Below are positions 1 through 64,000 of a DNA stretch of 64,000 nt, one piece after another; position 1 is the first letter of the stretch, and each line of letters begins with the position of its first letter. The DNA lies in the NCBI RefSeq assembly GCF_900090235.1, contig NZ_LT607750.1, positions 5,695,001 through 5,759,000 of the forward strand. Reading direction: 5' to 3'. The position numbers and the translations under genes are program-made. The DNA comes from Micromonospora echinaurantiaca (GTDB lineage: Bacteria; Actinomycetota; Actinomycetes; Mycobacteriales; Micromonosporaceae). The notes under the pieces were generated by a model that made no database searches, was not told the origin of the DNA, and saw nothing but the letters and a program-made list of their open reading frames with translations.

Positions 1-1170
1 CTGAAGCTCTGGAACGGCTTCACCGGCGGCGACGGCGACATCTTCAAGGCCCTGGTGAACCAGTTCAACACCGAGCACCAGAACATCGCCGTGTCGATCG
101 CCACCTACCAGTGGGACGACTACTACAACAAGCTGCCCGGCGCCGCCTCCAGCGGCAACGGCCCGGACATCGCCGTCATGCACATGGACCAGCTCGCCAC
201 CTTCGCCGCCCGCGGCGTGATCACCGAGCTGGACGACGTGGCCAAGACCCTGGAGCTCTCCGAGGGCGACTTCGCCCCCACCGTCTGGCAGGGCGGCCTC
301 TACAACAACAAGCGGTACGGCATCCCGCTGGACATGCACCCGCTCGGCTTCTACTACAACAAGGGGGTCATGCAGAAGGCCGGGTTGGACCCGAACAAGC
401 CGCCGACGACGAAGGATGAGTACACCGCCGCATTGACCGAGCTGAAGAAGTCCGGCGTGCAGGGCTTCTGGGTCAGCCCGTTCCAGTTCACCGGCGGCAT
501 GACCTTCTACTCGCTGGTCCACCAGTGGGGCGGCAGCGTGTTCGACGCCGAGGCCACCAAGGCGGTCTTCAACTCCGACCAGGCCGTCGAGGCGTGCACC
601 TGGCTGGTCGACCTGATCAAGCAGGGCCACTCCCCGGCCAACGTCGGCCAGGATGCCGACTACCTGGCGTTCAAGAGCGGCAAGAACGCCTTCAACTGGA
701 ACGGCATCTGGCAGATCAACGACCTGAAGAAGAGCCCGGAGATCCAGTGGGGTGTCGCGCCCCTGCCGCAGATCGGCAGCAAGCCGGCGGCCTGGGCCAA
801 CTCGCACAACTTCACCATCGTCAAGCAGCGGGCCAACGACGCCAACAAGGTCTCCGCGGCGAAGGTCTTCATCAACTGGCTCAGCCAGCACTCCCTCGAC
901 TGGGCCAAGGGCGGCCAGGTGCCGGCCCGCAAGACGGTCCGGGACAGCGCCGAGTTCAAGGCGCTCACCGAGGTCAACGCGCTCGCCCCGGAGCTGGAGT
1001 ACGCGGCCTTCCCGCCGGCGGCCCCGGGCCTCGGCGAGGTCATGACCACCTTCTACAACTCCTTCAACGAGGCCGCGCTGGGCAAGAAGTCGCCCAAGCA
1101 GGCGCTGGACGACGGGGCGGCCAAGGCCAACAAGCAGCTCGAGGACAACCGCAAGAAGTACGGGAGCTGA
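1..1170 (+). CDS. Sugar ABC transporter substrate-binding protein (5' end outside window)
   Basis: Family 1 extracellular solute-binding protein (CUT1 type) that would capture an oligosaccharide outside the cell and deliver it to the two permeases encoded next. The frame is open from base 1, so the signal peptide and lipobox are missing; 389 residues remain. The N-terminal lobe shows GNGPDIAVMHMDQLATFAA and a KRYGIPLDMHPLGFYYNK stretch, typical of maltose/lactose-type binding proteins, and the C-terminal lobe has the WGVAPLPQIG and VFINWLS motifs. It is followed 6 bp later by the first permease and, three genes on, by a GH43 glycosidase, which points to a plant-polysaccharide-derived ligand such as an arabino- or xylo-oligosaccharide (inference). 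No ATPase gene is present; these systems usually share an MsiK-type ATPase encoded elsewhere. Confidence 0.93.
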   Translation: MKLWNGFTGGDGDIFKALVNQFNTEHQNIAVSIATYQWDDYYNKLPGAASSGNGPDIAVMHMDQLATFAARGVITELDDVAKTLELSEGDFAPTVWQGGLYNNKRYGIPLDMHPLGFYYNKGVMQKAGLDPNKPPTTKDEYTAALTELKKSGVQGFWVSPFQFTGGMTFYSLVHQWGGSVFDAEATKAVFNSDQAVEACTWLVDLIKQGHSPANVGQDADYLAFKSGKNAFNWNGIWQINDLKKSPEIQWGVAPLPQIGSKPAAWANSHNFTIVKQRANDANKVSAAKVFINWLSQHSLDWAKGGQVPARKTVRDSAEFKALTEVNALAPELEYAAFPPAAPGLGEVMTTFYNSFNEAALGKKSPKQALDDGAAKANKQLEDNRKKYGS

Positions 1171-1176
1171 TTCCCC

Positions 1177-2142
1177 GTGGCGGACGTGATCGAGGTCGGG
1201 GCGGCGCGTGGTGACGCGCCGCCCCCGGCGGCCGGCACCGCCCGCCGGGGCGCCTCGGCGCGCCGGACCGGTCGGCTGACGCCGTACCTCTTCCTCGCCC
1301 CGTACCTCGTGCTGTTCGGGGTCTTCGGCCTGCTGCCGATCCTGCTCGGCGTCTGGCTCAGCGTGCACCAGTGGGACTTCCAGCTGCCCAACCGGCCCTT
1401 CGTCGGGCTGGACAACTACCAGGAGCTCTTCTCCAGCGACTCGGCCGTCTACGGCGACTGGTGGCAGAGCGTACGGGCCACGGCGATCTTCACCGTGTTC
1501 TCGGTGCCGCTGCTGGTGGTGGTCCCGCTCGGGCTGGCGCTGCTGCTGAACCGCTCGTTCCCCGGCCGGACCTTCTTCCGGGCGGTCTACTTCGCGCCGT
1601 ACGTGCTCGGCGTGGCGGTGATCGGCCTGCTCTGGCGGTTCCTGCTCGACGCCAATCTGGGCCTGGTCAACCGGCTGCTCGGCGCGGTCGGCCTGCCCTC
1701 GGACACCCCGTGGGTGACGGACGTGCCGTGGGCCTGGGTCTCGCTGGTCGGGGTCACCGTCTGGTGGACCTCCGGCTTCAACGCGGTGATCTACCTGGCC
1801 GGCCTGCAGGACATCCCGGCCGAGCTGTACGAGGCGGCGAAGGTGGACGGCGCCAGCGCCTGGGAACGGTTCCGGCACGTCACCCTCCCCGGGCTGCGTC
1901 CGGTGCTGCTCTTCGTGATCACCACGACCGTGCTCGCCTCGGCGAACGTGTTCGGCCAGTCGTTCCTGATCACCCAGGGCGCGCCGGGCACCGAGACCCG
2001 CACGGTGGTGTGGTTCATCGTCGAGGAGGGGCTGCGGGACAACGACGCCGGCCGGGCCGCCGCGATGAGCATCGTGTTCGCCCTGATGCTGGCGGTGGTG
2101 AGCATCGCCAACTTCCGCCTCTTCCGCTACCGGGAAGACTGA
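1177..2142 (+). CDS. Sugar ABC transporter permease (MalF/LacF type)
   Basis: Inner-membrane subunit of a CUT1 carbohydrate importer, 321 residues. A charged, proline-rich N-terminus of about 35 residues is followed by six predicted membrane segments, starting near residue 38 (YLFLAPYLVLFGVFGLLP). The EAA loop that docks the ATPase reads ELYEAAKVDGASAWERFRHVTLP. The GTG start at 1177 lies 6 bp after the stop of the binding-protein gene, and the next permease starts 10 bp after its stop, so the genes form one operon. Confidence 0.94.
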   Translation: MADVIEVGAARGDAPPPAAGTARRGASARRTGRLTPYLFLAPYLVLFGVFGLLPILLGVWLSVHQWDFQLPNRPFVGLDNYQELFSSDSAVYGDWWQSVRATAIFTVFSVPLLVVVPLGLALLLNRSFPGRTFFRAVYFAPYVLGVAVIGLLWRFLLDANLGLVNRLLGAVGLPSDTPWVTDVPWAWVSLVGVTVWWTSGFNAVIYLAGLQDIPAELYEAAKVDGASAWERFRHVTLPGLRPVLLFVITTTVLASANVFGQSFLITQGAPGTETRTVVWFIVEEGLRDNDAGRAAAMSIVFALMLAVVSIANFRLFRYRED

Positions 2143-2152
2143 GGGGACCGCC

Positions 2153-3034
2153 ATGACGACGCCCATCCGCACCGCCGTCGACCGGCGCGCCGGCGCCACC
2201 CGCGCCCCGGGCACCGCGCTGCGACACGGCGCTCTCTACGCCACCCTGGTGGCGCTCGCCCTGGTCTTCCTGACCCCGCTGGTGTGGATGGTCATCACCT
2301 CGCTGAAGACCTACACCGGCGCCCAGCAGATCCCGCCCACCTGGCTGCCCGATCCGGTCTCCGGGTACGGCTACGAGCAGATCGTGAACAACTCGGCGAA
2401 CCCGGTGCTGCGCTGGTTCCTCAACAGCATGCTGGCCGCCACGCTGCACGCGCTGCTGGTGCTGGTGACCGCCTCGATGGCCGCGTACGCCCTGGCCCGG
2501 ATGCGGTTCCGCGGCCGGGGGGTGAGCTTCGCGCTGATCGTCGGGACGCTGTTCATCCCGCCGACCTCGCTGATCATCCCGAACTTCCTGATCGTCGACA
2601 CGCTGGACTGGATCGACACCCTCACCGTGGTGATCGTGCCGGGTGCGGCGAGCGCGTTCGGGGTGTTCTTCCTGCGGCAGTTCTTCCTCTCCCTGCCCCG
2701 GGAACTGGAGGAGGCCGCGGTGCTGGACGGCGCCAACCAGTGGCAGATCTTCGTCCGGGTGGTGCTGCCACTGTCCAAGCCGGCGCTGGCCACCCTGGCG
2801 GTGCTGTCGTTCCTGACCAACTGGAACGACTTCCTCTGGCCGATCTTCGTGCTGTTCAGCCCCGAGAAGCTCACCCTGCCGCCGGGCCTGGGCCTGCTCC
2901 AGGGCGCCTACGTGACCGACTACCCGGTGATCATGGCGGGTGCGGTGCTGGCCAGTGTGCCGGTGCTGATCCTCTTCGTGTTCGCCCAGCGGCACATTAT
3001 CCAGGGTGTGTCCCGCAGCGGCCTGAAGGGATGA
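2153..3034 (+). CDS. Sugar ABC transporter permease (MalG/LacG type)
   Basis: Second membrane subunit of the CUT1 importer, 293 residues with six predicted membrane segments. The EAA loop is ELEEAAVLDGANQWQIFVRVVLP. The C-terminus RHIIQGVSRSGLKG is the usual MalG-type end. The ATG at 2153 is preceded by GAGGGG. Its stop codon overlaps the start of the GH43 gene in an ATGA tetranucleotide, implying translational coupling of transport and hydrolysis. Confidence 0.95.
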   Translation: MTTPIRTAVDRRAGATRAPGTALRHGALYATLVALALVFLTPLVWMVITSLKTYTGAQQIPPTWLPDPVSGYGYEQIVNNSANPVLRWFLNSMLAATLHALLVLVTASMAAYALARMRFRGRGVSFALIVGTLFIPPTSLIIPNFLIVDTLDWIDTLTVVIVPGAASAFGVFFLRQFFLSLPRELEEAAVLDGANQWQIFVRVVLPLSKPALATLAVLSFLTNWNDFLWPIFVLFSPEKLTLPPGLGLLQGAYVTDYPVIMAGAVLASVPVLILFVFAQRHIIQGVSRSGLKG

Positions 3035-4047
3035 CCGCCCGCTGGCGCGGCGCGGCGGCGGCGTTCGCCGCCGCCGCGCTGCTCGCCGCCGGCTGCGGCG
3101 GCGGCGGCGATCCGAGACCCACGACCACCGGGAGCGACCCGAGCATGTTCACCAACCCGGTCGTACGCACCGACGCGCCCGACCCGCAGGCGATCCAGGT
3201 GGGCGACACCTGGTACCTGTTCCATACCAACGCCGGCGGCCGGAACGTCCCGGTGCTCAGCTCGCCCGACCTGGTGGACTGGACTCCGGTCGGCGACGCG
3301 CTGCCCGAGCTGCCCGGCTGGGCGGACGCCGGAAAGACCTGGGCACCGGAGGCGATCCAACTCGCTCCGGACCGGTTCCTGCTCTACTACACGGTGGCCG
3401 GGCGCGAGTTGGGCCGGCAGTGCGTCGGGCGGGCGGTCGCCAGCACGCCGCAGGGGCCGTACCGGGACGACTCGACCGGGCCGCTGATCTGCCAGGCGGA
3501 GCTGGGCGGTTCGATCGACGCGAGCCCGTTCCGGGACACCGACGGCAGCCTGTGGCTGCTGTGGAAGAACGACGGCAACGCCATCGGGGTGGACACCTGG
3601 CTCTGGTCGCAGCGCCTCTCCGACGACGGGCTGAGCCTGGTCGGCGAGCCGACCAGGCTGCTCAAGCAGACCGAGCCGTGGGAGGGCACCCTGATCGAGG
3701 GCCCGTTCCTCCACCGCCAGGACGACCGGCTGTTCCTCTTCTTCGCCGCCAACGCCTACGACCGGGCCGAGTACGCCGAGGGCTACGCGGTCTGCGAGTC
3801 ACCCACCGGCCCCTGCGTGAAGGCCGCGGAGAACCCGATCCTGAAGACCAACGAGGTGGCCTCCGGCCCCGGGCACGCCTCGATGGTGGTCAAGGACGGC
3901 CGCACCTGGCTGCTGTACCACGCCTGGCCGCCCGGCCAGGAGGGCAGCATCGACCCCGGCCGCCAGGTCTGGCTCGACGAGATCACCTGGCCCAACGGCA
4001 AGCCCCAGGTCAACGGCCCCACCGCCGAGCCACAGCAGAAGCCCTGA
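3031..4047 (+). CDS. Glycoside hydrolase family 43 lipoprotein
   Basis: Surface-anchored glycosidase of the five-bladed beta-propeller GH43 family (arabinanase, xylosidase or arabinofuranosidase type), 338 residues. The start is fixed by the ATGA overlap with the permease. A lipoprotein signal ends at LLAAGC with Cys22. Candidate catalytic residues are Asp51 (DAPDPQ, base), Asp163 (GGSIDASPF, pKa modulator) and Glu223 (TLIEGPFL, acid), and His282 in PGHASMV is also conserved in the family. Being the last gene of the transporter operon, it probably trims oligosaccharides for uptake. The exact substrate cannot be read from the sequence. Confidence 0.92.
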   Translation: MTARWRGAAAAFAAAALLAAGCGGGGDPRPTTTGSDPSMFTNPVVRTDAPDPQAIQVGDTWYLFHTNAGGRNVPVLSSPDLVDWTPVGDALPELPGWADAGKTWAPEAIQLAPDRFLLYYTVAGRELGRQCVGRAVASTPQGPYRDDSTGPLICQAELGGSIDASPFRDTDGSLWLLWKNDGNAIGVDTWLWSQRLSDDGLSLVGEPTRLLKQTEPWEGTLIEGPFLHRQDDRLFLFFAANAYDRAEYAEGYAVCESPTGPCVKAAENPILKTNEVASGPGHASMVVKDGRTWLLYHAWPPGQEGSIDPGRQVWLDEITWPNGKPQVNGPTAEPQQKP

Positions 4048-4061
4048 CCAGAGACCCGCAA

Positions 4062-4157
4062 GGCAGGCCGGCCAGCAGGCAGAGCAGCTTGAAGGCAGGC
4101 CGGTCGGAAAGCAGAGCAGCCAGCAGGCAGGCCGGTCAGAAGGCAGAGCAGTCAGCA
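4062..4157. repeat. Tandem repeat, three 32-bp units
   Basis: Three consecutive 32-bp units at 4062-4093, 4094-4125 and 4126-4157, each beginning GGCAGGCCGG and containing GCAGAGCAG. They start 14 bp after the GH43 stop codon and end just before a hairpin. The composition (purine-rich, GCAG-rich) differs from the surrounding coding DNA. No ORF of note uses them. Slippage-type origin is likely; function unknown. Confidence 0.85.
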
Positions 4158-4165
4158 GAGAAACC

Positions 4166-4204
4166 GACAGCGCGGCACCTGACCCGATCGGGCGCCGCGC
4201 TGTC
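4166..4204 (+). terminator. Hairpin after GH43 operon
   Basis: Perfect 11-bp inverted repeat GACAGCGCGGC / GCCGCGCTGTC with a 17-nt loop, following the tandem repeat. No T-run, as is usual in high-GC actinobacteria. It probably terminates or stabilises the sugar-transport operon mRNA. Confidence 0.6.
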
Positions 4205-4270
4205 GCGTACACCAAAGGAAAGCTGACGCCAAGAGAAGCGTGACCACCCCGGGGCGGCCGACCACCGCAG

Positions 4271-4342
4271 GGTTTCCGGGGAGCCCGGCCCGCGGAGGGA
4301 TCAAGCCTGACCGCCCGGAGCGGGCCGGGCTCCCCGGAAACC
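4271..4342. terminator. Bidirectional 23-bp stem hairpin
   Basis: A perfect 23-bp inverted repeat (4271-4293 and 4320-4342, arms starting GGTTTCCGGGG) with a 26-nt loop. It sits between the convergent GH43 operon (+) and APC permease gene (-), 11 bp from the stop codon of the latter, so it can terminate both. Confidence 0.75.
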
Positions 4343-4353
4343 CCCACCAGAGA

Positions 4354-5844
4354 TCACACGGGAGCACGCTCGGGTTCCGGCGAGGACGAAAGACGGGCCA
4401 GACGGTTCCGCCGGTACCCGTACCCGAAGTAGATGACCGCACCGAGCAGCATCCAGGCGCCGAACCGCAGCCAGGTCTCCACCGACAGGTTGAGCATCAG
4501 GTAGAGGCAGGCCAGCGCCGAGACGATCGGCAGCACCGGGGAGAACGGCACGGTGAACGGCCGGTCCAGGTCCGGGCGCTTGCGGCGCAGCACCGGCACC
4601 GCGATCGACACCAGCACGAACGCGCAGAGCGCGCCGATGCTGACCAGGTCGGCCAGCGCGGACAGCGGCAGGAAGCCGGCCAGCAGCGCGACGGCGACGG
4701 TCATGATGGCCGAGATCCGGTACGGGGTGCCCCAGCGCGGGTGCACCTTGGCGATCGACGGCGGGATCAGCCCGTCCCGGCTGATGGCGAAGCCGATCCG
4801 GCCCATCGCCACCAGGTCGACCAGGATGACGCTGGTCAGGCCGGCGACCGCGGCGATGGAGACGAGCACCGCGGCCCAGCCGGCGCCGACCGACTCGAAC
4901 GCCGCGGCGATCGGCGCGCCCCGGTCGATCTCGGTGTACGGCAGCATGCCGACCACCACCAGCGAGACGCCGATGTAGAGCACGGTGGAGACCAGCAGCG
5001 TGCCGAGCAGCCCGAGGGTCAGGTCCCGGCGCGGCCGGCGGGTCTCCTCGCCCAGGTTGGCCACCGCCTCGAAGCCGGTGTACGCGAAGAAGACCACCGC
5101 AGCGGCGCTGAGCACGCCGACGAACCCGAAGATCGACGGCTCCAGCCCGAACAGCGCCTGGGTGACCGGCTGCTTGATGCCGTCCTCGCCACCGCCGGCG
5201 GGCTCGGCCGGCGGGATGAACGGGGTCAGGTTGGCGGCCTTGACGAAGAACGCCCCGGCGAGCACCACGAAGACGCAGATGCCCACCTTGACCAGCACCA
5301 GCAGGTTGGTCACCCGGGCGGACTCCCGGATGCCGACGATGGCCACCACGCCGAGCAGCAGCACGATCGCGATCGCGCCGAGGTTGACCACGCTGCCGTC
5401 CTCGGCGAACCAGGCCGCGGGCAGGTCGAACAGTTCGGCGAGGTAACCGGACCAGCCGCGGGCCACCACCGCCGCGCCGAGCGCGAACTCCAGCAGCAGG
5501 TCCCAGCCGATGATCCAGGCGACGATCTCGCCCATCGTCGCGTACGCGTAGGTGTAGGCGCTGCCGGCGGCCGGCACGCTGGAGGCCAGTTCGGCGTAGC
5601 AGAGCGCGGCGAGCAGCGCGACCACGCCGGCGATGGCGAAGGAGATCACCACGCCGGGGCCGGCGCTGTCCCGGGCCTCGATGCCGGTGAGGGTGAAGAT
5701 CCCGGTGCCGATGACGATGCCGATGCCGAAGCCGGTCAGGTCGACCGCGCCGAGCCGCCGTTTCAGCCCGGGTCCGCCGTCGCCGCCGTCGGCCGCGCTC
5801 TGCGCCTGCACGTCCTTGATCGGTTTGGTACGCAGCACGGACAC
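4354..5844 (-). CDS. APC-superfamily amino acid permease
   Basis: Integral membrane amino acid transporter of 496 residues, cationic-amino-acid-transporter/YfnA-like branch. The N-terminal signature LGAVDLTGFGIGIVIGTGIF is the APC substrate-binding helix 1 motif, and about 12-14 hydrophobic segments follow, including SVPAAGSAYTYAYATMGEIVAW and FFAYTGFEAVANLGEE. The GTG at 5844 is chosen because AGGGGTGA lies just upstream and the conserved region begins 30 residues later; the frame stays open far upstream but without family similarity. Single gene, divergent from the glycosidase gene at 6167. Substrate unknown. Confidence 0.92.
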   Translation of the reverse strand: MSVLRTKPIKDVQAQSAADGGDGGPGLKRRLGAVDLTGFGIGIVIGTGIFTLTGIEARDSAGPGVVISFAIAGVVALLAALCYAELASSVPAAGSAYTYAYATMGEIVAWIIGWDLLLEFALGAAVVARGWSGYLAELFDLPAAWFAEDGSVVNLGAIAIVLLLGVVAIVGIRESARVTNLLVLVKVGICVFVVLAGAFFVKAANLTPFIPPAEPAGGGEDGIKQPVTQALFGLEPSIFGFVGVLSAAAVVFFAYTGFEAVANLGEETRRPRRDLTLGLLGTLLVSTVLYIGVSLVVVGMLPYTEIDRGAPIAAAFESVGAGWAAVLVSIAAVAGLTSVILVDLVAMGRIGFAISRDGLIPPSIAKVHPRWGTPYRISAIMTVAVALLAGFLPLSALADLVSIGALCAFVLVSIAVPVLRRKRPDLDRPFTVPFSPVLPIVSALACLYLMLNLSVETWLRFGAWMLLGAVIYFGYGYRRNRLARLSSSPEPERAPV

Positions 5845-6068
5845 GCGGTCACCCCTCCCACCGTGCCGACCACCACGGTGGCGGCCGGTGACCGCCGTCG
5901 GTACCCAGAGCGGATCCCCGCCAACCGCCATCCATCGGGCCAACCCGGTCAGCACGCCAGGTGTGCGCCCGATCACAGGCAGGAACGTGACGTCCCGGCG
6001 CAGACGGGCGCCTATCCGACGGACGGACCGTTCCGGCGTGGACCCCTTGCGCCCGGCATGCCTGGTGT

Positions 6069-6078
6069 GAAAATTTTC
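6069..6078. promoter_or_regulatory. AT-rich palindrome, candidate operator
   Basis: GAAAATTTTC, a perfect 10-bp palindrome flanked by GGTGT and TACC, lies 89 bp before the glycosidase start in the 322-bp divergent region 5845-6166. An all-A/T core is very conspicuous in DNA of this composition. It looks like a repressor operator for the glycosidase gene; the regulator is unknown. The rest of the region holds no ORF I would support. Confidence 0.45.
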
Positions 6079-6166
6079 TACCAGCGGCAGATAGCCGACG
6101 GCGAATCTTGCCGAGGGCCGCCGCGACCAAACCTGCCACGGGATTCCCGACGAAGGGACACACCGC

Positions 6167-7828
6167 ATGAAGGCAACTCGGCTCGGAGCCGCCGGGCTGA
6201 CCGCGGCACTGCTCGGCGCGCTCGTCGCCGGCACCCCCGCGCACGCCACCGAAGCGGCGGCGACCGACGTCTCCGCCACCACCACCTGCGTCACCGACCC
6301 GGCCACGCCCAAGCGGCAGTTCCGGGCCATGTGGATCGCTTCCGTCACCAACATCGACTGGCCCACCAAGGCGTCCTGGACCGCACCGGACCAGATCGCC
6401 GCGCAGAAGGCCGAATACCTGGGCTGGCTGGACCTGGCCGAGCGGCTGAACCACAACGCCGTCGTGGTCCAGGTCCGCCCGACCGCCGACGCGTTCTGGC
6501 CGTCGCCGCACGAGCCCTGGTCGGAGTACCTGACCGGGGTACGCGGCAAGGACCCGGGCTGGGACCCGCTGGCCTTCGTCGTCGCCGAGGCGCACAAGCG
6601 GAACCTGGAGTTCCACGCCTGGTTCAACCCGTACCGCGTCTCCATGCCGGCCCCGAGCGGCGCCGGCGCGGACATCAACCAGCTCGCCCCGAACCACCCG
6701 GCGCGGGAGCACCCGGAGTGGACCTTCGCGTACCCGCCGGCCGGCGTCGCCGGCAGCCGGCTCTACTACAACCCCGGCATCCCCGAGGTCCGCGAGTTCG
6801 TACAGACCGCGATGATGGACGCGGTCAAGCGGTACGACATCGACGGCGTGCACTTCGACGACTACTTCTACCCGTACCCGAGCGGCACCCACCAGGTGCC
6901 CGACGACGCGACGTTCGCGGCGTACAACCGCGGCTTCACCAACAAGGCGGACTGGCGGCGGGACAACATCAACCTGCTGGTCCAGGAGATGAACGCCAAG
7001 ATCAAGGCCGAGAAGCCGTGGGTGAAGTTCGGCGTCAGCCCGTTCGGCATCTGGCGTAACAAGTCCGCCGACCCGCTCGGCTCGGACACCACCGGCAGCC
7101 AGTCGTACGACATCATCTCCGCCGACACCCGCAAGTGGGTCAAGGAGGAGTGGATCGACTACGTGGTGCCGCAGCTGTACTGGTACATCGGCCAGTACCC
7201 GGCCGCCGACTACGCCCGGCTGGTGCCGTGGTGGGCCGACGTGGTGAAGGGCACCCGGGTGCAGCTCTACATCGGACAGGCCGACTACAAGAGCGGTGAC
7301 CCGGTGTACGGCTCGTTCTGGATGAACCCGCAGGAGCTGTCCAACCACCTGACGTTGAACCGGGAGCACCCCGAGGTGCTGGGCAACGTGCACTTCTCCG
7401 CGGTCCAGGTCCGGGCGAACCGGCTCGGCGCCACCGACATCTACGCCGCCGAGCACTACTCCCGCCCGGCGCTGATCCCGACCATGTCGCACCTGCCGGC
7501 CAAGCCGCTGCTCATGCCGGTGGTCACCGGGTCGGCCCGGGAGGACGCCGGGGTCCGGCTGCGCTGGCGGCAGCCGGCCGACGGGATGGGCCCGCTCGGC
7601 ACCGCCACCTCGTACGCGATCTACCGCTTCGACGGCCTCGACCTGGCCGGCAAGTGCGACGTCGCGGACGCCGCGCACCTGGTGGACACCGTCCGGGCCA
7701 CCCCCGGCGCGGTGCAGTCCTGGGTGGACACCACTGCCGAGCCGGGCAAGCGCTACACGTACTACGTGACCGCGCTCGACCGGCTGGCGAACGAGAGCCC
7801 GCTCAGCCCGCCGCACGTCGTACGCTGA
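6167..7828 (+). CDS. Secreted glycosyl hydrolase-like (GHL10/YngK-type) protein
   Basis: Exported TIM-barrel protein of 553 residues. The signal peptide (KATRLGAAGLTAALLGALVA, cleavage near AHA-TE) is followed by the GHL10 (formerly DUF187) domain, which begins at KRQFRAMWIASVTNIDWPTK and continues with the characteristic VVQVRPTADAFWPS, EFHAWFNPYRV, DGVHFDDYFYPYP and KFGVSPFGIWRN motifs. The acidic FDDYFYP cluster is the probable active-site strand. A C-terminal fibronectin-III-like segment (from about residue 440, RLRWRQPAD through YTYYVTALDRLANESPL) completes it. ATG at 6167 follows AAGGGACACACC. It stands alone between an APC permease and a phospholipase gene. Activity in this family is little studied; action on cell-wall or exopolysaccharide glycans is inferred. 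Confidence 0.9.
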   Translation: MKATRLGAAGLTAALLGALVAGTPAHATEAAATDVSATTTCVTDPATPKRQFRAMWIASVTNIDWPTKASWTAPDQIAAQKAEYLGWLDLAERLNHNAVVVQVRPTADAFWPSPHEPWSEYLTGVRGKDPGWDPLAFVVAEAHKRNLEFHAWFNPYRVSMPAPSGAGADINQLAPNHPAREHPEWTFAYPPAGVAGSRLYYNPGIPEVREFVQTAMMDAVKRYDIDGVHFDDYFYPYPSGTHQVPDDATFAAYNRGFTNKADWRRDNINLLVQEMNAKIKAEKPWVKFGVSPFGIWRNKSADPLGSDTTGSQSYDIISADTRKWVKEEWIDYVVPQLYWYIGQYPAADYARLVPWWADVVKGTRVQLYIGQADYKSGDPVYGSFWMNPQELSNHLTLNREHPEVLGNVHFSAVQVRANRLGATDIYAAEHYSRPALIPTMSHLPAKPLLMPVVTGSAREDAGVRLRWRQPADGMGPLGTATSYAIYRFDGLDLAGKCDVADAAHLVDTVRATPGAVQSWVDTTAEPGKRYTYYVTALDRLANESPLSPPHVVR

Positions 7829-7837
7829 CCCACCCAC

Positions 7838-7875
7838 CGAATGCCCCGGGCGTCACCCGACGCCCGGGGCATTCG
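7838..7875 (+). terminator. Intrinsic-type terminator after glycosidase gene
   Basis: Perfect 16-bp stem with a 6-nt loop (arms 7838-7853 and 7860-7875), followed by TCTGTTT. It starts 10 bp after the stop codon at 7828 and is one of the clearest terminators in the window. Confidence 0.85.
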
Positions 7876-7935
7876 TCTGTTTCAACTGATGTCACCAATA
7901 GTTCGCAGCGATACAAGATCCGGGGCGGACGCTTC

Positions 7936-7972
7936 ATCGACACTAATCGACACCCGGTAACCCGCCGGTAAC
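7936..7972. promoter_or_regulatory. Paired direct repeats upstream of phospholipase gene
   Basis: ATCGACAC occurs at 7936-7943 and 7946-7953 (10-bp period), followed at once by CCGGTAAC at 7954-7961 and 7965-7972 (11-bp period). Repeats spaced by one DNA turn suggest tandem binding of an activator or repressor about 33 bp before the start codon at 8005. Regulator unknown. Confidence 0.4.
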
Positions 7973-8004
7973 ACGAGTTCCGCACACCCTCGCGGAGGTC
8001 CGTC

Positions 8005-8544
8005 ATGCCCCGTCGTCTCGCCACCCTCCTCGCCTCGGGCGCACTCGGTCTGCTGGTCGCGCTCGGCATCGCCAGCCCGGCCGCCGCCGTCACGCCGCAG
8101 CAGAAGCTCTCCGTCCTGTCCAGCTGGACCCAGACCAGCGCCACCAGCTACAACTCCTGGAACGCCGCCCGGCTGAACAAGAGCGCCTGGGCCGAGTACG
8201 CGTTCGACTGGTCCACCGACTACTGCTCGTCCAGCCCGGACAACCCGCTCGGGTTCACCTTCAACCTCTCCTGCTACCGGCACGACTTCGGGTACCGCAA
8301 CTACAAGGCGATGGGCCAGTTCCCGGCCAACAAGTCCCGCCTGGACAGCGCCTTCTACGAGGACCTGAAGCGGGTCTGCGCCAGGTACAACTCGGTCGTC
8401 CGGCCCGCCTGCTACAGCCTGGCCTGGACCTACTACCAGGCGGTCAGCATCTTCGGCTCGGTCGCCGCCGTCCAGCAGGCCGACATCGACCGCGCCGCCC
8501 GAATGAAGGCCGACGCCGAACGCCGCGCCGCCGCCCGCTCCTGA
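8005..8544 (+). CDS. Secreted prokaryotic phospholipase A2
   Basis: Small secreted phospholipase of the Streptomyces violaceoruber type, 179 residues. A signal peptide runs to about residue 28 (LLVALGIASPAAAV). The catalytic helix reads CYRHDFGYRNY with the His93-Asp94 pair. Four cysteines (74, 90, 125, 136) match the two disulfides of the family, and the downstream helix carries DSAFYEDL. A charged alanine/arginine-rich tail follows. ATG at 8005 has CGGAGG upstream. It would hydrolyse the sn-2 acyl ester of phospholipids outside the cell, with Ca2+ as cofactor. Single-gene unit ending in a long hairpin. Confidence 0.93.
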   Translation: MPRRLATLLASGALGLLVALGIASPAAAVTPQQKLSVLSSWTQTSATSYNSWNAARLNKSAWAEYAFDWSTDYCSSSPDNPLGFTFNLSCYRHDFGYRNYKAMGQFPANKSRLDSAFYEDLKRVCARYNSVVRPACYSLAWTYYQAVSIFGSVAAVQQADIDRAARMKADAERRAAARS

Positions 8545-8570
8545 CCCGGTGGCCCCCCGGTGATACCCCG

Positions 8571-8626
8571 TGATCAAGGGGTTCACGTCAGATCCGGGCC
8601 GGATCCTGACGCGAACCCCTTGATCA
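8571..8626. terminator. Long GATC-type hairpin between convergent genes
   Basis: Inverted repeat with outer arms TGATCAAGGGGTTC (8571-8584) and GAACCCCTTGATCA (8613-8626), continuing inward with one mismatch and one bulge almost to a GGCC centre. It lies between the phospholipase gene (+) and the AfsR-like gene (-) and can terminate both. It belongs to a family of similar hairpins at 14.9, 23.3 and 59.0 kb. Confidence 0.75.
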
Positions 8627-8658
8627 ACTGTGTCGTGGGGTGGGGCGGGGCGGGCGGG

Positions 8659-10743
8659 TCAGGCGTGTTCGGTGTGCGGGGTGGGGTGGCGATGGGGGTC
8701 GGCCGGTGGGCGGCGGGGGGACGGGGTCGGCGCGCCGGTGGTGAACCGGATCGAGTCCGCCGCCAGGTCGGGGTGCTCCACGCCGAGCGCGAGCGCCGCC
8801 GCCTCCTCCAGGCCCAGTTCGGCCCCCTCGCCGTACGCGTCGTCGAAGGCCGCGTCGCCCAGTTCCCCGCGCAGCTGCGCCTGCCGCTCCGCCCAGTACG
8901 GCCCGTAGATGCCCGGGGTGGCGCGCAGGCTCGCCCGGGTGGCCTGGGCCGCACCGAAGAGCCGGGCCGCGGTCAGCGACTCGCCACCTGCGGCGCACCG
9001 CACCGCCACCGCGTTCAGCGTGTCGCAGGCCCGGCCGTGGAAGCCGTGGCTCATCCGGGACCGGAGCGCCACCAGCAGGTGCTCGTGCGCCGCGACCAGG
9101 TCACCCCGGGCCAGGGCGACCATGCCGAGCAGCATGTCCACCGAGCGCCGGCCCCGCTCCACCGGGCGGGCCGCCTCGACCGGGCGGACGGCACCGAGCA
9201 GCTCCGCCGCCTCGTCCAGCGCGCCCCGCCGCCAGAGCAGCTCGGCCAACCCGAACACGGCGAACAGCGCGTCGCCCAGCACGTCCTGGCCGTGTGCCCA
9301 CTCGATGACCTCCCGGCAAACCCGCTCGGCCTCGACGAACTGTCCCATGTCGACCAGTGGGGCGGCCCGGCCGGCGAGCACCCGGGCCAGCAGGCCGGCG
9401 TCGCCGGCCTGCCGGGCCGCCGCCTCGGCCCGTTGCGAGAAGCGCAGCTCCTCGGCGAACTCGCCGTCCGCGCCGGCATGCAGCGAGTGCATGTGGTATG
9501 CCGCCGCCAGCTCGTCCTCCGGGATCGCCTCGCCGGTCTCCGCGATCCGGCCGTAGAGCCGGAACAGCCAGAGCCGCCCCTCCCGGGCCAGGCCCCGCTC
9601 CCGCCACCACTGGTCCAGCCCACCGGCCAGCCGCAGGCCGGCCCGGGCGCTGCCACCGGTGGTGCACCAGCGCAGCGCGGCGCGCAGCTCTCCGGCGAGC
9701 GGATCGAGGGCGTACAGGGACAGGGTGACCGGCCGGCCGTCCGGGCCCAGGTGGGCCCGTTCCAGCGCGTGCGTCGACCAGGCCACGTGCCGGTCCCGGG
9801 CGGCCTGTTCCTCGCCGGCCTCGGCCAGCCGCCGCGCCGCGTACGCCCGGATCGGGTCGAGCATCCGGTAGGTGCTGCCCGCCGCGTGCGGCTCGGCCAG
9901 CACCATCGACTTGTCCACCAGCACCGAGAGCGGGTCGAGCGGGTCGTCGCCGAGCAGCCACTCCACGGTGGCCAGGTCCACCGGGCCGGCGAAGACCGCC
10001 AGCCAGCGCAGCAGCCGGGCCGCCCGCGGCCCCAGCGTCCGGTACGACCAGGTGACCGTCGCCTGCATGGTGAGGTGCCGCTCGGTGGCCGACCGCTGCA
10101 CCGCCCGGCTGGCCGGGGTGGGCGGCGTGGCGCCGGCCGCCGCCGCGACCAGGTCCACCGTGTCCTGCTGGTTGCCCGTCCAGCCGCGCTCCACCGGAGG
10201 CGGCTCCGGGTCGTCCCGGCCGGCGTCGAGGGTGCCGAGCACGTCGTCGAGGCGCTCGGCGAGCTGCCCCACCGAGAGCACCCGCAGCCGGGCGGCGGCC
10301 AGCTCGATGGCGAGCGGCAGGCCGTCCAACCGCTGCACCACCCGGCGCAGGTCGGCCGATTCGGCCGGGTCTGGCTGCCGGCCGCCACGGGCCGCCGCGG
10401 TCCGGTCCAGCAGCAGCGCCACCGCGTCGCTCTCCGCGCCGTCGGCCGGCGGGTCGACCGAGAGCGGCGGGATCCGCCAGACCACCTCGCCGGGCAGGCC
10501 GAACGACTCCCGGCTGGTCGCCAGCACCCGCACGCCCACCCCGCCGGCGAGCAGCCGGGAGATCACGTCGGCCGAGGCGGCCGGCTGGGCGTCGCAGGTG
10601 TCCAGCACGACCAGCGTCCGGCGGGCGGCGGCGTACTCGACCAGGGTTTCCACCATGGGCCGGCCGGGCTCCGGGCGCAGCCCGAGCACGGCGGCGATCG
10701 CGAACGCCACCAGCCCGTACGCGCCGGCCAGCGGCAACGGCAC
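8659..10743 (-). pseudogene. AfsR/LuxR-like NB-ARC regulator, N-terminal half missing
   Basis: C-terminal 694 residues of an ATPase-type transcriptional regulator. Visible: Walker-B-like TLVVLDTCDA (residues 43-52), ATSRESFGLPGE sensor region, RLDGLPLAIELAAARLRVLS (GLPLA motif), winged-helix stretch WSYRTLGPRAARLLRWLAVFAG, then a long helical TPR-like region. Absent: the GxGGxGKT P-loop, normally about 40-50 residues before the Walker B strand, and any SARP or HTH domain. In this frame a stop codon lies at 10756-10758, just upstream, and the only candidate start is a GTG at 10743 without a ribosome-binding site. The gene is therefore cut at its 5' end exactly where the truncated nuclease gene on the other strand begins. 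Without a P-loop it should not bind ATP normally. It could be a deletion relic or an assembly junction. Confidence 0.8.
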
Positions 10744-10744
10744 C

Positions 10745-13000
10745 AGCAGCGCCCTCTACGACGTGCGCGGCGTGATCACCCAGCTGACCCTGGCCCGGGA
10801 CTCCTCCGGGCGGGACCAGCGCGGCTTCTTCCTGCAGAGCCGGGCGGACGCCACCGACGGCGACCCGACCAGCTCCGACGGCATCTTCGTGTTCATGGGC
10901 TCGTTCACCTCGCTGATCGGCGGCTACGTGCCGACCGTCGGCGACGAGGTGGTGCTCCGCGCCCGGGTGTCGGAGTACTTCACCATGACCCAGCTCTCCA
11001 GCGCCTCGCTGGTCCGCCGGATCGTCTCCGGGGTCGACGTGGACACGGCCGTCGCGGTCACCGACGCGGTGCCCCCGGCCGACCTGGCCGCGGCGGGCCG
11101 GTTCTGGGAGCGGCACGAGGGCGCCCGGCTGCGGGTACGCGCCGGCAGCGGTGCGGTGAGCGGGCGGGACGTCTTCGCCTCCACCGCCGACGCCGAGCTG
11201 TGGGTGGTCGACCGGGACGACCCGCTGCTCGACCGCGCCGACCCGTACGCCCGCCGGGTGTTCCGCGACGCGCACCCGCTGGACAACGACCCCACCCGCG
11301 GCTTCGACGACGGCAACGGGCAGCGGATCATGCTGGGCAGCATGGGCGTGAAGGGCGCCACCGGGGACAGCGGCGCGCTGCTGCCGCCGGCGCACACCTT
11401 CGACACGCTGAGCGCCGACGCGGTCGGTGGCCTCTACTACTCCTTCGAGAAGTACGGCGTGCAGGTCGAGCGGGCCGAGTTCGCCGCGGGCACCGACCCG
11501 TCGACGAACCACCCGCCGCAGCCGGCCAACCGGTCGGAGGAGGTCGCCGTCGCGACCTACAACGTGGAGAACCTGTACGACTTCCGGGACGACCCGTTCG
11601 ACGGCTGCGACTTCGCCGGCAACGCGGGGTGCACCGGGGTCAGCCCGCCGTTCGACTACGTGCCGGGCAGCGAGCAGGAGTACCGCGACCAGCTCGCCGC
11701 GCTCGCCGACCAGATCACCACCGACCTGCACAGCCCGGACCTGATCCTCGTGCAGGAGGCCGAGGACCAGGACATCTGCGCCGTCGCCGACGGGCAGCTG
11801 AGCTGCGGCAGCACCAACAACACCGACGGCGCGCCGGACAGCCTGCAGGACCTGGCGCTGACCATCGCGGCGGCCGGCGGTCCCGCCTACGCCGCCGCGT
11901 ACGACCGGACGGGCGCGGACGGCCGGGGCATCACCGCCGCCTTCCTCTACCGCACGGACCGGGTGTCGCTGGCCGAGGCCACCGCGGCCGACCCGCTGCT
12001 GGGCTCGGCGCCGACCGTGCAGTACCGCGCGCCGGGGCTGGCCAGCAACGCGGACGTGCAGAACCCGAAGGCGCTCAACGCGGTGCTGCCCGCCGACGTG
12101 GACACCTCGACCGGCCGGGACGGCAACAACGTCTTCACCCGCGCCCCGCAGCTCGGCAAGTTCACCGTGGCCGCGGCGCCCGGTTCGGCCGAGCGGTTCA
12201 CCCTCTGGGCGGCCAGCAACCACTACTCGTCGGGCCCGGACAGCCGGGTCGGGCAGCGGCGGGAGCAGGCCGCGTACGGTGCCGCCATCGTCGCCGCGAT
12301 CGAGGCGGCGGACCCGCACGCCCGGGTGGTGTACGGCGGGGACCTGAACGTCTTCCCCCGCCCCGACGACCCGATCGCCACCGCCGACCGGCCGACCCCG
12401 TCGGACCAGCTCGCCCCGCTCTACGACGCGGGTCTGCGCAACCTCTGGGAGGACCTGCTCGCCGACGTGCCGTCGTCGGCCTACTCGTACAGCTTCGAGG
12501 GGCAGGCGCAGACGCTGGACCACCTCTTCGTCAACGAGGCGCTGCACCGGGACCTGGTGCAGATGCGGGCCGCGCACATCAACGCCGACTGGCCGGCGGC
12601 GCACGCCGGTGACGGCACCCGCGGTTCCAGCGACCACGACCCGCAGGTGGCCCGGTTCCGCTCCCGGGCCACGCTGAGCGTCGGCGACGTGACGGTGGCC
12701 GAGGGCGACAAGGGCACCACCCCGCTCACCTTCACCGTCACCGTCTCCCGGCCGCTCTCCCAGCCGGTGCTGCTCTGCGCCGCGACCATCGGCCTCACCG
12801 CCCGGTCCGGCCAGGACTACGACCCGTACGTCGGCTGCCGCACGCTGGCCGCCGGGCAGACCTCGCTGGCCTTCCCGGTGACCGTACGCGGCGACCGGAA
12901 GGCGGAGCCGGACGAGAAGCTCACCCTGGTGGTGGCCGGCGTGCCGGGGCTGCGCCTGGCCGACCCGATCGCCACCGGCACCATCTCGAACGACGACTGA
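10745..13000 (+). pseudogene. Endonuclease/exonuclease/phosphatase-domain secreted protein, 5' end missing
   Basis: About 750 residues recognisable as an extracellular nuclease-like protein that has lost its beginning. The first recognisable segment is LYDVRGVITQ, the OB-fold-like domain that precedes the catalytic domain (…GFFLQSRAD, SDGIFVFMGSF). The EEP catalytic domain starts at VAVATYNVENLYDF, with LILVQEAED, VYGGDLNVFP, LDHLFVN and SSDHDPQVARF supplying the metal-binding and catalytic residues. A C-terminal Calx-beta domain (LSVGDVTVAEGD to ATGTISNDD) follows. No signal peptide, start codon with a Shine-Dalgarno, or leading domain precedes it; the frame upstream of 10745 merely runs antisense through the AfsR-like gene. 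Probably non-functional as it stands unless an upstream in-frame start is used. Confidence 0.82.
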
Positions 13001-13018
13001 CCCGGTCGGATCGGCAGA

Positions 13019-13062
13019 CGACGGCCCGTCGGCCAGGCTCGCGCCTGGCCGACGGGCCGTCG
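13019..13062 (+). terminator. 19-bp stem hairpin after nuclease gene
   Basis: Perfect 19-bp inverted repeat (arms 13019-13037 and 13044-13062, beginning CGACGGCCCG) with a CTCGCG loop, 18 bp after the stop codon. Strong factor-independent-type structure without a U-run. Confidence 0.8.
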
Positions 13063-13119
13063 GTCATCTGGCCACCGACGGTGCGGCAGGGCCGGGAACG
13101 AAACGGCGGGCACGAGCCG

Positions 13120-13144
13120 GGAACGGATCCGCGGCGCCGGACGT
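13120..13144 (+). promoter_or_regulatory. ECF-type promoter of the sigma factor gene
   Basis: GGAAC at 13120-13124 and CGT at 13142-13144 separated by 17 bp match the classical ECF promoter form. A second GGAAC sits at 13095. The start codon at 13154 is only 9 bp after the -10 element, so the transcript would have almost no leader. Autoregulation by the encoded sigma factor is likely but inferred. Confidence 0.55.
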
Positions 13145-13153
13145 GTACCTGGC

Positions 13154-13693
13154 ATGGGTAGGAACGTGGCACCGCCGGCGCGACCACCGGACGATCTCGT
13201 TCCCGCGCGACCGGAGCCCGAACCGGACCTGCCCTTCGAGCCGTTCTACCGGGCACACGTCGACCGGGTCCACCGCGCGCTGGCGCTGGCCACCAGGGAC
13301 GACGGGCTGGCCCGGGAGGCGGCCGACGAGGCGATGGCGCGGGCGTACGCGCGGTGGGACCAGGTGCGCCGGCTCGACAACCCGGCGGGTTGGGTGTTCC
13401 GGGTCGGGCTGAACTGGGCCACCTCCTGGTGGCGCAAGGTACGCCGGGAGCGGCCGCCGGCCGCCGACGAACGGCACCCGTCCCAGGCCGGACCCGACCC
13501 GGCGGCGCTGGCCGCCCGGTCGGCCCTGGACGGACTGCCCACCGCGCAGCGCACCGTGATCGTCTGTCGGATCCTGCTCGACCTCTCCACCGCCGAGACG
13601 GCCACCGTGCTCGACCTGACCGAGGGCACGGTGAAGAGCAGACTGTCCCGCGGGCTCGCCGGGCTGCGCGCCGCGCTGGCCGAGAAGGAGTGA
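13154..13693 (+). CDS. ECF RNA polymerase sigma factor (SigE-like)
   Basis: Extracytoplasmic-function sigma factor of 179 residues. Region 2 runs from about FEPFYRAHVDRVHRALALAT to RLDNPAGWVFRVGLNWATSWWRK. Region 4 contains LPTAQRTVIVCRILLDLSTAETATVLDLTEGTVKSRLSRGL with the HTH. The ATG at 13154 is chosen because the ECF promoter leaves no room for a longer product. The partner gene starts 2 bp after its stop; that gene's AAGGAG lies inside this gene's 3' end, so the two are coupled. Triggering signal unknown. Confidence 0.93.
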   Translation: MGRNVAPPARPPDDLVPARPEPEPDLPFEPFYRAHVDRVHRALALATRDDGLAREAADEAMARAYARWDQVRRLDNPAGWVFRVGLNWATSWWRKVRRERPPAADERHPSQAGPDPAALAARSALDGLPTAQRTVIVCRILLDLSTAETATVLDLTEGTVKSRLSRGLAGLRAALAEKE

Positions 13694-13695
13694 CC

Positions 13696-14847
13696 ATGCC
13701 CGCCGTACCGGAGGACTTGATCGAGGCGGTGCACCGGGCCGCGCAGACGACCCCGCCCCACGCTGCCGACCTCGCGAACGTGCACCGCCGCCGGCGCGCC
13801 CGACGCCGCCGGCGGGCGGCCGCCACGGCCGGCGGACTCGCGGCACTGGTGGCGCTCACCGGTGGCGCTCTCCCGATGCTGGCCGATGCCCGGTCCGCAC
13901 CCGCGCCGGCGACGCCGTCGCGAACCTCCGCGGCCCCCGCCACCAGCCCACCGGCGACTCCAGTCGTCCCCGCCGCCATACCGGCCCAGCGGCTGCTGAT
14001 CGACATGGCCGGTGCGACCTGGCGCGGCGACAACGGCACCGGGCCGGACGCCGGCCTCCCCGGAGTCGCGGCGGTCGAGGTACTGCCCGACGGGACGGTG
14101 CGACGGCACCGGGTACCCGACGGGTGGGAGCAGACCGTCGCGTCGGCCGACGGACGGCTGATCGGCCTGCAGCTCACGGATCTGCGGCCGGGGGTGCACC
14201 GGCGGGACGGCCCCGACGTCGAAGGGCTGTCGGTCAAGCTCGTGGTGCTGGGACCCGACGACAGCGTGCAGACGGCGCGCGAGATCCGGGTCAGGGGCGC
14301 CGGGGTGGAACTGCTCGGCACCGATGGGACGGTCGCCTACCTGGCCCGGGACGGTGGCCTCGTGGCGCACGACCTGGCCACGGGCCGGGAGGAGATGTTG
14401 CTCCGCTCGTCGACCGCCGGCGTCGACCTGTTGGCAGCCAGCCGGACCGATCTGGGGCCCGACCATCTGGTCGAGCAGCGGACCGACGACGGCTGCCACA
14501 CGGACGTACGCCGACTGACCGACGGGAAGCGGATCGCCCGACTCACGCTCGACGGTCTCTGCGAGAACGGTCTCCGGCTGTCGCCGAACGGCCGTCTGGT
14601 CGCCGTCCCGTACCAGCGCCTCCCCGACCGGGTGGGCGATCGCGAGCAGCGGCTCGCCGTCTTCGACGTCGCCACCGGGACGCTCCGTACCGACCGGCCG
14701 GTCGGGATGTCGCACCGGGCCTCCGCGGCGGGCAGGATCCAGGGAGTCGCCTGGGCCGACGAGACGACGGTACGGGTCGCCTGGACGGCCCGACCGGAGG
14801 GTGCGCGGGTCGATTCGGTGGACGTGGTGACCGTCGCCGTACGGTAA
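13696..14847 (+). CDS. Putative membrane-anchored partner of the ECF sigma factor
   Basis: Protein of 383 residues with an N-terminal cytoplasmic segment (about 45 residues ending in a run of arginines, HRRRRARRRRR), one membrane span (AAATAGGLAALVALTGGALPML), a Pro/Ala/Thr linker and a large extracytoplasmic domain with beta-propeller-like repeats (GLQLTDLRP, VAYLARDGGLVAHDLATGRE, LRLSPNGRLVAVPYQ, LAVFDVATGTL). This layout, and its coupling to the sigma factor gene, suggest a regulator that senses outside the membrane and controls the sigma factor. The short N-terminus has no recognisable zinc anti-sigma HxxxCxxC motif, so direct anti-sigma activity is uncertain. Confidence 0.75.
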   Translation: MPAVPEDLIEAVHRAAQTTPPHAADLANVHRRRRARRRRRAAATAGGLAALVALTGGALPMLADARSAPAPATPSRTSAAPATSPPATPVVPAAIPAQRLLIDMAGATWRGDNGTGPDAGLPGVAAVEVLPDGTVRRHRVPDGWEQTVASADGRLIGLQLTDLRPGVHRRDGPDVEGLSVKLVVLGPDDSVQTAREIRVRGAGVELLGTDGTVAYLARDGGLVAHDLATGREEMLLRSSTAGVDLLAASRTDLGPDHLVEQRTDDGCHTDVRRLTDGKRIARLTLDGLCENGLRLSPNGRLVAVPYQRLPDRVGDREQRLAVFDVATGTLRTDRPVGMSHRASAAGRIQGVAWADETTVRVAWTARPEGARVDSVDVVTVAVR

Positions 14848-14882
14848 CGCGTTGGCCACCGTCACTGGTGTAGCGGAGCCGA

Positions 14883-14940
14883 CGAGAGATCTTGGTGGCG
14901 AACGGCGCCTCCTGGGCAATTCGCCACCAAGATCTGCTCG
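14883..14940. terminator. Long GATC-type hairpin between convergent genes
   Basis: Perfect 16-bp arms at 14887-14902 (AGATCTTGGTGGCGAA) and 14920-14935, extended outward by CGAG/CTCG across a bulge. It lies between the sigma-partner gene (+) and hemB (-). Same GATCWWG stem start as the hairpins at 8.6, 23.3 and 59.0 kb. Confidence 0.75.
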
Positions 14941-14956
14941 TGTTTCCAGCCTCGGG

Positions 14957-15940
14957 TCAGTAGCGCTGGCGGAGCAGCTGGGCGGCCTCGACCGCCCAGT
15001 AGGTGAGGATGATCTGCGCGCCGGCCCGGCGGATCGAGGTGAGCGTCTCCAGCATCACCCGCTCCCGGTCGACCCAGCCGTTCGCGGCGGCCGCCTCGAC
15101 CATCGCGTACTCGCCGGAGACCTGGTAGGCGGCGACCGGGACGTCGACCGCCGCGCGGACCGCGGACACCACGTCGAGGTAGGGCAGCGCCGGCTTGACC
15201 ATCACCAGGTCGGCGCCCTCGGCGACGTCCAGCGCCACCTCGCGCAGCGACTCCCGCAGGTTCGCCGGGTCCTGCTGGTAGGTGCGCCGGTCGCCCTCCA
15301 GCGCCGACTCCACCGCGTCCCGGAACGGGCCGTAGAACGCCGAGGCGTACTTCACCGCGTACGCCAGCACGGCGACGTCGGTGTGGCCGGCGGCGTCGAG
15401 CGCCTTGCGGACCACCCCGACCTGGCCGTCCATCATCCCGGACGGCCCGACCACGCCGACCCCGGCGGCGGCCTGGGCCACCGCCATCTCGGCGTACGCC
15501 GCCAGGGTGGCGTCGTTGTCCACCTCGCCGTCCGGGGTGAGCAGGCCGCAGTGCCCGTGCGAGGTGAACTCGTCCAGGCAGAGGTCGCTCATCACCACGG
15601 TGGCGTCGCCCACCTCGGAGACCACGTCCCGGATGGCCACGTTGAGGATGCCGTTCGGGTCGATGCCGCCGGAGCCCTCCGGGTCCCGCTGGGCCGGCAC
15701 CCCGAACAGCATGATCCCGCCGACCCCGGCCTGGACCGCCTCGACCGCGGCCTTGCGCAGCGAGTCCCGGGAGTGCTGGAGCACCCCCGGGAGCGAGGCG
15801 ATCGCCCGCGGCTCGGTCAGCCCCTCCTTGACGAACATCGGCACGACCAGCTCGGCCGGGTCGACGCGGGTCTCGGAGACCAGCCGCCGCAGCGCCGCGG
15901 TGCGGCGCAGCCGGCGGGGCCGGATCTCGGGGTACGACAT
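14957..15940 (-). CDS. hemB: Delta-aminolevulinic acid dehydratase (porphobilinogen synthase)
   Basis: Condenses two 5-aminolevulinate molecules to porphobilinogen in haem/cobalamin synthesis; cytoplasmic, 327 residues, the normal length. The two active-site lysines are Lys197 ([10 protein letters not shown]) and Lys249 ([14 protein letters not shown], Schiff base). The metal region reads [14 protein letters not shown], keeping Cys121 and Cys131 but with Asp where zinc enzymes carry the middle Cys, so it is an intermediate type with likely altered metal preference. Last gene of the rex-hem operon, 18 bp after cobA/hemD. Confidence 0.97.
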
Positions 15941-15958
15941 GCGGGCCTCCTGCTGCGA

Positions 15959-17539
15959 CTAGCGGAAGCGGAGGGCGGTCGGCCCCTGCACCTTCGAGCC
16001 CCGGCGCTGCTTCGCCGGCATGGCGGCGAGCTTCTCGCGCAGCTCGACGGCGTAGGCGGCGAGCGCCTCCACCAGGTCGGGCACCGAGGCGTGCGGCGGC
16101 TGGACGTCGACCCGCAGGCCGAACTCCGTCGCGGTCTCCGCCGTCTTGGGCCCGATCACGGCAACAACGGTACGCGCGTGCGGCTTCCCGGCGATGCCGA
16201 CCAGGTTCCGGACGGTCGAGGACGAGGTGAAGAGCACCGCGTCGAAGCCACCCGACTTGATCGCGTCGCGGATCTCGGCCGGCGGCGGGGCGGCCCGCAC
16301 GGTCCGGTACGCGGTCACGTCGTCGACCTCCCAGCCGCGCTCGGTGAGCCCGGCGGCGAGCGTCTCGGTGGCGATGTCGGCGCGCGGCAGCAGCACCCGA
16401 CCGACCGGGTCGAGCACCTCGTCGTGCGGCGAGAACTCGGCCAGCAGCCCCTCGGAGGACTGCTCCCCGGACGGGATCAGCTCCGGCTGGATGCCGAACG
16501 CGCGGACCGCGTCGGCGGTCGCGTCGCCGATGCAGGCGATCTTGACGCCGCCGAAGTGCCGGGCGTCCAGGCCGTGCTCGGCGAACTTCTCCCAGACCGC
16601 GCGGACCGCGTTCACCGAGGTGAAGATCACCCAGGCGTACCGGCCGTCGACCAGGCCCTTGACCGCCCGCTCCATCTGGGCCGGGGTGCGCGGCGGCTCC
16701 ACCGCGATGGTCGGCACCTCGCACGGGATGGCCCCGTACGCGCGCAGCCGGGCGCTCATCACGCCGGCCTGCTCCTTGGTCCGCGGGACCAGCACCTTCC
16801 AGCCGTACAGCGGCCGGTTCTCCCACCAGCTGAGCTTGTCCCGCTGGGTGACGCCGGCACCGACGGTGAGCACCACCCGGCCGGTGAAGCCGAGCGCCGC
16901 CGCGACGAAGCTGTCCACGGTCGACGTGGTGGTGTACTGCGTCTCCCCGGTGCCGTCGCCGGTCACCCCGACGGCGGTGGCGCCGTCCACCCCGGCGGCG
17001 AGCAGCCCGTCCCGGATCGCGGCGAGTTCGCCGGCGTCCACGGCCAGCGCCAGCGAGCCCCGGCCGACGGCCGCCGCCAGCGCCTCGAAGTCCAGCTCGC
17101 TGACGTCCTCGACGTCAGCCGCGGTCCGTACGCCCGGCAGCGGCACACCCGCGTAGGTGGCCACCCCCTCGGCCTGGCCGACTCCCGGCACCACCTCGAA
17201 GTGCGCGGCGGTACGCGCCACCGCCTGCACCTCCTTGACCACCGAGTCGTGCCCGAACGGGTCGCCGGCGACCAGGTGCACGGCGTTCAGCCCGGAGCGG
17301 GCCGCCGAGATCAGCACCTTCGCCACGTCACCCGGCGCGCCCTCGGCCGGCGTGAACTGGGCGTCGGTCTTGGCCTGGGCGCGGACGGCGTCGAGCAGCG
17401 ACTCGGGGACTCCCCGGTCGTACACCACCTGATCGGCGTCGACCAGGGCGTCGTGCGCCCGACGGGTCAGCAGGCCCGGGTCGCCGGGACCGGCCCCGAC
17501 GAACGCGATGCGGCCTACGGGCTTACGGGTGCGGGTCAT
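15959..17539 (-). CDS. hemD: Fused uroporphyrinogen-III C-methyltransferase / uroporphyrinogen-III synthase
   Basis: Bifunctional enzyme of 526 residues. Residues 1 to about 245 form a CobA-like SUMT domain (RIAFVGAGPGDPGLLTRRA, DQVVYDRGVP, HLVAGDPFGHDS, VVPGV) and about 260 to 505 a HemD domain (GWKVLVPRTKEQAGVMSARL, AWVIFTSVNAV, KIACIGDATADAV, AVLFTSSSTVRNL). It closes hydroxymethylbilane to uroporphyrinogen III and can methylate it to precorrin-2, linking haem and cobalamin/sirohaem branches. In the SUMT part several conserved substrate-contact motifs are degenerate, so methyltransferase activity is less sure than synthase activity. The start overlaps the hemC stop in ATGA. Confidence 0.95.
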   Translation of the reverse strand: MTRTRKPVGRIAFVGAGPGDPGLLTRRAHDALVDADQVVYDRGVPESLLDAVRAQAKTDAQFTPAEGAPGDVAKVLISAARSGLNAVHLVAGDPFGHDSVVKEVQAVARTAAHFEVVPGVGQAEGVATYAGVPLPGVRTAADVEDVSELDFEALAAAVGRGSLALAVDAGELAAIRDGLLAAGVDGATAVGVTGDGTGETQYTTTSTVDSFVAAALGFTGRVVLTVGAGVTQRDKLSWWENRPLYGWKVLVPRTKEQAGVMSARLRAYGAIPCEVPTIAVEPPRTPAQMERAVKGLVDGRYAWVIFTSVNAVRAVWEKFAEHGLDARHFGGVKIACIGDATADAVRAFGIQPELIPSGEQSSEGLLAEFSPHDEVLDPVGRVLLPRADIATETLAAGLTERGWEVDDVTAYRTVRAAPPPAEIRDAIKSGGFDAVLFTSSSTVRNLVGIAGKPHARTVVAVIGPKTAETATEFGLRVDVQPPHASVPDLVEALAAYAVELREKLAAMPAKQRRGSKVQGPTALRFR

Positions 17540-18504
17540 TCTGTGCTCCCAAATTGCTGGGTCCCCGGGCCGGTGGGTCCTGCTTGGCCGAGGATCGAGT
17601 CGGCGCCGAGGTCGAGGAGTTCGGCGGCGAGTGCCTTGCCGATCTCCGCCGCGTCGGCGGGCGTACCGGTGCGGGACAGCCGGAGGTCACGGGTACCGTC
17701 CGGACTGATCACCGCCCCGCGCAGGTAGATCTCTTCGCCGGCGTCGCCCTCGGCGAGCTCGGCGTAGGCGGCGACGGGTGCGCTGCACCCGGCCTCCAGG
17801 GTGGCCAGCAACGCCCGCTCCGCGACGACCGCGGCGCGCGACGGTGCGTGGTCGAGCACGGCCAGCAGCTCGACCAGGTCCGGGTCGTCGACCCGGCACT
17901 CCACCGCCAGCGCGCCCTGGGCGGGCGCGGGCAGCATCAGCATCGGGTCGAGCGTCTCGGTGACCACGTCGGTGCGGCCCAGCCGGGCCAGGCCGGCCCG
18001 GGCCAGCACGACGGCGTCCAGGTCGGCCTCCGGGCCGAGTACCCGCGCCAGGCGGGTGTCCACGTTGCCCCGGATCGGGGTGACCTCCAGCTGCATGCCG
18101 AGGGCGTGCAGCTGGGCGATGCGGCGCAGCGCACCGGTGCCGACGACCGCGCCCGGCGGCAGCTCGGTGAGCGTCCGGCCGTCGCGGGCGACCAGCGCGT
18201 CGCGCGGGTCCTGCCGCGGCGGCACGGCGGCGATGTGCAGCCCGGGCGCCGCCGCGGTGGGCAGGTCCTTGTAGGAGTGCACGGCGAAGTCGATGGTCCG
18301 GGCGGCGAGCGCGTCGCGCAGCGCGGAGACGAAGACGCCAACCCCGAGCCGGTGCACCGGCGCGGCCGAGCGGTCGCCGGCGGTGACCACCTCGACCAGT
18401 TCGACCGGGCGCCCGGTGGCGGCGGTCAGGGCCTCGGCGACGTGGCCGGACTGGGCCATCGCCAACTTGCTGCCCCGGGTACCGAGGCGCAGGGGCGTGC
18501 TCAT
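17536..18504 (-). CDS. hemC: Hydroxymethylbilane synthase (porphobilinogen deaminase)
   Basis: Polymerises four porphobilinogens into hydroxymethylbilane; 322 residues. Motifs seen: LRLGTRGSKLAMAQSGHVAE at the N-terminus, FAVHSYKDLPT (substrate loop), VVGTGALRRIAQL, and LEAGCSAPVAAYA, whose Cys attaches the dipyrromethane cofactor. Starts with ATG overlapping the hemA stop (ATGA), and its own stop overlaps the next start, so the chain hemA-hemC-hemD is translationally coupled. Confidence 0.97.
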   Translation of the reverse strand: MSTPLRLGTRGSKLAMAQSGHVAEALTAATGRPVELVEVVTAGDRSAAPVHRLGVGVFVSALRDALAARTIDFAVHSYKDLPTAAAPGLHIAAVPPRQDPRDALVARDGRTLTELPPGAVVGTGALRRIAQLHALGMQLEVTPIRGNVDTRLARVLGPEADLDAVVLARAGLARLGRTDVVTETLDPMLMLPAPAQGALAVECRVDDPDLVELLAVLDHAPSRAAVVAERALLATLEAGCSAPVAAYAELAEGDAGEEIYLRGAVISPDGTRDLRLSRTGTPADAAEIGKALAAELLDLGADSILGQAGPTGPGTQQFGSTE

Positions 18505-19871
18505 CGCTCACCTCCGGCGGGCGGAATGGCGTCGGTGGCGCCGAACGCCGGGGTGACGTCGGTGTCCACGACGTCGGGGACGTTGTCGACCGGCGAGGTC
18601 TGCGGCACCTGGAGGTCGAACAGCTCGCGCAGCAGCGCCGCGTACTGGTCGCCGCCCGGCTCGGCGGCCAGCTGACGGACCCGCACGGTGGGCTGGTGCA
18701 GCAGCCGCTGGACCACCCGGTGCACCGTCCGGGCCACCTCGGCCCGCTGGTCGTCGGTCAGGTCGGGGCGGCGCTGGGCGAGCCGGCGCAGCTCGGCGGT
18801 GACCACGTCGTCGGCGCGCCCGCGCAGGGCGGCCACGGTGGGCGCCACGTCCGCCCCGCGCAGCCAGGTGAGGAAACCCTCCACCTCGGCGGCGACGATC
18901 CGTTCCACGGCGGCGGCGTCGGCGGCGGCCGGCCCGTCGGCGAGCAGCGCGGCCATCCGGTCGATGTCGATCACCTCGACGCCGGACAGCTCGGCCACGC
19001 CCGGCTCGACGTCGCGCGGCACGGCCAGGTCGAGCAGGATCAGCGGACCCCGGTCGGGGTCGCGGTCGGCCAGCGCCCGGCTGACCACGTCGCGGGTGAG
19101 GACCGGTTCGGTGGCCGCGGTGGCGGCCACTACGATGTCCACTGTGGATACGGTTGCGGTCAGCTCGGCCATCGGGGCGGCCGCGGCGCCGTACGACTCG
19201 GCCAGCCGGACGGCCCGGTCGGCCCCCCGGTTGGTCACGGTGAGCGGCCCGGCGCCCAGCCGGGAGAGGGTCGCCACGCCCAGCGAGCCCATCGCGCCGG
19301 CCCCGACCACCAGCGCCGGACGGCCGGTCAACTCGCCGTCGAGGTGGCCGGCGGCCAGCTCCAGCGCGGCGGTGACCACGCTCTGGCCGGCCCGGTCGAT
19401 GCCGGTCTCCGCGTGGGCCCGCTTGCCCACCCGCAGCGCCTGCTGCATCAGCTCGTGCAGCAGCCGCCCGGCGGTGTCCGCCCCGCTCGCCCAGTGGTAG
19501 GCGTCACGGAGCTGGCCGAGGATCTGCGCCTCGCCGACCACCATCGAGTCCAGCCCGGCGGCGACCCGGAAGACGTGGTCGACGGCGGCGGCGTCGTAGT
19601 GCACGTAGAGGTGGTTGGCGAGCGTGGCGGGCAGGCTGCCGGCCTGCTCGGCCAGCACGGCGCAGATGTCACCGAGGCCGCCGTGGAAACCGGACACCGC
19701 GGCGTAGACCTCCACCCGGTTGCAGGTGGAGACCAGCACGGCCTCGGTCACGTACGGCTGCGCGACCAGGCGGTCCAGGGTGCGGGTGAGCTCGGCGGGA
19801 GCCACCGCGAGCCGCTCCAGGGTGGCGACCGGAGCGGTGCGGTACGACGCGCCGACGACGAGCAGTTTCAC
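18501..19871 (-). CDS. hemA: Glutamyl-tRNA reductase
   Basis: First committed enzyme of the C5 route, reducing glutamyl-tRNA to glutamate-1-semialdehyde with NADPH; 456 residues. Visible: VVGASYRTAPVATLERLAV, catalytic cysteine in VLVSTCNRVEVYA, VFRVAAGLDSMVVGEAQILGQ, NADPH-binding VVGAGAMG, and the C-terminal dimerisation helix. The GTG at 19871 is fixed by the GTGA overlap with the rex stop codon and by the family N-terminus (KLLVVGASYRT). Expression is expected to follow the Rex operator upstream of rex. Confidence 0.97.
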   Translation of the reverse strand: MKLLVVGASYRTAPVATLERLAVAPAELTRTLDRLVAQPYVTEAVLVSTCNRVEVYAAVSGFHGGLGDICAVLAEQAGSLPATLANHLYVHYDAAAVDHVFRVAAGLDSMVVGEAQILGQLRDAYHWASGADTAGRLLHELMQQALRVGKRAHAETGIDRAGQSVVTAALELAAGHLDGELTGRPALVVGAGAMGSLGVATLSRLGAGPLTVTNRGADRAVRLAESYGAAAAPMAELTATVSTVDIVVAATAATEPVLTRDVVSRALADRDPDRGPLILLDLAVPRDVEPGVAELSGVEVIDIDRMAALLADGPAAADAAAVERIVAAEVEGFLTWLRGADVAPTVAALRGRADDVVTAELRRLAQRRPDLTDDQRAEVARTVHRVVQRLLHQPTVRVRQLAAEPGGDQYAALLRELFDLQVPQTSPVDNVPDVVDTDVTPAFGATDAIPPAGGER

Positions 19872-20638
19872 GTGCCGATCGCCTCCTGGGTGTCGGTGAC
19901 CGCGAGCCCGCCCGGCAGGGCGGTGAGGGCGGACCCACCGGTGGCGGGGAGCGCGGTCAGCGACGCCTTGCGGTGCTCGTGGAAGGACAGGATCTGCAGC
20001 TCGATGGCGAGGTCGACCTTGCGCACGTCGACCCCCTCCGGGACCGAGAGTACGCACGGCGCGAAGTTCAGGATGCTCGTCACACCGACCGCGACGAGCT
20101 GGTCGGCGACCCGCTGGGCGGCCGCGGCGGGGGTGGCGATCACGCCGATCGCGATGGACTCCGCGGCGGCGACCCGGGGCAGTTCGTCGACGTGCTGCAC
20201 GACCAGGCCGTTGATCTCCTCGCCGACCCGCGCCGGGTCCGCGTCGAAGAGCGCGGCGATCCGGAAGCCGCGGCTGGCGAACCCGTCGTAGCCGGCTAGG
20301 GCGTGACCGAGGTTACCCACGCCGACCAGGGCGACCGCCCGGCGCTGGGTGAGCCCGAGCACGAACTCGATCTGGTCGATCAGCAGCGCCACGTCGTAGC
20401 CGACCCCGCGGGTGCCGTACGAGCCGAGGTGGGACAGGTCCTTGCGCAGCTTCGCGGAGTTGACCCCGGCGGCGCTGGCCAGCCCCTCGCTGGACACCGT
20501 CTCGTGGCCTGTTTCGGCGAGATTGTGCAGGGCACGAAGGTATTCGGGGAGCCGCGCGACCGTCGCCTCGGGCAGGTCCGGTAGCGCCGGTACGGCACCG
20601 GCGCGATCGGGCGCGCCAGGGTGACGGTGCTGACTCAT
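19868..20638 (-). CDS. rex: Redox-sensing transcriptional repressor Rex
   Basis: NADH/NAD+-responsive repressor, 256 residues. N-terminal winged helix (TVARLPEYLRALHNLAETG, GVNSAKLRKDLSHLGSYGTRGVGYDV) and C-terminal Rossmann domain (VALVGVGNLGHALAGY, AALFDADP) ending in a domain-swap helix. The ATG at 20638 begins MSQHRHPG about 20 residues before the first HTH helix; an in-frame extension to 20875 would run over the operator and is rejected. First gene of the operon rex-hemA-hemC-hemD-hemB, the arrangement known from Streptomyces coelicolor, where Rex controls the operon. Confidence 0.96.
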   Translation of the reverse strand: MSQHRHPGAPDRAGAVPALPDLPEATVARLPEYLRALHNLAETGHETVSSEGLASAAGVNSAKLRKDLSHLGSYGTRGVGYDVALLIDQIEFVLGLTQRRAVALVGVGNLGHALAGYDGFASRGFRIAALFDADPARVGEEINGLVVQHVDELPRVAAAESIAIGVIATPAAAAQRVADQLVAVGVTSILNFAPCVLSVPEGVDVRKVDLAIELQILSFHEHRKASLTALPATGGSALTALPGGLAVTDTQEAIGT

Positions 20639-20757
20639 GAGACTCCGTGCGGTGCGATCCTCGTCCAGCTCCAGTGGCCGGCCGTTTCGGGACTCCCGCT
20701 GGCGACCGAGGTTGCCGGCTGTGCTAGCAGGGCGCGTCGGAATTACAGAGTAGGCGC

Positions 20758-20775
20758 TTGTGAACGCACGCACAA
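20758..20775 (-). promoter_or_regulatory. Rex operator (ROP site) upstream of rex-hem operon
   Basis: TTGTGAACGCACGCACAA matches the Rex consensus TTGTGAACGCGTTCACAA at 15 of 18 positions, with one perfect half site. It lies about 120 bp before the rex start codon, in the 388-bp region 20639-21026 shared with the divergent kinase gene. On the minus strand TACTCT just downstream may be a -10 hexamer. High NADH would release Rex and raise haem synthesis (established for S. coelicolor, inferred here). Confidence 0.75.
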
Positions 20776-21026
20776 ATCGCGATCTTGAAAGCTCGCGACG
20801 CGGCTTCACCAGGCCCTCCATTCCGCAAGATCGATCCGGCAACCGTGCCGGCGCCGCTCGGCGATTATTGCTCAATTACGACTTCTCTGACCAATCGCGC
20901 GACCGCGCGTCGCGACCCCGACCGGCTCGGCGGCCACCCGCCCGGCCCCAGGTAGGGCCAGCCCTACGCCGGAAACGGCGGCCGGCGGGATGGGTGAGCA
21001 CCCACCCCGCTGCCTAGCCTCGTGAC

Positions 21027-22328
21027 ATGACCGCCGTTCCCGCCACCGCCGACCAACCGGCACTGGCCCCGACCATCTCCCGCCAGCTCTTCGCCGACTC
21101 CGGGTACGTCCTGCTCGGCCTGCCGCTGGCGCTGGCCAGCTTCGTCGTGCTCATCGTGGGCCTCGCCGCCGGTCTCGGGCTGGTGGTGACCGTGATCGGC
21201 CTGCCGATCCTGAGCGGCACCCTCTACGCCGCCCGCGGGCTGGCCGACATCGAGCGGCTGCGGCTGCCCGCCGTGCTGCGGCAGGCCCGGATCCGCCCGC
21301 AGTACCGGCTCGCCGAGCCCGGCGCGAGCGCCTGGCGGCGGATCTTCGTGCCGATGGGCGACGCCCAGTCCTGGCTCGACCTGGCGCACGGAATCCTCAA
21401 GCTGGTGGTGGCCATCGTCAGCTTCGTGGTCACGCTGGTCTGGTGGGCCGGCGCCGTCGCCGGCACGCTCTACTGGGCGTACGACTGGGCGCTGCCGCAC
21501 GGCGACCCTGAGGACGTCGACCTGCCCCAGCTCCTCGGCCTGGGCGACTCGACCACCGCCCGGATCGGCCTGCACACCGCGATCGGGCTGTTCTTCCTGA
21601 TCACGCTGCCGATCGTGGTCCGCGGCTGCGCCCTGATGGAGGCCAGCTTCGGCCGGGCGATGCTCACCGGGGTGGCCGAGATGCGCAACCGGATCACCGT
21701 GCTGGAGGAGCAGAAGCGGGCCGCCGTGTCGGCCGAGGCGAGCGCGCTGCGCCGGCTGGAACGGGACATCCACGACGGCCCGCAGCAGCGCCTGGTCCGG
21801 CTGGCGATGGACCTGAGCCGGGCCCGCCAGCAGCTCGCCTCCGATCCGGAGGCGGCCGGGCGGACGCTGGACGAGGCGGTCACCCAGACCCGGGAGACGC
21901 TCGCCGAGCTGCGCGCGCTGTCCCGGGGCATCGCGCCGCCGATCCTGGTCGACCGGGGGCTGCCCAGCGCCCTCGCCGCGCTCGCCGGGCGCGGGTTGAT
22001 CCCGATCGAGCTGCGGGTGGACCCGGACCTCGGCACCCCGGGCGGTCGGCTCGACCCGGCGGTGGAGAGCACCGCGTACTTCGTGGTGGCCGAGGCGCTG
22101 ACCAACGTCGCCAAGCACAGCCGGGCCACCGAGTGCCAGGTCGCCGTGAGCCGGCAGGACCAGCGGCTGGTGGTCGCCGTCGGCGACGACGGCCAGGGTG
22201 GGGCGCACCTGGCCAAGGGGCACGGGCTGGTCGGCATCGCCGACCGGATCCGCGCCGCCGGCGGCCGGCTGGACGTGCTCAGCCCGGCCGGCGGCCCCAC
22301 CGAGGTCCGCGCGGAACTCCCGCTGTGA
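21027..22328 (+). CDS. NarL-type sensor histidine kinase
   Basis: Membrane sensor kinase of 433 residues. Four hydrophobic segments lie at about 27-70 and 120-200 (a DUF7134/PspC-like sensor region common in actinobacteria), then a short coiled linker (VAEMRNRITVLEEQKRAAVSAEASALRRL), the HisKA_3 dimerisation helix with phospho-acceptor His249 (ERDIHDGPQQRLVRLAMDL), and an HATPase domain (N box ALTNVAKHS, G1 VAVGDDGQGG, G2 GHGLVGIADR). Paired with the LuxR-type regulator 229 bp downstream. Signal unknown. Confidence 0.94.
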   Translation: MTAVPATADQPALAPTISRQLFADSGYVLLGLPLALASFVVLIVGLAAGLGLVVTVIGLPILSGTLYAARGLADIERLRLPAVLRQARIRPQYRLAEPGASAWRRIFVPMGDAQSWLDLAHGILKLVVAIVSFVVTLVWWAGAVAGTLYWAYDWALPHGDPEDVDLPQLLGLGDSTTARIGLHTAIGLFFLITLPIVVRGCALMEASFGRAMLTGVAEMRNRITVLEEQKRAAVSAEASALRRLERDIHDGPQQRLVRLAMDLSRARQQLASDPEAAGRTLDEAVTQTRETLAELRALSRGIAPPILVDRGLPSALAALAGRGLIPIELRVDPDLGTPGGRLDPAVESTAYFVVAEALTNVAKHSRATECQVAVSRQDQRLVVAVGDDGQGGAHLAKGHGLVGIADRIRAAGGRLDVLSPAGGPTEVRAELPL

Positions 22329-22355
22329 CCCCGGTCGCCCCACACCGGGGTACGC

Positions 22356-22475
22356 GGTCCGGCCCGACGCGGTGGGTGCGGTCCGGCCCGACGCGGTGGC
22401 TGGGGTCCGGCCCGGCGCCGTGGGTGCGGTCCGGCGCGACGCGGTGGCTGCGGTCCGGCGCGACGCGGTGGCTGC
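22356..22475. repeat. Tandem repeat, five 24-bp units
   Basis: Five units of 24 bp, each starting GGTCCGGC, at 22356, 22380, 22404, 22428 and 22452; units 4 and 5 are identical and a partial sixth follows. They fill the gap between the kinase and regulator genes. Because 24 is a multiple of three and the frame has no stop, the array would read as an eight-residue repeat (V-R-P/R-D-A-V-A-A) in frame with the regulator downstream, but no good start codon supports translation. Confidence 0.85.
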
Positions 22476-22557
22476 GGTCCGGCCCGGAGGTGGGGGCCGG
22501 GCCGGCCGCGCCGCGCTGCCCCGGTGCGGTGGTGCGCACGTGGTAGACAACGACACC

Positions 22558-23211
22558 ATGCGGATCGTGATCGCGGACGACGCCGTACTCCTGCGGGAGG
22601 GGCTGATCCGGCTGCTCAGCGAGCAGGGGCACGAGGTGGTGGCGGCGGTCGGCGACGGCGAGGCGCTGGTCGAGGCGGTGGTGGCCCACCGGCCCGACGT
22701 GTCGATCGTCGACGTCCGGATGCCGCCCTCGCACACCGACGAGGGGCTGCGCGCCGCGGTGGAGGCCCGGCGGCTGGTGCCGCGTACGCCGATCCTGGTG
22801 CTCTCCCAGTACGTCGAGGTCTCGTACGCCGACGACCTGCTCGCCACCACCGGGGCCGGCGGCGGCGGGATCGGCTACCTGCTCAAGGACCGGGTGGCGG
22901 CGATCGACGAGTTCCTCGACGCGCTGGACCGGGTGGCCGCCGGCGGCACGGTGCTCGACCCGGAGGTGGTCGGCCAGCTCTTCGCCCGGCGCCGCCGGGA
23001 CGACCCGCTGCGCGAGCTGACCCCGCGCGAACGGGAGGTGCTCGCTCTGATGGCCGAGGGCCGCTCCAACACCGCCATCGCCCGGGCCCTGGTGGTCAGC
23101 GACGGCGCGGTGGAGAAGCACGTCCGCAACATCTTCACCAAGCTCAACCTCCCCCCCGACACCGAACAACACCGCCGAGTCCTAGCCGTCCTCACCTACC
23201 TCCGCAACTAA
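22558..23211 (+). CDS. NarL/LuxR-family response regulator
   Basis: Response regulator of 217 residues. The receiver domain shows IVIADDAVLLREGL, phospho-acceptor Asp52 (SIVDVRMPP) and YLLKDR; the C-terminal LuxR-type HTH is LTPREREVLALMAEGRSNTAIARALVVSDGAVEKHVRNIFTKL. ATG at 22558 gives the standard family N-terminus, although no clear Shine-Dalgarno precedes it. Partner of the upstream kinase. The PSHTDEGLRAA loop after the phosphorylation site is typical of this actinobacterial subgroup. Confidence 0.94.
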   Translation: MRIVIADDAVLLREGLIRLLSEQGHEVVAAVGDGEALVEAVVAHRPDVSIVDVRMPPSHTDEGLRAAVEARRLVPRTPILVLSQYVEVSYADDLLATTGAGGGGIGYLLKDRVAAIDEFLDALDRVAAGGTVLDPEVVGQLFARRRRDDPLRELTPREREVLALMAEGRSNTAIARALVVSDGAVEKHVRNIFTKLNLPPDTEQHRRVLAVLTYLRN

Positions 23212-23242
23212 CCCCCACCCCCGGGATTCCCCCGGATCGCCC

Positions 23243-23305
23243 CGTTGATCATGAAGTTGACGGCGTTTCCGATCTCCATAACTGCCGCTAACTCCATGAT
23301 CAACG
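23243..23305. terminator. GATC-type hairpin between convergent genes
   Basis: Imperfect inverted repeat: CGTTGATCATG (23243-23253) pairs with CATGATCAACG (23295-23305), and pairing continues inward through AGTT/AACT with mismatches. It separates the response regulator (+) from the HAD phosphatase (-) and is a member of the same hairpin family as those at 8.6, 14.9 and 59.0 kb. Confidence 0.65.
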
Positions 23306-23329
23306 AGCGAGATCCGGGTGGCGCGGGGG

Positions 23330-23980
23330 TCAGGGGAGGGTTTGGGCCAGGGTTACGGCTTGGGTGAGGGTGTCGGCTACGGGGTGGCCGGAGGCGTGCA
23401 GGCGGGCGGGGTCGGTGAAGCCCCCGGTGTAGAGGACGGCGCGGGCACCGACCGAGACGGCTGCGTCGGCGTCGTCGATGGAGTCGCCGATCAGCACCAC
23501 GGACTCGCCGTCCACGCCCAGCTCGGCCAGGTGCCGCTCCAGCGACTCGGCCTTGCGGTCGCCGCCGACCTCGGCCCGTAGCCCGTCCACCCGGACGAAG
23601 TGCCCGCTCAGCCCGTAGGTGTGCACGGTCGGCACCAGCTCGTCGTGGAACCACATGGACAGCAGCGACTGGCTGCCCGACCAGCTCGCCATCGCCGACG
23701 CGGCGTCGTGCGCCAGCTCGCAGGTGGTCAGCCCCGCCCGGTAAGCGTCGTGGAAGAGCCGGTCCAACCGGCCGAACGCCTCCTCGTCGACGGCCCGGCC
23801 GAGCACGTCGGCGTAGTAGTCGGCGATCGGCCGGCGGAACCGGACCCGGTGCTCCTCGGCGGTCACGCTCGGCCCGCCGACGCTGGCGAACGCGGCGTTG
23901 GTGGCGGCGACCACCAGGCTGAGGTCGTTGAGCAGGGTGCCGTTCCAGTCCCACACCAGGTGGGTGCGTGCAGGGGTCAT
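23330..23980 (-). CDS. HAD-family hydrolase (phosphatase-like)
   Basis: HAD hydrolase of 216 residues resembling phosphoglycolate phosphatase. Motif I is VWDWNGTLLND, with the nucleophilic Asp but Asn in place of the second Asp, a variant common in an actinobacterial subgroup; the Lys of motif III lies in GGDRKAESL, and motif IV is VVLIGDSIDDADAA. The cap domain is helical (EEAFGRLDRLFHDAYRAGL). Substrate unknown; loss of the general-acid Asp could reduce activity on phosphate esters. It may form an operon with the glutaredoxin-like gene 29 bp upstream. Confidence 0.88.
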   Translation of the reverse strand: MTPARTHLVWDWNGTLLNDLSLVVAATNAAFASVGGPSVTAEEHRVRFRRPIADYYADVLGRAVDEEAFGRLDRLFHDAYRAGLTTCELAHDAASAMASWSGSQSLLSMWFHDELVPTVHTYGLSGHFVRVDGLRAEVGGDRKAESLERHLAELGVDGESVVLIGDSIDDADAAVSVGARAVLYTGGFTDPARLHASGHPVADTLTQAVTLAQTLP

Positions 23981-24009
23981 CGCCGCACCCTATCCAGCGC
24001 CCAGCAGCG

Positions 24010-24261
24010 CTACAGCTGCGGCGTGGTCAGGTCCCGCAGCAGCCGCTCCTCCTCCACCCGCCAGTAGCCGTGCTCCTTGCCGTCGAGCAGCACCACGGGC
24101 AGCCGGTCGCCGTACTCGCGCTCCAGCTCGATGTCGCCGGTGACGTCCTGCTCGACCCACCGGTCGCCGGTGACGGCCACCACCCGGTCCAGGGCCGCCT
24201 TGGCGTCGTCGCAGAGGTGGCAGCCGGGCCGGGTGATCAGGGTGAGTCGGGGTTCACGCAT
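24010..24261 (-). CDS. Glutaredoxin-like thioredoxin-fold protein
   Basis: Small protein of 83 residues with a CxxC redox centre (LITRPGCHLCDDAKAAL) near the N-terminus and the cis-Pro region DRLPVVLLDG; matches the DUF836/glutaredoxin-like family. Since this organism makes mycothiol, the electron donor is probably thioredoxin reductase or mycothiol rather than glutathione (inference). Its start overlaps the end of the acyl-CoA ligase gene by 8 bp. Confidence 0.92.
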   Translation of the reverse strand: MREPRLTLITRPGCHLCDDAKAALDRVVAVTGDRWVEQDVTGDIELEREYGDRLPVVLLDGKEHGYWRVEEERLLRDLTTPQL

Positions 24262-25921
24262 CGGTGTCCTCCGTGCTGCTGGCGCCGGCGTGAGCCGACG
24301 GGCGGTCGCCGGCCGGGTCCGCCGGGGACGGGTCCGACCGGAGCAGGGTCTTGCGCACCTTCCCGATCGCCGAGTGGGGCAGCGCGTCGACGAACTCGAC
24401 GGCGGTCGGGCACTTGAACCGGGCCAGGTTGCGGGCGCAGTGGGCGAGCAGGTCCTCGCTGGTCACCGGACGCCCCGGCGCCGGCACCACGTACGCCCGG
24501 ACAGTCTCGCCGGTTCGCGGGTGCGGCACACCCAGTACCGCCGACTCGGCCACACCCGGGTGCGCGGACAGCACCAGCTCGACCTCGTGCGGGTAGACGT
24601 TGAACCCGTTGACCAGGATCAGCTCGCCGATCCGGTCGACCAGGAAGAGGTCGCCGTCGGCGTCCGCGTAGGCGACGTCGCCGGTGGCCCACCAGCCGTC
24701 GGCGTCCGGCCCGCCCCGGCCGTCCGGCCAGTAGCCGGAGAAGAGGTTGGGGCCGCGTACCACGATCTGACCCGGGTCGGTGCCCGGCGCGGGGTCGGCG
24801 AGGTCCAGCTCGTCGTCGTCCTCGTCCGGCTCGGCCACGCCGTCGCGCCACAGGTCCGCTCCGTCGGGGCCGACCAGGCGCAGCTGCACGCCGGGCAGCG
24901 GCCGGCCGATCGAGCCGGCCTTCGGCACCCCGCCGACCAGGGTGGTGGTGAGCACCGGGGCGGTCTCGGTGAGGCCGTAGCCGACGTGCACCGGTCGGCC
25001 GGCCACTTCGGCGAAGCGGGTCGCCACGGCCGGCTCCAGCGGCGCCGCGCCGCAGACCGCGACCCGGACCGAGGCCATCGCGGCGGCGACCGCGCCGGCT
25101 CCCGCCGTGGACCAGGCCAGGAACATCGACGGTACGCCGACCAGCACGCTGACCCGGTGCCGGGCGATCTCGGCGAGCCCACCGTCGGCACCGAGATCGT
25201 CGACCAGCACCCCGGTCGCGCCATGGTGGACCACCGCGCCCAACCCCGAGTTCAGCCCGTACGCATGGAACAGCGGCAGCGCCAGCAGCACCGTGTCGTC
25301 CGGCCCGACCACCGGCGGCTCGATCCGGTCCACCTGCTCGTGGTTGGCCAGCAGCGCCCGGTGCGAGAGCATGGCGCCCTTCGGCCGGCCCTCGGTGCCC
25401 GAGGTGTAGAGCAGCACGGCGAGGTCGTCGCCGCCCCGGGGCGGTAACGGGCCGCCGGCCGACGGCGCGCGGGGTGGAGTGGCGTGCACGGCGGCGAGTG
25501 CGGGCAGCTCACCGGCGACGTCGGCGACCAGCTCGCGAACCCGCTCGGTCCCGATCAGCACGGACGCGCCGGAGTCGGCGAGCACGTGCCGCAGCTCGGG
25601 CCCGGTGAAGCCGGGGTTGACCGGCACCGCGACCAGCCCGGCGCGGAGCGCGCCGAGCAGGCCGAGCACGAAGTCGGGCGAGTTGGGCAGGGCGACCGCG
25701 ACCCGGGCGGGCCGCCCGGCCGGGTCGGCGGCCGGCACCGCCGCGGCCAGCGCGGTGGCGACCCCGGTCACCGCCGCGTCCAGTTCGGACCAGCTCACGG
25801 TCTGTTCGCGCCAGTGCAGCGCGGGTCGGTCGCCATGGGCGACGGCCGCCCGGCGGAGCCGGTCGGCGAGGTTCGGCGCGGAGCTGTCGGCTGCGTCCTG
25901 CACGGTGGCTGAGTCTGGCAC
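24254..25921 (-). CDS. AMP-dependent acyl-CoA synthetase/ligase
   Basis: ANL-superfamily enzyme of 555 residues that would adenylate a carboxylic (probably fatty) acid and transfer it to CoA. Core motifs: LAVLLYTSGTEGRPKGAMLS (A3), LPLFHAYG, HVGYGLTETAPVLTT (A5), GWWATGDVAYADADGDLFLVDR (A7/A8), ELILVNGFNVYPHEVE, and the catalytic lysine in PHSAIGKVRKTLL (A10). An unusual acidic insert (EPDEDDDELDLADPAPGTDP) interrupts the region before IVVRGPNLFSGYW. GTG at 25921 gives a conventional length; GTG at 25903 is an alternative and neither has a clear Shine-Dalgarno. Confidence 0.9.
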   Translation of the reverse strand: MPDSATVQDAADSSAPNLADRLRRAAVAHGDRPALHWREQTVSWSELDAAVTGVATALAAAVPAADPAGRPARVAVALPNSPDFVLGLLGALRAGLVAVPVNPGFTGPELRHVLADSGASVLIGTERVRELVADVAGELPALAAVHATPPRAPSAGGPLPPRGGDDLAVLLYTSGTEGRPKGAMLSHRALLANHEQVDRIEPPVVGPDDTVLLALPLFHAYGLNSGLGAVVHHGATGVLVDDLGADGGLAEIARHRVSVLVGVPSMFLAWSTAGAGAVAAAMASVRVAVCGAAPLEPAVATRFAEVAGRPVHVGYGLTETAPVLTTTLVGGVPKAGSIGRPLPGVQLRLVGPDGADLWRDGVAEPDEDDDELDLADPAPGTDPGQIVVRGPNLFSGYWPDGRGGPDADGWWATGDVAYADADGDLFLVDRIGELILVNGFNVYPHEVELVLSAHPGVAESAVLGVPHPRTGETVRAYVVPAPGRPVTSEDLLAHCARNLARFKCPTAVEFVDALPHSAIGKVRKTLLRSDPSPADPAGDRPSAHAGASSTEDTDA

Positions 25922-26592
25922 AGCGCGGGCCGCCCGGCCATGCCGGACGCGAGCCCCGGACCCACTGCCGAGGAGCGACGGAGCGGCCCGCCGCCGCGCG
26001 CACCCCCCGAGCGGGTGCCGCCGGTCGGAGTGGGCGTCGGCCCCGGCCCGTTTCGAGGTGGGTGGAGCCGACCTGCCCGTGGACCCGCCGCACGCCACCC
26101 CGAACGGGTGCCGCTGCTCAGGTGGACACCGGCGGCCGGTGTCGGCTCGGGTCGGCCGCTCGGCGGGACAGCCCGGCCGGTCGGCGGCGCGGCCCGGTCC
26201 GGGCCGGCGGAGCGGGCCTGGCCGAACGGCGGATGGGTCCCGTCGACAGGACACGCCGAGGCCGACGCCCGAGACACGTCCAGTCCCGTGGACGGGACGG
26301 ACCGGAGCTCGCCGGGCGCACGGCAGAGCGCACCGCGAGACCGTCCGCCCGGGACGGTCGACAAGCCCCGGGACGCCCCGCTGACCAGCGTTTCCACTGG
26401 GGACCACGGGCCGGTGCGAAAGTCAACCGCACACGACGGACAACCGGTCCGCCATCGGTGCGACGCGGCGGGAAATACTTCCGCCCTGTGTAACGGACTT
26501 GCCACGCGCGGGTGACGTTGGCCCCTATCATCACTCGGGTCGGCTCACCCCATTTGCCGTGAGTCGACACCCCTCAGCCCGAGGAGGCCCCC
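25922..26592. other. Intergenic region without a supported gene
   Basis: About 670 bp between the acyl-CoA ligase gene and the ORF preceding bldN. ORFs on both strands are long only because stop codons are rare at this GC content; their translations are Arg/Pro/Gly-rich without family features. The right-hand 100 bp is less GC-rich (GTAACGGACTTGCC, CTATCATCACTC) and probably holds the bldN promoter, but I cannot name the boxes with confidence. Confidence 0.6.
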
Positions 26593-26745
26593 GTGCCTGT
26601 GAGCGCATTGGACCAGCACCTCAAGGGGATCTGCCGCCCGTCGGCACACCCCCGACCCGCCCTGCCCGACCGCGTACCCGACCCGGTGGCCGCGCCGCAC
26701 CGGCCGGCGCGGTCGACCGCCGGCGGGACGGAGGAGGTGCGGTGA
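26593..26745 (+). CDS. Possible 50-residue ORF coupled to bldN
   Basis: GTG at 26593 is preceded 5 bp upstream by GAGGAGG (26581-26587), one of the best ribosome-binding sites in the window. The frame runs 50 codons (begins MPVSALDQHLKGICRPSAHP) and stops with TGA at 26743-26745, overlapping the bldN GTG start in GTGA. No family is recognised; proline- and arginine-rich. It may be a leader peptide that couples or regulates bldN translation. A real product is unproven. Confidence 0.45.
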   Translation: MPVSALDQHLKGICRPSAHPRPALPDRVPDPVAAPHRPARSTAGGTEEVR

Positions 26746-27698
26746 CGACCTTCGGCTACGCGGAGCGCCCCCTCGGTCTGACCGGTCCGGCGGCCCGCGC
26801 CACGGTGAACGAACGGCTCGCCGCCCGGGGCCCGGTGGAGGACACCGGGAGCCTCTCCGTACGGGGGGAGGGCACGTCGAAGCGGCTGCGCAACCGGCCG
26901 CACCACAACGACCCGCCACCCCGGCCGGCCACCCCGGGAGGAAACGCGAAGCCGGTCGGCGGCCGGGTCGCGGTCCCCGCCCGACCGTCCATGCCGGCGC
27001 AGAGCCGCCGCACCGGGGAGCCGCCGGCGGTGGCCGACCCGTCCACGACCGAGACGGCGGTGCTGCCCGCGGTGCCCGCGGCCGCCCCGGCCAACACCTC
27101 CACGGGCTACCCGAGCCGGCCCGACCCGTCGGACCCGGCCACCGAGGTCTGGGCCCTGGTCGAGCGCGCCCAGGCGGGCGAGTCCGAGGCGTTCGGGCTG
27201 ATCTACGACCGGTACGTGGACACCGTCTTCCGGTTCGTCTACTTCCGGGTCGGCAACCGCCAGCTCGCTGAGGACCTCACCTCCGACACGTTCCTGCGCG
27301 CCTTGAAGCGGATCGGCAGCTTCACCTGGCAGGGCCGGGACCTCGGCGCCTGGCTGGTCACCATCGCCCGCAACCTGGTCGCCGACCACTTCAAGTCCGG
27401 CCGGTACCGGCTGGAGGTGACCACCGGCGACGTGCTCGACGCCGACCGCGAGGACCGGGGGCCGGAGGGCAGCCCGGAGGCGGCGGTGGTCGAGCACATC
27501 ACCAACGTGGCCCTGCTCAGCGCCGTCAAGCAGCTCAACCCGGAACAGCAGGAGTGCATCGTGCTCCGGTTCCTGCAGGGCTTCTCGGTGGCGGAGACGG
27601 CCCGGGCGATGGGCAAGAACGAGGGTGCGATCAAGGCGCTCCAGTACCGGGCGGTCCGGGCCCTGGCGCGACTGCTTCCCGACGGCTTCCAACCGTAG
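26742..27698 (+). CDS. bldN: BldN-like developmental ECF sigma factor
   Basis: Sigma factor of 318 residues. The first ~135 residues are a Pro/Ala-rich extension with no sigma features, comparable to (but longer than) the pro-sequence of Streptomyces BldN. Then VERAQAGESEAFGLIYDRYVDTVFRF opens region 2, with DLTSDTFLRALKRIGSF and WQGRDLGAWLVTIARNLVADHFKS; region 4 is QLNPEQQECIVLRFLQGFSVAETARAMGKNEGAIKALQYRAVRAL. These stretches are nearly identical to S. coelicolor BldN as I recall it. GTG at 26742 has GGAGGAGG just upstream. In Streptomyces BldN controls chaplin/rodlin genes and is held by RsbN; the next gene matches that partner. Control by BldD is plausible, not shown. Confidence 0.9.
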   Translation: MTTFGYAERPLGLTGPAARATVNERLAARGPVEDTGSLSVRGEGTSKRLRNRPHHNDPPPRPATPGGNAKPVGGRVAVPARPSMPAQSRRTGEPPAVADPSTTETAVLPAVPAAAPANTSTGYPSRPDPSDPATEVWALVERAQAGESEAFGLIYDRYVDTVFRFVYFRVGNRQLAEDLTSDTFLRALKRIGSFTWQGRDLGAWLVTIARNLVADHFKSGRYRLEVTTGDVLDADREDRGPEGSPEAAVVEHITNVALLSAVKQLNPEQQECIVLRFLQGFSVAETARAMGKNEGAIKALQYRAVRALARLLPDGFQP

Positions 27699-27714
27699 TC
27701 CCATGAGTGGGACT
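27697..27714 (+). terminator. Small hairpin at bldN 3' end
   Basis: AGTCCCA / TGGGACT with a TGAG loop, beginning inside the TAG stop codon. A weak 7-bp stem; it may attenuate transcription between bldN and the anti-sigma gene. Confidence 0.35.
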
Positions 27715-27991
27715 CGCACCCGTCGATCAGTGTTTCCGCAGCTCAGCGCCCTTCTGGTCGGGTGACTTCGGTCACTTTCTGTGATTTCGCACCCGCCCGG
27801 CCCGTAACCCGTGCCCGCTGCGGACCGTTTCTCCGGGTGCGACCGTTTGGTAGCTCCGGCATCCCCCCGGACCCAGCGAGAGGTCCGGCGGCATGGCCGG
27901 TCACGAACCGTGGGTTCGTGGCGCCCGCCGCCCCGGTCGTCGGCGACGACAGCGGCCGACCGGCCGTGACCAGCGAGAGGAGGTGCCTGCG

Positions 27992-28873
27992 GTGGACAGC
28001 GACCTCTTCTCCCGTCGGCGCGCCGAGCGCTTCGCGCAACTTCTCGACGAGGCCAACGGCGGCCGGCGCCGGCACGCCCGATCCCGGGCCGACGACCAGC
28101 TCGCCGCGCTCGTCGCGGTCGGGCAGCGGCTGCGTACGGAGGTGCCGGCCGTCGAGGTCGACCCGGACTTCCGCACCGGGCTGCGGGCGATGCTGCTGGC
28201 CACCGCCGAGCGGGAGGGCATCGGAGCCCCGGCCGCGGCGGAACCGGCCGCCCAGCGCTCCACCACCGCCACCACCGGCCGCGGCTCGCTGCTGCCCGCC
28301 GTCACCGCCCGCCGGGCCCGGGCCCGGGGCGCGATCCTGGTCGGCATCGCGGCCGGGGCGATCGCCGTCTCCGGCATCTCGGCGGCCAGCGAGAACGCCG
28401 TGCCGGGCGACGCGCTCTACGGGATGAAGCGCTCGACCGAGCGCGCCCAGCTCGCCCTGACCAGCTCGGACATCAGCCGGGGGCAGCTCTTCCTGGACTT
28501 CGCCCGGACCCGGCTGGGTGAGGCGGCCGCGCTGCGCGGCGACCAGACCGGCTTCAGCGCGGTGCTCGACGACATGGACGCCGACACCCGGCAGGGCGTA
28601 CGCCTGCTGAACAGCGCGGCGGTGCAGCGCTCCGACCCGGCGGCGCTGGACGCGGTGAACTCCTTCCTGACCGGGCAGCGGCGGTCGGTGAACGCGCTGC
28701 TGGACGACGCGACCCGGGCCGAGCGGGACCGCGCCCGGCGCTCGCTGGCCCTGCTGGACGCGATCCGCGAGCGCTCCGACGCGCTGCGCGCCGCGATCGC
28801 CTGCGGCCTGCCGGCCCCGGCCGGCAGCGACGCCCTCGGTCCGGCCCCGGCCGCCTGCCCACCCAGCCGCTGA
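27992..28873 (+). CDS. RsbN-like membrane protein (DUF5667), probable BldN anti-sigma factor
   Basis: Protein of 293 residues. The N-terminal ~110 residues are cytoplasmic (DLFSRRRAERFAQLLDEANGG, then a helical region), one membrane span lies at about 113-133 (GAILVGIAAGAIAVSGISAA), and the outside part carries the DUF5667 signature ENAVPGDALYGMKRSTERAQLALT followed by helices. Position directly after bldN and this topology match RsbN, the anti-sigma factor of BldN in Streptomyces. GTG at 27992 is chosen because GAGAGGAGG lies 7-8 bp upstream and the family begins MDSDLFSRRRA. The 293-bp gap after bldN has no other gene. Confidence 0.8.
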   Translation: MDSDLFSRRRAERFAQLLDEANGGRRRHARSRADDQLAALVAVGQRLRTEVPAVEVDPDFRTGLRAMLLATAEREGIGAPAAAEPAAQRSTTATTGRGSLLPAVTARRARARGAILVGIAAGAIAVSGISAASENAVPGDALYGMKRSTERAQLALTSSDISRGQLFLDFARTRLGEAAALRGDQTGFSAVLDDMDADTRQGVRLLNSAAVQRSDPAALDAVNSFLTGQRRSVNALLDDATRAERDRARRSLALLDAIRERSDALRAAIACGLPAPAGSDALGPAPAACPPSR

Positions 28874-29018
28874 CGCCCGCACCTGCCCCCCGCCGGCACC
28901 CGGAGTCGCGGAGAGCCGGACACGCCACAGTTCACCTGCCGGCCGGCCGCCGGACGCTCCCTCCCGGCTACTCTCGCCAGGAGGCACACGTCGCGCACGT
29001 CGAGCGGAGGGAGGTCGC

Positions 29019-29894
29019 GTGGTCCGCAGCCGCAAGGTGACCGTCAGCACCGACGCCCACGGTCACACCGCCGGCTGGGCGGAAACGGACCCGGCGGCGC
29101 CGACTCCCCCGGAGCCGGACCCGACCGCGGCGGCCTTCTTCGACGTGGACAACACGATGATGCAGGGCGCCTCGATCTACTGGTTCGCCCGCGGGCTCGC
29201 CGCGCGCAAGTACTTCACCACCTCCGACCTGGTCCGGTTCGCCTGGCAGCAGCTCCGGTTCCGGCTGCTCGCCACCGAGCACGCCGGCGACATGTCGCAG
29301 GCCAAGGAGGCGGCCCTCGCCTTCATCGAGGGCTGGCGGGTGGAGGACGTGGAGCGGCTCACCGAGGAGATCTTCGACGAGCTGATGGCGCCACGGATCT
29401 GGAGCGGCACCCGGCGGCTGGCCCAGCGCCACCTCGACGCCGGCGAGCGGGTCTGGCTGGTCAGCGCCGCGCCGGTGGAGATCGGCCGGGTGATCGCGGC
29501 CCGCCTCGGGCTGACCGGCGCGATCGGCACGGTGGCCGAGATCGTCGACGGCGCGTACACCGGACGGTTGGTCGGCGACCTGATGCACGGCCCAGCCAAG
29601 GCCGAGGCGATCACCCAGCTGGCCGCGGTCGAAGGGCTGGACCTGAGCCGGTGCGCCGCCTACAGCGACTCGTCGAACGACCTGCCGATGCTGTCGGCGG
29701 TGGGCCGGGCGGTGGCGGTCAACCCGGACGGCACCCTGCTGCGGCAGGCCCGGCAGCAGGGCTGGGAGGTGCGGGACTTCCGCACCGGGCGTCGAGCGGT
29801 CAAGATCGCCGTACCGTCCACCGCCGCCGCGGGCCTGGTCGCCGGGGCGGTCACCGCCGGCCTGGCGCTGCACCGCCGCCGCCGCGCCAACTGA
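29019..29894 (+). CDS. HAD-superfamily IB phosphatase (SerB/CicA-like)
   Basis: HAD-IB hydrolase of 291 residues. Motif I is FFDVDNTMMQGAS with both aspartates, motif II lies in VWLVSAAPVEIG, and motif IV is CAAYSDSSNDLPML. A helical cap follows motif I. The C-terminus ends in a hydrophobic stretch (VPSTAAAGLVAGAVTAGLAL) plus arginines, a probable tail anchor. GTG start with GGAGGGAGG upstream. Such proteins often sit beside acyltransferase genes, as here (next gene on the other strand), hinting at phospholipid or lysophosphatidate metabolism. Confidence 0.9.
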   Translation: MVRSRKVTVSTDAHGHTAGWAETDPAAPTPPEPDPTAAAFFDVDNTMMQGASIYWFARGLAARKYFTTSDLVRFAWQQLRFRLLATEHAGDMSQAKEAALAFIEGWRVEDVERLTEEIFDELMAPRIWSGTRRLAQRHLDAGERVWLVSAAPVEIGRVIAARLGLTGAIGTVAEIVDGAYTGRLVGDLMHGPAKAEAITQLAAVEGLDLSRCAAYSDSSNDLPMLSAVGRAVAVNPDGTLLRQARQQGWEVRDFRTGRRAVKIAVPSTAAAGLVAGAVTAGLALHRRRRAN

Positions 29895-29903
29895 CCGATC
29901 AGG

Positions 29904-30995
29904 TCAGGGGCCGAACGGGTCTGGCCGGCGCTCCAGCAGCTTGTGCAGGGTCTGCTGGATGGTCTCCCGCACCTGGTCGGCGAGATTGAACACCACCAGC
30001 GGGTCGTCCGCGGAGTCGGTCAGGTGGGCGGTCGGGATCGGCGGGCAGAACTCGATCAGCCACTTGCTCGGCAGCGGCACCATGCCCAGCGGGCCGAGCC
30101 ACGGGAAGGTCGGCGTGACCGGGAAGTACGGCAGCTTGAGCAGCCGGGCGAGCGGCTTGATGTCGGCGAGCATCGGATAGATCTCCTCGCCGCCGACGAT
30201 GGCCACCGGAACGATCGGGGTGCCGGTGCGCAGCGCCGCCGAGACGAACCCGCCGCGGCCGAAGCGCTGCAGCTTGTAGCGCTCGGAGTAGAGCTTGCCG
30301 ACGCCCTTGAAGCCCTCCGGGAAGACGCCGACCAGCTCGCCGTTGCCGAGCAGCCGCTCAGCATCCGGGTTGCAGGCCACCGTGCCACCGGACTTGCGGG
30401 CCAGCTCGGAGACGACCGGCATCCGGAAGACCAGGTCGGCGCCGAGCAGGCGCAGGTAGCGGCGCGCCGGGTGCCGGTCGTGCAGGGCCGCCGAGAGGAT
30501 CAACGCGTCCAGCGCCACCGTGCCGGAGTGGTTGCCCACCACCAGGCCGGCGCCGTCGGTGGGCACGTGTTCGATGCCGGTGACCTCGGTGCGGAACCAG
30601 TCCCGGTAGAGCACCCGCAGCAGCGGGTGGAAGACCGCGCTGGTCAGCTCCGGGTCGAAGCCGAACTCGTCCACCTCGTAGTCGCCGGCCAGCCGGCGGC
30701 GCAGGAAGGCCAGGCCGTTGGCCACCTTGCGGTCCCAGTGGTCGCCCGGCCGGTCCGGCACCGCCGGCCCCCGCCCGGCTCCACCGCCGCCCGGGGCGTC
30801 GGTGGCCGGCTCGTCGCGGCCCGCCGGAGCATCGGTGGCGGCCTCGGCCGGCGCGGAAGCCACCGGCTCGTCGGTGGCCGCGGTGTCCGACTCGTCGGCG
30901 GCGGGCCGGTGCCCGTTGGCCCGCGCCGCGCCCGGGTCCGCCACGGTCAGCGGTACGTCGTACCGGCGGTCCCGCCGCTCCTCCGGCCCGCTCAT
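29904..30995 (-). CDS. Lysophospholipid acyltransferase family protein (PlsC-like)
   Basis: Acyltransferase of 363 residues. A disordered Ala/Glu/Asp-rich N-terminus of ~95 residues precedes the catalytic region: VVGNHSGTVALD (His-Asp motif, with six residues between His and Asp as in the actinobacterial NHSG branch), VACNPDAERLLGNGELVGVFPEGFKG (FPEG motif), and TPIVPVAIVGGEE. It probably acylates lysophosphatidate or another lipid at the membrane. The ATG at 30995 overlaps the stop of the 24-codon ORF upstream (ATGA). Its stop lies 9 bp from the convergent HAD gene. Confidence 0.9.
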   Translation of the reverse strand: MSGPEERRDRRYDVPLTVADPGAARANGHRPAADESDTAATDEPVASAPAEAATDAPAGRDEPATDAPGGGGAGRGPAVPDRPGDHWDRKVANGLAFLRRRLAGDYEVDEFGFDPELTSAVFHPLLRVLYRDWFRTEVTGIEHVPTDGAGLVVGNHSGTVALDALILSAALHDRHPARRYLRLLGADLVFRMPVVSELARKSGGTVACNPDAERLLGNGELVGVFPEGFKGVGKLYSERYKLQRFGRGGFVSAALRTGTPIVPVAIVGGEEIYPMLADIKPLARLLKLPYFPVTPTFPWLGPLGMVPLPSKWLIEFCPPIPTAHLTDSADDPLVVFNLADQVRETIQQTLHKLLERRPDPFGP

Positions 30996-31066
30996 GCCGG
31001 CACTCCGCTCCGTGCCGTGCCGTCATGAGACACCGTCGCGCTGAGCTTGATGATCCCCTCGCTCAT
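30992..31066 (-). CDS. 24-residue ORF linking epimerase and acyltransferase genes
   Basis: ATG at 31066 overlaps the epimerase stop codon in ATGA, and the TGA at 30994-30992 overlaps the acyltransferase start in another ATGA. The product would be 24 residues beginning MSEGIIKLSATVSHDG. Two perfect coupling overlaps around so short a frame are unlikely to be accidental and suggest ribosomes pass continuously through three cistrons. It may be a real micropeptide or only a translational bridge. No family recognised. Confidence 0.5.
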   Translation of the reverse strand: MSEGIIKLSATVSHDGTARSGVPA

Positions 31067-32136
31067 GTGCGCTCCCGTACGGCGGCGCGGACCTGCCGGA
31101 TCCCGTCCAGCACGAGCCGCTCGGCGGCGGCGAGTTGGTCCCGGGACACCACCACGCCGCCGTGGTGCGCCCGGATGAAGTCGTCGAAGGCGGCCGCCGT
31201 GGAGCGGGGGGTGAAGTCGTACTCGCGCTCCAGCCGGCTGGTGTCGACCACCCGGCCGTGCACGAAGAGGTCGACCTGGTCGAGGCCATACCGGCCGAAG
31301 CCGAGGTTGCGGGCGAGCGCGGCGGCCCCGGACAGGCCCGGCTCCAGCACCGGCACGGCCACCCGGCCGGCCCGGCGGATCGCCTGGGAGAGCGAGAGCA
31401 CCCCCGGCCCGGCGACGTTGTAGGTGCCCGGATGGTCCTCCACGATCGACCGGTGCAGCACCTCCAGCGCGTCGTCGAAGTGCAGGAACTGCAACCGGGG
31501 GTCGCGGCCGAAGACGGTGGGCACCACCGGCTGGGAGAAGTACCGGGTGAGCGTGGTGTCGGCGGTCGAGCCGATGAACGGCGCGAAGCGCAGCACGGTG
31601 GCGGTGACGTCGGACCGGCGCCGGCGGAAGCCGCGCACGTACGCCTCGATGTCGAGGATGTCGCGGGCAAATCCGCCGCGCGGCACCTCGCGCGGCTCGG
31701 TCTCCTCGGTGAACACCGCCGGGTCGCGGAACGAGGCCCCGTACGCGGCTGTCGAGGAGCGGACCACGAGCTTGCGCAGCCGGGGCGCCCGCTGGCAGGC
31801 GGCGAGCAGCTGCATGGTGCCGATGACGTTCTGTTCCTTCATCGCCGACCGGCCGCCGTGCTGCTGGTCCGGGGCGCTGACCAGGGCGAGATGCACCACC
31901 GCGTCGACCTCCAGGTCGGCCAGCAGCCCGCCGAGCGAGCCGGCGTCGACGCGGATCCGCTCGACCCGGTCGAGCAGGTCGGTGAACTCGGCGCCCGGCT
32001 CCGGCGGGTCGACGCCGATGACCCGTTCGATCCGCGGGTCCGCGGCGAGTCGGGCGGCGACGTGCGCGCCGAGGTAACGGCCGACCCCGGTCACGACGAC
32101 GACCCCCGGAGCACCTGGGGTGCCACCGGGGGTCAT
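31063..32136 (-). CDS. NAD-dependent epimerase/dehydratase (extended SDR)
   Basis: Extended short-chain dehydrogenase fold, 357 residues. N-terminal VVVVTGVGRYLGAHVAARLA is the Rossmann GxxxxLG variant. VVHLALVSAP follows the nucleotide-binding part, RSSTAAYGAS contains the active-site Ser/Tyr region, and LRFAPFIGS is the substrate-binding strand. The YxxxK lysine is not obvious, so catalytic activity is uncertain. ATG at 32136 has GGGAGG upstream. It is the first gene of the set with the 24-codon ORF and the acyltransferase, suggesting a role in lipid or lipid-linked sugar metabolism (inference). Confidence 0.85.
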   Translation of the reverse strand: MTPGGTPGAPGVVVVTGVGRYLGAHVAARLAADPRIERVIGVDPPEPGAEFTDLLDRVERIRVDAGSLGGLLADLEVDAVVHLALVSAPDQQHGGRSAMKEQNVIGTMQLLAACQRAPRLRKLVVRSSTAAYGASFRDPAVFTEETEPREVPRGGFARDILDIEAYVRGFRRRRSDVTATVLRFAPFIGSTADTTLTRYFSQPVVPTVFGRDPRLQFLHFDDALEVLHRSIVEDHPGTYNVAGPGVLSLSQAIRRAGRVAVPVLEPGLSGAAALARNLGFGRYGLDQVDLFVHGRVVDTSRLEREYDFTPRSTAAAFDDFIRAHHGGVVVSRDQLAAAERLVLDGIRQVRAAVRERT

Positions 32137-32256
32137 GTCTCGCACCTCCCCCGGCAGGCGGGATCGAGCCGGGACAGCCACGGCCTGATCACCTGAGCCT
32201 CCGAGGGTCTGCAGTTGGCGAGTGACGACGGACGCCGGGCCGTGGCCCGGCTCCGG

Positions 32257-32358
32257 TCACTTGCCGAGACGGCGACGCTGGACGCGGGTCTTGCGCAGCA
32301 GCTTGCGGTGCTTCTTCTTAGCCATGCGCTTGCGGCGCTTCTTGACCACCGAGCCCAT
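32257..32358 (-). CDS. bS22-like ribosomal protein (AURKAIP1/COX24 domain), 33 residues
   Basis: Tiny, extremely basic protein of 33 residues: starts [19 protein letters not shown] and ends RVQRRRLGK. This is the actinobacterial 30S-associated bS22/AURKAIP1-COX24 peptide, conserved in nearly all members of the phylum and bound near the decoding region of the small subunit. GAAAGGCTGTC lies upstream of ATG 32358. Commonly missed because of its length. Confidence 0.93.
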
Positions 32359-32495
32359 ACGACAGCCTTTCGATGCAACGTGCGGGGCGACCGGATGACA
32401 CCACCCTCCGGTGGCGTCCGCGACCGCTTGCGGACAACGGACCGGACCAGCGTGGGGGCGGCGGGGCGCACCGGTGTGCGGTCACGGTCGGGTCC

Positions 32496-32525
32496 AGGGT
32501 AGCGGGAGAGCTTCAGCAGGACCAA
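32496..32525 (-). promoter_or_regulatory. Candidate promoter for the bS22 gene
   Basis: Reading the minus strand, TTGGTC (32525-32520) and TACCCT (32501-32496) are separated by 18 bp and resemble a housekeeping promoter. It would leave a leader of about 130 nt before the start codon at 32358. Weak support beyond spacing and location. Confidence 0.3.
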
Positions 32526-32580
32526 CGCGACCCCGGTCGACGGGCGTCAACGCCCACCGCTCGGGGGGTCCGCGGGCGGC

Positions 32581-32790
32581 TCAGGCGGTTTCCTGAAAGG
32601 CGCCCCGGAGATATTCGTGCACCGCGTGCTCGGGCACCCGGAACGAGCGACCCACCCGTACCGCGGTCAGCTCACCGCTGTGCACCAGGCGGTAGACCGT
32701 CATCTTCGACACCCGCATCACCGTCGCCACCTCGGCGACGGTCAGGAACTTGACCTCCGACAGCCGACCGTCGGACTGCGACCCGGCCAT
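32581..32790 (-). CDS. Excisionase/MerR-type helix-turn-helix protein
   Basis: Protein of 69 residues, essentially one winged HTH: KFLTVAEVATVMRVSKMTVYRLVHSGELTAVRVGRSFRVPEHAVHEYL. Despite the excisionase name this is a conserved chromosomal actinobacterial regulator, found next to the bS22 gene near bldN in Streptomyces as well (recollection, not searched). Single-domain, probably dimeric DNA-binding protein. ATG at 32790. Confidence 0.92.
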   Translation of the reverse strand: MAGSQSDGRLSEVKFLTVAEVATVMRVSKMTVYRLVHSGELTAVRVGRSFRVPEHAVHEYLRGAFQETA

Positions 32791-33033
32791 GGCTCACCGA
32801 CCCATCCCATGCCCGGCGCGTGCCACCGGACAGGATCTCCCGCCCGGACCGGCGTACGCGCGTGTTACCAGTACGGTAGCGGGGCGGCTGTGACCGGCGC
32901 GATCCCTTCGTACAACTGATCATAATTCGGCACCCGATTCACCCGTTCCGACCTGCCGATATTCGCCTCGGCACGCCGGATGTCCCGGTTCCCGGCGACG
33001 ATCCGCGCACCGCCCGCCGGCCGACCGGCCGGG

Positions 33034-34218
33034 TCACTCGGCGCGCAACGCCACCACCGGGTCGAGGCGGCCGGCCCGCTGCGCGGGCACCACGCCGAAG
33101 ACGATGCCGACCGCCGCCGACACGCCGAACGCGAGCGCCAGCGACCACCAGGTGATCGCCGCCGGGATCGGCGACAGCGCGTCCACCAGCAGGGCGGTGC
33201 CCACGCCGAGGGCCATGCCGGTGAGCCCGCCCACCGAGGTGAGCAGCACCGCCTCCAGCAGGAACTGCACGCCGATGTCCCGGGGCCGGGCGCCGACCGC
33301 CTTGCGCAGGCCGATCTCCCGGGTCCGTTCCCGCACGCTGACCAGCATGATGTTGGAGACGCCGACCCCGCCCACCAGCAGCGAGATGCCGGCGATCGCG
33401 GCCAGTACGCCGGTGAGGACGCCCAGGATGTCGCCGAGCACACCGAGGATCTGCTCCTGGGTCACCGCGCTGAACTCGGTGCCCGGATGCCGGCGGGTCA
33501 GCTCGGCCACGATCCGGTCGCCCAGCTCGTCGATCCGCTCCCGGTCCGGCGCCTTCACCGCGATGCCGTCGACCCGCTGGGTGCCGTAGAGCCGCTGCGC
33601 GGCGGTCACCGGGACGTGCACCTCGTCGTCGCGGTCCACGCCGAGGCTCTGCCCGAGCGGGCCGAAGACGCCGATCACCCGGAACCGCACCCCGGCCACG
33701 GTGATCTGCCGCCCGACCGGGTCCCGGTCGGGGAAGAGGGCGCGCGCCACCGAGGCGCCGAGCACCGCCACCCGCCGGCTGGTGTCCACGTCGGAGCCGC
33801 TCAGGTAACGCCCCCGCGCGAGTTCCCGGGTGAACACCGACGGGGTGGTCTCCAGCACCCCCTGCACGGTGCTGAAGTCGGCCCGGCCGCCGGCCCGTAC
33901 GGTCGCGCCGGAGGCGACGGTCACCGCGACCCGGTCGCGGTCGCCGACCACCCGGGCGACGGCGTCCACGTCGGCCAGGGTGAGCGGGGAGACGGCCGGG
34001 GCGGCGCCCACGTCCAGCCGGCCGGGGACCACCAGCAGCAGGTTGGAGCCCAGCCCTTCGACCTGCTGCTCGACCTTCTGCTTGGTGCCGGTGCCGATGG
34101 CCACCAGGATCACCACCGAGGCGACCCCGATGATCACGCCGAGCATGGTCAGCGCGCTGCGCAGCCGGTTGGCGCGCAGCGCGGCCAGCGCCACCCGCCA
34201 GGCCTCCGCCACCCTCAC
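33034..34218 (-). CDS. MacB-type ABC transporter permease
   Basis: Permease of 394 residues with the MacB/FtsX topology: one N-terminal membrane span (LRSALTMLGVIIGVASVVILVAIG), a periplasmic MacB_PCD domain, then three C-terminal spans (ILGVLTGVLAAIAGISLLVGGVGVSN with GIGLRKAVGARPRDIGVQFL-like cytoplasmic loop). It is a mechanotransmitting exporter subunit working with the ATPase upstream and the adaptor protein. GTG at 34218 overlaps the ATPase stop (GTGA). Confidence 0.93.
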   Translation of the reverse strand: MRVAEAWRVALAALRANRLRSALTMLGVIIGVASVVILVAIGTGTKQKVEQQVEGLGSNLLLVVPGRLDVGAAPAVSPLTLADVDAVARVVGDRDRVAVTVASGATVRAGGRADFSTVQGVLETTPSVFTRELARGRYLSGSDVDTSRRVAVLGASVARALFPDRDPVGRQITVAGVRFRVIGVFGPLGQSLGVDRDDEVHVPVTAAQRLYGTQRVDGIAVKAPDRERIDELGDRIVAELTRRHPGTEFSAVTQEQILGVLGDILGVLTGVLAAIAGISLLVGGVGVSNIMLVSVRERTREIGLRKAVGARPRDIGVQFLLEAVLLTSVGGLTGMALGVGTALLVDALSPIPAAITWWSLALAFGVSAAVGIVFGVVPAQRAGRLDPVVALRAE

Positions 34219-35177
34219 GAGCCGGCTCCGGCCCGGTCGTCGGGCGGGCGCGGAAGGCGCCCGGTGGCTCCGATGGCGCCACCGGAGCCACCGGGCGGGT
34301 GCCCCGGGCCGCTTCCGGACGCGGACCGGGGCTCCGCGCTGGGAGCGGGCACCAGTGTGTCAGGTCCGTCCACGCCGCCCGACGGCGGTCGATCATGAAG
34401 CTCCGCCCGCCCGTCGGCGGCGGCCCGGCGGCCCGTCCCGCCCTCTCCCGCCGGCGCGGCGCTGTCCGAGGCGACCACGCCGTCGCGCATCGCGATCCGC
34501 CGCCGGGCCCGGGCGGCCACCTCGTGGTCGTGGGTGACCAGCACCAGCGCCACGCCCGAGGAGGCGTTGAGCCGTTCCAGCAGCTCCAGCACGGCCGCGC
34601 CGGTCGCGCTGTCGAGGTTGCCGGTCGGTTCGTCGGCGAGCAGCACGGCCGGGTCGGCGACCAGTGCCCGGGCGATGGCGACCCGCTGCTGCTCGCCGCC
34701 GGAGAGCTGGTTGGGGCGGTGGTTGAGCCGGTGGCCGAGCCCGACCCGGTCGAGCATGGCGGCCGCCCGCGCCCGCCGCTGCCGGGCCCCGACCCCCCGG
34801 TAGACCAGGGGCAACGCCACGTTGTCCACCGCGGACGTGCGGGGCAGCAGGTGGAACGCCTGGAAGACGAAGCCGATGGTCCGGTTGCGCAGATCCGCCA
34901 GCTCGGCCGCGGAGAGCGCGGCCACCTCCCGGCCGCCGATCACCAGCCGGCCGCCGGTCGGCCGGTCCAGCCCGCCGAGCAGGTGCATGAGGGTCGACTT
35001 GCCGGAGCCGGACGGCCCGACCAGGGCCACGTAGTCGCCGGGTGCGACGGTCAGCGAGACACCGCGCAGCGCCGGCACCGACACCCCGTCGAGCTGGTAC
35101 GTCCGGGAGACGTCGGTCGCCTCGATGGCGGCGGGCACCGCGCTCACCGGGCCACCCCGGGACGGCGCGGTCGCCAC
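34215..35177 (-). CDS. MacB/LolD-type ABC transporter ATP-binding protein
   Basis: ATPase of 320 residues: Walker [15 protein letters not shown] loop [11 protein letters not shown], signature [15 protein letters not shown], Walker [15 protein letters not shown], and H loop [12 protein letters not shown] Gly/Ser/Pro-rich C-terminal tail of ~80 residues after the core is unusual for the family and probably disordered. GTG at 35177 is preferred for its AGGAGG 9 bp upstream; GTG at 35147 would give a more standard N-terminus. Confidence 0.93.
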
Positions 35178-35243
35178 CCCACCACGCCTCCTGACCGCCG
35201 GCCTCGCGGCCCCACCGGGCCTCCTGGCCGCCGGCTTCGCGGC
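35178..35243. repeat. Two tandem 33-bp repeats carrying duplicate ribosome-binding sites
   Basis: 35178-35210 and 35211-35243 are adjacent 33-bp copies differing at about 5 positions; read on the minus strand each contains AGGAGGC. A more diverged partial copy continues into the 3' end of the adaptor gene. They fill the 67-bp gap between the adaptor and ATPase genes, so translation of the ATPase may use either site. Confidence 0.75.
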
Positions 35244-35244
35244 C

Positions 35245-36630
35245 TCACCGCAGCTCCTGGCCGTCGCGGACCTGGTCGGTGCCGCGCACCACCACCCGAT
35301 CGCCAGGCTGCACGCCGCTGACGATCTGCACCAGGTCCTCGCCCTGCACCCCCAGCGTCACCGTGGCCCGGCCGGCCCGGCCGTCGCGGACCAGCCAGAC
35401 CGCGTCCCGGCCGTCGGCCGAGAAGACCGCCGAGGCCGGTACGGTCACCGCGTCGGCGGCCTCCCGGACCCGCAGCCGCACCACCGCGTTCATCCCGGGC
35501 CGGGGCACCGGCGCCGGCTCCCCCTCGCCGTAACTGCCGGCGTCGAGGCTGAGCCGCACCCGGTAGGAGACACCGCCCCGGGCGGAGGTGGTGGGCAGCA
35601 CGTCGACCGAGCGCACCCGCGCCGGGTAACTCGCCCCGGTCACCGCGTCCAGTTCGGCGGTGGCGACCAGACCGGGACGCACCAGCAGCACGTCGGTCTC
35701 GTCGACCTCGGCGAGCAGGCCGAGCGCACCCACGTCCACGATGGTCAGCACGGGTGTGCCGGCGGTGACGAGCCCGCCGACCGGCACCGCGTCGTCCACC
35801 CCGGCCGGCGGTCGGCCACCGGACGGCGCGAACGCGGACGGGTCCAGCCCGGCGGGCGCACCACCGGCCGCCCCGAGCAGGTCGTCCAGCCCGGCCGGCG
35901 AGCCACCGGCGGCGGTACCGCCCGGCTGCACCACGCCGGCGATCGGCGCGCGCAGGGTCAGCGCGTCGACCGTCGCCTTCGCCAGGTCGTACGCCTGCTG
36001 AGCCTGCAGCCGTTGGGCGGCGGACAGCGCGCCGACGGCCGAGTCGAGACCGGCGACCCCGCGCTGGACGGCCCGGACCGCCTGGTCGGCCGCGCGGGCG
36101 GCGATCCGGTACTGCTCCTGCGCGGCGGTGACCTGGGCGAGCAGCGCGTCGCGCACATGCGGGTCGCCGATCTTTCCGGCGGCGGTCCGGGCCGCTTGGA
36201 ACGCCTCGGCGGCGGCCCGGTCGGTGCCCCGCCGGGAACCGCCCAGCTCGGTGCCGCCGGTGCCCCGCCCGGCCCGCTTGGCGGCGGCGAGCGCCTCCCG
36301 GGCCTGGCGGAGCCGGGACCGGGCGGTGGGCGAGTCGATCACGGCCAGCACCTGTCCCTTGCGGACCCGGTGGCCGGGTTGGACGCGCAGGCTGGCGAGG
36401 GTGCCGTCGGCGGCGGCGGTGAGGGTCGCCGCGGCGCGGGCGGTGACGGTCGCCGGCGCGTCCACCACCTCGGCCACCGCGGCGCGTTCCGCGGCGGCCA
36501 GGGCGACGTCGGGTTGCTCCTCGCCGCAGGACGCCCCGGCGGTCGCGGTGAGGACGGTGACGGCGAGGAGGGCGGTGAGCAGGCGGGGCCGCGTCGCTGC
36601 GCGCAGCCGCGGCGAGTGGGTGCGGCGCAC
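35245..36630 (-). CDS. Efflux adaptor (membrane fusion) lipoprotein, HlyD/RND-MFP family
   Basis: Periplasmic-adaptor-like protein of 461 residues. A lipoprotein-type signal ends at LTATAGASC. A biotinyl-lipoyl half domain (DGTLASLRVQPGHRVRKGQVLAVIDSPTARSRL) precedes a long coiled-coil hairpin (about residues 95-230), then the second lipoyl half (ALTLRAPIAGVVQPGG), a beta-barrel (GLLAEVDETDVLLVRPGLVA) and a membrane-proximal domain. A Gly/Pro/Ala-rich insert interrupts the lipoyl part. In Gram-positives these proteins assist MacB-type exporters; the ATPase and permease follow directly. GTG start. Confidence 0.9.
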   Translation of the reverse strand: MRRTHSPRLRAATRPRLLTALLAVTVLTATAGASCGEEQPDVALAAAERAAVAEVVDAPATVTARAAATLTAAADGTLASLRVQPGHRVRKGQVLAVIDSPTARSRLRQAREALAAAKRAGRGTGGTELGGSRRGTDRAAAEAFQAARTAAGKIGDPHVRDALLAQVTAAQEQYRIAARAADQAVRAVQRGVAGLDSAVGALSAAQRLQAQQAYDLAKATVDALTLRAPIAGVVQPGGTAAGGSPAGLDDLLGAAGGAPAGLDPSAFAPSGGRPPAGVDDAVPVGGLVTAGTPVLTIVDVGALGLLAEVDETDVLLVRPGLVATAELDAVTGASYPARVRSVDVLPTTSARGGVSYRVRLSLDAGSYGEGEPAPVPRPGMNAVVRLRVREAADAVTVPASAVFSADGRDAVWLVRDGRAGRATVTLGVQGEDLVQIVSGVQPGDRVVVRGTDQVRDGQELR

Positions 36631-36824
36631 CCCGTCGATCCTACGAACGCGTTGCCACCAGTACCATCACGCGAAACCGCCGTCATCGGCCGCCGATCCG
36701 CCCGCCACCGGGTCGGCCCGCGGCGGCCCCGGCGGCTCTGGCGCGGCGGCCCTGGCGGATCAGCCGCGGCGGCCCGGCAGGACAACTCCGGCGCCGGCGG
36801 ATCATTCGCGGCGGCTCGGGGAGG

Positions 36825-38129
36825 TCAGCTGGACAGGCCGCGGACGTACGCCACGCAGGCGTCGTGCAGGGCCGGCCAGGGCTCGCCGAACACCTCCTCG
36901 GCCGCCTCGGCTACCGCCCGGCGCTCGTGCACCACCGCCCGGAAGAAGTCCAGCAGCCGCTCCTGCCCGAACCGGTCGACCAGATGCCGGACCGCCAGGT
37001 AGGAGATGCCGTAGCTGCCGGCGACCCGGTCGGCCGGGGCGTCGTCGGCCGGGCTGAGGTCGTCGAGCCGGCCGGTCCAGCCGCCGGCGGCCAGCCGGCG
37101 CACCTCGTCCAGCCCCTCGTACCGGTCGACCGGCTGGCCGTCCACGCCGGCGAACTCGGCCAGCCCCTCCACCAGCCACCAGGTCGAGGTGCCCGGGTAG
37201 CCGCGTTCGGGCAGCGACGCGGCGTGCGTCAGCTCGTGCCGGAGCAGGTCGTCCAGCCCGGCGGGGCTGAGCCCCTCGGCGTTCAGCACCACCTCGTGGT
37301 GACCGCCGCCGACGGTGACCGCGTACCCGCCGGTCCACTTCGGCCGGCCGCCGCCGTACCAGCGCTGCCACTCGGCACGGCCGGCATGGAAGACCCGGTA
37401 CCGGTCGGGCGGCGCGCCGTCCACCGCGTACGAGTCGGCGACCCGCGCCGCCGCCTCGGCCTGGCTGAGCAGCCGGGGCAGCTGGCCGCGCAGCGCGGGG
37501 GTGGTCGCCACCAGGGTCCGCGCGCCGACGGCCACCACCAGCTCGCTGGTCTCCCAGGGCCGGGTACCGGTCGCCGCCGACCGGGACTCCTCCATCGCCA
37601 CCAGGCGCGGCTGCGCTCCGCTGTCCTTCCAGCGGGTGCCGATGAGCACCGGGCTGGGCCGGCAGTCCGGCGTCACGAAGCAGTACCGGAACTCCACCAG
37701 CAGGCGCCACTCCCCCGGCCGGCCGGGCACCGTCTCGGGCGCGCCGTTCGGGCTGGCCTGCCAGACCGTCACCCGGAGGGCACGGAGCGCGGCGAAGCGG
37801 CGGCGCAGGTCGGGATGCGCGGCCGGCTCGGCCACCGCCAGGAAGCCGGCCCGGTCCCCGGCCAGCAGCGCGGTGGCCTGCCGGTCGAGCTGCGCGGTCA
37901 TCCGCTCGGCGAGCTGGCGGGCGGCGAGCGTGGCCGGGTCGGCGGCGGGGGTGCCGAGGCGGTCCAGCACGGCCCGGGAACGGGCGTCCCGGACCGCTCC
38001 GACCAGCAGCGCCGCGGGCAGACCGCAGGTCAGCAGCAGCAGGAACACGGTGAGCGCGGCCCACAACTGCCGGCGCCGGCGGGTGGGCGGCTCGTCCAGC
38101 CGGTCGATGTCCGGCGCCCCGTCAGTCAC
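36825..38129 (-). CDS. Membrane-anchored gluzincin-like metalloprotease
   Basis: Protein of 434 residues with a basic cytoplasmic N-terminus, one membrane span at about 22-45 (LWAALTVFLLLLTCGLPAALLVGA) and a large outside domain. The zinc motif HELTH is at 298-302 (LLRHELTHAAS) and WWLVEGLAEFAG, with Glu321/Glu325, provides the third ligand, as in peptidase MA-like gluzincins. An NTF2-like region probably lies before it (residues 75-210). Substrate unknown. ATG at 38129; upstream YrdB-like gene is 110 bp away. Confidence 0.85.
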   Translation of the reverse strand: MTDGAPDIDRLDEPPTRRRRQLWAALTVFLLLLTCGLPAALLVGAVRDARSRAVLDRLGTPAADPATLAARQLAERMTAQLDRQATALLAGDRAGFLAVAEPAAHPDLRRRFAALRALRVTVWQASPNGAPETVPGRPGEWRLLVEFRYCFVTPDCRPSPVLIGTRWKDSGAQPRLVAMEESRSAATGTRPWETSELVVAVGARTLVATTPALRGQLPRLLSQAEAAARVADSYAVDGAPPDRYRVFHAGRAEWQRWYGGGRPKWTGGYAVTVGGGHHEVVLNAEGLSPAGLDDLLRHELTHAASLPERGYPGTSTWWLVEGLAEFAGVDGQPVDRYEGLDEVRRLAAGGWTGRLDDLSPADDAPADRVAGSYGISYLAVRHLVDRFGQERLLDFFRAVVHERRAVAEAAEEVFGEPWPALHDACVAYVRGLSS

Positions 38130-38239
38130 CCGCCGAAGGGTACGACCCTCCGGTCGCTCCGGCGAGGGCGGCCCGGCAGGTCACCGACCGGCGGTCGAAC
38201 GCCGCCAACCGGTTCCGGCCGCTCCGACGGCGGCCCCGG

Positions 38240-38575
38240 TCAGGCCGGGCGGCCGGCCCGTCGCAGCAGGGTGACGGTGACCGCCCAGGCCACGACCAGC
38301 GCGACACCGGCCACCGGCCGGCCGAGCACGGCGAGCAGCACGCCACCGACGACGAACCAGGCCGCCTGGAACGCGTGCTTGGCGGCCGGCCGCAGCGGCA
38401 CCGTGGCCTTGGGCGAGCCGAGGACGCCCCACAGCGCGGCGAGCAGCAGCGGCACGCCGACGGCGGCGGCCAGCCGGACCGGGAGGGCGGCGTCCAGCGT
38501 CCAGCCCCACCAGCCGCCCACCACCAGCACGGCCAGCTCCAACACGAAGAGCAGCAGCAGACCCAGCGCGTACAT
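38240..38575 (-). CDS. YrdB-family (DUF2568) membrane protein
   Basis: Small integral membrane protein of 111 residues with four hydrophobic segments (ALGLLLLFVLELAVLVVGGWW, LAAAVGVPLLLAALWGVL, AFQAAWFVVGGVLLAVLG, VAGVALVVAWAVTVTLL) and the family motif WGVLGSPKA. Function unknown. The start ATG shares one base with the tetR stop (TGATG), so it is in the tetR operon. Confidence 0.88.
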   Translation of the reverse strand: MYALGLLLLFVLELAVLVVGGWWGWTLDAALPVRLAAAVGVPLLLAALWGVLGSPKATVPLRPAAKHAFQAAWFVVGGVLLAVLGRPVAGVALVVAWAVTVTLLRRAGRPA

Positions 38576-39150
38576 CAGGACTCCGCGCGGGGCCAGGACT
38601 GGAACGCGGCGTCCAGGGCGGTGATCAGGTGGTCGAACGAGCGGTCGACCGCGCGGGGCAGGCCGAACCCGCCGGCGGCCTCCAACGAGACGAACCCGTG
38701 CAGGGTGCTACGCAGCATCCGGGTGGCGTCGGTGGCCGCGTCGCCGTCGAGCCCGTAGCCCCGCAGGATCGCGAAGATGGCGCCGACGGCACGCTCGCCG
38801 GCGGCGACGTGCTCCGGATCGGTGGGATCGGGCACCCGCTGGGTGGCCGGGTAGCGGCCGGGGTGCCGGCGGGCGTACGCCCGGTAGGCGTGCGCCGCGG
38901 CCCGCAGCGCGTCCCCGCCGGCCCGGCCGACGGCGGCCGTGGTCAGCTCGTCCGCCAGCTCGGCGGTGGCCAGCGCGGAGAGCTTCTGGGCCAGCGCGTC
39001 CGCACCCCGGACGTGCTTGTAGAGGCTGGGCAGCGCGACGCCGAGCCGGCCGGCCAGCGCGGCGAGGGTGAGCTGGTCGGCACCGACCTCGTCGGCGAGC
39101 CGGGCCGCCTCGCGCACCACGGCCTGCTGGTTGAGCCCGACCCTAGGCAC
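38575..39150 (-). CDS. TetR/AcrR-family transcriptional regulator
   Basis: Repressor of 191 residues. N-terminal HTH: LNQQAVVREAARLADEVG then LTLAALAGRLGVALPSLYKHVRG; the C-terminal part matches the TetR_C_33/WHG type (ATRMLRSTLHGFVSLEAAGGFGLP). ATG at 39150 overlaps the end of the hydrolase gene by 8 bp. It probably binds the palindrome at 39950-39964 and regulates its own operon (inference). Confidence 0.93.
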   Translation of the reverse strand: MPRVGLNQQAVVREAARLADEVGADQLTLAALAGRLGVALPSLYKHVRGADALAQKLSALATAELADELTTAAVGRAGGDALRAAAHAYRAYARRHPGRYPATQRVPDPTDPEHVAAGERAVGAIFAILRGYGLDGDAATDATRMLRSTLHGFVSLEAAGGFGLPRAVDRSFDHLITALDAAFQSWPRAES

Positions 39151-39940
39151 CGGTTACCGCCAGGAACTCGGTGAGCTGGGCGGCCGTCCGCGCCGGCTGG
39201 TCGGCGTGCGGGTAGTGGCCGGAGTCGTCGATCATCCGCGCCTCGGCGGTGGCGAAGAGCCGGCGGGCCGCCCGGGCCGCCGCGCCGGGGTCGGGGAAGT
39301 CCGGGTCCTTCGTGCCCATCAGCACCAGCACCGGCTGCCGGACCTCCCGGGCGCGGGCCGTCCAGTGCGGCTCGACCGGCGCGGCCACCCCCCGGGTCGC
39401 GGCCATCCGGCCGGGCTCGCGCAGCTTGGCGACCATCGCCCTGCGGTACGCCGCGTCGTCGGCCGGCCGGTCGCACGGGAAGAGCGTGCGGTGGAACAGC
39501 CCGAACAGCCGGGGGCTGCGCAGCACGGCGGCCAGCGCGACCCGCAGGAACGGGTTGAGCTTCGGCTGCTCGACGAAGGGACTGACCTGGACGATGCCGT
39601 TGACCAGCTCGGGGGCGTCGGCGGCGGCGAAGACCACCGCCGCCGCGCTGGACGAGCTGCCGACCAGGGTGGCCGGCCCGCCGTCGAGGTCGCGGACCAC
39701 GGCCAGCAGGTCGGCGGCGACCTCCGCCGGGGCGTACGACGGCCAGCCGGCGCTGGAGTCGCCGTGCCCCCGGACGTCCACCGACGCCACCCGGTGCCCC
39801 GCCGCCACGAGGAGCGGGACCAGGTGCCGGAAGGAGCCCCGGTTCTCGCCCATGCCGTGCGAGAGCACCACCAGCGGCCCCTGGCCGCGCACGTCGTAGG
39901 CGATCCGTCCGCCGTCCCGCGCCACGTAGCTAACGTTCAT
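39143..39940 (-). CDS. Alpha/beta hydrolase
   Basis: Hydrolase of 265 residues with the oxyanion strand VVLSHGMGENRGSF, DVRGHGDSS, nucleophile elbow LVGSSSSAAA (Ser), acid in LMGTKDPDFP and catalytic His in SGHYPHADQP. Substrate unknown. First gene of a set with tetR and the YrdB-like gene. The ATG at 39940 is 7 bp from a -10 hexamer, so the mRNA is probably leaderless; there is no Shine-Dalgarno. Confidence 0.92.
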   Translation of the reverse strand: MNVSYVARDGGRIAYDVRGQGPLVVLSHGMGENRGSFRHLVPLLVAAGHRVASVDVRGHGDSSAGWPSYAPAEVAADLLAVVRDLDGGPATLVGSSSSAAAVVFAAADAPELVNGIVQVSPFVEQPKLNPFLRVALAAVLRSPRLFGLFHRTLFPCDRPADDAAYRRAMVAKLREPGRMAATRGVAAPVEPHWTARAREVRQPVLVLMGTKDPDFPDPGAAARAARRLFATAEARMIDDSGHYPHADQPARTAAQLTEFLAVTGA

Positions 39941-39976
39941 ACCCTAAAAGCTAACCTCATTAGCCATCACCGTCAA
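39941..39976 (-). promoter_or_regulatory. Promoter with overlapping TetR-type operator; leaderless start
   Basis: On the minus strand TTGACG (39976-39971) and TAGCTT (39953-39948) are 17 bp apart, and the ATG follows 7 bp after the -10 box, which puts the transcript start at or next to the start codon. GCTAACCTCATTAGC (39950-39964), an inverted repeat with 5-bp arms, covers the -10 and spacer, and GCTAAC recurs at the start codon. This is an ideal site for repression by the TetR protein of the same operon. Confidence 0.6.
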
Positions 39977-40017
39977 GGCTTGACCTCGACCCGACTTCAG
40001 GTCGCAGGATTCCTGCC

Positions 40018-40425
40018 ATGTCGATCACCAACACGGTTCCCCACCTGCGCATCGCCCGCCCGAGCCGCGACCTGGCCGCCGCCGAGCGCTTCTGGGTCGG
40101 TGGGCTCGGCCTCGACGTGCTCTGGCGCTCCACCGCCACCGGGCCGGGCACGCACGACCTGCTGATGGTCGGCTGGCCAGCCGCGCACTGGCACCTGGAA
40201 CTCGTCGGCGGCGCCACGCTCGCCGCCGAACCGACCCCGACCGACGAGGGCCTGCTCGTGCTCTACCTGGACGGGCCAGTTGACGACGACCTGGTCCGGA
40301 AACTGGAACGGGCCGGCGGGACGAGGGTCTCCGCCGGCCCGTACTGGGACCGCTGGGGGGTGACGGTGGCCGATCCGGACGGCTACCGCCTGGTGCTCAG
40401 CACCCGGGGCTGGTCGAACGGGTGA
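40018..40425 (+). CDS. VOC-family (glyoxalase/bleomycin resistance-like) protein
   Basis: Single vicinal-oxygen-chelate domain protein, 135 residues: VPHLRIARPSRDLAAAERFWVGGLGLDVLW opens the first beta-alpha-beta-beta-beta unit, WHLELVGG closes it, and WGVTVADPDGYRLVLS is the second. A metal set of H9, E60 and the DPDGY region is plausible. Substrate unknown. Divergent from the hydrolase operon, and its stop is 1 bp from the convergent proline dehydrogenase stop. Confidence 0.92.
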   Translation: MSITNTVPHLRIARPSRDLAAAERFWVGGLGLDVLWRSTATGPGTHDLLMVGWPAAHWHLELVGGATLAAEPTPTDEGLLVLYLDGPVDDDLVRKLERAGGTRVSAGPYWDRWGVTVADPDGYRLVLSTRGWSNG

Positions 40426-40426
40426 C

Positions 40427-41347
40427 TCACTTCTTGGAGATCAGGGCCCGGCCGAAGAACATCAGGTTGGCCGGGCGCTCGGCGAGCCGGCGCATCAGGT
40501 AGCCGTACCAGTCCTCGCCGTAGGGCAGGTACGTCCGCACCGTGTAGCCCTCGCCGACCAGCCGGGCCTGCTCCTCCGGCCGGATGCCGTACAGCATCTG
40601 GAACTCGAACTGCTCCGGCCCGCGGTCGAACCAGCGGGCCCGGTCCTCGCCGATCGCGATCAGCCGGGGGTCGTGGGTGGCCAGCATCGGGTAGCCCTCG
40701 CCGGACATCAGGATGTTCAGGCACCGGACGTAGGACTTGTCCACCTCGCGGGCGGACTGGTAGGCCACCGACTCCGGCTCCTTGTAGGCGCCCTTGCACA
40801 GCCGCACCCGGGAACCGGCCGTGGCCAGCTCGCGGCAGTCCGACTCGGTCCGCCGCAGGTACGCCTGCAGCACCGCGCCGGTCGACGGGAAGTCCTTGCG
40901 CAGCTTGGCCAGGATGTCCAGGGTCGAGTCGGTGGTGGTGTGGTCCTCCATGTCCAGGGTGACCGTGGTGCCCACCTCGTCGGCCGCCAGGCAGATCGAC
41001 CGCGCGTTGTCGTACGCCAACTGCTCGTCGAACGCCTGCCCGAGCGCGGAGAGCTTGACGCTCACCTCGGCGGCCGGGGTGAGCCCCGCCTCGGCGAGCA
41101 TCCGCAGCAGCCGCAGGTACTCGTCCCGGGTGGCGTTGGCCTGCTCGGGGGTGACGGTGTCCTCACCGAGGTTGTCGAGGGTGACCGCGAGACCGTTGTC
41201 GACGAGCCCGCGGGTCGCGCGCAACGCGTCGTCGGTCTTGGCGCCGGCGACGAACCGGCGGACGACGTCCCGGGTGAACGGGGCCGTCGCGACGAGCCGC
41301 TCGACCTGGGATGACCGGGAGGCGGCGAGGATGACGGAACGGAGCAT
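40427..41347 (-). CDS. Proline dehydrogenase (monofunctional)
   Basis: FAD-dependent enzyme of 306 residues oxidising L-proline to pyrroline-5-carboxylate, the monofunctional PRODH form of Gram-positives. TIM-barrel motifs: LAVTLDNLGEDTVT, EVSVKLSALGQAFD, VTLDMEDHTTTDSTL, AVLQAYLRRTESDC, VRLCKGAYKEPESVA, MLATHDPRLI, FEFQMLYGIRPE and YLPYGEDWYGYLMRRLAERPANL (the substrate-binding YxxRRxAE). The P5C dehydrogenase gene is not adjacent. ATG at 41347. Confidence 0.96.
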   Translation of the reverse strand: MLRSVILAASRSSQVERLVATAPFTRDVVRRFVAGAKTDDALRATRGLVDNGLAVTLDNLGEDTVTPEQANATRDEYLRLLRMLAEAGLTPAAEVSVKLSALGQAFDEQLAYDNARSICLAADEVGTTVTLDMEDHTTTDSTLDILAKLRKDFPSTGAVLQAYLRRTESDCRELATAGSRVRLCKGAYKEPESVAYQSAREVDKSYVRCLNILMSGEGYPMLATHDPRLIAIGEDRARWFDRGPEQFEFQMLYGIRPEEQARLVGEGYTVRTYLPYGEDWYGYLMRRLAERPANLMFFGRALISKK

Positions 41348-41522
41348 GCGCTGAGCGTAACGCCCCTGCGCGGCCGTCCGCCGGGCGGCGGCGGGGTGCG
41401 CGACCAGCCGGCCGGCACCGCCGCCGCCGTGCCGCCCCGGGCCGCTCCGACCGGGCCGGCCGGGTCGCTTCGACCACCCACCCGGGGCGGCGCGACTGGC
41501 GGAGATCGGCTACAACGATGCC

Positions 41523-41792
41523 GTGGAACAACGCCCCCACCGCCGGCTCCGGTCGGCCTCCGTGCAGCTCGGCGCGCTGACCGCGCTCGCCCTCGCCCTC
41601 TCCGGCTGCAACCTGACCTCCGACGACGATGACGACGACTGCGCCCTCGGGCCGGCCGGCGGTGGCGACACCGTCGCGCTGGCGCTGCAGGCACCGGCGG
41701 CCACCACCGGGCGTACCGCCCCCGAGCCGGCCGCCGCGGCCGTGCCGGAACGCGGCGGGTTCGGCACCCACCTCGCCGCCTGCGGCGGCTGA
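41523..41792 (+). CDS. Small Asp-rich lipoprotein
   Basis: Predicted lipoprotein of 89 residues: GTG start, signal GALTALALALSGC with the lipid-attachment Cys, then NLTSDDDDDDC, a run of six aspartates followed by a second Cys, and a low-complexity Ala/Pro tail. It ends 1 bp before the GTG of the ATP-grasp gene, so they form an operon. The pair recalls E. coli YgiB (lipoprotein) and YgiC (ATP-grasp), though sequence similarity to YgiB is not evident. The acidic run may bind a cation. Confidence 0.7.
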   Translation: MEQRPHRRLRSASVQLGALTALALALSGCNLTSDDDDDDCALGPAGGGDTVALALQAPAATTGRTAPEPAAAAVPERGGFGTHLAACGG

Positions 41793-41793
41793 G

Positions 41794-42960
41794 GTGCGCC
41801 GCGAGTCGGTCACTCCACGGCCCGGCTGGGACACCACCATCCGGGAGCAGGGCCTGGTGTACGTCGACACCGAACTGCCCGACGGCGGGGTGATGTCGTA
41901 CTGGGACGAGACCGCGGCGTACGCCTTCGAGCTGGACGAGGTGCTCCGGCTGGAGGAGGCGACCGAGGAGCTGCACCGGATGTCGGTGGCCGCCGCCGAG
42001 CACGTGGTCGCCCGACAGCGCTACGCCGAGTACGGCATCCCGGCCTGGGCGGCCGAGGCGGTGGCCCGGTCGCTGCGGGAGCGGCCGCCGACCCTCTACG
42101 GGCGCTTCGACCTCTGGTACGACGGCAGCTGGCCGCCGAAGCTGCTGGAGTACAACGCGGACACCCCCACCGCGCTGGTCGAGGCAGCGATCATCCAGTG
42201 GTACTGGCTGGAGCACACCCGGCCCGAGCTGGACCAGTGGAACAGCCTGCACGAGCGACTGGTCGGCGCCTGGGCGAAGATCGGGGCCGGCCTGCACGAC
42301 CGGCGGGTGCACGTGGTCTGGTCGAACGAGGAGGAGACCGGCGAGGACCACATGACCGCCGGCTACCTGGCCGAGACCGCCCGCCAGGCCGGGCTGGACG
42401 TCGAGCTGCTGCCGATCCAGGAGATCGGCTGGGACGGCCGGCGCTTCGTCGACGCCGCCGACCGGCCGGTGACCACCTGCTTCAAGCTCTACCCGTGGGA
42501 GTGGATGCTGGCCGAGCCGTACGGGCCGCTCGCGCTCGACCCGGGCAGCCCGACCACCTGGATCGAGCCGGCCTGGAAGCTGCTGCTGTCGAACAAGGCG
42601 CTGCTGGCCGTGCTCTGGGAGCTCTATCCGGGGCACGAGCTGCTGCTGCCGGCGTATCTCGACGGGCCGCGCGGGATGTCCGATTACGTGGCGAAGCCGC
42701 TGCTCGGCCGGGAGGGCGGCTCGGTGCGGATCGTCACCGCCGGCACCGAGTTCACCAATCCCGGGATCTACGGCGACGAGGGCTGGTGCTACCAGGAGTT
42801 CCGGGCGCTGCCCGAGTTCGCCGGCAACCGGATGGTGCTGGGCAGCTGGATCGTCGACGGCGAGTCGGCCGGGGTCGGGGTCCGGGAGAGCGTGAGTCTG
42901 ATCACCGACGGTTACGCCCGGTTCCTGCCGCACTACATCGACGCACCGCGTGGCAGCTGA
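41794..42960 (+). CDS. Glutathionylspermidine synthase-family ATP-grasp protein (YgiC-like)
   Basis: ATP-grasp amide ligase homologue of 388 residues. Family marks: SYWDETAAYAFELDEVLRLEEAT, LYGRFDLWYDGSWPPKLLEYNADTPTALVEAAI (substrate and Mg region), WIEPAWKLLLSNKALLAVLWELYPGHELLLPAYLD, YVAKPLLGREGGSV (ATP lysine and glycine loop), and WCYQEFRALPEFAG. It lacks the amidase domain of E. coli Gsp and is of the YgiC/YjfC type, whose true substrate is unknown. An actinomycete making mycothiol should lack glutathione, so glutathionylspermidine is an unlikely product. GTG at 41794. Confidence 0.9.
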   Translation: MRRESVTPRPGWDTTIREQGLVYVDTELPDGGVMSYWDETAAYAFELDEVLRLEEATEELHRMSVAAAEHVVARQRYAEYGIPAWAAEAVARSLRERPPTLYGRFDLWYDGSWPPKLLEYNADTPTALVEAAIIQWYWLEHTRPELDQWNSLHERLVGAWAKIGAGLHDRRVHVVWSNEEETGEDHMTAGYLAETARQAGLDVELLPIQEIGWDGRRFVDAADRPVTTCFKLYPWEWMLAEPYGPLALDPGSPTTWIEPAWKLLLSNKALLAVLWELYPGHELLLPAYLDGPRGMSDYVAKPLLGREGGSVRIVTAGTEFTNPGIYGDEGWCYQEFRALPEFAGNRMVLGSWIVDGESAGVGVRESVSLITDGYARFLPHYIDAPRGS

Positions 42961-42979
42961 GTCGTCTACCGTTGGGGGC

Positions 42980-43564
42980 GTGAACTTCGACGCGTACGCC
43001 CGGACCGGCGTTGATCTCGTCAACGCCCGCCTGGACGACCTCGACAACCTGCGGGCCCTCTTCCCCGACGACAACGCGTGGATGCGCGACGAGGTGGCGG
43101 AGCGGGACCTGGCGATCTTCCGGCGGGCGCAGAAGCGGCTGCGCGACGTCTTCGAGTACGGCACCTCCGGGCGGGACGGCGAGGCGGTGGCCGAGCTCAA
43201 CTCGCTGCTGGAGGCGTTCCCGGTGCAGCCGCGCATCTCGGGGCACGACTCCAGCGACTGGCACATGCACGTGACCAGCCGCGGCTCCTCGGTGAGCGCC
43301 GAATACCTCGCCGGCGCGGTGTGGGGGCTGTCGGTCTGGCTCTGCGAGTACGGCAGCGCCCGGTTCGGCGTCTGCGCGGACGAGCGCTGCGGCAACGTCT
43401 ACCTGGACACCTCGTCCAACTGCTGCCGGCGGTTCTGCTCGGAGCGCTGCGCCACCCGCTCGCACGTCGCCGCGCACCGCGCCCGCAAGCGCGCCGCGGT
43501 CGGCGAGCAGGCGACGGTGGCCGCCCAGCCGGCCCCGGCCGAGTCGCTGACCCCGGTCAGCTGA
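42980..43564 (+). CDS. CGNR zinc-finger (ABATE-domain) regulator
   Basis: Protein of 194 residues. The N-terminal ABATE-like domain begins MNFDAYARTGVDLVNARLDDLDNLRAL; the C-terminal CGNR zinc finger reads FGVCADERCGNVYLDTSSNCCRRFCSERCATRSHVAAHRARKR, with four metal cysteines. These are DNA-binding regulators of unknown ligand. GTG at 42980 starts at the normal family N-terminus after GGGGG; GTG at 42950 overlapping the ATP-grasp gene is an alternative. Confidence 0.9.
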   Translation: MNFDAYARTGVDLVNARLDDLDNLRALFPDDNAWMRDEVAERDLAIFRRAQKRLRDVFEYGTSGRDGEAVAELNSLLEAFPVQPRISGHDSSDWHMHVTSRGSSVSAEYLAGAVWGLSVWLCEYGSARFGVCADERCGNVYLDTSSNCCRRFCSERCATRSHVAAHRARKRAAVGEQATVAAQPAPAESLTPVS

Positions 43565-43588
43565 GCCGCCCCGCCCGGCGGGCGCCGG

Positions 43589-44395
43589 TCAGGCGTCCAC
43601 CGGCGACGGGGTGCTCAGGTGCTCGCGGGCGAACTCCAACGCGGCGCGCAGGTCCGCTTCGCGCACCGCGCGACTCTTCGCGCCCCGGGTGCTGACCTCC
43701 ACCGCGACCGAGCCGGTGAAACCCCGCCCGGCCAGCGAGGAGAGCAGCTCCGCGCAGGGCTGGCTGCCGCGCCCCGGCACCAGGTGCTCGTCCCGCCCCT
43801 CGCCGGTGCCGTCGCCGAGGTGCACGTGGACCAGGCCGGCGCCCATCCGGTCGGCCATCTTTATGGCGTCGCTGTGCGAGGCGGCGCAGTGCGACAGGTC
43901 GAGCGTGTAGGAGGCGTAGCCGGTGTCGGTCGGGTCCCAGCCCGGGACGTACGGCACGAACTGCCGGCCGGCCATCCGGACCGGGTACATGTTCTCCACC
44001 GGGAACCGCAGGTCGGGGTACTCCCGGGCGATCTTGTCGAGCCCGTCGGCGAAGTTGCGCGCGTAGTCCCGCTGCCAGGTGAAGGGCGGGTGCACCACCA
44101 CGGTCGGCGCCCCGAGCGTCGCGGCCAGCTCGGCGGAGCGGCGCAGCCGCTCCCACGGGTCGGGGCTCCACACCCGCTGGGTGACCAGCAGGCAGGGGGC
44201 GTGGACGGAGAGCACCGGCACGCCGTAGTGCTCGGACAGGCCGCGCAGCGCGCCGGCGTCCTGGCTGACGGCGTCCGTCCAGACCATCACCTCGAGGCCG
44301 TCGTAGCCCAGCGCCGCGGCCAGCTGGAACGCCGCCGCGGTCCGCTCAGGGAAGACCGAGGAACTGGACAGGAGCACCGGGACTGGGGAAGTCAC
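43589..44395 (-). CDS. Sugar phosphate isomerase/epimerase (xylose isomerase-like TIM barrel)
   Basis: AP-endonuclease-2/xylose isomerase superfamily TIM barrel, 268 residues: [51 protein letters not shown] (metal Glu), [17 protein letters not shown] (metal Asp/His), [24 protein letters not shown] (metal Asp/His/Glu) and [14 protein letters not shown]. All divalent-metal ligands appear present. Substrate unknown, probably a sugar, inositol or hydroxyacid derivative. GTG at 44395 ([16 protein letters not shown]) is preferred to the longer frame from 44446. Confidence 0.9.
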
Positions 44396-44470
44396 ACCTG
44401 TCAGGGTAGCCCGCTCCGGTGACGGCATCGTGACGAGCAGCCGCAAACCGGTGCCAACCGCTCGGCCGGA

Positions 44471-45415
44471 TCACACCGGATCGAGCTGGTCCAGCCGGCG
44501 CAGGATCACGCCCTCGCGCAGCGCCCAGGGGCAGATGTCGAGCGCGTCCACGTCCAGCCGGCGCATCGCCGCCTCGGCGACCACCGCGCCGGCCAGCAAC
44601 TGGTGCGCCCGGCCGGCGCTGACCCCGTCGAGTTCGACCAGCTGGGCCGGCGGGATGTGCCGGATGAAGCCGAGCACCTGCCGCAGCCCAGCCCGGGTCA
44701 GCCGGCGGCGGGCCCAGAGCCCGGCCCCGGACGGGGCCGCGCCGGCCAGCCGGGCCAGGGTGCGGAACGTCTTCGAGGTGGCCACCGGCCGCTCCCAGCC
44801 CACCTCGGTCATCCGCTTCACCACCGGGTCGAGCAGCCCGTCGACGTACGACCGCAGCTCGTTCACCCGCTCGGCCGGCGGCGGGGCGGCACCGTCCGGG
44901 CTGGTACCGAGCCGGTCGCGGGTCAGCCGGCCGGCGCCGAGCGGCAGCGACTCCGCGACGTCCGGCTCCTCGTCGATGCCGGCGGCGAGTTCCAGCGAGC
45001 CGCCGCCGATGTCCAGCACCAGCAGCCGGCCGGCGGACCAGCCGAACCAGCGCCGGACCGCGAGGAAGGTCAGTCGGGCCTCGTCCGCACCGGAGAGCAC
45101 CGTCAGGCGTACGCCCGTCTCGTCGTGGACCCGGGCCAGCACCTCGGGCGCGTTGGTGGCGTCCCGGACGGCGGAGGTGGCGAACGCGAGCAGGTCGTCG
45201 GTCGCCAGCCCTGCGGCCGCCGCCTTGGCCATGCTGACGGCCTTGACCAGGCCGTCCGCGCCCGCCTCGGTGAGCGCGCCGTCCGGGCCGATCTGCTCGG
45301 CGAGGCGCAGCACCACCTTCTCCGAGTGCGCCGGCCACGGGTGCGCGCCGTGGTGGGCGTCGACCACCAGCAGGTGCACCGTGTTGGAGCCGACGTCGAG
45401 GACACCCAGTCGCAT
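44471..45415 (-). CDS. Ppx/GppA-family exopolyphosphatase
   Basis: Phosphatase of 314 residues acting on polyphosphate or pppGpp. ASKHA-fold motifs: [18 protein letters not shown] (phosphate 1), [33 protein letters not shown] (phosphate 2), [11 protein letters not shown], and the C-terminal part [40 protein letters not shown]. This is the short actinobacterial form. Position a few kb from regX3/senX3/phoU fits phosphate metabolism. ATG at 45415, divergent from the Cys-rich gene at 45490. Confidence 0.93.
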
Positions 45416-45489
45416 GCTGTCGACCCTAGGGCCAACTCGTTTGCGCGGCTCGGCGGCCCGCGGGCGGCACCGCGCGTACGCTGGGCCGG

Positions 45490-46308
45490 GTGACAGGGCA
45501 GATCGAACTCCGCGTGCTGGTGGACGACCCGGCCGACCCGCGCAGTCGCGAGGTGCCGCTGGACTTTCCCCGGGAGTGGGTCGAGTTCGCCGACCCGGCC
45601 GACGAGCAGCACCTGATCCGGGCCGACCTCACCTGGTTGCTCTCCCGCTGGACGTGCGTCTTCGGCCGGGGCTGCCACGGCATCATCGCCGGCCGCTCCG
45701 CCGAGGGCTGCTGCTCGCACGGCGCGTTCTTCACCGACTCCGACGACGAGAAGCGGGTCCGCTCCGCGGTCAAGCGGCTCACCCCGGAAACCTGGCAGCA
45801 CTTCCGGCGCGGCTTCAAGCAGTGGACCGAGGAGGACACCGTCGACGGCAAGAACCCGGCCCGGCGGACCGCGACCCAGGACGCGGACGGCCCCTGCGTC
45901 TTCCTCAACGACGCGGACTTCCCGGCCGGGGGCGGCTGCGCGCTGCACGCCCAGGCGCTGCGCGACGGGGTGCACCCGCTGGAGTACAAGCCGGACGTCT
46001 GCTGGCAGTTGCCGATCCGCCGGGACCAGGACTGGGTGAAGCGGCCGGACAACACCAAGGTGCTGGTCTCCACGCTGTCGGAGTTCGACCGGCGGGGCTG
46101 GGGCGCCGGCGGGCACGACCTGGACTGGTGGTGCACCTCGTCGACCGACGCGCACGTCGGCGCGGAGCCGATGTACGTCTCCTACGGCCCGGAGCTGACC
46201 GCGCTGATCGGCGCCCCGGCGTACGCGAGGCTGGCGGAAATGTGCGCGGCGCGGCTGCGCCAGGGCCAGATCGCCCCCCACCCGGCCGGCGAGGATCAGC
46301 AGATTTGA
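45490..46308 (+). CDS. Conserved cysteine-rich protein of unknown function
   Basis: Cytoplasmic-looking protein of 272 residues with clustered cysteines: [50 protein letters not shown] and DWWCTSS. The spacing resembles DUF3109/YkgJ-like putative iron-sulfur or zinc proteins, in which an N-terminal CxxxxC plus CC pair is followed by a GCALH motif, but I cannot assign a family with certainty. GTG start at 45490. It may share the divergent promoter with ppx. Confidence 0.75.
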
Positions 46309-46388
46309 TCGACCGGCGCGGCGGAGAGCCGGCCGACCGCGGTCGACGAGATCAGCTCGGCCCTCCGTAACGCCCGCTGAGCAGCCCC

Positions 46389-46883
46389 CTACATCTGCCC
46401 GCCGGGGAGCAGGACGACGATGCCGTCGTCGTCGCTGTGCACCTGGGCGCCCGGCTCGAAGACGCAGTTGCCGAAGGAGACCGGCACGTCCCGCTCACCC
46501 GCGCCCGTCTTGGCGCTCTTGCGCGGGTTCGCGCCGAGCGCCTTGATGCCGAGCGGGAGGGTATGCAGGGCGGCGACGTCGCGGACGGCCCCGTTGATCA
46601 CCACACCGGCCCAGCCGTTCTCCGCCGCCGTGGCGGCGATGAGGTCGCCCATCAGGGCGGTGTGCAGGGATCCGCCCCCGTCCACCACCAGCACCCGGCC
46701 CTCCCCGGGCTCGGAGACGACCGCCTTCACCAGGGCGTTGTCCTCGAAGCAGCGAACCGTGACGGCGGGTCCGCCGAAGGCACGGACGCCGCCGAACTGG
46801 CGCAGCTGCGTGTCGCACGAGCCGAGCCGGTCGCCGTACCGGTCGTACAGGTCGGCGGTCGCTGGCGTCTGCGGTGTCTGCAT
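46389..46883 (-). CDS. rraA: RraA family protein (RNase E regulator / oxaloacetate decarboxylase-like)
   Basis: Protein of 164 residues of the RraA/HMG-aldolase fold: [75 protein letters not shown] (metal/active-site GxxRD) and [12 protein letters not shown]. Annotated as RNase E activity regulator, although many members are 4-hydroxy-4-methyl-2-oxoglutarate aldolase/oxaloacetate decarboxylase. Next to a tricarboxylate transporter, the metabolic role is worth considering. ATG at 46883 is preferred, with GAAGG 7-8 bp upstream. Confidence 0.93.
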
Positions 46884-46984
46884 GGTTCGTCCTTCTCTCA
46901 CTCGGGGTTCGGATCGGGGGGCGGTGACGGGTGCAGGCGGGACTTTCCTCAGTCCGGGAGCCCCCGTCGACGTCGACGGCCCAT

Positions 46985-47377
46985 TCAGTCGGTCTTGACC
47001 GCGAGCACCGGGCAGGGTGCGTCGAGCAGGATCTCCTGAGCGGTGGAGCCCAGGATCAACTTGCCCACCGGACTCCGGTGCCGGATTCCGATCACCACCA
47101 GTGAGACGTCCTCCGTCCGGACGATCTCGACGATCTCCTCCGCCGCGTCCCGGCCCCGCACCAGCTGCCGGACCGTGTGCGGCACGCCCGCGGCGGTCAG
47201 CTCGCGGACCACCCGGTCCAGATCGGCCTCCTGGGCGAAGCGCGGGTCGACATACGCGTCGCCGCGCGAGGTGTTCACCACCAGCAGCGACTCGTCGCGG
47301 AACCGGGCCTGCTCCACGGCGGCCCGCAGGGCCGCCTCGCCCATCGGCGAGGGCACGTACCCCACCAGCACCGTCAT
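46985..47377 (-). CDS. Universal stress protein (UspA family)
   Basis: USP of 130 residues: [32 protein letters not shown], and the nucleotide-binding C-terminal motif [34 protein letters not shown] (G-2x-G-9x-G-S/T). Its ATG overlaps the tctA stop (ATGA), so it is the last cistron of the tricarboxylate transporter operon, an association seen in other actinobacterial TTT loci. Confidence 0.94.
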
Positions 47378-48876
47378 CCGGTCACCAACCTTCCTCGCAG
47401 CGGACGGACCACGAACCGGCCGAGCAACGGCCAGAGCAGCACCACCAGGATCAGGGCGTAGATCAGCCACGACACCCACCCGCCGATCAGCCCGTGCAGC
47501 TCGCCGCCGGAGAGCTGCAACGCCCGCCGGCCCTGCAACTCGGCACGGGGACCGAGGATCACCCCGACGATCAGCGGCAGGATCGGCAGCCCGAAGCGCC
47601 GCATGCCGAATCCGATCAGGCCGAGGGTGAGCAGCAGGAAGAGGTCCAACGGCGAGGCGTTGACCGCGTACGCACCCATCGAGGCGAAGAAGAGGATCCC
47701 GGCGTAGAGGTACGGGCGCGGGACCCGCAGCAGCCGAGCCCAGGCGGGGGCGAGTGGCAGGTTGAGCACCAGCAGCAGCAGGTTGCCCACGAAGAGGCTG
47801 GCGATCAGCGTCCAGACCAGGGCGGACTCCCGCTCGAAGAGCAGCGGCCCGGGCTGGATGCCGTACTGCTGGAAGGCGGCCAGCATCACCGCGGCGGTGG
47901 CGTTGGTGGGCAGGCCGATCGCCAGCATCGGCACCAGCGTGCCGGCGGCGGACGCGTTGTTGGCCGCCTCCGGGCCGGCGACCCCCTCGATCGCCCCGCG
48001 GCCGAACTCTTCCGGGTGCTTCGTCAGCTTCTTCTCGGTGGCGTACGACAGGAAGGTCGGGATCTCCGCCCCGCCCGCCGGCAGCGCGCCGAACGGGAAC
48101 CCGTACGCGGTGCCACGGAGCCACGGCTTCCAGGAGCGCCGCCAGTCCTGCCGCCCCATCCACGGGCGCCCGACCGGGATCACCTCGGCGGCCCGCCGGC
48201 GCAGGTGCGCGGCGATCCAGAGCGCCTCGCCGACAGCGAAGATCCCGACCGCCACCACGACCACGTCGATGCCGTCGGCGAGCTGCGGGATCCCCAGGGT
48301 GAGCCGCTGCTGACCGGTCTGGTCGATCCCGATCACGCCGATCACCAGGCCGATCAGCAGGGAGGCGAAGCCACGTACCCGGGAAGCGCCGAGCACCGCG
48401 GTGACCGCCACGAAGGAGAGCAGCATCAGCGCGAAGTAGTCGGGCGCGCCGAGGCTGATCGCGAACTGCACCACCGGCGGGGTGACCACCACCAGCAACA
48501 GGGTGGCGATGGTGCCGGCGACGAACGAGCCGATCGCGGCGGTGGCCAGCGCCTGCGCGGCCCGGCCCGCCTTCGCCATCTTGTTGCCCTCGATCGCGGT
48601 CACCACCGAGGACGACTCGCCGGGGGTGTTCAGCAGGATCGAGGTGGTCGAGCCGCCGTACATGCCGCCGTAGAAGATGCCGGCGAACATGATGAACGCC
48701 TGGGTCGGCTCCATCCCGTAGGTGACCGGCAGCAGCAGCGCCACCGTCATCGCCGGCCCGATGCCGGGCAGCACGCCGACGGCGGTGCCGATGGTCACGC
48801 CGAGCAACGCGATCAGCAGGTTCATCGGGGTCACCACGTTGGCGAACCCGTCGAGGAGGGACGCGAGGTTGTCCAT
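47374..48876 (-). CDS. tctA: Tripartite tricarboxylate transporter large permease
   Basis: Integral membrane protein of 500 residues, the ion-coupled transport subunit of a TTT (TctABC) carrier for citrate-like or other carboxylates. Typical features: [62 protein letters not shown], the repeat element in [23 protein letters not shown], and about 11-12 membrane segments. The ATG shares a base with the tctB stop (TGATG). Confidence 0.95.
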
Positions 48877-49556
48877 CAGAGGATCCCTTGCAGCACGCCG
48901 GCGGGCAGGTTGACGCCGAGCCCGATGGCGAAGGTGTAGAACGTGACCAGCGACAGCGCGACGGCGATCGACAGGTTGCGGACGTAGTGCCGGTTGCCGA
49001 GCGCGAACGCCGAGCCCCAGAAGAGCAGCGTGCCGCTGATCACCCAGCCGAGCCGGTCGATCAGCACGGCGTTGACCAGGAACGCGCCGATCAGCAGCAG
49101 CACCGTCCGCCAGTCGATCGGAGTGGTCAGGTCCACGTCCTCCCCGGCCTCCGGCTCACCCGCGCCGCCCCGGGCCACGTCCACTGCGTAGATCCCCGCG
49201 ACGATCAGCAGCAGCACCCCGAGCAGGATCGGCACCGGCTTGGGCCCGATCGGGTCGGCGCTGTTGACCGCGTGCCCGATGCGCGTCGCGTCGGCGATCA
49301 CCAGGCCGCCGACCAGGGCGAGGAACGCGCAGACCCCGTACTGCGCCCGGTCCGGCTTCGGCGCCGGGCCGTCCTGCACCGTCGGGTCCGCGACCGTCGG
49401 CGGGACGTCGGCCGGGTCGGACCGCGCCGCCTCCGGCTGGTCCGGCGTACGCTCCGTGCCCCCCTGCGCCGGGATCGGCGGTACGGATCTCGCCACGGCC
49501 GAGGGCCGGGACGGCTGGTCGCCGCCCCGGTCCGGTCGAGTCGTCATGGCGCTCAC
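48876..49556 (-). CDS. tctB: Tripartite tricarboxylate transporter small permease (TctB family)
   Basis: Small membrane subunit of 226 residues. A disordered ~65-residue Pro/Asp-rich N-terminus is followed by four membrane spans ([79 protein letters not shown], and the C-terminal [20 protein letters not shown]). GTG at 49556 overlaps the tctC stop (GTGA); ATG at 49547 is an alternative. Confidence 0.9.
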
Positions 49557-50560
49557 GCCAGCCCGAGCTGCTTGAGCACGTCGGCGACCGCCTTGTCCTG
49601 CTCGGTCAGGAAGGTGGCGAACTCGTCGCCGGTGACGAAGGCGTCGGTCCAGCCGCGCTTCTTCAGCTCGGCCTTCCACTCCTCGGACTCGTGCATCTTC
49701 GTCAGCGCGTCGATCCAGACCTTCTTGTCGGCGTCGCTGATGCCGGGCGGCGCGACGATGCCCCGCCAGTTGGTGAAGACCAGGTCGACTCCGGACGCCT
49801 TGAGCGTCGGCACATCCTTGAGGGCCTCGATCGGGCCCTCGCTGGTCACCGCGAGGACCCGGATCTGGCCGGCCTCGACCTGGTCGAGGAACTCGCCGAA
49901 GCCGCTGGCGCCGAAGGCCACCTTGCCGCCGAGCACGGCCGGCAGCAGCTCACCGCCGCCGTCGTACGACACGAAGTTGACCTGGCGGGGGTCGATGCCG
50001 ACGGTCTTCGCCAGTTGCATCGGCAGCAGGTGATCGGGGCCGCCGGGCGACGAGCCGCCCCCGACGGCGAGTCCCTTGGGGTTGGCCTTCCAGGCGGCGA
50101 CCAGGTCGCCGATGGTCTGGTACGGGGAGTCCTTCGGCACCACGATGGCGCCGGCCTCCTCGATCAGCTTGGCCAGCGGGGTGGTCTGGGTGAGCGTCGC
50201 CGAGGACTTGGAGGTGTACGAGGCACCGACCACGCCCAGCCCCATCTGCATGGCGAGCTTGCCGTTGCCCTTCTCGTTCACGGTCCGCTGGAGGCCGACC
50301 GTTCCGCCCGCGCCGGGCAGGTTGAAGACCTGCACGCCGGTGGCGATCTTGGCGTCCTCCATCACCTTGGCGGCGGTGCGGGCGGTGGTGTCGTACCCGC
50401 CGCCGGGGGTGTTCGGCACCATGATCCGCAGACCGGTGGCCGGCTTGCCGTTGCCGCCGGCGCCACCCTCGTTCTTCTCGGCGGTGGCGCCACAGGCAGC
50501 CAGGGCCAGCGCCGTGGCGGCGGCGACGCCCATGACCAGCACGTTTCTCCTAGTTGCCAT
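49553..50560 (-). CDS. tctC: Tripartite tricarboxylate transporter substrate-binding lipoprotein
   Basis: Extracytoplasmic Bug/TctC receptor of 335 residues with lipoprotein signal ending ALALAACG. Family motifs: LRIMVPNTPGGGYDTTAR, GVQVFNLPGAGGTVGLQ, VGGGSSPGGPDHLLPMQLAK, NFVSYDGGGELLPAVLGGKVAFGASG and TNWRGIVAPPGIS. It binds a carboxylate and delivers it to TctA/TctB. First gene of the tct operon, divergent from the sensor kinase gene, which probably senses the same ligand. Confidence 0.95.
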   Translation of the reverse strand: MATRRNVLVMGVAAATALALAACGATAEKNEGGAGGNGKPATGLRIMVPNTPGGGYDTTARTAAKVMEDAKIATGVQVFNLPGAGGTVGLQRTVNEKGNGKLAMQMGLGVVGASYTSKSSATLTQTTPLAKLIEEAGAIVVPKDSPYQTIGDLVAAWKANPKGLAVGGGSSPGGPDHLLPMQLAKTVGIDPRQVNFVSYDGGGELLPAVLGGKVAFGASGFGEFLDQVEAGQIRVLAVTSEGPIEALKDVPTLKASGVDLVFTNWRGIVAPPGISDADKKVWIDALTKMHESEEWKAELKKRGWTDAFVTGDEFATFLTEQDKAVADVLKQLGLA

Positions 50561-50659
50561 CTTGTTTCTCTTCCGTTTCGAATAAGTCCGGCGGCAAGAT
50601 GATGGCCTGCGGGCGGGCCGGGCGTCTGCGTTGTGTCACCAGCGGAAGTTGAGGTCTTT

Positions 50660-52360
50660 GTGGTCGCGCTCACATCCCGCCGCCGTAGCCTGGCGGGACA
50701 GCTGCTGGTCCTCCAGCTCGCGATCATCGTCGTGGTGCTGGTGGCGGTGGCCGCCGTGTCGCTGGCCCAGTCGGCGGCCACCTTCAACCGCGTCGAGGGG
50801 CGTCGGGTCGCCGCTCTCGGCGAGGAACTCGGCGGCAGCCCGCTGCTGCGGGACCAGCTCGGCCAGCCGGCACCCGCCGAGGCGATCGCACCGCTGCTGC
50901 AGAACACGCTGAACCGGTCCGGGATGACCACCGTGACCGTGGCGGACGATCGGGGCCGGGTGGTCAGCTCGACGGACCCGACCCTGGTCGGCAGCCCGGT
51001 GGTGCTGGGCGACCCCCGGGTGGCGCAGGGCCGGAGCTGGTTCGGCGAGCTGGAGGTCGGCGGCACCCGGCAACTGGTGGCCCAGGTGCCGGTGCTCGGC
51101 GCGGACCCGGAGACGAACCTCGGCCGGTACCTGGGCGTGGTGGTCATCGGCGAGGCGGCGCCGACCTGGTCGGAACGGCTGGTGGGGGCCTCGTCGTACC
51201 TCTTCACCTACCTGGGCATCGCCAGCGGGCTGGGGGTGGTCGGGTCGTGGCTGCTGGCCCGGCGGATCAAGCGGCAGACCCTGGGGTTGGAGCCCCGGGA
51301 GATCGCCGGGCTGGCCGAGCACCGGGAGGCGCTGCTGCACGGCATCGCCGAGGGGGTGATCGCGCTGGACCCGCAGCTCCGCGTCACCCTGGTCAACGCG
51401 GTCGGCCGGCGGCTGCTCGACCTGCCCGAGGAGTGCCTCGGCCGCAGCCTCGCCGAGCTGCGGATCTCCGGGCGGTTGCGGGACGTGCTGGCCGGCGCCG
51501 GCGGCGGCCCCGAGGCCCGGGACCAGGTCGTGGTCCGCCGCGGCCGGGTGCTGGTGATGAACCGGATGACGGTCAGGAAGGACGGCCGCCGGCTCGGCTC
51601 GGTCACCACCCTGCGGGACCGCACCGAACTGGCCCGGCTGGAGCAGGAGATCGGCTCGTTCCGGAGCACGACCGAACTGCTCCGCGCGCAGACCCACGAG
51701 TTCGCCAACCAGCTGCACACCATCTCCGGGTTGATCCAGATCGGCGAGCACGACGAGGTGGTCCGCTACGTCGACGCGCTGAGCCGGCGCCGGGCCTCGC
51801 TGGACCTGACGGTCACCAGCCGGATCCACGACACGGCGGTGGCCGCGCTGCTGATGGCGAAGTCGGCGGTGGCCGCGGAGCGCCGGGTGGAGCTGCGGAT
51901 CTCCGAGCGGACCGGGCTCGACCGGCTGGGGCCCGAGGTCTCGGCCGACGTCGCGACGGTACTGGGCAACCTGGTCGACAACGCCGTCGAGGCGGTCGCC
52001 GGGGGCCGGGACCCGGCGGCCGGCACCGGGGCCCGGGACGGCCGCGGGACCGACCCGGGCGGCGTCGGCCCGGCGAACCGGCCGGCCTGGGTGGAGGTGG
52101 AACTGCGCCAGGACGCCTCGTCCGTGGAGATCGTGGTCCGCGACTCCGGCCCCGGGGTCGCGCCGGAGCTGGCCAAGGAGGTCTTCACCCACGGCTTCAC
52201 CACGAAGGCGGCCGAGGGCGGTGAGCGCGGCATCGGACTGGCACTCACCCGGCTGGTCTGCCACCGTCGGGGCGGCGAGGTCGCGGTCACGAACACCGAG
52301 GAGGGCGCGATGTTCACCGCGCGGATGTCGGTGTCCAGGGCGTTGGAGGAGGCTCGATGA
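50660..52360 (+). CDS. CitA/DcuS-type sensor histidine kinase
   Basis: Membrane sensor of 566 residues. A span at about 12-38, an extracytoplasmic PAS-like sensor (about 40-172, with LNRSGMTTVTVADDRGRVVSST), a second span (~180-200), a cytoplasmic PAS (GIAEGVIALDPQLRVTLVNAVGRRLL), the SPOB-type dimerisation helix with His346 (LRAQTHEFANQLHTISGLIQ) and HATPase motifs (LGNLVDNAVEAV, VRDSGPGV, GERGIGLALTRLV). A Gly/Asp-rich insert interrupts the ATPase domain. It should sense a di- or tricarboxylate and control the divergent tct operon. GTG at 50660 follows GAGG; GTG at 50633 is an alternative. Confidence 0.92.
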   Translation: MVALTSRRRSLAGQLLVLQLAIIVVVLVAVAAVSLAQSAATFNRVEGRRVAALGEELGGSPLLRDQLGQPAPAEAIAPLLQNTLNRSGMTTVTVADDRGRVVSSTDPTLVGSPVVLGDPRVAQGRSWFGELEVGGTRQLVAQVPVLGADPETNLGRYLGVVVIGEAAPTWSERLVGASSYLFTYLGIASGLGVVGSWLLARRIKRQTLGLEPREIAGLAEHREALLHGIAEGVIALDPQLRVTLVNAVGRRLLDLPEECLGRSLAELRISGRLRDVLAGAGGGPEARDQVVVRRGRVLVMNRMTVRKDGRRLGSVTTLRDRTELARLEQEIGSFRSTTELLRAQTHEFANQLHTISGLIQIGEHDEVVRYVDALSRRRASLDLTVTSRIHDTAVAALLMAKSAVAAERRVELRISERTGLDRLGPEVSADVATVLGNLVDNAVEAVAGGRDPAAGTGARDGRGTDPGGVGPANRPAWVEVELRQDASSVEIVVRDSGPGVAPELAKEVFTHGFTTKAAEGGERGIGLALTRLVCHRRGGEVAVTNTEEGAMFTARMSVSRALEEAR

Positions 52361-53034
52361 TCAAGGTACTGGTCGTCGACGACGACTTCATGGTGGCCCG
52401 GATCCACTGCGGCTTCGTCGACCGGATCGACGGGTTCCGGGTGGTCGGCAGCGCGAGCACCGGCGAGCAGGCCATCGCGGCGGTCGACGAGCTCCGGCCC
52501 GACCTGGTGCTGCTCGACCTCTACCTGCCGGACATGTTCGGCCTGGATGTGGTGACCCGGCTGCGCGCCGCCCAGCACGACTGCGACATCCTGGTCATCA
52601 GCGCCGCCCGGGAGGCCGAGGCGGTCCGCCGGGCGGTCCGCTACGGCGCGGTCAACTACCTGCTCAAGCCGTTCGGCTTCGACGAGATGCGGACCCGCCT
52701 CGAGCAGTACGCCGCCCGGCGGAACTCGCTCCGGGCCGCGGTGGTCAGCGACCAGGCCGACGTCGACCGGGTGCTCTCCCGCACCGGCTCGCACATCGCC
52801 ACCTCCGCGCTGCCCCGGGGCCTCAGCCCGCAGACCGCGGAACTGGTCGAGCACGCCCTGCGGGAACACAACGGCAGCACGCTGTCGGCCGCGGAATGCG
52901 CGAACCGGGTGGGCATCTCCCGGGTCAGCGCCCGTCGCTACCTGGAGCACTTCGCGGGCACGGGTCGGGCCGAGGTCAGCCTGCGCTACGGCGCGGCCGG
53001 TCGCCCGGAACGCCGCTACTGCTGGGTGGGCTGA
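52357..53034 (+). CDS. CitB/DcuR-type response regulator
   Basis: Response regulator of 225 residues: KVLVVDDDFMVARIH, phospho-acceptor in LVLLDLYLPDMFG, YLLKPFGFDEMRTRL, and a C-terminal HTH (LSAAECANRVGISRVSARRYLEHFA). The ATG overlaps the kinase stop in ATGA. Likely activator of tctCBA. Its stop is 4 bp from the convergent regX3 stop. Confidence 0.94.
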   Translation: MIKVLVVDDDFMVARIHCGFVDRIDGFRVVGSASTGEQAIAAVDELRPDLVLLDLYLPDMFGLDVVTRLRAAQHDCDILVISAAREAEAVRRAVRYGAVNYLLKPFGFDEMRTRLEQYAARRNSLRAAVVSDQADVDRVLSRTGSHIATSALPRGLSPQTAELVEHALREHNGSTLSAAECANRVGISRVSARRYLEHFAGTGRAEVSLRYGAAGRPERRYCWVG

Positions 53035-53038
53035 CCGG

Positions 53039-53722
53039 TCACGGCTCGAACTTGTAGCCCAGGCCGCGGACGGTGACGATGAAGCGCGGTGCGGACGGCT
53101 CCGGCTCGATCTTCGACCGCAGCCGCTTGACGTGCACGTCCAGGGTCTTGGTGTCACCGACGTAGTCGGCGCCCCAGACCCGGTCGATGAGCTGCCCCCT
53201 CGTGAGCACCCGGCCGGCGTTGCGCAGCAGCAGCTCCAGCAGCTCGAACTCCTTCAGCGGCAGCTGCACCGGGGCGCCGTCGACGGTCACCACGTGCCGC
53301 TCGATGTCCATCCGGACCGGGCCCGCGGCCAGCGTCGGGACGCCGGACTCGGCCACCTCGGTGCTCTGCCGGCGCAGCACCGCCCGGATCCGGGCGACCA
53401 GCTCGCGCGGCGAGTACGGCTTGGTCACGTAGTCGTCGGCGCCGATCTCCAGACCGACCACCTTGTCGATCTCGCTGTCCCGCGCGGTGACCATGATGAT
53501 CGGCACGTGCGAGCGCTGCCGCAACTGCCGGCACACCTCGGTGCCCGACATCTCGGGCAGCATCAGGTCGAGCAGCACGATGTCGGCGCCGGTCCGGTCG
53601 AACTCGGTGAGGGCGGTCGGGCCCGTCGCGGCGACAGAGACCTCGAAGCCCTCCTTGCGGAGCATGTACGACAGGGCGTCGGAGAACGACTCCTCGTCCT
53701 CGACCACCAGAACGCGGCTCAA
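53039..53722 (-). CDS. regX3: OmpR-family phosphate response regulator RegX3
   Basis: PhoP/RegX3-type regulator of phosphate starvation, 227 residues. Receiver: SRVLVVEDEESFSDALSYML, phospho-acceptor in IVLLDLMLPEMSG, DDYVTKPYSPREL. DNA-binding winged helix: LKEFELLELLLRNAGRVLTRGQLIDRVWG and VDVHVKRLR-type recognition helix (LDVHVKRLRSKIE), ending TVRGLGYKFEP. The TTG at 53722 is preferred because AAAGGA lies upstream and the family begins (M)SRVLVVEDEES; ATG at 53740 would add six residues. Cotranscribed with senX3. Confidence 0.94.
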   Translation of the reverse strand: MSRVLVVEDEESFSDALSYMLRKEGFEVSVAATGPTALTEFDRTGADIVLLDLMLPEMSGTEVCRQLRQRSHVPIIMVTARDSEIDKVVGLEIGADDYVTKPYSPRELVARIRAVLRRQSTEVAESGVPTLAAGPVRMDIERHVVTVDGAPVQLPLKEFELLELLLRNAGRVLTRGQLIDRVWGADYVGDTKTLDVHVKRLRSKIEPEPSAPRFIVTVRGLGYKFEP

Positions 53723-53745
53723 CGGGCTTTTCCTTTCCATTGCTG

Positions 53746-55032
53746 TCAGACCTGCCGGAGCTCGGCCGGACCGGACTCGATCCCAGCGGGTGGCAGTGTC
53801 GCCAGGAGGTCGTCCGGTGGACGGGCGGGCAGCCGCAGGGTGAACGTCGACCCACCACCAAGAGTGCTCGCCACCTCGACCCGTCCGCCATGGTTGCTCG
53901 CGATGTGTTTGACGATGGCCAGCCCGAGGCCGGTCCCGCCGGTGTCCCGGGAGCGCGCCTGGTCGGCCCGGTAGAACCGCTCGAAGATCCGGTCGACGTC
54001 GGTCGGCGCGATCCCGATCCCCTGGTCGGTGACGGCGATCTCGACGTGCTCGTCGTCGGCCCGGGTGGCGATCCGCACCGTGGTGTCCTCGCCCGAGTAG
54101 TTGATGGCGTTCTCCACCAGGTTCGACACGGCGGTGGCGAGTTGGGTGTCGCTGCCGTACACGGTCAGGCCGCGCTCGCCGGTGACCTCCACCTCGATCC
54201 GCCGGGCGGCGGCGCTGGTCCGGGTGCGGTCGACCACCTCGGCGACCACCCAGTCCACCGCGACCGGCTCCGGCGGCGGCTGCGGCTCGGCGCCCTGCAA
54301 CCGGGTCAGCTCCAGCAGTTCCTGCACCAGCCGGCCGAGCCGGGTCGACTCGTGCTGGATGCGCTCGGCGAAGCGCCGGGCGGCGACCAGGTCCTCGGAC
54401 AGGTCCGGCGCCGCCGCGCCGGCCGGCTCGGTGGCGTCCAGCAGCGCCTCGGCGAGCAGTTGCAGGGCGCCGATCGGCGTCTTCAGCTCGTGGCTGACGT
54501 TCGCCACGAAGTCCCGCCGCACCCGGGCCAGCCGGTGCGACTCGGTCACGTCCACCGCTTCCACGGCGACGTGCCCGCCACCGATCGCCATCGCCCGCAG
54601 GTGCACCCCGAGCGGGTTCTCCCCGGCGGAGTCGCGGCCCCGCGGCAGGTCCAGTTCGATCTCGCGCCGCACGCCGGTGCGGCGCACCTGGCCGGCGAGC
54701 GTACGGATCAACGGGTGGGCGGCGATCGAACCGGGCGTCGGGCCGGTGCGGAGCAGCCCCATCGCCCGGGCGGCCGGGTTGACCCGGACCGGCTGGTCGT
54801 CGGCGTCCAGCACCACCACGCCGGCGCGGAGCGAGTCGATCGTCCGGCGGCCGAGCCCCGCCTGCTGGTCGTCTGGTATCGCGAGCCTCCCCATGCCGAG
54901 ACGGCGGCCGGACCGGCCCGCCGCCGAGGTGACCCGGGCGCGGACCGCCGGGACCAACGCGACCAGCAGCAACCCGGCGGCCAGCCCGGCCACCAGGCCC
55001 ACGACCACACCGACGGTCACCGCCCACTCCAC
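53746..55032 (-). CDS. senX3: Phosphate sensor histidine kinase SenX3
   Basis: Sensor kinase of 428 residues. One or two closely spaced N-terminal membrane segments (TVGVVVGLVAGLAAGLLLVALVPAV) with almost no outside loop, a PAS domain (about 60-165), the dimerisation helix with His181 (RRDFVANVSHELKTPIGAL) and HATPase motifs (NLVENAINYSGE, VTDQGIGIAPTD, GGTGLGLAIVKHIASNHGG). In actinobacteria it reads Pst-transporter activity through PhoU, which is encoded divergently here. GTG start. Confidence 0.95.
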   Translation of the reverse strand: MEWAVTVGVVVGLVAGLAAGLLLVALVPAVRARVTSAAGRSGRRLGMGRLAIPDDQQAGLGRRTIDSLRAGVVVLDADDQPVRVNPAARAMGLLRTGPTPGSIAAHPLIRTLAGQVRRTGVRREIELDLPRGRDSAGENPLGVHLRAMAIGGGHVAVEAVDVTESHRLARVRRDFVANVSHELKTPIGALQLLAEALLDATEPAGAAAPDLSEDLVAARRFAERIQHESTRLGRLVQELLELTRLQGAEPQPPPEPVAVDWVVAEVVDRTRTSAAARRIEVEVTGERGLTVYGSDTQLATAVSNLVENAINYSGEDTTVRIATRADDEHVEIAVTDQGIGIAPTDVDRIFERFYRADQARSRDTGGTGLGLAIVKHIASNHGGRVEVASTLGGGSTFTLRLPARPPDDLLATLPPAGIESGPAELRQV

Positions 55033-55052
55033 CCGGCGATCGTAGGGTCATT

Positions 55053-55148
55053 GTTAACCTGGGCATCGCCCATAACAGGACGAACCACCTTCACGTCCGG
55101 GAAAGTTCACCCCCGCGTCCGGCGCCGTTCACCCGGGTTCATCTGCGG
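55053..55148. promoter_or_regulatory. PHO-box-like direct repeats between senX3 and phoU
   Basis: Units resembling the actinobacterial PhoP/RegX3 direct repeat (G[GT]TCAYYYR[GC]G) are GTTCACCCCCG at 55105, GTTCACCCGGG at 55127 and TTCATCTGCGG at 55138, phased at 11-bp multiples, with weaker copies CTTCACGTCCG at 55089 and GTTAACCTGGG near 55053. They sit in the 200-bp divergent region, so RegX3 probably controls both its own operon and phoU. Confidence 0.65.
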
Positions 55149-55232
55149 TCCGCCCGTGCGGCCTAGCGTGGGCGGCACACCTGCCCACCCCGCGCCGGCC
55201 TGGCCGGCGGACACCGATTCCAGGACGTGAGA

Positions 55233-55886
55233 ATGCGCGACGAGTTCCGGGCTGACCTGCAGATCGTCAGCCAACTGCTGGTGGACATGGCGGAGGGGAT
55301 CCGGGCCGCGATGCGGCAGGCCACCCGCGCCCTGCTCACCGCGGACCGCCGGGCCGCGGAGACGGTGATCGAGCGGGACGCCGAGATCGACGACCTCTAC
55401 CGGCACGTCGAGGAGCGGGTCTGCGACCTGCTCGCCCGGCAGGCGCCGGTCGCCTCCGACCTGCGCGCCATGATCACGGCGCTGCACGTCGCGGCCGACC
55501 TGGAGCGGATGGGTGACCTGGCCGACCACGTGGCGAAGACCGCGCTGCGGCGGCACCCGTCGCCGGCCGTGCCGGCCGAGCTGCGGCCGATCTTCACCGA
55601 CATGGCCGCGATCGCCGACCGGATGGCCGAGAAGATCGCGTCGGTGCTGGCCAAGCCCGACGTGGCGGTCGCCGCCGAACTGGACCGCGTCGACGACGCC
55701 ATGGACGACCTGCACCGCAGCCTGTTCGCGGTGCTGCTCGGCGAGGACTGGCCGTACGGGGTGGAGACCGCGATCGACGCCACCCTGCTCGGCCGCTTCT
55801 ACGAGCGGTTCGCCGACCACGCGGTGAACACCGCCGAGCACGTGATCTACCTGATCACCGGGGAGACCACACCCCCGGCCAACTGA
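55233..55886 (+). CDS. phoU: Phosphate signalling protein PhoU
   Basis: Two-repeat PhoU protein of 217 residues made of six helices. Repeat 1 contains RQATRALLTADRRAAETVIERDAEIDDLYRHVEERV and LLARQAPVASDLRAMITALHVAADLERMGDLADHVAK; repeat 2 ends GRFYERFADHAVNTAEHVIYLITGE, with the metal-binding ERxxDH-type motifs. It relays phosphate status from the Pst transporter to SenX3 and represses the response when phosphate is ample. ATG at 55233 with AGGA upstream; GTG at 55227 is an alternative. Confidence 0.95.
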   Translation: MRDEFRADLQIVSQLLVDMAEGIRAAMRQATRALLTADRRAAETVIERDAEIDDLYRHVEERVCDLLARQAPVASDLRAMITALHVAADLERMGDLADHVAKTALRRHPSPAVPAELRPIFTDMAAIADRMAEKIASVLAKPDVAVAAELDRVDDAMDDLHRSLFAVLLGEDWPYGVETAIDATLLGRFYERFADHAVNTAEHVIYLITGETTPPAN

Positions 55887-55897
55887 GCCGCCGCCCG

Positions 55898-55923
55898 GGG
55901 CCCCGGCCAGCCGGCCGGGGCCC
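55898..55923. terminator. Hairpin between phoU and gpmA
   Basis: GGGCCCCGGCC / GGCCGGGGCCC, an 11-bp perfect stem with a 4-nt loop, between the convergent phoU (+) and gpmA (-) stop codons. Suitable as a bidirectional terminator. Confidence 0.65.
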
Positions 55924-55931
55924 GGTCGCGT

Positions 55932-56699
55932 TCAGCGGCCCTGGTTCGCCACCGCGGCGGCGGCCTCCTTGGCGGCGGCCGGGTCGAGGTAGGTGCCGCC
56001 CAGGGTGTGCGGGCGCAGGTGCGCGTCGAGGTCGTAGCGCAGCGGGATGCCGGTCGGGATGTTCAGCTTGGCGATCGCCTCGTCGGAGATCTGGTCCAGG
56101 TGCTTGACCAGGGCGCGCAGCGAGTTGCCGTGCGCGGCCACCAGCACCGTACGGCCGGCCAGGATGTCCGGCACGATCGAGTCGTACCAGTAGGGCAGCA
56201 TTCGCTCGACGACGTCCTTCAGGCACTCGGTACGCGGCATCAGCTCGCTCGGCAGCAGCGCGTACCGCGGGTCGCCGACCTGGGACCACTCGTCGCCGTC
56301 CGCGATCGGCGGCGGCGGGGTGTCGTACGAGCGACGCCAGAGCATGAACTGCTCCTCGCCGTACTCGTCCAGCGTCTGCTTCTTGTTCTTGCCCTGCAGC
56401 GCGCCGTAGTGGCGCTCGTTGAGCCGCCAGGACCGGCGGACCGCGATCCAGTGCCGGTCCGCGGCGTTCAGCGCCAGCTCGGCGGTACGGGTCGCGCGGC
56501 GCAGCACGCTGGTGTGCACCACGTCCGGCAGCAGGTCGTGCTCGCGCAGCAGCTCGCCGCCGCGGCGCGCCTCGTTCTCGCCCTTCTCGGTGAGGTCGAC
56601 GTCGACCCAGCCGGTGAAGAGGTTCTTGGCGTTCCAGTCGCTCTCGCCGTGCCGCAGCAGGACCAGCGTCCCGACGGTGGGCCCCTCGCTCGCAGTCAT
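55932..56699 (-). CDS. gpmA: 2,3-bisphosphoglycerate-dependent phosphoglycerate mutase
   Basis: Glycolytic enzyme interconverting 3- and 2-phosphoglycerate, 255 residues, histidine phosphatase superfamily. The phospho-acceptor His is in [20 protein letters not shown]; other motifs are [33 protein letters not shown], and [16 protein letters not shown] with the second catalytic His. ATG at 56699 yields the usual N-terminus; the in-frame extension to 56783 is rejected. Location beside phoU and near mshA is typical for actinobacteria. Confidence 0.97.
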
Positions 56700-56850
56700 G
56701 CGGATCATCCTGCCGTACCCGGCGGTCGGACACGCGGCGAGCGGTCGTGACGACCACCACGTGGAAAAGCCGATGACCGGCAAACCGGCCCGGCACTAGG
56801 TTGTAAGGCGCTTGTGATTGATCGGTCATTACCGGGGGCGGGGGCGGCAG

Positions 56851-58275
56851 ATGCGGACGGTGCGGGGCTGGTTCAGGGACACGGCGGGCGGACTGCCGGC
56901 GCGGTTCTGGTACCTCTGGACCGGCACCCTGATCAACCGGCTCGGCTCGTTCGTGCTGGTGTTCCTGGCCATCTACCTCACCCAGGAGCGCGGCTTCTCC
57001 GCCTCGCAGGCCGGCCTGGTGATCGGCCTCTGGGGCGTCGGCGGCGCGGTCGGCACCACCGTCGGTGGCACGCTGACCGACCGCTGGGGTCGCCGGCCCA
57101 CCCTGTTCACCGCGCACCTGGGCGCGGCCGCCATGATGCTCACCCTCGGCCTCGCCCGGGACCTGTGGGCGGTGGCGCTCGGCGCCCTGCTGCTCGGCAT
57201 GTTCGCCGAGGCGGCCCGGCCGGCGTTCGGCGCCATGATGATCGACGTGGTGCCAGCCAAGGACCGGCTGCGGGCCTTCTCGCTGAACTACTGGGCGATC
57301 AACCTCGGCTTCGCCTGCGCGGCGGTGCTCGCCGGCCTCGCCGCCCAGGCCGACTACCTGCTGCTCTTCGTGGTCGACGCGGCCACCATGCTGGTCACCG
57401 CGCTGATCATCTTCATCAAGGTCGGCGAGACCCGGACCGCGGTCACCGTGGCGCCGGGACAGGCCAAGGGCGAGCCGCCGGCCGGGGCGCTACGCACCAT
57501 CCTGACCGACCGGGTCTTCCTGGGCTTCGTGGCGTTGAACCTGCTCTCCGCGCTGGTCTTCCTCCAGCACATCTCGATGCTGCCGATCGCGATGGGTGAC
57601 TCGGGCCTGACCCCCGCCACCTACGGCTCGGTGATCGCGCTCAACGGCGTGCTGATCGTGGTGGGGCAGCTCTTCGTACCCCGGCTGATCCGGGGCCGGA
57701 GCAGGTCGCACGTGCTCGCCCTGGCCTCGGTGGTGATGGGCGTCGGCTTCGGGCTGACCGCGTTCGCGGACGCCGCCTGGTTCTACGGGATCACCGTGCT
57801 GATCTGGACGCTCGGCGAGATGCTCAACTCGCCGTCCAACGCCACCCTCATCGCCGAACTCTCCCCCGCCGAGCTGCGCGGTCGCTACCAGGGCGTCTTC
57901 TCGCTCTCCTGGCAGGTGGCCGGCGCTGTGGCACCGATCCTCGGCGGCCTGGTCCGCGAGCAGGCCGGCAACGGCGCGCTCTGGCTCGGCTGCGCGGCGA
58001 TCGGCGCCGTGACGGCGGTCGCCCACCTGGTCTCCGGGCCGGCTCGGGAGCGGCGCGCCGTGGCGCTGCGGGCGGCCACCGAGCCGGTCGTGCCGGTCAC
58101 CGCCACCCGGACGCCGGCGCCCGAGGCGGCCGAGGCGGCGGCCACCGCCCCCGCCCTGCCGGTCCGGTCGGGTGCGGATGCCGCGCCGCCGGCCGCCGAC
58201 AGCGACGGGGTGGACGGGTCGGCGGCGGGCGGCCCCGGCCGGCCCCGGTCGACCGAGTCCGCCGGGGCACGGTGA
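56851..58275 (+). CDS. MFS transporter (drug/metabolite exporter), copy 1
   Basis: Twelve-segment major facilitator of 474 residues. N-half: GLPARFWYLWTGTLINRLGSFVLVFLAIYLTQ, LTDRWGRRPTLFTAHL (the D-R-x-G-R-R loop 2-3 motif). The central loop (~205-230) is short, VGETRTAVTVAPGQAKGEPP; the C-half begins ILTDRVFLGFVALNLLSALVFLQ. A disordered Ala/Pro-rich cytoplasmic tail of ~75 residues ends it. ATG at 56851 is preferred over 56818 because the next copy starts equivalently. Substrate unknown. Paralogue of the next gene. Confidence 0.92.
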   Translation: MRTVRGWFRDTAGGLPARFWYLWTGTLINRLGSFVLVFLAIYLTQERGFSASQAGLVIGLWGVGGAVGTTVGGTLTDRWGRRPTLFTAHLGAAAMMLTLGLARDLWAVALGALLLGMFAEAARPAFGAMMIDVVPAKDRLRAFSLNYWAINLGFACAAVLAGLAAQADYLLLFVVDAATMLVTALIIFIKVGETRTAVTVAPGQAKGEPPAGALRTILTDRVFLGFVALNLLSALVFLQHISMLPIAMGDSGLTPATYGSVIALNGVLIVVGQLFVPRLIRGRSRSHVLALASVVMGVGFGLTAFADAAWFYGITVLIWTLGEMLNSPSNATLIAELSPAELRGRYQGVFSLSWQVAGAVAPILGGLVREQAGNGALWLGCAAIGAVTAVAHLVSGPARERRAVALRAATEPVVPVTATRTPAPEAAEAAATAPALPVRSGADAAPPAADSDGVDGSAAGGPGRPRSTESAGAR

Positions 58276-58325
58276 CCAGCGACACGTGGCGCCCGGCGGC
58301 CGGGCTCCCTACGGTCTGGATGAAA

Positions 58326-58349
58326 CTGTTAGTTAACTGAACTGTTCGG
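58326..58349. promoter_or_regulatory. AT-rich repeats before the second MFS gene
   Basis: The 81-bp gap between the MFS genes contains AACTGTT twice (58324-58330 and 58340-58346) around the palindrome AGTTAACT (58331-58338), just before the GGAGG at 58348. This is a candidate operator/promoter for the second exporter; the regulator is unknown. Confidence 0.35.
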
Positions 58350-58356
58350 AGGACGC

Positions 58357-59733
58357 GTGCGGCCCCTACGGCGCTGGCTGGACTACACCGCCGGCGGTCT
58401 GCCCGCCACCTTCTGGTACCTCTGGGCCGGGTTGCTGATCAATCGGGCCGGCGCGTTCGCGATGCTCTTCCTGTCGCTCTACCTGACCTCGGCGCGGAGC
58501 GCGAGCGAGGCGGTGGCCGGCGCGGTGGTCGGAGCGTACGGGGCCGGCGGGGCGGCCGGGGTGCTGCTCGGCGGGGTGCTCGCCGACCGGTGGGGCCGCC
58601 GGTCCACGCTGCTCGCGGCCCACCTGGTCACCGCCGCCCTGATGGTCGCGCTGGCGTTCAGCCGGCACCTGGTGGTGATCGCGGTGCTCGCCGCGCTGGT
58701 CGGCGTCGTCCACTCGATGCCCAGCCCGGCGTTCGTCGCGGCGATCGTCGACGTGGTGCCCGAGCAGCGCCGCTCGCGCGCCTTCAACCTCCAGTTCTGG
58801 GCGTTCAACCTGGGCATGGCGGTGGCCTCGCTGCTGGCCGGCGTGCTCGCCGAGGCGAGCTTCGTCGCGCTGTTCCTGGTCGACGCGGCGGCCACCCTGC
58901 TGGCCGCGGCGGTGATCGCCTGGAAGGTGCCGGAGACCCTGCCGAGTCGCAGCCCCCGCCACGCTCCGATCTTGGACAGTTTCCGTTCCACCCGAACGGA
59001 AACTGTCCAAGATCCAGGCGATGGAGCCCCGGCAACGACGGCCGGCCGGGGCCGGGTCGGCCCGGACGGCGGGCCGGTGCGGCCGGGCGGGCGCTCCCGT
59101 CGGCCCGGGCTGCACACCGCGCTGACCGACCGGGTCTTCCTGGTCTTCGTGGGCCTGACCTTCGTGCTGGCCGTACTGACCCTGCAGACCTCGACCATCA
59201 TGCCGCTGGCCATGCGGACGGACGGGCTCAGCCCGTCCGCGTACGGCGTGGTGGTGGCGCTCGGCGGAGTGCTGATCGTGCTCGGCCAGCTCTTCGTGCC
59301 CCGGTTGATCGAGCGGCACCGCAAGGACCACGTGCTGGCCGTCTCCACCGGGCTGCTCGCGCTCGGCTTCGGCGCCCTCGCGTACGCCGACGACCTGCCG
59401 GTCTACCTGGGCGCCGCGGTGGTCTGGACGGTGGGCTCGATGCTCGCCGCGCCGCCGAACGCGCAGATCAACGCCGACCTCGCCCCACCTGAGCTGCGGG
59501 CCCGCTACCAGTCGGTCTTCTACCTGGCCTTCCCGGCCGCGTCCTTCGTGGCGCCCACCCTCGGCGGGGTGAGCCTGCAGTACCTCGGCGAGCGGCACTG
59601 GCTGATCGTGGGCGGGCTGGGACTGCTGGCCGCCGCCGGACACCTCTGGGCCGGGCCGCCTCGGGAGCGGCGGGTGGCCGCGCTTCGCCGGGCCGCCGCC
59701 GAGCGCCCCGAGCCGGCACTCACCGGCCGCTGA
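58357..59733 (+). CDS. MFS transporter, copy 2, with a hairpin element in its central loop
   Basis: Twelve-segment major facilitator of 458 residues, clearly paralogous to copy 1 (GLPATFWYLWAGLLINRAGAF, LADRWGRRSTLLAAHL, TALTDRVFLVFVGLTFVLAVLTLQ, VVALGGVLIVLGQLFVPRLI). The loop between the halves is ~40 residues longer than in copy 1 and includes ILDSFRSTRTETVQD, encoded by a perfect DNA inverted repeat (58968-59014). The reading frame is intact, so the element has been accepted in a permissive cytoplasmic loop. GTG at 58357 with GGAGG upstream. Substrate unknown. Confidence 0.92.
   Translation: MRPLRRWLDYTAGGLPATFWYLWAGLLINRAGAFAMLFLSLYLTSARSASEAVAGAVVGAYGAGGAAGVLLGGVLADRWGRRSTLLAAHLVTAALMVALAFSRHLVVIAVLAALVGVVHSMPSPAFVAAIVDVVPEQRRSRAFNLQFWAFNLGMAVASLLAGVLAEASFVALFLVDAAATLLAAAVIAWKVPETLPSRSPRHAPILDSFRSTRTETVQDPGDGAPATTAGRGRVGPDGGPVRPGGRSRRPGLHTALTDRVFLVFVGLTFVLAVLTLQTSTIMPLAMRTDGLSPSAYGVVVALGGVLIVLGQLFVPRLIERHRKDHVLAVSTGLLALGFGALAYADDLPVYLGAAVVWTVGSMLAAPPNAQINADLAPPELRARYQSVFYLAFPAASFVAPTLGGVSLQYLGERHWLIVGGLGLLAAAGHLWAGPPRERRVAALRRAAAERPEPALTGR
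58968..59014. repeat. Palindromic GATC-type element inside a coding sequence
   Basis: Perfect 21-bp inverted repeat (58968-58988 and 58994-59014) with a 5-nt loop; arms begin GATCTTGGACAG. The same stem start (GATCWWG) occurs in the intergenic hairpins at 8.6, 14.9 and 23.3 kb. Here it is 47 bp within an MFS gene. The RNA hairpin would be very stable and must be unwound by the ribosome. Confidence 0.85.
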
Positions 59734-59823
59734 CCGCCGCGCCGGTCGGTGGCTGGCCGATCCGACTTTCGCACCGCCGACCCGGGTCCCCTTCCGGACA
59801 CACGACCCGTACAGACGCGAAGC

Positions 59824-59850
59824 GCCCGTCACGACCCAGTCGTGACGGGC
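59824..59850 (+). terminator. Hairpin downstream of the MFS genes
   Basis: GCCCGTCACGAC / GTCGTGACGGGC, a perfect 12-bp stem with a 3-nt loop, 90 bp after the stop codon at 59733. Probable terminator for the MFS pair. Confidence 0.65.
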
Positions 59851-60227
59851 ACCCGCACCGTATGACCGGCGGCGGCGGGCGGCACTCACCCCCGTAAGCG
59901 TCGCCCGCTCGCGCCGCCGGTCCAAACGAGTGGACACCGTCCCCCAACGATGTTGCTCCACTCGTCCCCTGCGCCTCGCCCGGTGCACGGATCTGATCGA
60001 TCCGCCGCTCCCCCGAACGTTTCCAAGCGTGGCGCGGTGCAATAAAGTTAGTTCGCCCGGTTTACGGATTCAACCCGCTCCGGCTGTCTCGCCGGTCACA
60101 CAGGTCCCGTGGACCGTCTCACCGGGCCTCGTCTGTGGCCAACAGCGCATACCCGTCGGCAATTCCCGCAAACACCCCGGGCCAGCAAATCCGGCCGTCG
60201 TACAGGGCCCCCCGGGCCATGCGTTCC
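59851..60227. other. Convergent intergenic region, no supported gene
   Basis: About 380 bp between the MFS terminator and the 3' end of the histone-like gene. It contains a second inverted repeat, ACGAGTGGA (59926-59934) with TCCACTCGT (59957-59965), and a stretch of lower GC (GCAATAAAGTTAGTT near 60040). Short ORFs on both strands look like chance. A small RNA cannot be excluded. Confidence 0.5.
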
Positions 60228-61535
60228 TCACGCGTCCTCCCGGTCCGGCGACTCGGTCCGGAAGAAGTTGCTCTGCCGGCCGTCGCGCAGCTGCTCCTGG
60301 TAGATCAGGTTCAGCTTGCGCAGGTCGAAGGTGTGGAACCACTCGTCCCAGGTGATCTCGCGGATCCGGCTGCTCTCCCGGTAACCCGGGATGTTGAACG
60401 TCAGCACGCCGGCCCGACCCTCCCGCTCGGTGCCGGCGATGGTGGCCGGCTTCGCGCCCCGTTCCTGGGCCCAGCGCTGGATCACCTCGTGGTTGCTGGT
60501 GACCAGGCTCCGCCCCGGGTGTTCCGGCCGGTCGGCGAGGGACGAGATCACCTGCGACGAGGTGACCGACCGGGAACTGCTCCGCCCGGTACGAACCCCG
60601 CCACCCGCGGTCGGCGCCGGCATCTGCTTCGCCGCCGCCGTGGTCTTCCTGGCCGCGGGCGCCTTCTTCGCGGCCGTGGTGGTCGGCCGCGCCGCCGTCG
60701 TCTTCTTCGCCGCGGTGGTCTTCTTCGCGGCCGGCGCCTTCTTCGCCGCGGTGGTCTTCTTCGCCGCCGGCGCCTTCTTGGCGGGCGCCTTCTTCGCGGG
60801 CGCCTTCTTGGCCGCCGCCGTGGTTCGCCGCGCAGCCGTGGTCTTCTTCGCCGCCGGCGCCTTCTTGGCCGGTGCCTTCTTGGCAGGCGCCTTCTTGGCA
60901 GCCGCCGTGGTCCGCCGCGCCGCCGTGGTCTTCTTCGCCGCGGTGGTCTTCTTCGCCGCCGGCGCCTTCTTGGCGGGTGCCTTCTTCGCGGGCGCCTTCT
61001 TGGCCGCCGCCGTGGTCCGCCGCGCGGTCGTGGTCTTCTTCGCCGCGGTCGCGCCGACCGCCCGCTTCGCGGGCGCCTTCTTCGCCGCCGTGGTCTTCTT
61101 CGCCGCCGGCGCCTTCTTCGCGGCGGTCTTCTTCGCCGCCGCCTTCTTCAGCGCGGCCTTCTTCGCCGGGGCGGTCTTGTTCGCCGGGGCGGCCTTGGCG
61201 CGGGCCGGCGCCGCCTTGCCGGCCGCCTTCTTCGTGGCCGCGGCGCGGCCCGCCGCCGCCCTGGTGCCCGTGGCACGGCCCGCGGGCCCGGTGCTCCGCC
61301 GTCCCGCTCCCCCGGCCGCTCGCAGCGTCCGGACCAGCGTCTTCACCAGTTCCGGCTTGCGCAGTGCGGAAATTCCGGAGACCCCGTGCCGGCGCAGCTG
61401 GCCGCGGAGGTCGTCGACCCGCATCCGGGAGATCTCCGACTCGGAGATCCCCGGGGTGTTCGGGGTCCGGTTGCCCGCCTGCCGTTTCGTCCTGGTCGCA
61501 GTCCCGCCGCGACCTGAGCTGTTCCGCTGAGCCAT
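60228..61535 (-). CDS. Histone H1-like nucleoid protein with SAP/Rho-N-like and conserved C-terminal domains
   Basis: Protein of 435 residues in three parts. Residues ~30-70 (ISESEISRMRVDDLRGQLRRHG, then PELVKTLVRTL) look like a SAP/Rho-N-type nucleic-acid-binding fold. Residues ~95-320 are lysine/alanine/proline/threonine repeats of the type KKAPAKKAPAKKAPAAKKTT, as in histone H1 tails and actinobacterial HupB/H1-like proteins. The C-terminal ~100 residues (VIQRWAQERGAKPATIAGTE, GVLTFNIPGYRESSRIREITWDEWF, LNLIYQEQLRDGRQSNFF) form a conserved small domain found alone in other bacteria. Probably a DNA-compacting or chromosome-associated protein. GC-rich codon repeats make the gene prone to length variation. 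Confidence 0.85.
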   Translation of the reverse strand: MAQRNSSGRGGTATRTKRQAGNRTPNTPGISESEISRMRVDDLRGQLRRHGVSGISALRKPELVKTLVRTLRAAGGAGRRSTGPAGRATGTRAAAGRAAATKKAAGKAAPARAKAAPANKTAPAKKAALKKAAAKKTAAKKAPAAKKTTAAKKAPAKRAVGATAAKKTTTARRTTAAAKKAPAKKAPAKKAPAAKKTTAAKKTTAARRTTAAAKKAPAKKAPAKKAPAAKKTTAARRTTAAAKKAPAKKAPAKKAPAAKKTTAAKKAPAAKKTTAAKKTTAARPTTTAAKKAPAARKTTAAAKQMPAPTAGGGVRTGRSSSRSVTSSQVISSLADRPEHPGRSLVTSNHEVIQRWAQERGAKPATIAGTEREGRAGVLTFNIPGYRESSRIREITWDEWFHTFDLRKLNLIYQEQLRDGRQSNFFRTESPDREDA

Positions 61536-61588
61536 GGGACGCTCACGCTCCCTCGACAGTCCGTCTTCGGCACGCGGCGGGTCCCAAG

Positions 61589-61610
61589 TGCCGCACCGCG
61601 CGGTGCGGCA
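61589..61610. promoter_or_regulatory. Perfect 22-bp palindrome between ybjN and histone-like gene
   Basis: TGCCGCACCGC followed directly by GCGGTGCGGCA. It lies 7 bp after the ybjN stop on the minus strand and 54 bp before the histone-like start. With a CGCG loop it could be a terminator of ybjN; as an uninterrupted palindrome it could equally be an operator for the histone-like gene. Confidence 0.55.
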
Positions 61611-61616
61611 TACCCG

Positions 61617-62222
61617 TCAGGACGGGTCCGAACCTCCGGCGGTCGCATTGGTGCGCCCGGCACCGGAATCGGCGTTCCCGGAACCGCCCGTCCCCCCGGC
61701 GGCGGGCCCGTCACCCGCGGCACCGTGGCCGGACGGTTCGAAGAGGTGTGCGAACGCCGCCAGGTTCGCGGTGGATTCGCCGCGCTTGATCCGCCACTCC
61801 CACTCCCGGCGGATCGAACTGCCGAAGCCGATCTCCAGCATGGTGTCGAAGGACTCGTCGGCGTACGTCAGCACCGCGCCGAGCAGCCGGTCGAGTTCGT
61901 CCGCGTCGACGCCCGCCGGATTGACCCGGCCGGTCAGGTAGACGTCGCCGACCGCGTCGATGGAGAAGGACACCCCGTACATCCGGGCGTTGCGCTGCAA
62001 CAGCCAGGCCCACAGCTCCTCGCGGCGCTCGTCCGGCTGGCGCATCACGAACGCCTCGATCCGCAGCGCGTGCTCGCCGACGATCAGGTTGCAGACGGTC
62101 TTGAGCTTGTGGGTGCCGGGCAGGGTGACCGCGTACGACCCCGGGCCGGTGGGCTCCCAGGCCAGCTCCCGCTCGTCGCAGACCGACTCGATCAGGGCTT
62201 CAAGATCGCTCTTCCCGCTCAC
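61617..62222 (-). CDS. YbjN domain-containing protein
   Basis: Protein of 201 residues with the YbjN/type III secretion chaperone-like fold: LEALIESVCDERELAWEPTGPGSYAVTLPG, LKTVCNLIVGEHALRIEAFVMRQPDERREELWAWLLQRNARMYGVSF and VYLTGRVNPAGVDADELDRLLG. The C-terminal 40 residues are Gly/Ala/Ser-rich and disordered. Function unknown, but an adjacent mshA-ybjN pair is a standard actinobacterial arrangement. GTG at 62222 chosen; GTG at 62231 is equally possible. Confidence 0.9.
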   Translation of the reverse strand: MSGKSDLEALIESVCDERELAWEPTGPGSYAVTLPGTHKLKTVCNLIVGEHALRIEAFVMRQPDERREELWAWLLQRNARMYGVSFSIDAVGDVYLTGRVNPAGVDADELDRLLGAVLTYADESFDTMLEIGFGSSIRREWEWRIKRGESTANLAAFAHLFEPSGHGAAGDGPAAGGTGGSGNADSGAGRTNATAGGSDPS

Positions 62223-62359
62223 CGGACCCACTCTACGGCCGGCCCGGCCAGCTCACCCGACGGCCGAGCCACCGCGCCCGCCACGGGCCGCCCCCGCCGC
62301 CCGCGAGCAACGACCAGGGCACGGATGCGACGCACGGCCACGACGTGGCGGACGAGGGG

Positions 62360-63724
62360 TCACCAGGAACAGGAGAGCGCCGGGTCGCCGGCCAGCTCGG
62401 CGGCGAGCCGGGCCCGGTGCGCGGAGGTCGCCTCGCCGTAGACGTCGAGCAGCCCGGCGACCGTACGGTCCCAGGAGAAGTTGCGCGCGTGCCGCTCGGC
62501 GTTGCGGGACAGCTCCTCCCGGCGCCGCCGGTCGGGCAGCAGGCGGCCGAGCGAGGCGGCCCAGTCGGCCGGGTCGTGGCCGTCGACCAGTTCCCCGCTC
62601 ACCTGGTCCCGCACCGCGGTCACCAGGCCGCCGACGGCGGCCGCCAGCACCGGCGTACCGCAGGCCTGCGCCTCCAGGGCGACCAGGCCGAAGGACTCGT
62701 TGTACGACGGCACCGCGACCAGGTCCGCGGCCCGGTACAGGGCGGGCAGATCGTCGCCGGTCTGCGGGGGCAGGAAACGCACCCGGTCGGCGATGCCGAG
62801 CGAGCCGGCCAGCTCGATCAGCGCGGTCGGCCGGTCGAGGCCGCTGCCGCTCGGGCCGCCACAGACCACCACGGTCAGCTCGTCGGCCAGCTCCGGATCG
62901 CACTCGCGCAGCGCGGCGGCCGCCCGGACCAGCACGTCGGGCGCCTTCAGCGGTTGGATGCGGCCGACGAACGCCACCACGTACCCGGTGGTGGGCAGCC
63001 CGAGCCGGCGGCGGGCCGCGATCCGGACCACGTCCCGGTCACCCCGGGCCGGCCGGAACCGGGCCAGGTCGACGCCGGGTTCGACGACCGCGACCCGGGC
63101 CGGTTCGGCGTCGTACCGGCTGATCAGGTCCCGGGCCTCGACCCCGGTGTTGGCGACCAGCCGGTCGGCCTCGGCGACCACCTGTTCCTCGCCGATCACC
63201 CGGGCCTTCGGCTCGGGCCGGTCACCGGTCGCCAGCTGGGCGTTCTTGACCTTCGCCAGGGTGTGCGCGGTGTGCACCAGCGGCACCCCCCACCGTTCCT
63301 TGGCCAGCCAGCCGACCTGACCGGAGAGCCAGTAGTGGGAGTGGATGAGGTCGTACCAGCCCGGCGGGCGGGCCGCCTCGGCCCGGAGCACGCCGGCGCT
63401 GAAGGCGCAGAGCTGGCCGGGCAGCTCCTCCTTGGTGAGCCCTTCGAGCGGGCCGGAGACGACGTGCCGGACGTGCACTCCGGGTGCCATTTCGACGACC
63501 GGGGGCAGGTCTCCGGAGGTGGCCCGGGTGAAGATGTCCACCTCGACGTCCGCCTCGGCCAGCCGCCGCGCCACCTCGAGGATGTAGACGTTCATCCCGC
63601 CGGCGTCGCCGGTGCCCGGCTGGTGCAGGGGTGAGGTGTGCACCGAGAGAGTCGCGATCCGCCGGGGCCGCGGCCACGGCCGGGCACCACGCTGCCGACC
63701 GACGCCGGTGTGCAATTCCGCCAC
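62360..63724 (-). CDS. mshA: D-inositol-3-phosphate glycosyltransferase (mycothiol synthesis)
   Basis: First enzyme of mycothiol synthesis, transferring GlcNAc from UDP-GlcNAc to 1-L-myo-inositol-1-phosphate; 454 residues, GT-B fold, GT4 family. N-terminal domain: [71 protein letters not shown]-terminal domain: [20 protein letters not shown], and the EX7E motif in [25 protein letters not shown] at 63724 with AGGGAG upstream; an extension to 63781 lacks family similarity. Divergent from the SDR gene. Confidence 0.97.
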
Positions 63725-63913
63725 GTCCGCTCCCTCTGCCACGGTTGATGCCGTCCCGCACGCCCGGCGCTTTTCGGACAACGTCCTCGCCGGATGTCAT
63801 CTTCCCCATCGGGCATCGGTAATGCCCCGGGAGGCGGCCGGGCGTGACGGACCTCATCGCGGCGCCGCCCGCCCGGGGCGAGCCGTCGCACCGGCCGGGG
63901 AGACAATGGCCGG

Positions 63914-64000
63914 ATGAGCAGCCCAGTCGCCATCGTCACCGGAGCGTCCAGCGGGATCGGCGCGGCCACCGCCCGCCGCCTCGCCGCCGAGGGTTTCCAC
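63914..64000 (+). CDS. Short-chain dehydrogenase/reductase, N-terminal fragment (cut by window end)
   Basis: The first 29 codons of an SDR: VAIVTGASSGIGAATARRLAAEG is the classical TGxxxGIG NAD(P)-binding start. ATG at 63914. The rest lies beyond the window, so substrate and family cannot be stated. The 189-bp divergent region with mshA contains a small GGGCAT/ATGCCC hairpin at 63811-63827. Confidence 0.9.
   Translation, partial: MSSPVAIVTGASSGIGAATARRLAAEGFH

Follow-up and report, generated by a model that had tools for sequence, protein, structure and literature searches.

The DNA analyzed here (the window) is a stretch of 64,000 nucleotides from Micromonospora echinaurantiaca, covering positions 5,695,001–5,759,000 of one 7,203,133-bp (7.2 Mb) contig, with a G+C content of 73.6%. 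M. echinaurantiaca DSM 43904 is listed at 7.20 Mbp and 73.2% G+C under accession LT607750 (PMC5765111). At about 10.7 kb of the window, the 3′ parts of two genes meet head to head, an ATPase gene on the minus strand and a nuclease gene on the plus strand. The best named protein relatives of both are from Micromonospora.

The minus-strand remnant (8659–10716) comprises 685 codons of a cyclase/NB-ARC-type ATPase/TPR gene, corresponding to residues 263–946 of the 946-aa relative P0122. In the list of open reading frames, it appears as a slightly longer frame of 694 aa (8659–10743, minus strand), the additional 5′ part of which (10717–10743) is chimeric and consists of antisense nuclease DNA. The GTG at 10743 is a chance codon within that sequence and the first possible start of the frame; just 5′ of it lies the in-frame stop reported in an earlier note on this DNA, a TAG at plus-strand positions 10756–10758. 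Residues 1–262 of P0122 are absent, and with them the cyclase domain and the Walker A motif (residues 226–233), which precedes the break at residue 263 and bears out the earlier observation that the ATPase begins after its P-loop half. The remnant aligns to its best relatives at 90–92% identity across 95–99% of its length. These are Micromonosporaceae cyclase/NB-ARC-type ATPase/TPR proteins, labeled “adenylate/guanylate cyclase domain-containing protein” or “ATP-binding protein” at source, and the remnant differs from them in having neither the cyclase domain nor the Walker A motif that such a protein should carry. A domain search of the full-length ATPase at the relative locus L026 returned Guanylate_cyc, AAA_16, NB-ARC, TPR_MalT, and AAA_22 (E ≤ 1e-3), whereas the remnant gave TPR_MalT only, under its gathering score. 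AfsR, a SARP regulator, is defined by N-terminal OmpR-type DNA-binding and BTAD domains. The full-length L026 relative shows neither at E ≤ 1e-3, and the label “AfsR-like” first given to this gene does not agree with its domains.

Among the best 120 of 6,678 ATPase relatives, 115 reach at least 189 aa past the break, and five are short (−2 to 58 aa). Two of the short entries (P0170 and P0209) are marked “partial” by their source. The other three (P0191, P0218, and P0238) come from JGI metagenome data, on single contigs of 4.0, 18.3, and 2.3 kb, respectively, and each has V as its first residue, which could reflect either a GTG start codon or the edge of a contig. A search for a second copy of the ATPase in the genome holding the window (G000) found only paralogous matches at 33–44% identity.

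The plus-strand remnant (10715–13000) is the 3′ part of an LTD/ExeM-NucH-type nuclease gene and corresponds to residues 330–1090 of P0001, a 1,090-aa protein named as M. echinaurantiaca that is its closest intact relative (97% identical to the remnant). The N-terminal 329 residues of relatives, including the LTD domain, are missing, in line with the loss of the 5′ end proposed in the earlier note; the frame itself, however, does not start at the junction but is open from 9872 to 13000 (1,042 aa). Its upstream part (9872–10713) is antisense ATPase DNA and provides no real N-terminus. The remnant matches the NCBIfam model for the ExeM/NucH extracellular endonuclease (NF033681, E 7e-33), though at 114 bits against a curated cut-off of 300, and it is broken at residue 330 of 1,090, whereas the intact L026 copy has an LTD domain. 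Given its family name and how the N-terminus of its relatives looks, the intact nuclease is probably secreted, and the lost N-terminal part secretory. Of the best 120 nuclease relatives (from 1,436), 117 continue past the break by 100 aa or more and three (P0091, P0114, and P0115) by 26–60 aa. No second copy of the nuclease remnant was found in G000.

To define the junction, we aligned its flanks by blastn against L026, from Micromonospora sp. C28SCA-DRY-2, the closest relative among the loci fetched (~96% identity). On the left, the window aligns through 10716 with L026 through 2063 (95.7% identity, ungapped), and on the right, the window from 10714 onward aligns with L026 from 6985 onward (96.2%, ungapped). 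A microhomology calculation shows that the two ends overlap by a 3-bp CCC with zero inserted bases, placing the putative deletion junction at 10714–10716, with ATPase (minus-strand) sequence on its left and nuclease (plus-strand) sequence on its right. The claim that both genes lose their 5′ ends at one point was thus correct, though the point lies about 27 bp to the left of the ~10743 first suggested. Relative to L026, 4,924 bp are absent (L026 positions 2064–6987, with placement uncertain by the 3-bp overlap). A scan of 10400–11200 for promoters of the sigma-70 type returned zero matches, in agreement with the earlier statement that no promoter lies between the genes. The alignment to L026 shows no extra bases at the junction, consistent with the reported lack of an insertion sequence remnant, and an insertion-sequence scar was rejected on this ground.

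In L026, the gene order is ATPase (minus strand), SLT_2-domain lytic transglycosylase (L026 3255–4814, plus strand, 519 aa), GNAT acetyltransferase (L026 4885–5904, plus strand, 339 aa), and nuclease (plus strand). The ATPase and nuclease genes are divergent in relatives, as they had been described, but they are not adjacent, since two whole genes lay between them. We compared the best 80 of 155 loci found. The complete four-gene set is present in 55 of the 80, with identical order and orientation in all 55. The ATPase was not found in the fetched stretch at 12 loci, several of these stretches being full length (L005, L028, L047, and L062); the nuclease alone was found at 11, and the transglycosylase was unmatched at two. 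Because 25 of the 80 loci were without all four genes, we regard this order as usual rather than universal. Both junction flanks could be placed at 50 of the 80 loci, where they share a strand and are separated by 4,537–5,135 bp; the remaining 30 were dropped from this spacing because a flank was absent or not aligned to its end. In two genomes (G024 and G028), the flanks are ~11.5–11.7 kb apart, compared with the usual ~5 kb, and the interval may hold extra DNA. Proteins named as M. echinaurantiaca include the intact nuclease P0001 and a transglycosylase (P0242). For each of them the longest contig measures 322,789 bp, so both probably sit on one contig.

The missing segment could not be located elsewhere in G000. 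With the L026 segment as query, there was no real match among the best 40 of 2,197 candidates scored, the best being 68% over 241 bp, while the same search under an identical scoring limit gave E = 0 in all five relatives used as positive controls. The lost transglycosylase protein was found in five of five relatives and not in G000, and a search of G000 with the GNAT protein yielded one paralogue at 31% identity plus two weak matches of lesser length. The SLT_2 family had zero matches in G000, so the lost transglycosylase seems to be the strain's only SLT_2 lytic transglycosylase. By contrast, the family was matched at E ≤ 1e-3 in 35 of 36 sampled relatives in the same genus (34 of them above the curated cut-off). 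The sole sampled relative without one, G001, is an assembly of ~560 contigs, in which the absence may be a gap.

We also searched 101 genomes with a 451-bp query spanning the junction, scoring six candidates per genome; 95 of the 101 had some match, and the matches listed had a strength of at least ~8e-7. Only G000 matched the query end to end. One other genome (G057) matched query positions 1–238, ~20 bp beyond the junction, and none of the others crosses the whole query. By hand count of the matches listed for 60 relatives in the same genus, the left (ATPase) piece was present in 60 and the right (nuclease) piece as well in 46, on different contigs in a few of these; the other 14 had no right piece among the matches listed.

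We then examined the remnants for signs of age. Aligned to L026, neither contains a frameshift or stop. On the window side, the nuclease remnant has 11 nonsynonymous and 18 synonymous changes, and on the L026 side 16 and 18, with eight unassigned on each. The corresponding counts for the ATPase remnant are 7/27 (window) and 6/29 (L026), with 3 and 12 unassigned, respectively. Two control genes gave 2/2 and 6/15 (a hemB-like gene) and 2/11 and 1/11 (the gene at 15962–17539). At 228 nuclease sites that do not vary among the other 116 full-length proteins, the remnant carries one private change, compared with a mean of 0.44 and a maximum of 5 for those proteins; four shorter entries of the best 120 nuclease relatives were left out of this test. 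By these measures, the remnants show no sign of decay, relaxed selection, or nonsynonymous excess. It follows that the deletion is either recent relative to the split from L026 or absent from the living strain, and we consider it probably recent.

Collectively, these data make it very likely, in our judgement, that one deletion of ~4.9 kb, which occurred in this strain's lineage, fused the ATPase gene and the nuclease gene at points in their middle. A contiguous segment is lost, and both flanks remain collinear. One event behind both truncations, and a deletion among the options for it, had been put forward in the earlier note, and both suggestions fit what we found: the flanks meet at one point, relatives usually hold the intact intervening segment, the missing DNA could not be located at another place in the assembly, and the relatives searched do not contain the joined sequence. 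Such a deletion would have removed the whole lytic transglycosylase and GNAT genes together with the 5′ ends of both flanking genes. Presumably, none of the four genes functions any longer: two have been lost outright, and each remnant is missing its start region, with the cyclase domain and P-loop absent from one and the N-terminal (probably secretory) part from the other.

As for mechanism, a double-strand break in the living strain may have been healed by end joining, through Ku-type non-homologous end joining (NHEJ) or another illegitimate route. G000 encodes Ku (PF02735, E 3.3e-55), and the junction has the form expected of end joining, with no long repeat at the ends and an overlap of only 3 bp. 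Repeat-driven recombination was rejected because the gapped similarity at the ends is reached by 27% of random pairs. Weak imperfect inverted repeats are found close to both ends in L026, and we did not judge them meaningful. Random junctions would overlap by at least 3 bp in 9.4% of cases; the CCC is thus near chance and alone does not indicate a mechanism. Of the repair scars studied in Streptomyces ambofaciens, 50% involved microhomologies of 1–6 nt (PMC5869714). The NHEJ and illegitimate-recombination scars described there resemble this junction in the loss of DNA without long homology, the short microhomology, and the Ku-encoding host, but they came from induced breaks, whereas the event here would be a natural 4.9-kb loss recognized by comparison (PMC5869714). 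On balance, end joining is a plausible and likely mechanism.

An alternative explanation is that the strain keeps the 4.9 kb and that the assembler dropped it, closing the gap at the 3-bp match. The remnants, free of decay, look as they would if the genes were intact in the living strain, and the near-universal presence of the lost transglycosylase family in the sampled genus points the same way. Assembler errors, however, usually fall at long repeats, and here the exact overlap of 3 bp and the chance-level gapped similarity offer none; moreover, the genome is one contig, and searches of it did not recover the missing DNA at any other place. Its completeness score is 100%, a value that may have no bearing on these particular genes. 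We therefore consider an assembly omission unlikely. Illumina, PacBio, and Nanopore reads that include M. echinaurantiaca DSM 43904 are described for the BMock12 mock community (PMC6879543).

Two further explanations are far less probable than an omission. Two unrelated gene halves could also meet at the end of an inversion or translocation, with the missing 5′ halves now elsewhere in the genome, and an inversion endpoint had been among the options raised earlier. The flanks nevertheless keep the orientation that they have in relatives, and searches of the rest of the 7.2-Mb contig did not turn up the segment that carries both 5′ halves along with the two lost genes, so we give this explanation almost no weight. 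A join between distant loci likewise contradicts the synteny, in which the flanks lie ~5 kb apart on the same strand. It is also exceedingly doubtful that the two frames are naturally short head-to-head genes with their starts at this point. Both frames are open, and five ATPase entries do have their first residue no more than 58 aa from the break, three of them with a V that may be a GTG start. Two of those five are partial, though, and the other three are from single metagenome contigs, while all but five of the best 120 ATPase relatives and all but three of the best 120 nuclease relatives continue for at least 100 aa past it. The same short pair in a related genome, with expressed products, had been named in the earlier note as evidence that would speak against truncation, and none of the 100 other genomes matches the joined sequence end to end.

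Read as a deletion, the finding is an ordinary one, with nothing unusual for an actinomycete genome. The gene call at 8659–10743 and the plus-strand frame that closes at 13000 should both be annotated as remnants of pseudogenes. Should the deletion be real, this strain offers a natural quadruple mutant of a gene block that many relatives carry, and it would help in asking whether Micromonospora can do without the single SLT_2 transglycosylase. That the loss was selected, through altered cell-wall turnover or extracellular DNA use, with the conserved four-gene block acting as one dispensable functional unit, seems quite improbable.

Finally, we note some features of the neighboring DNA. In the interval from the nuclease remnant to the hemB-like gene, the window carries an ECF sigma factor gene and a following gene (13154–14847). 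The best NCBIfam match of the sigma factor is SigE-fam_strep, under its cut-off. This pair was found in five of the 80 loci (L006, L034, L039, L048, and L055) and not in L026 or L001. At the 67 of 80 loci with both the nuclease and hemB-like genes matched, the distance between match ends ranges from 3 bp to ~5 kb, which suggests that this interval is a variable spot. To the left of the ATPase remnant, a small 179-aa protein is encoded on the plus strand (8005–8544), with a Cys/His stretch that, by eye, we take to resemble bacterial phospholipase A2.
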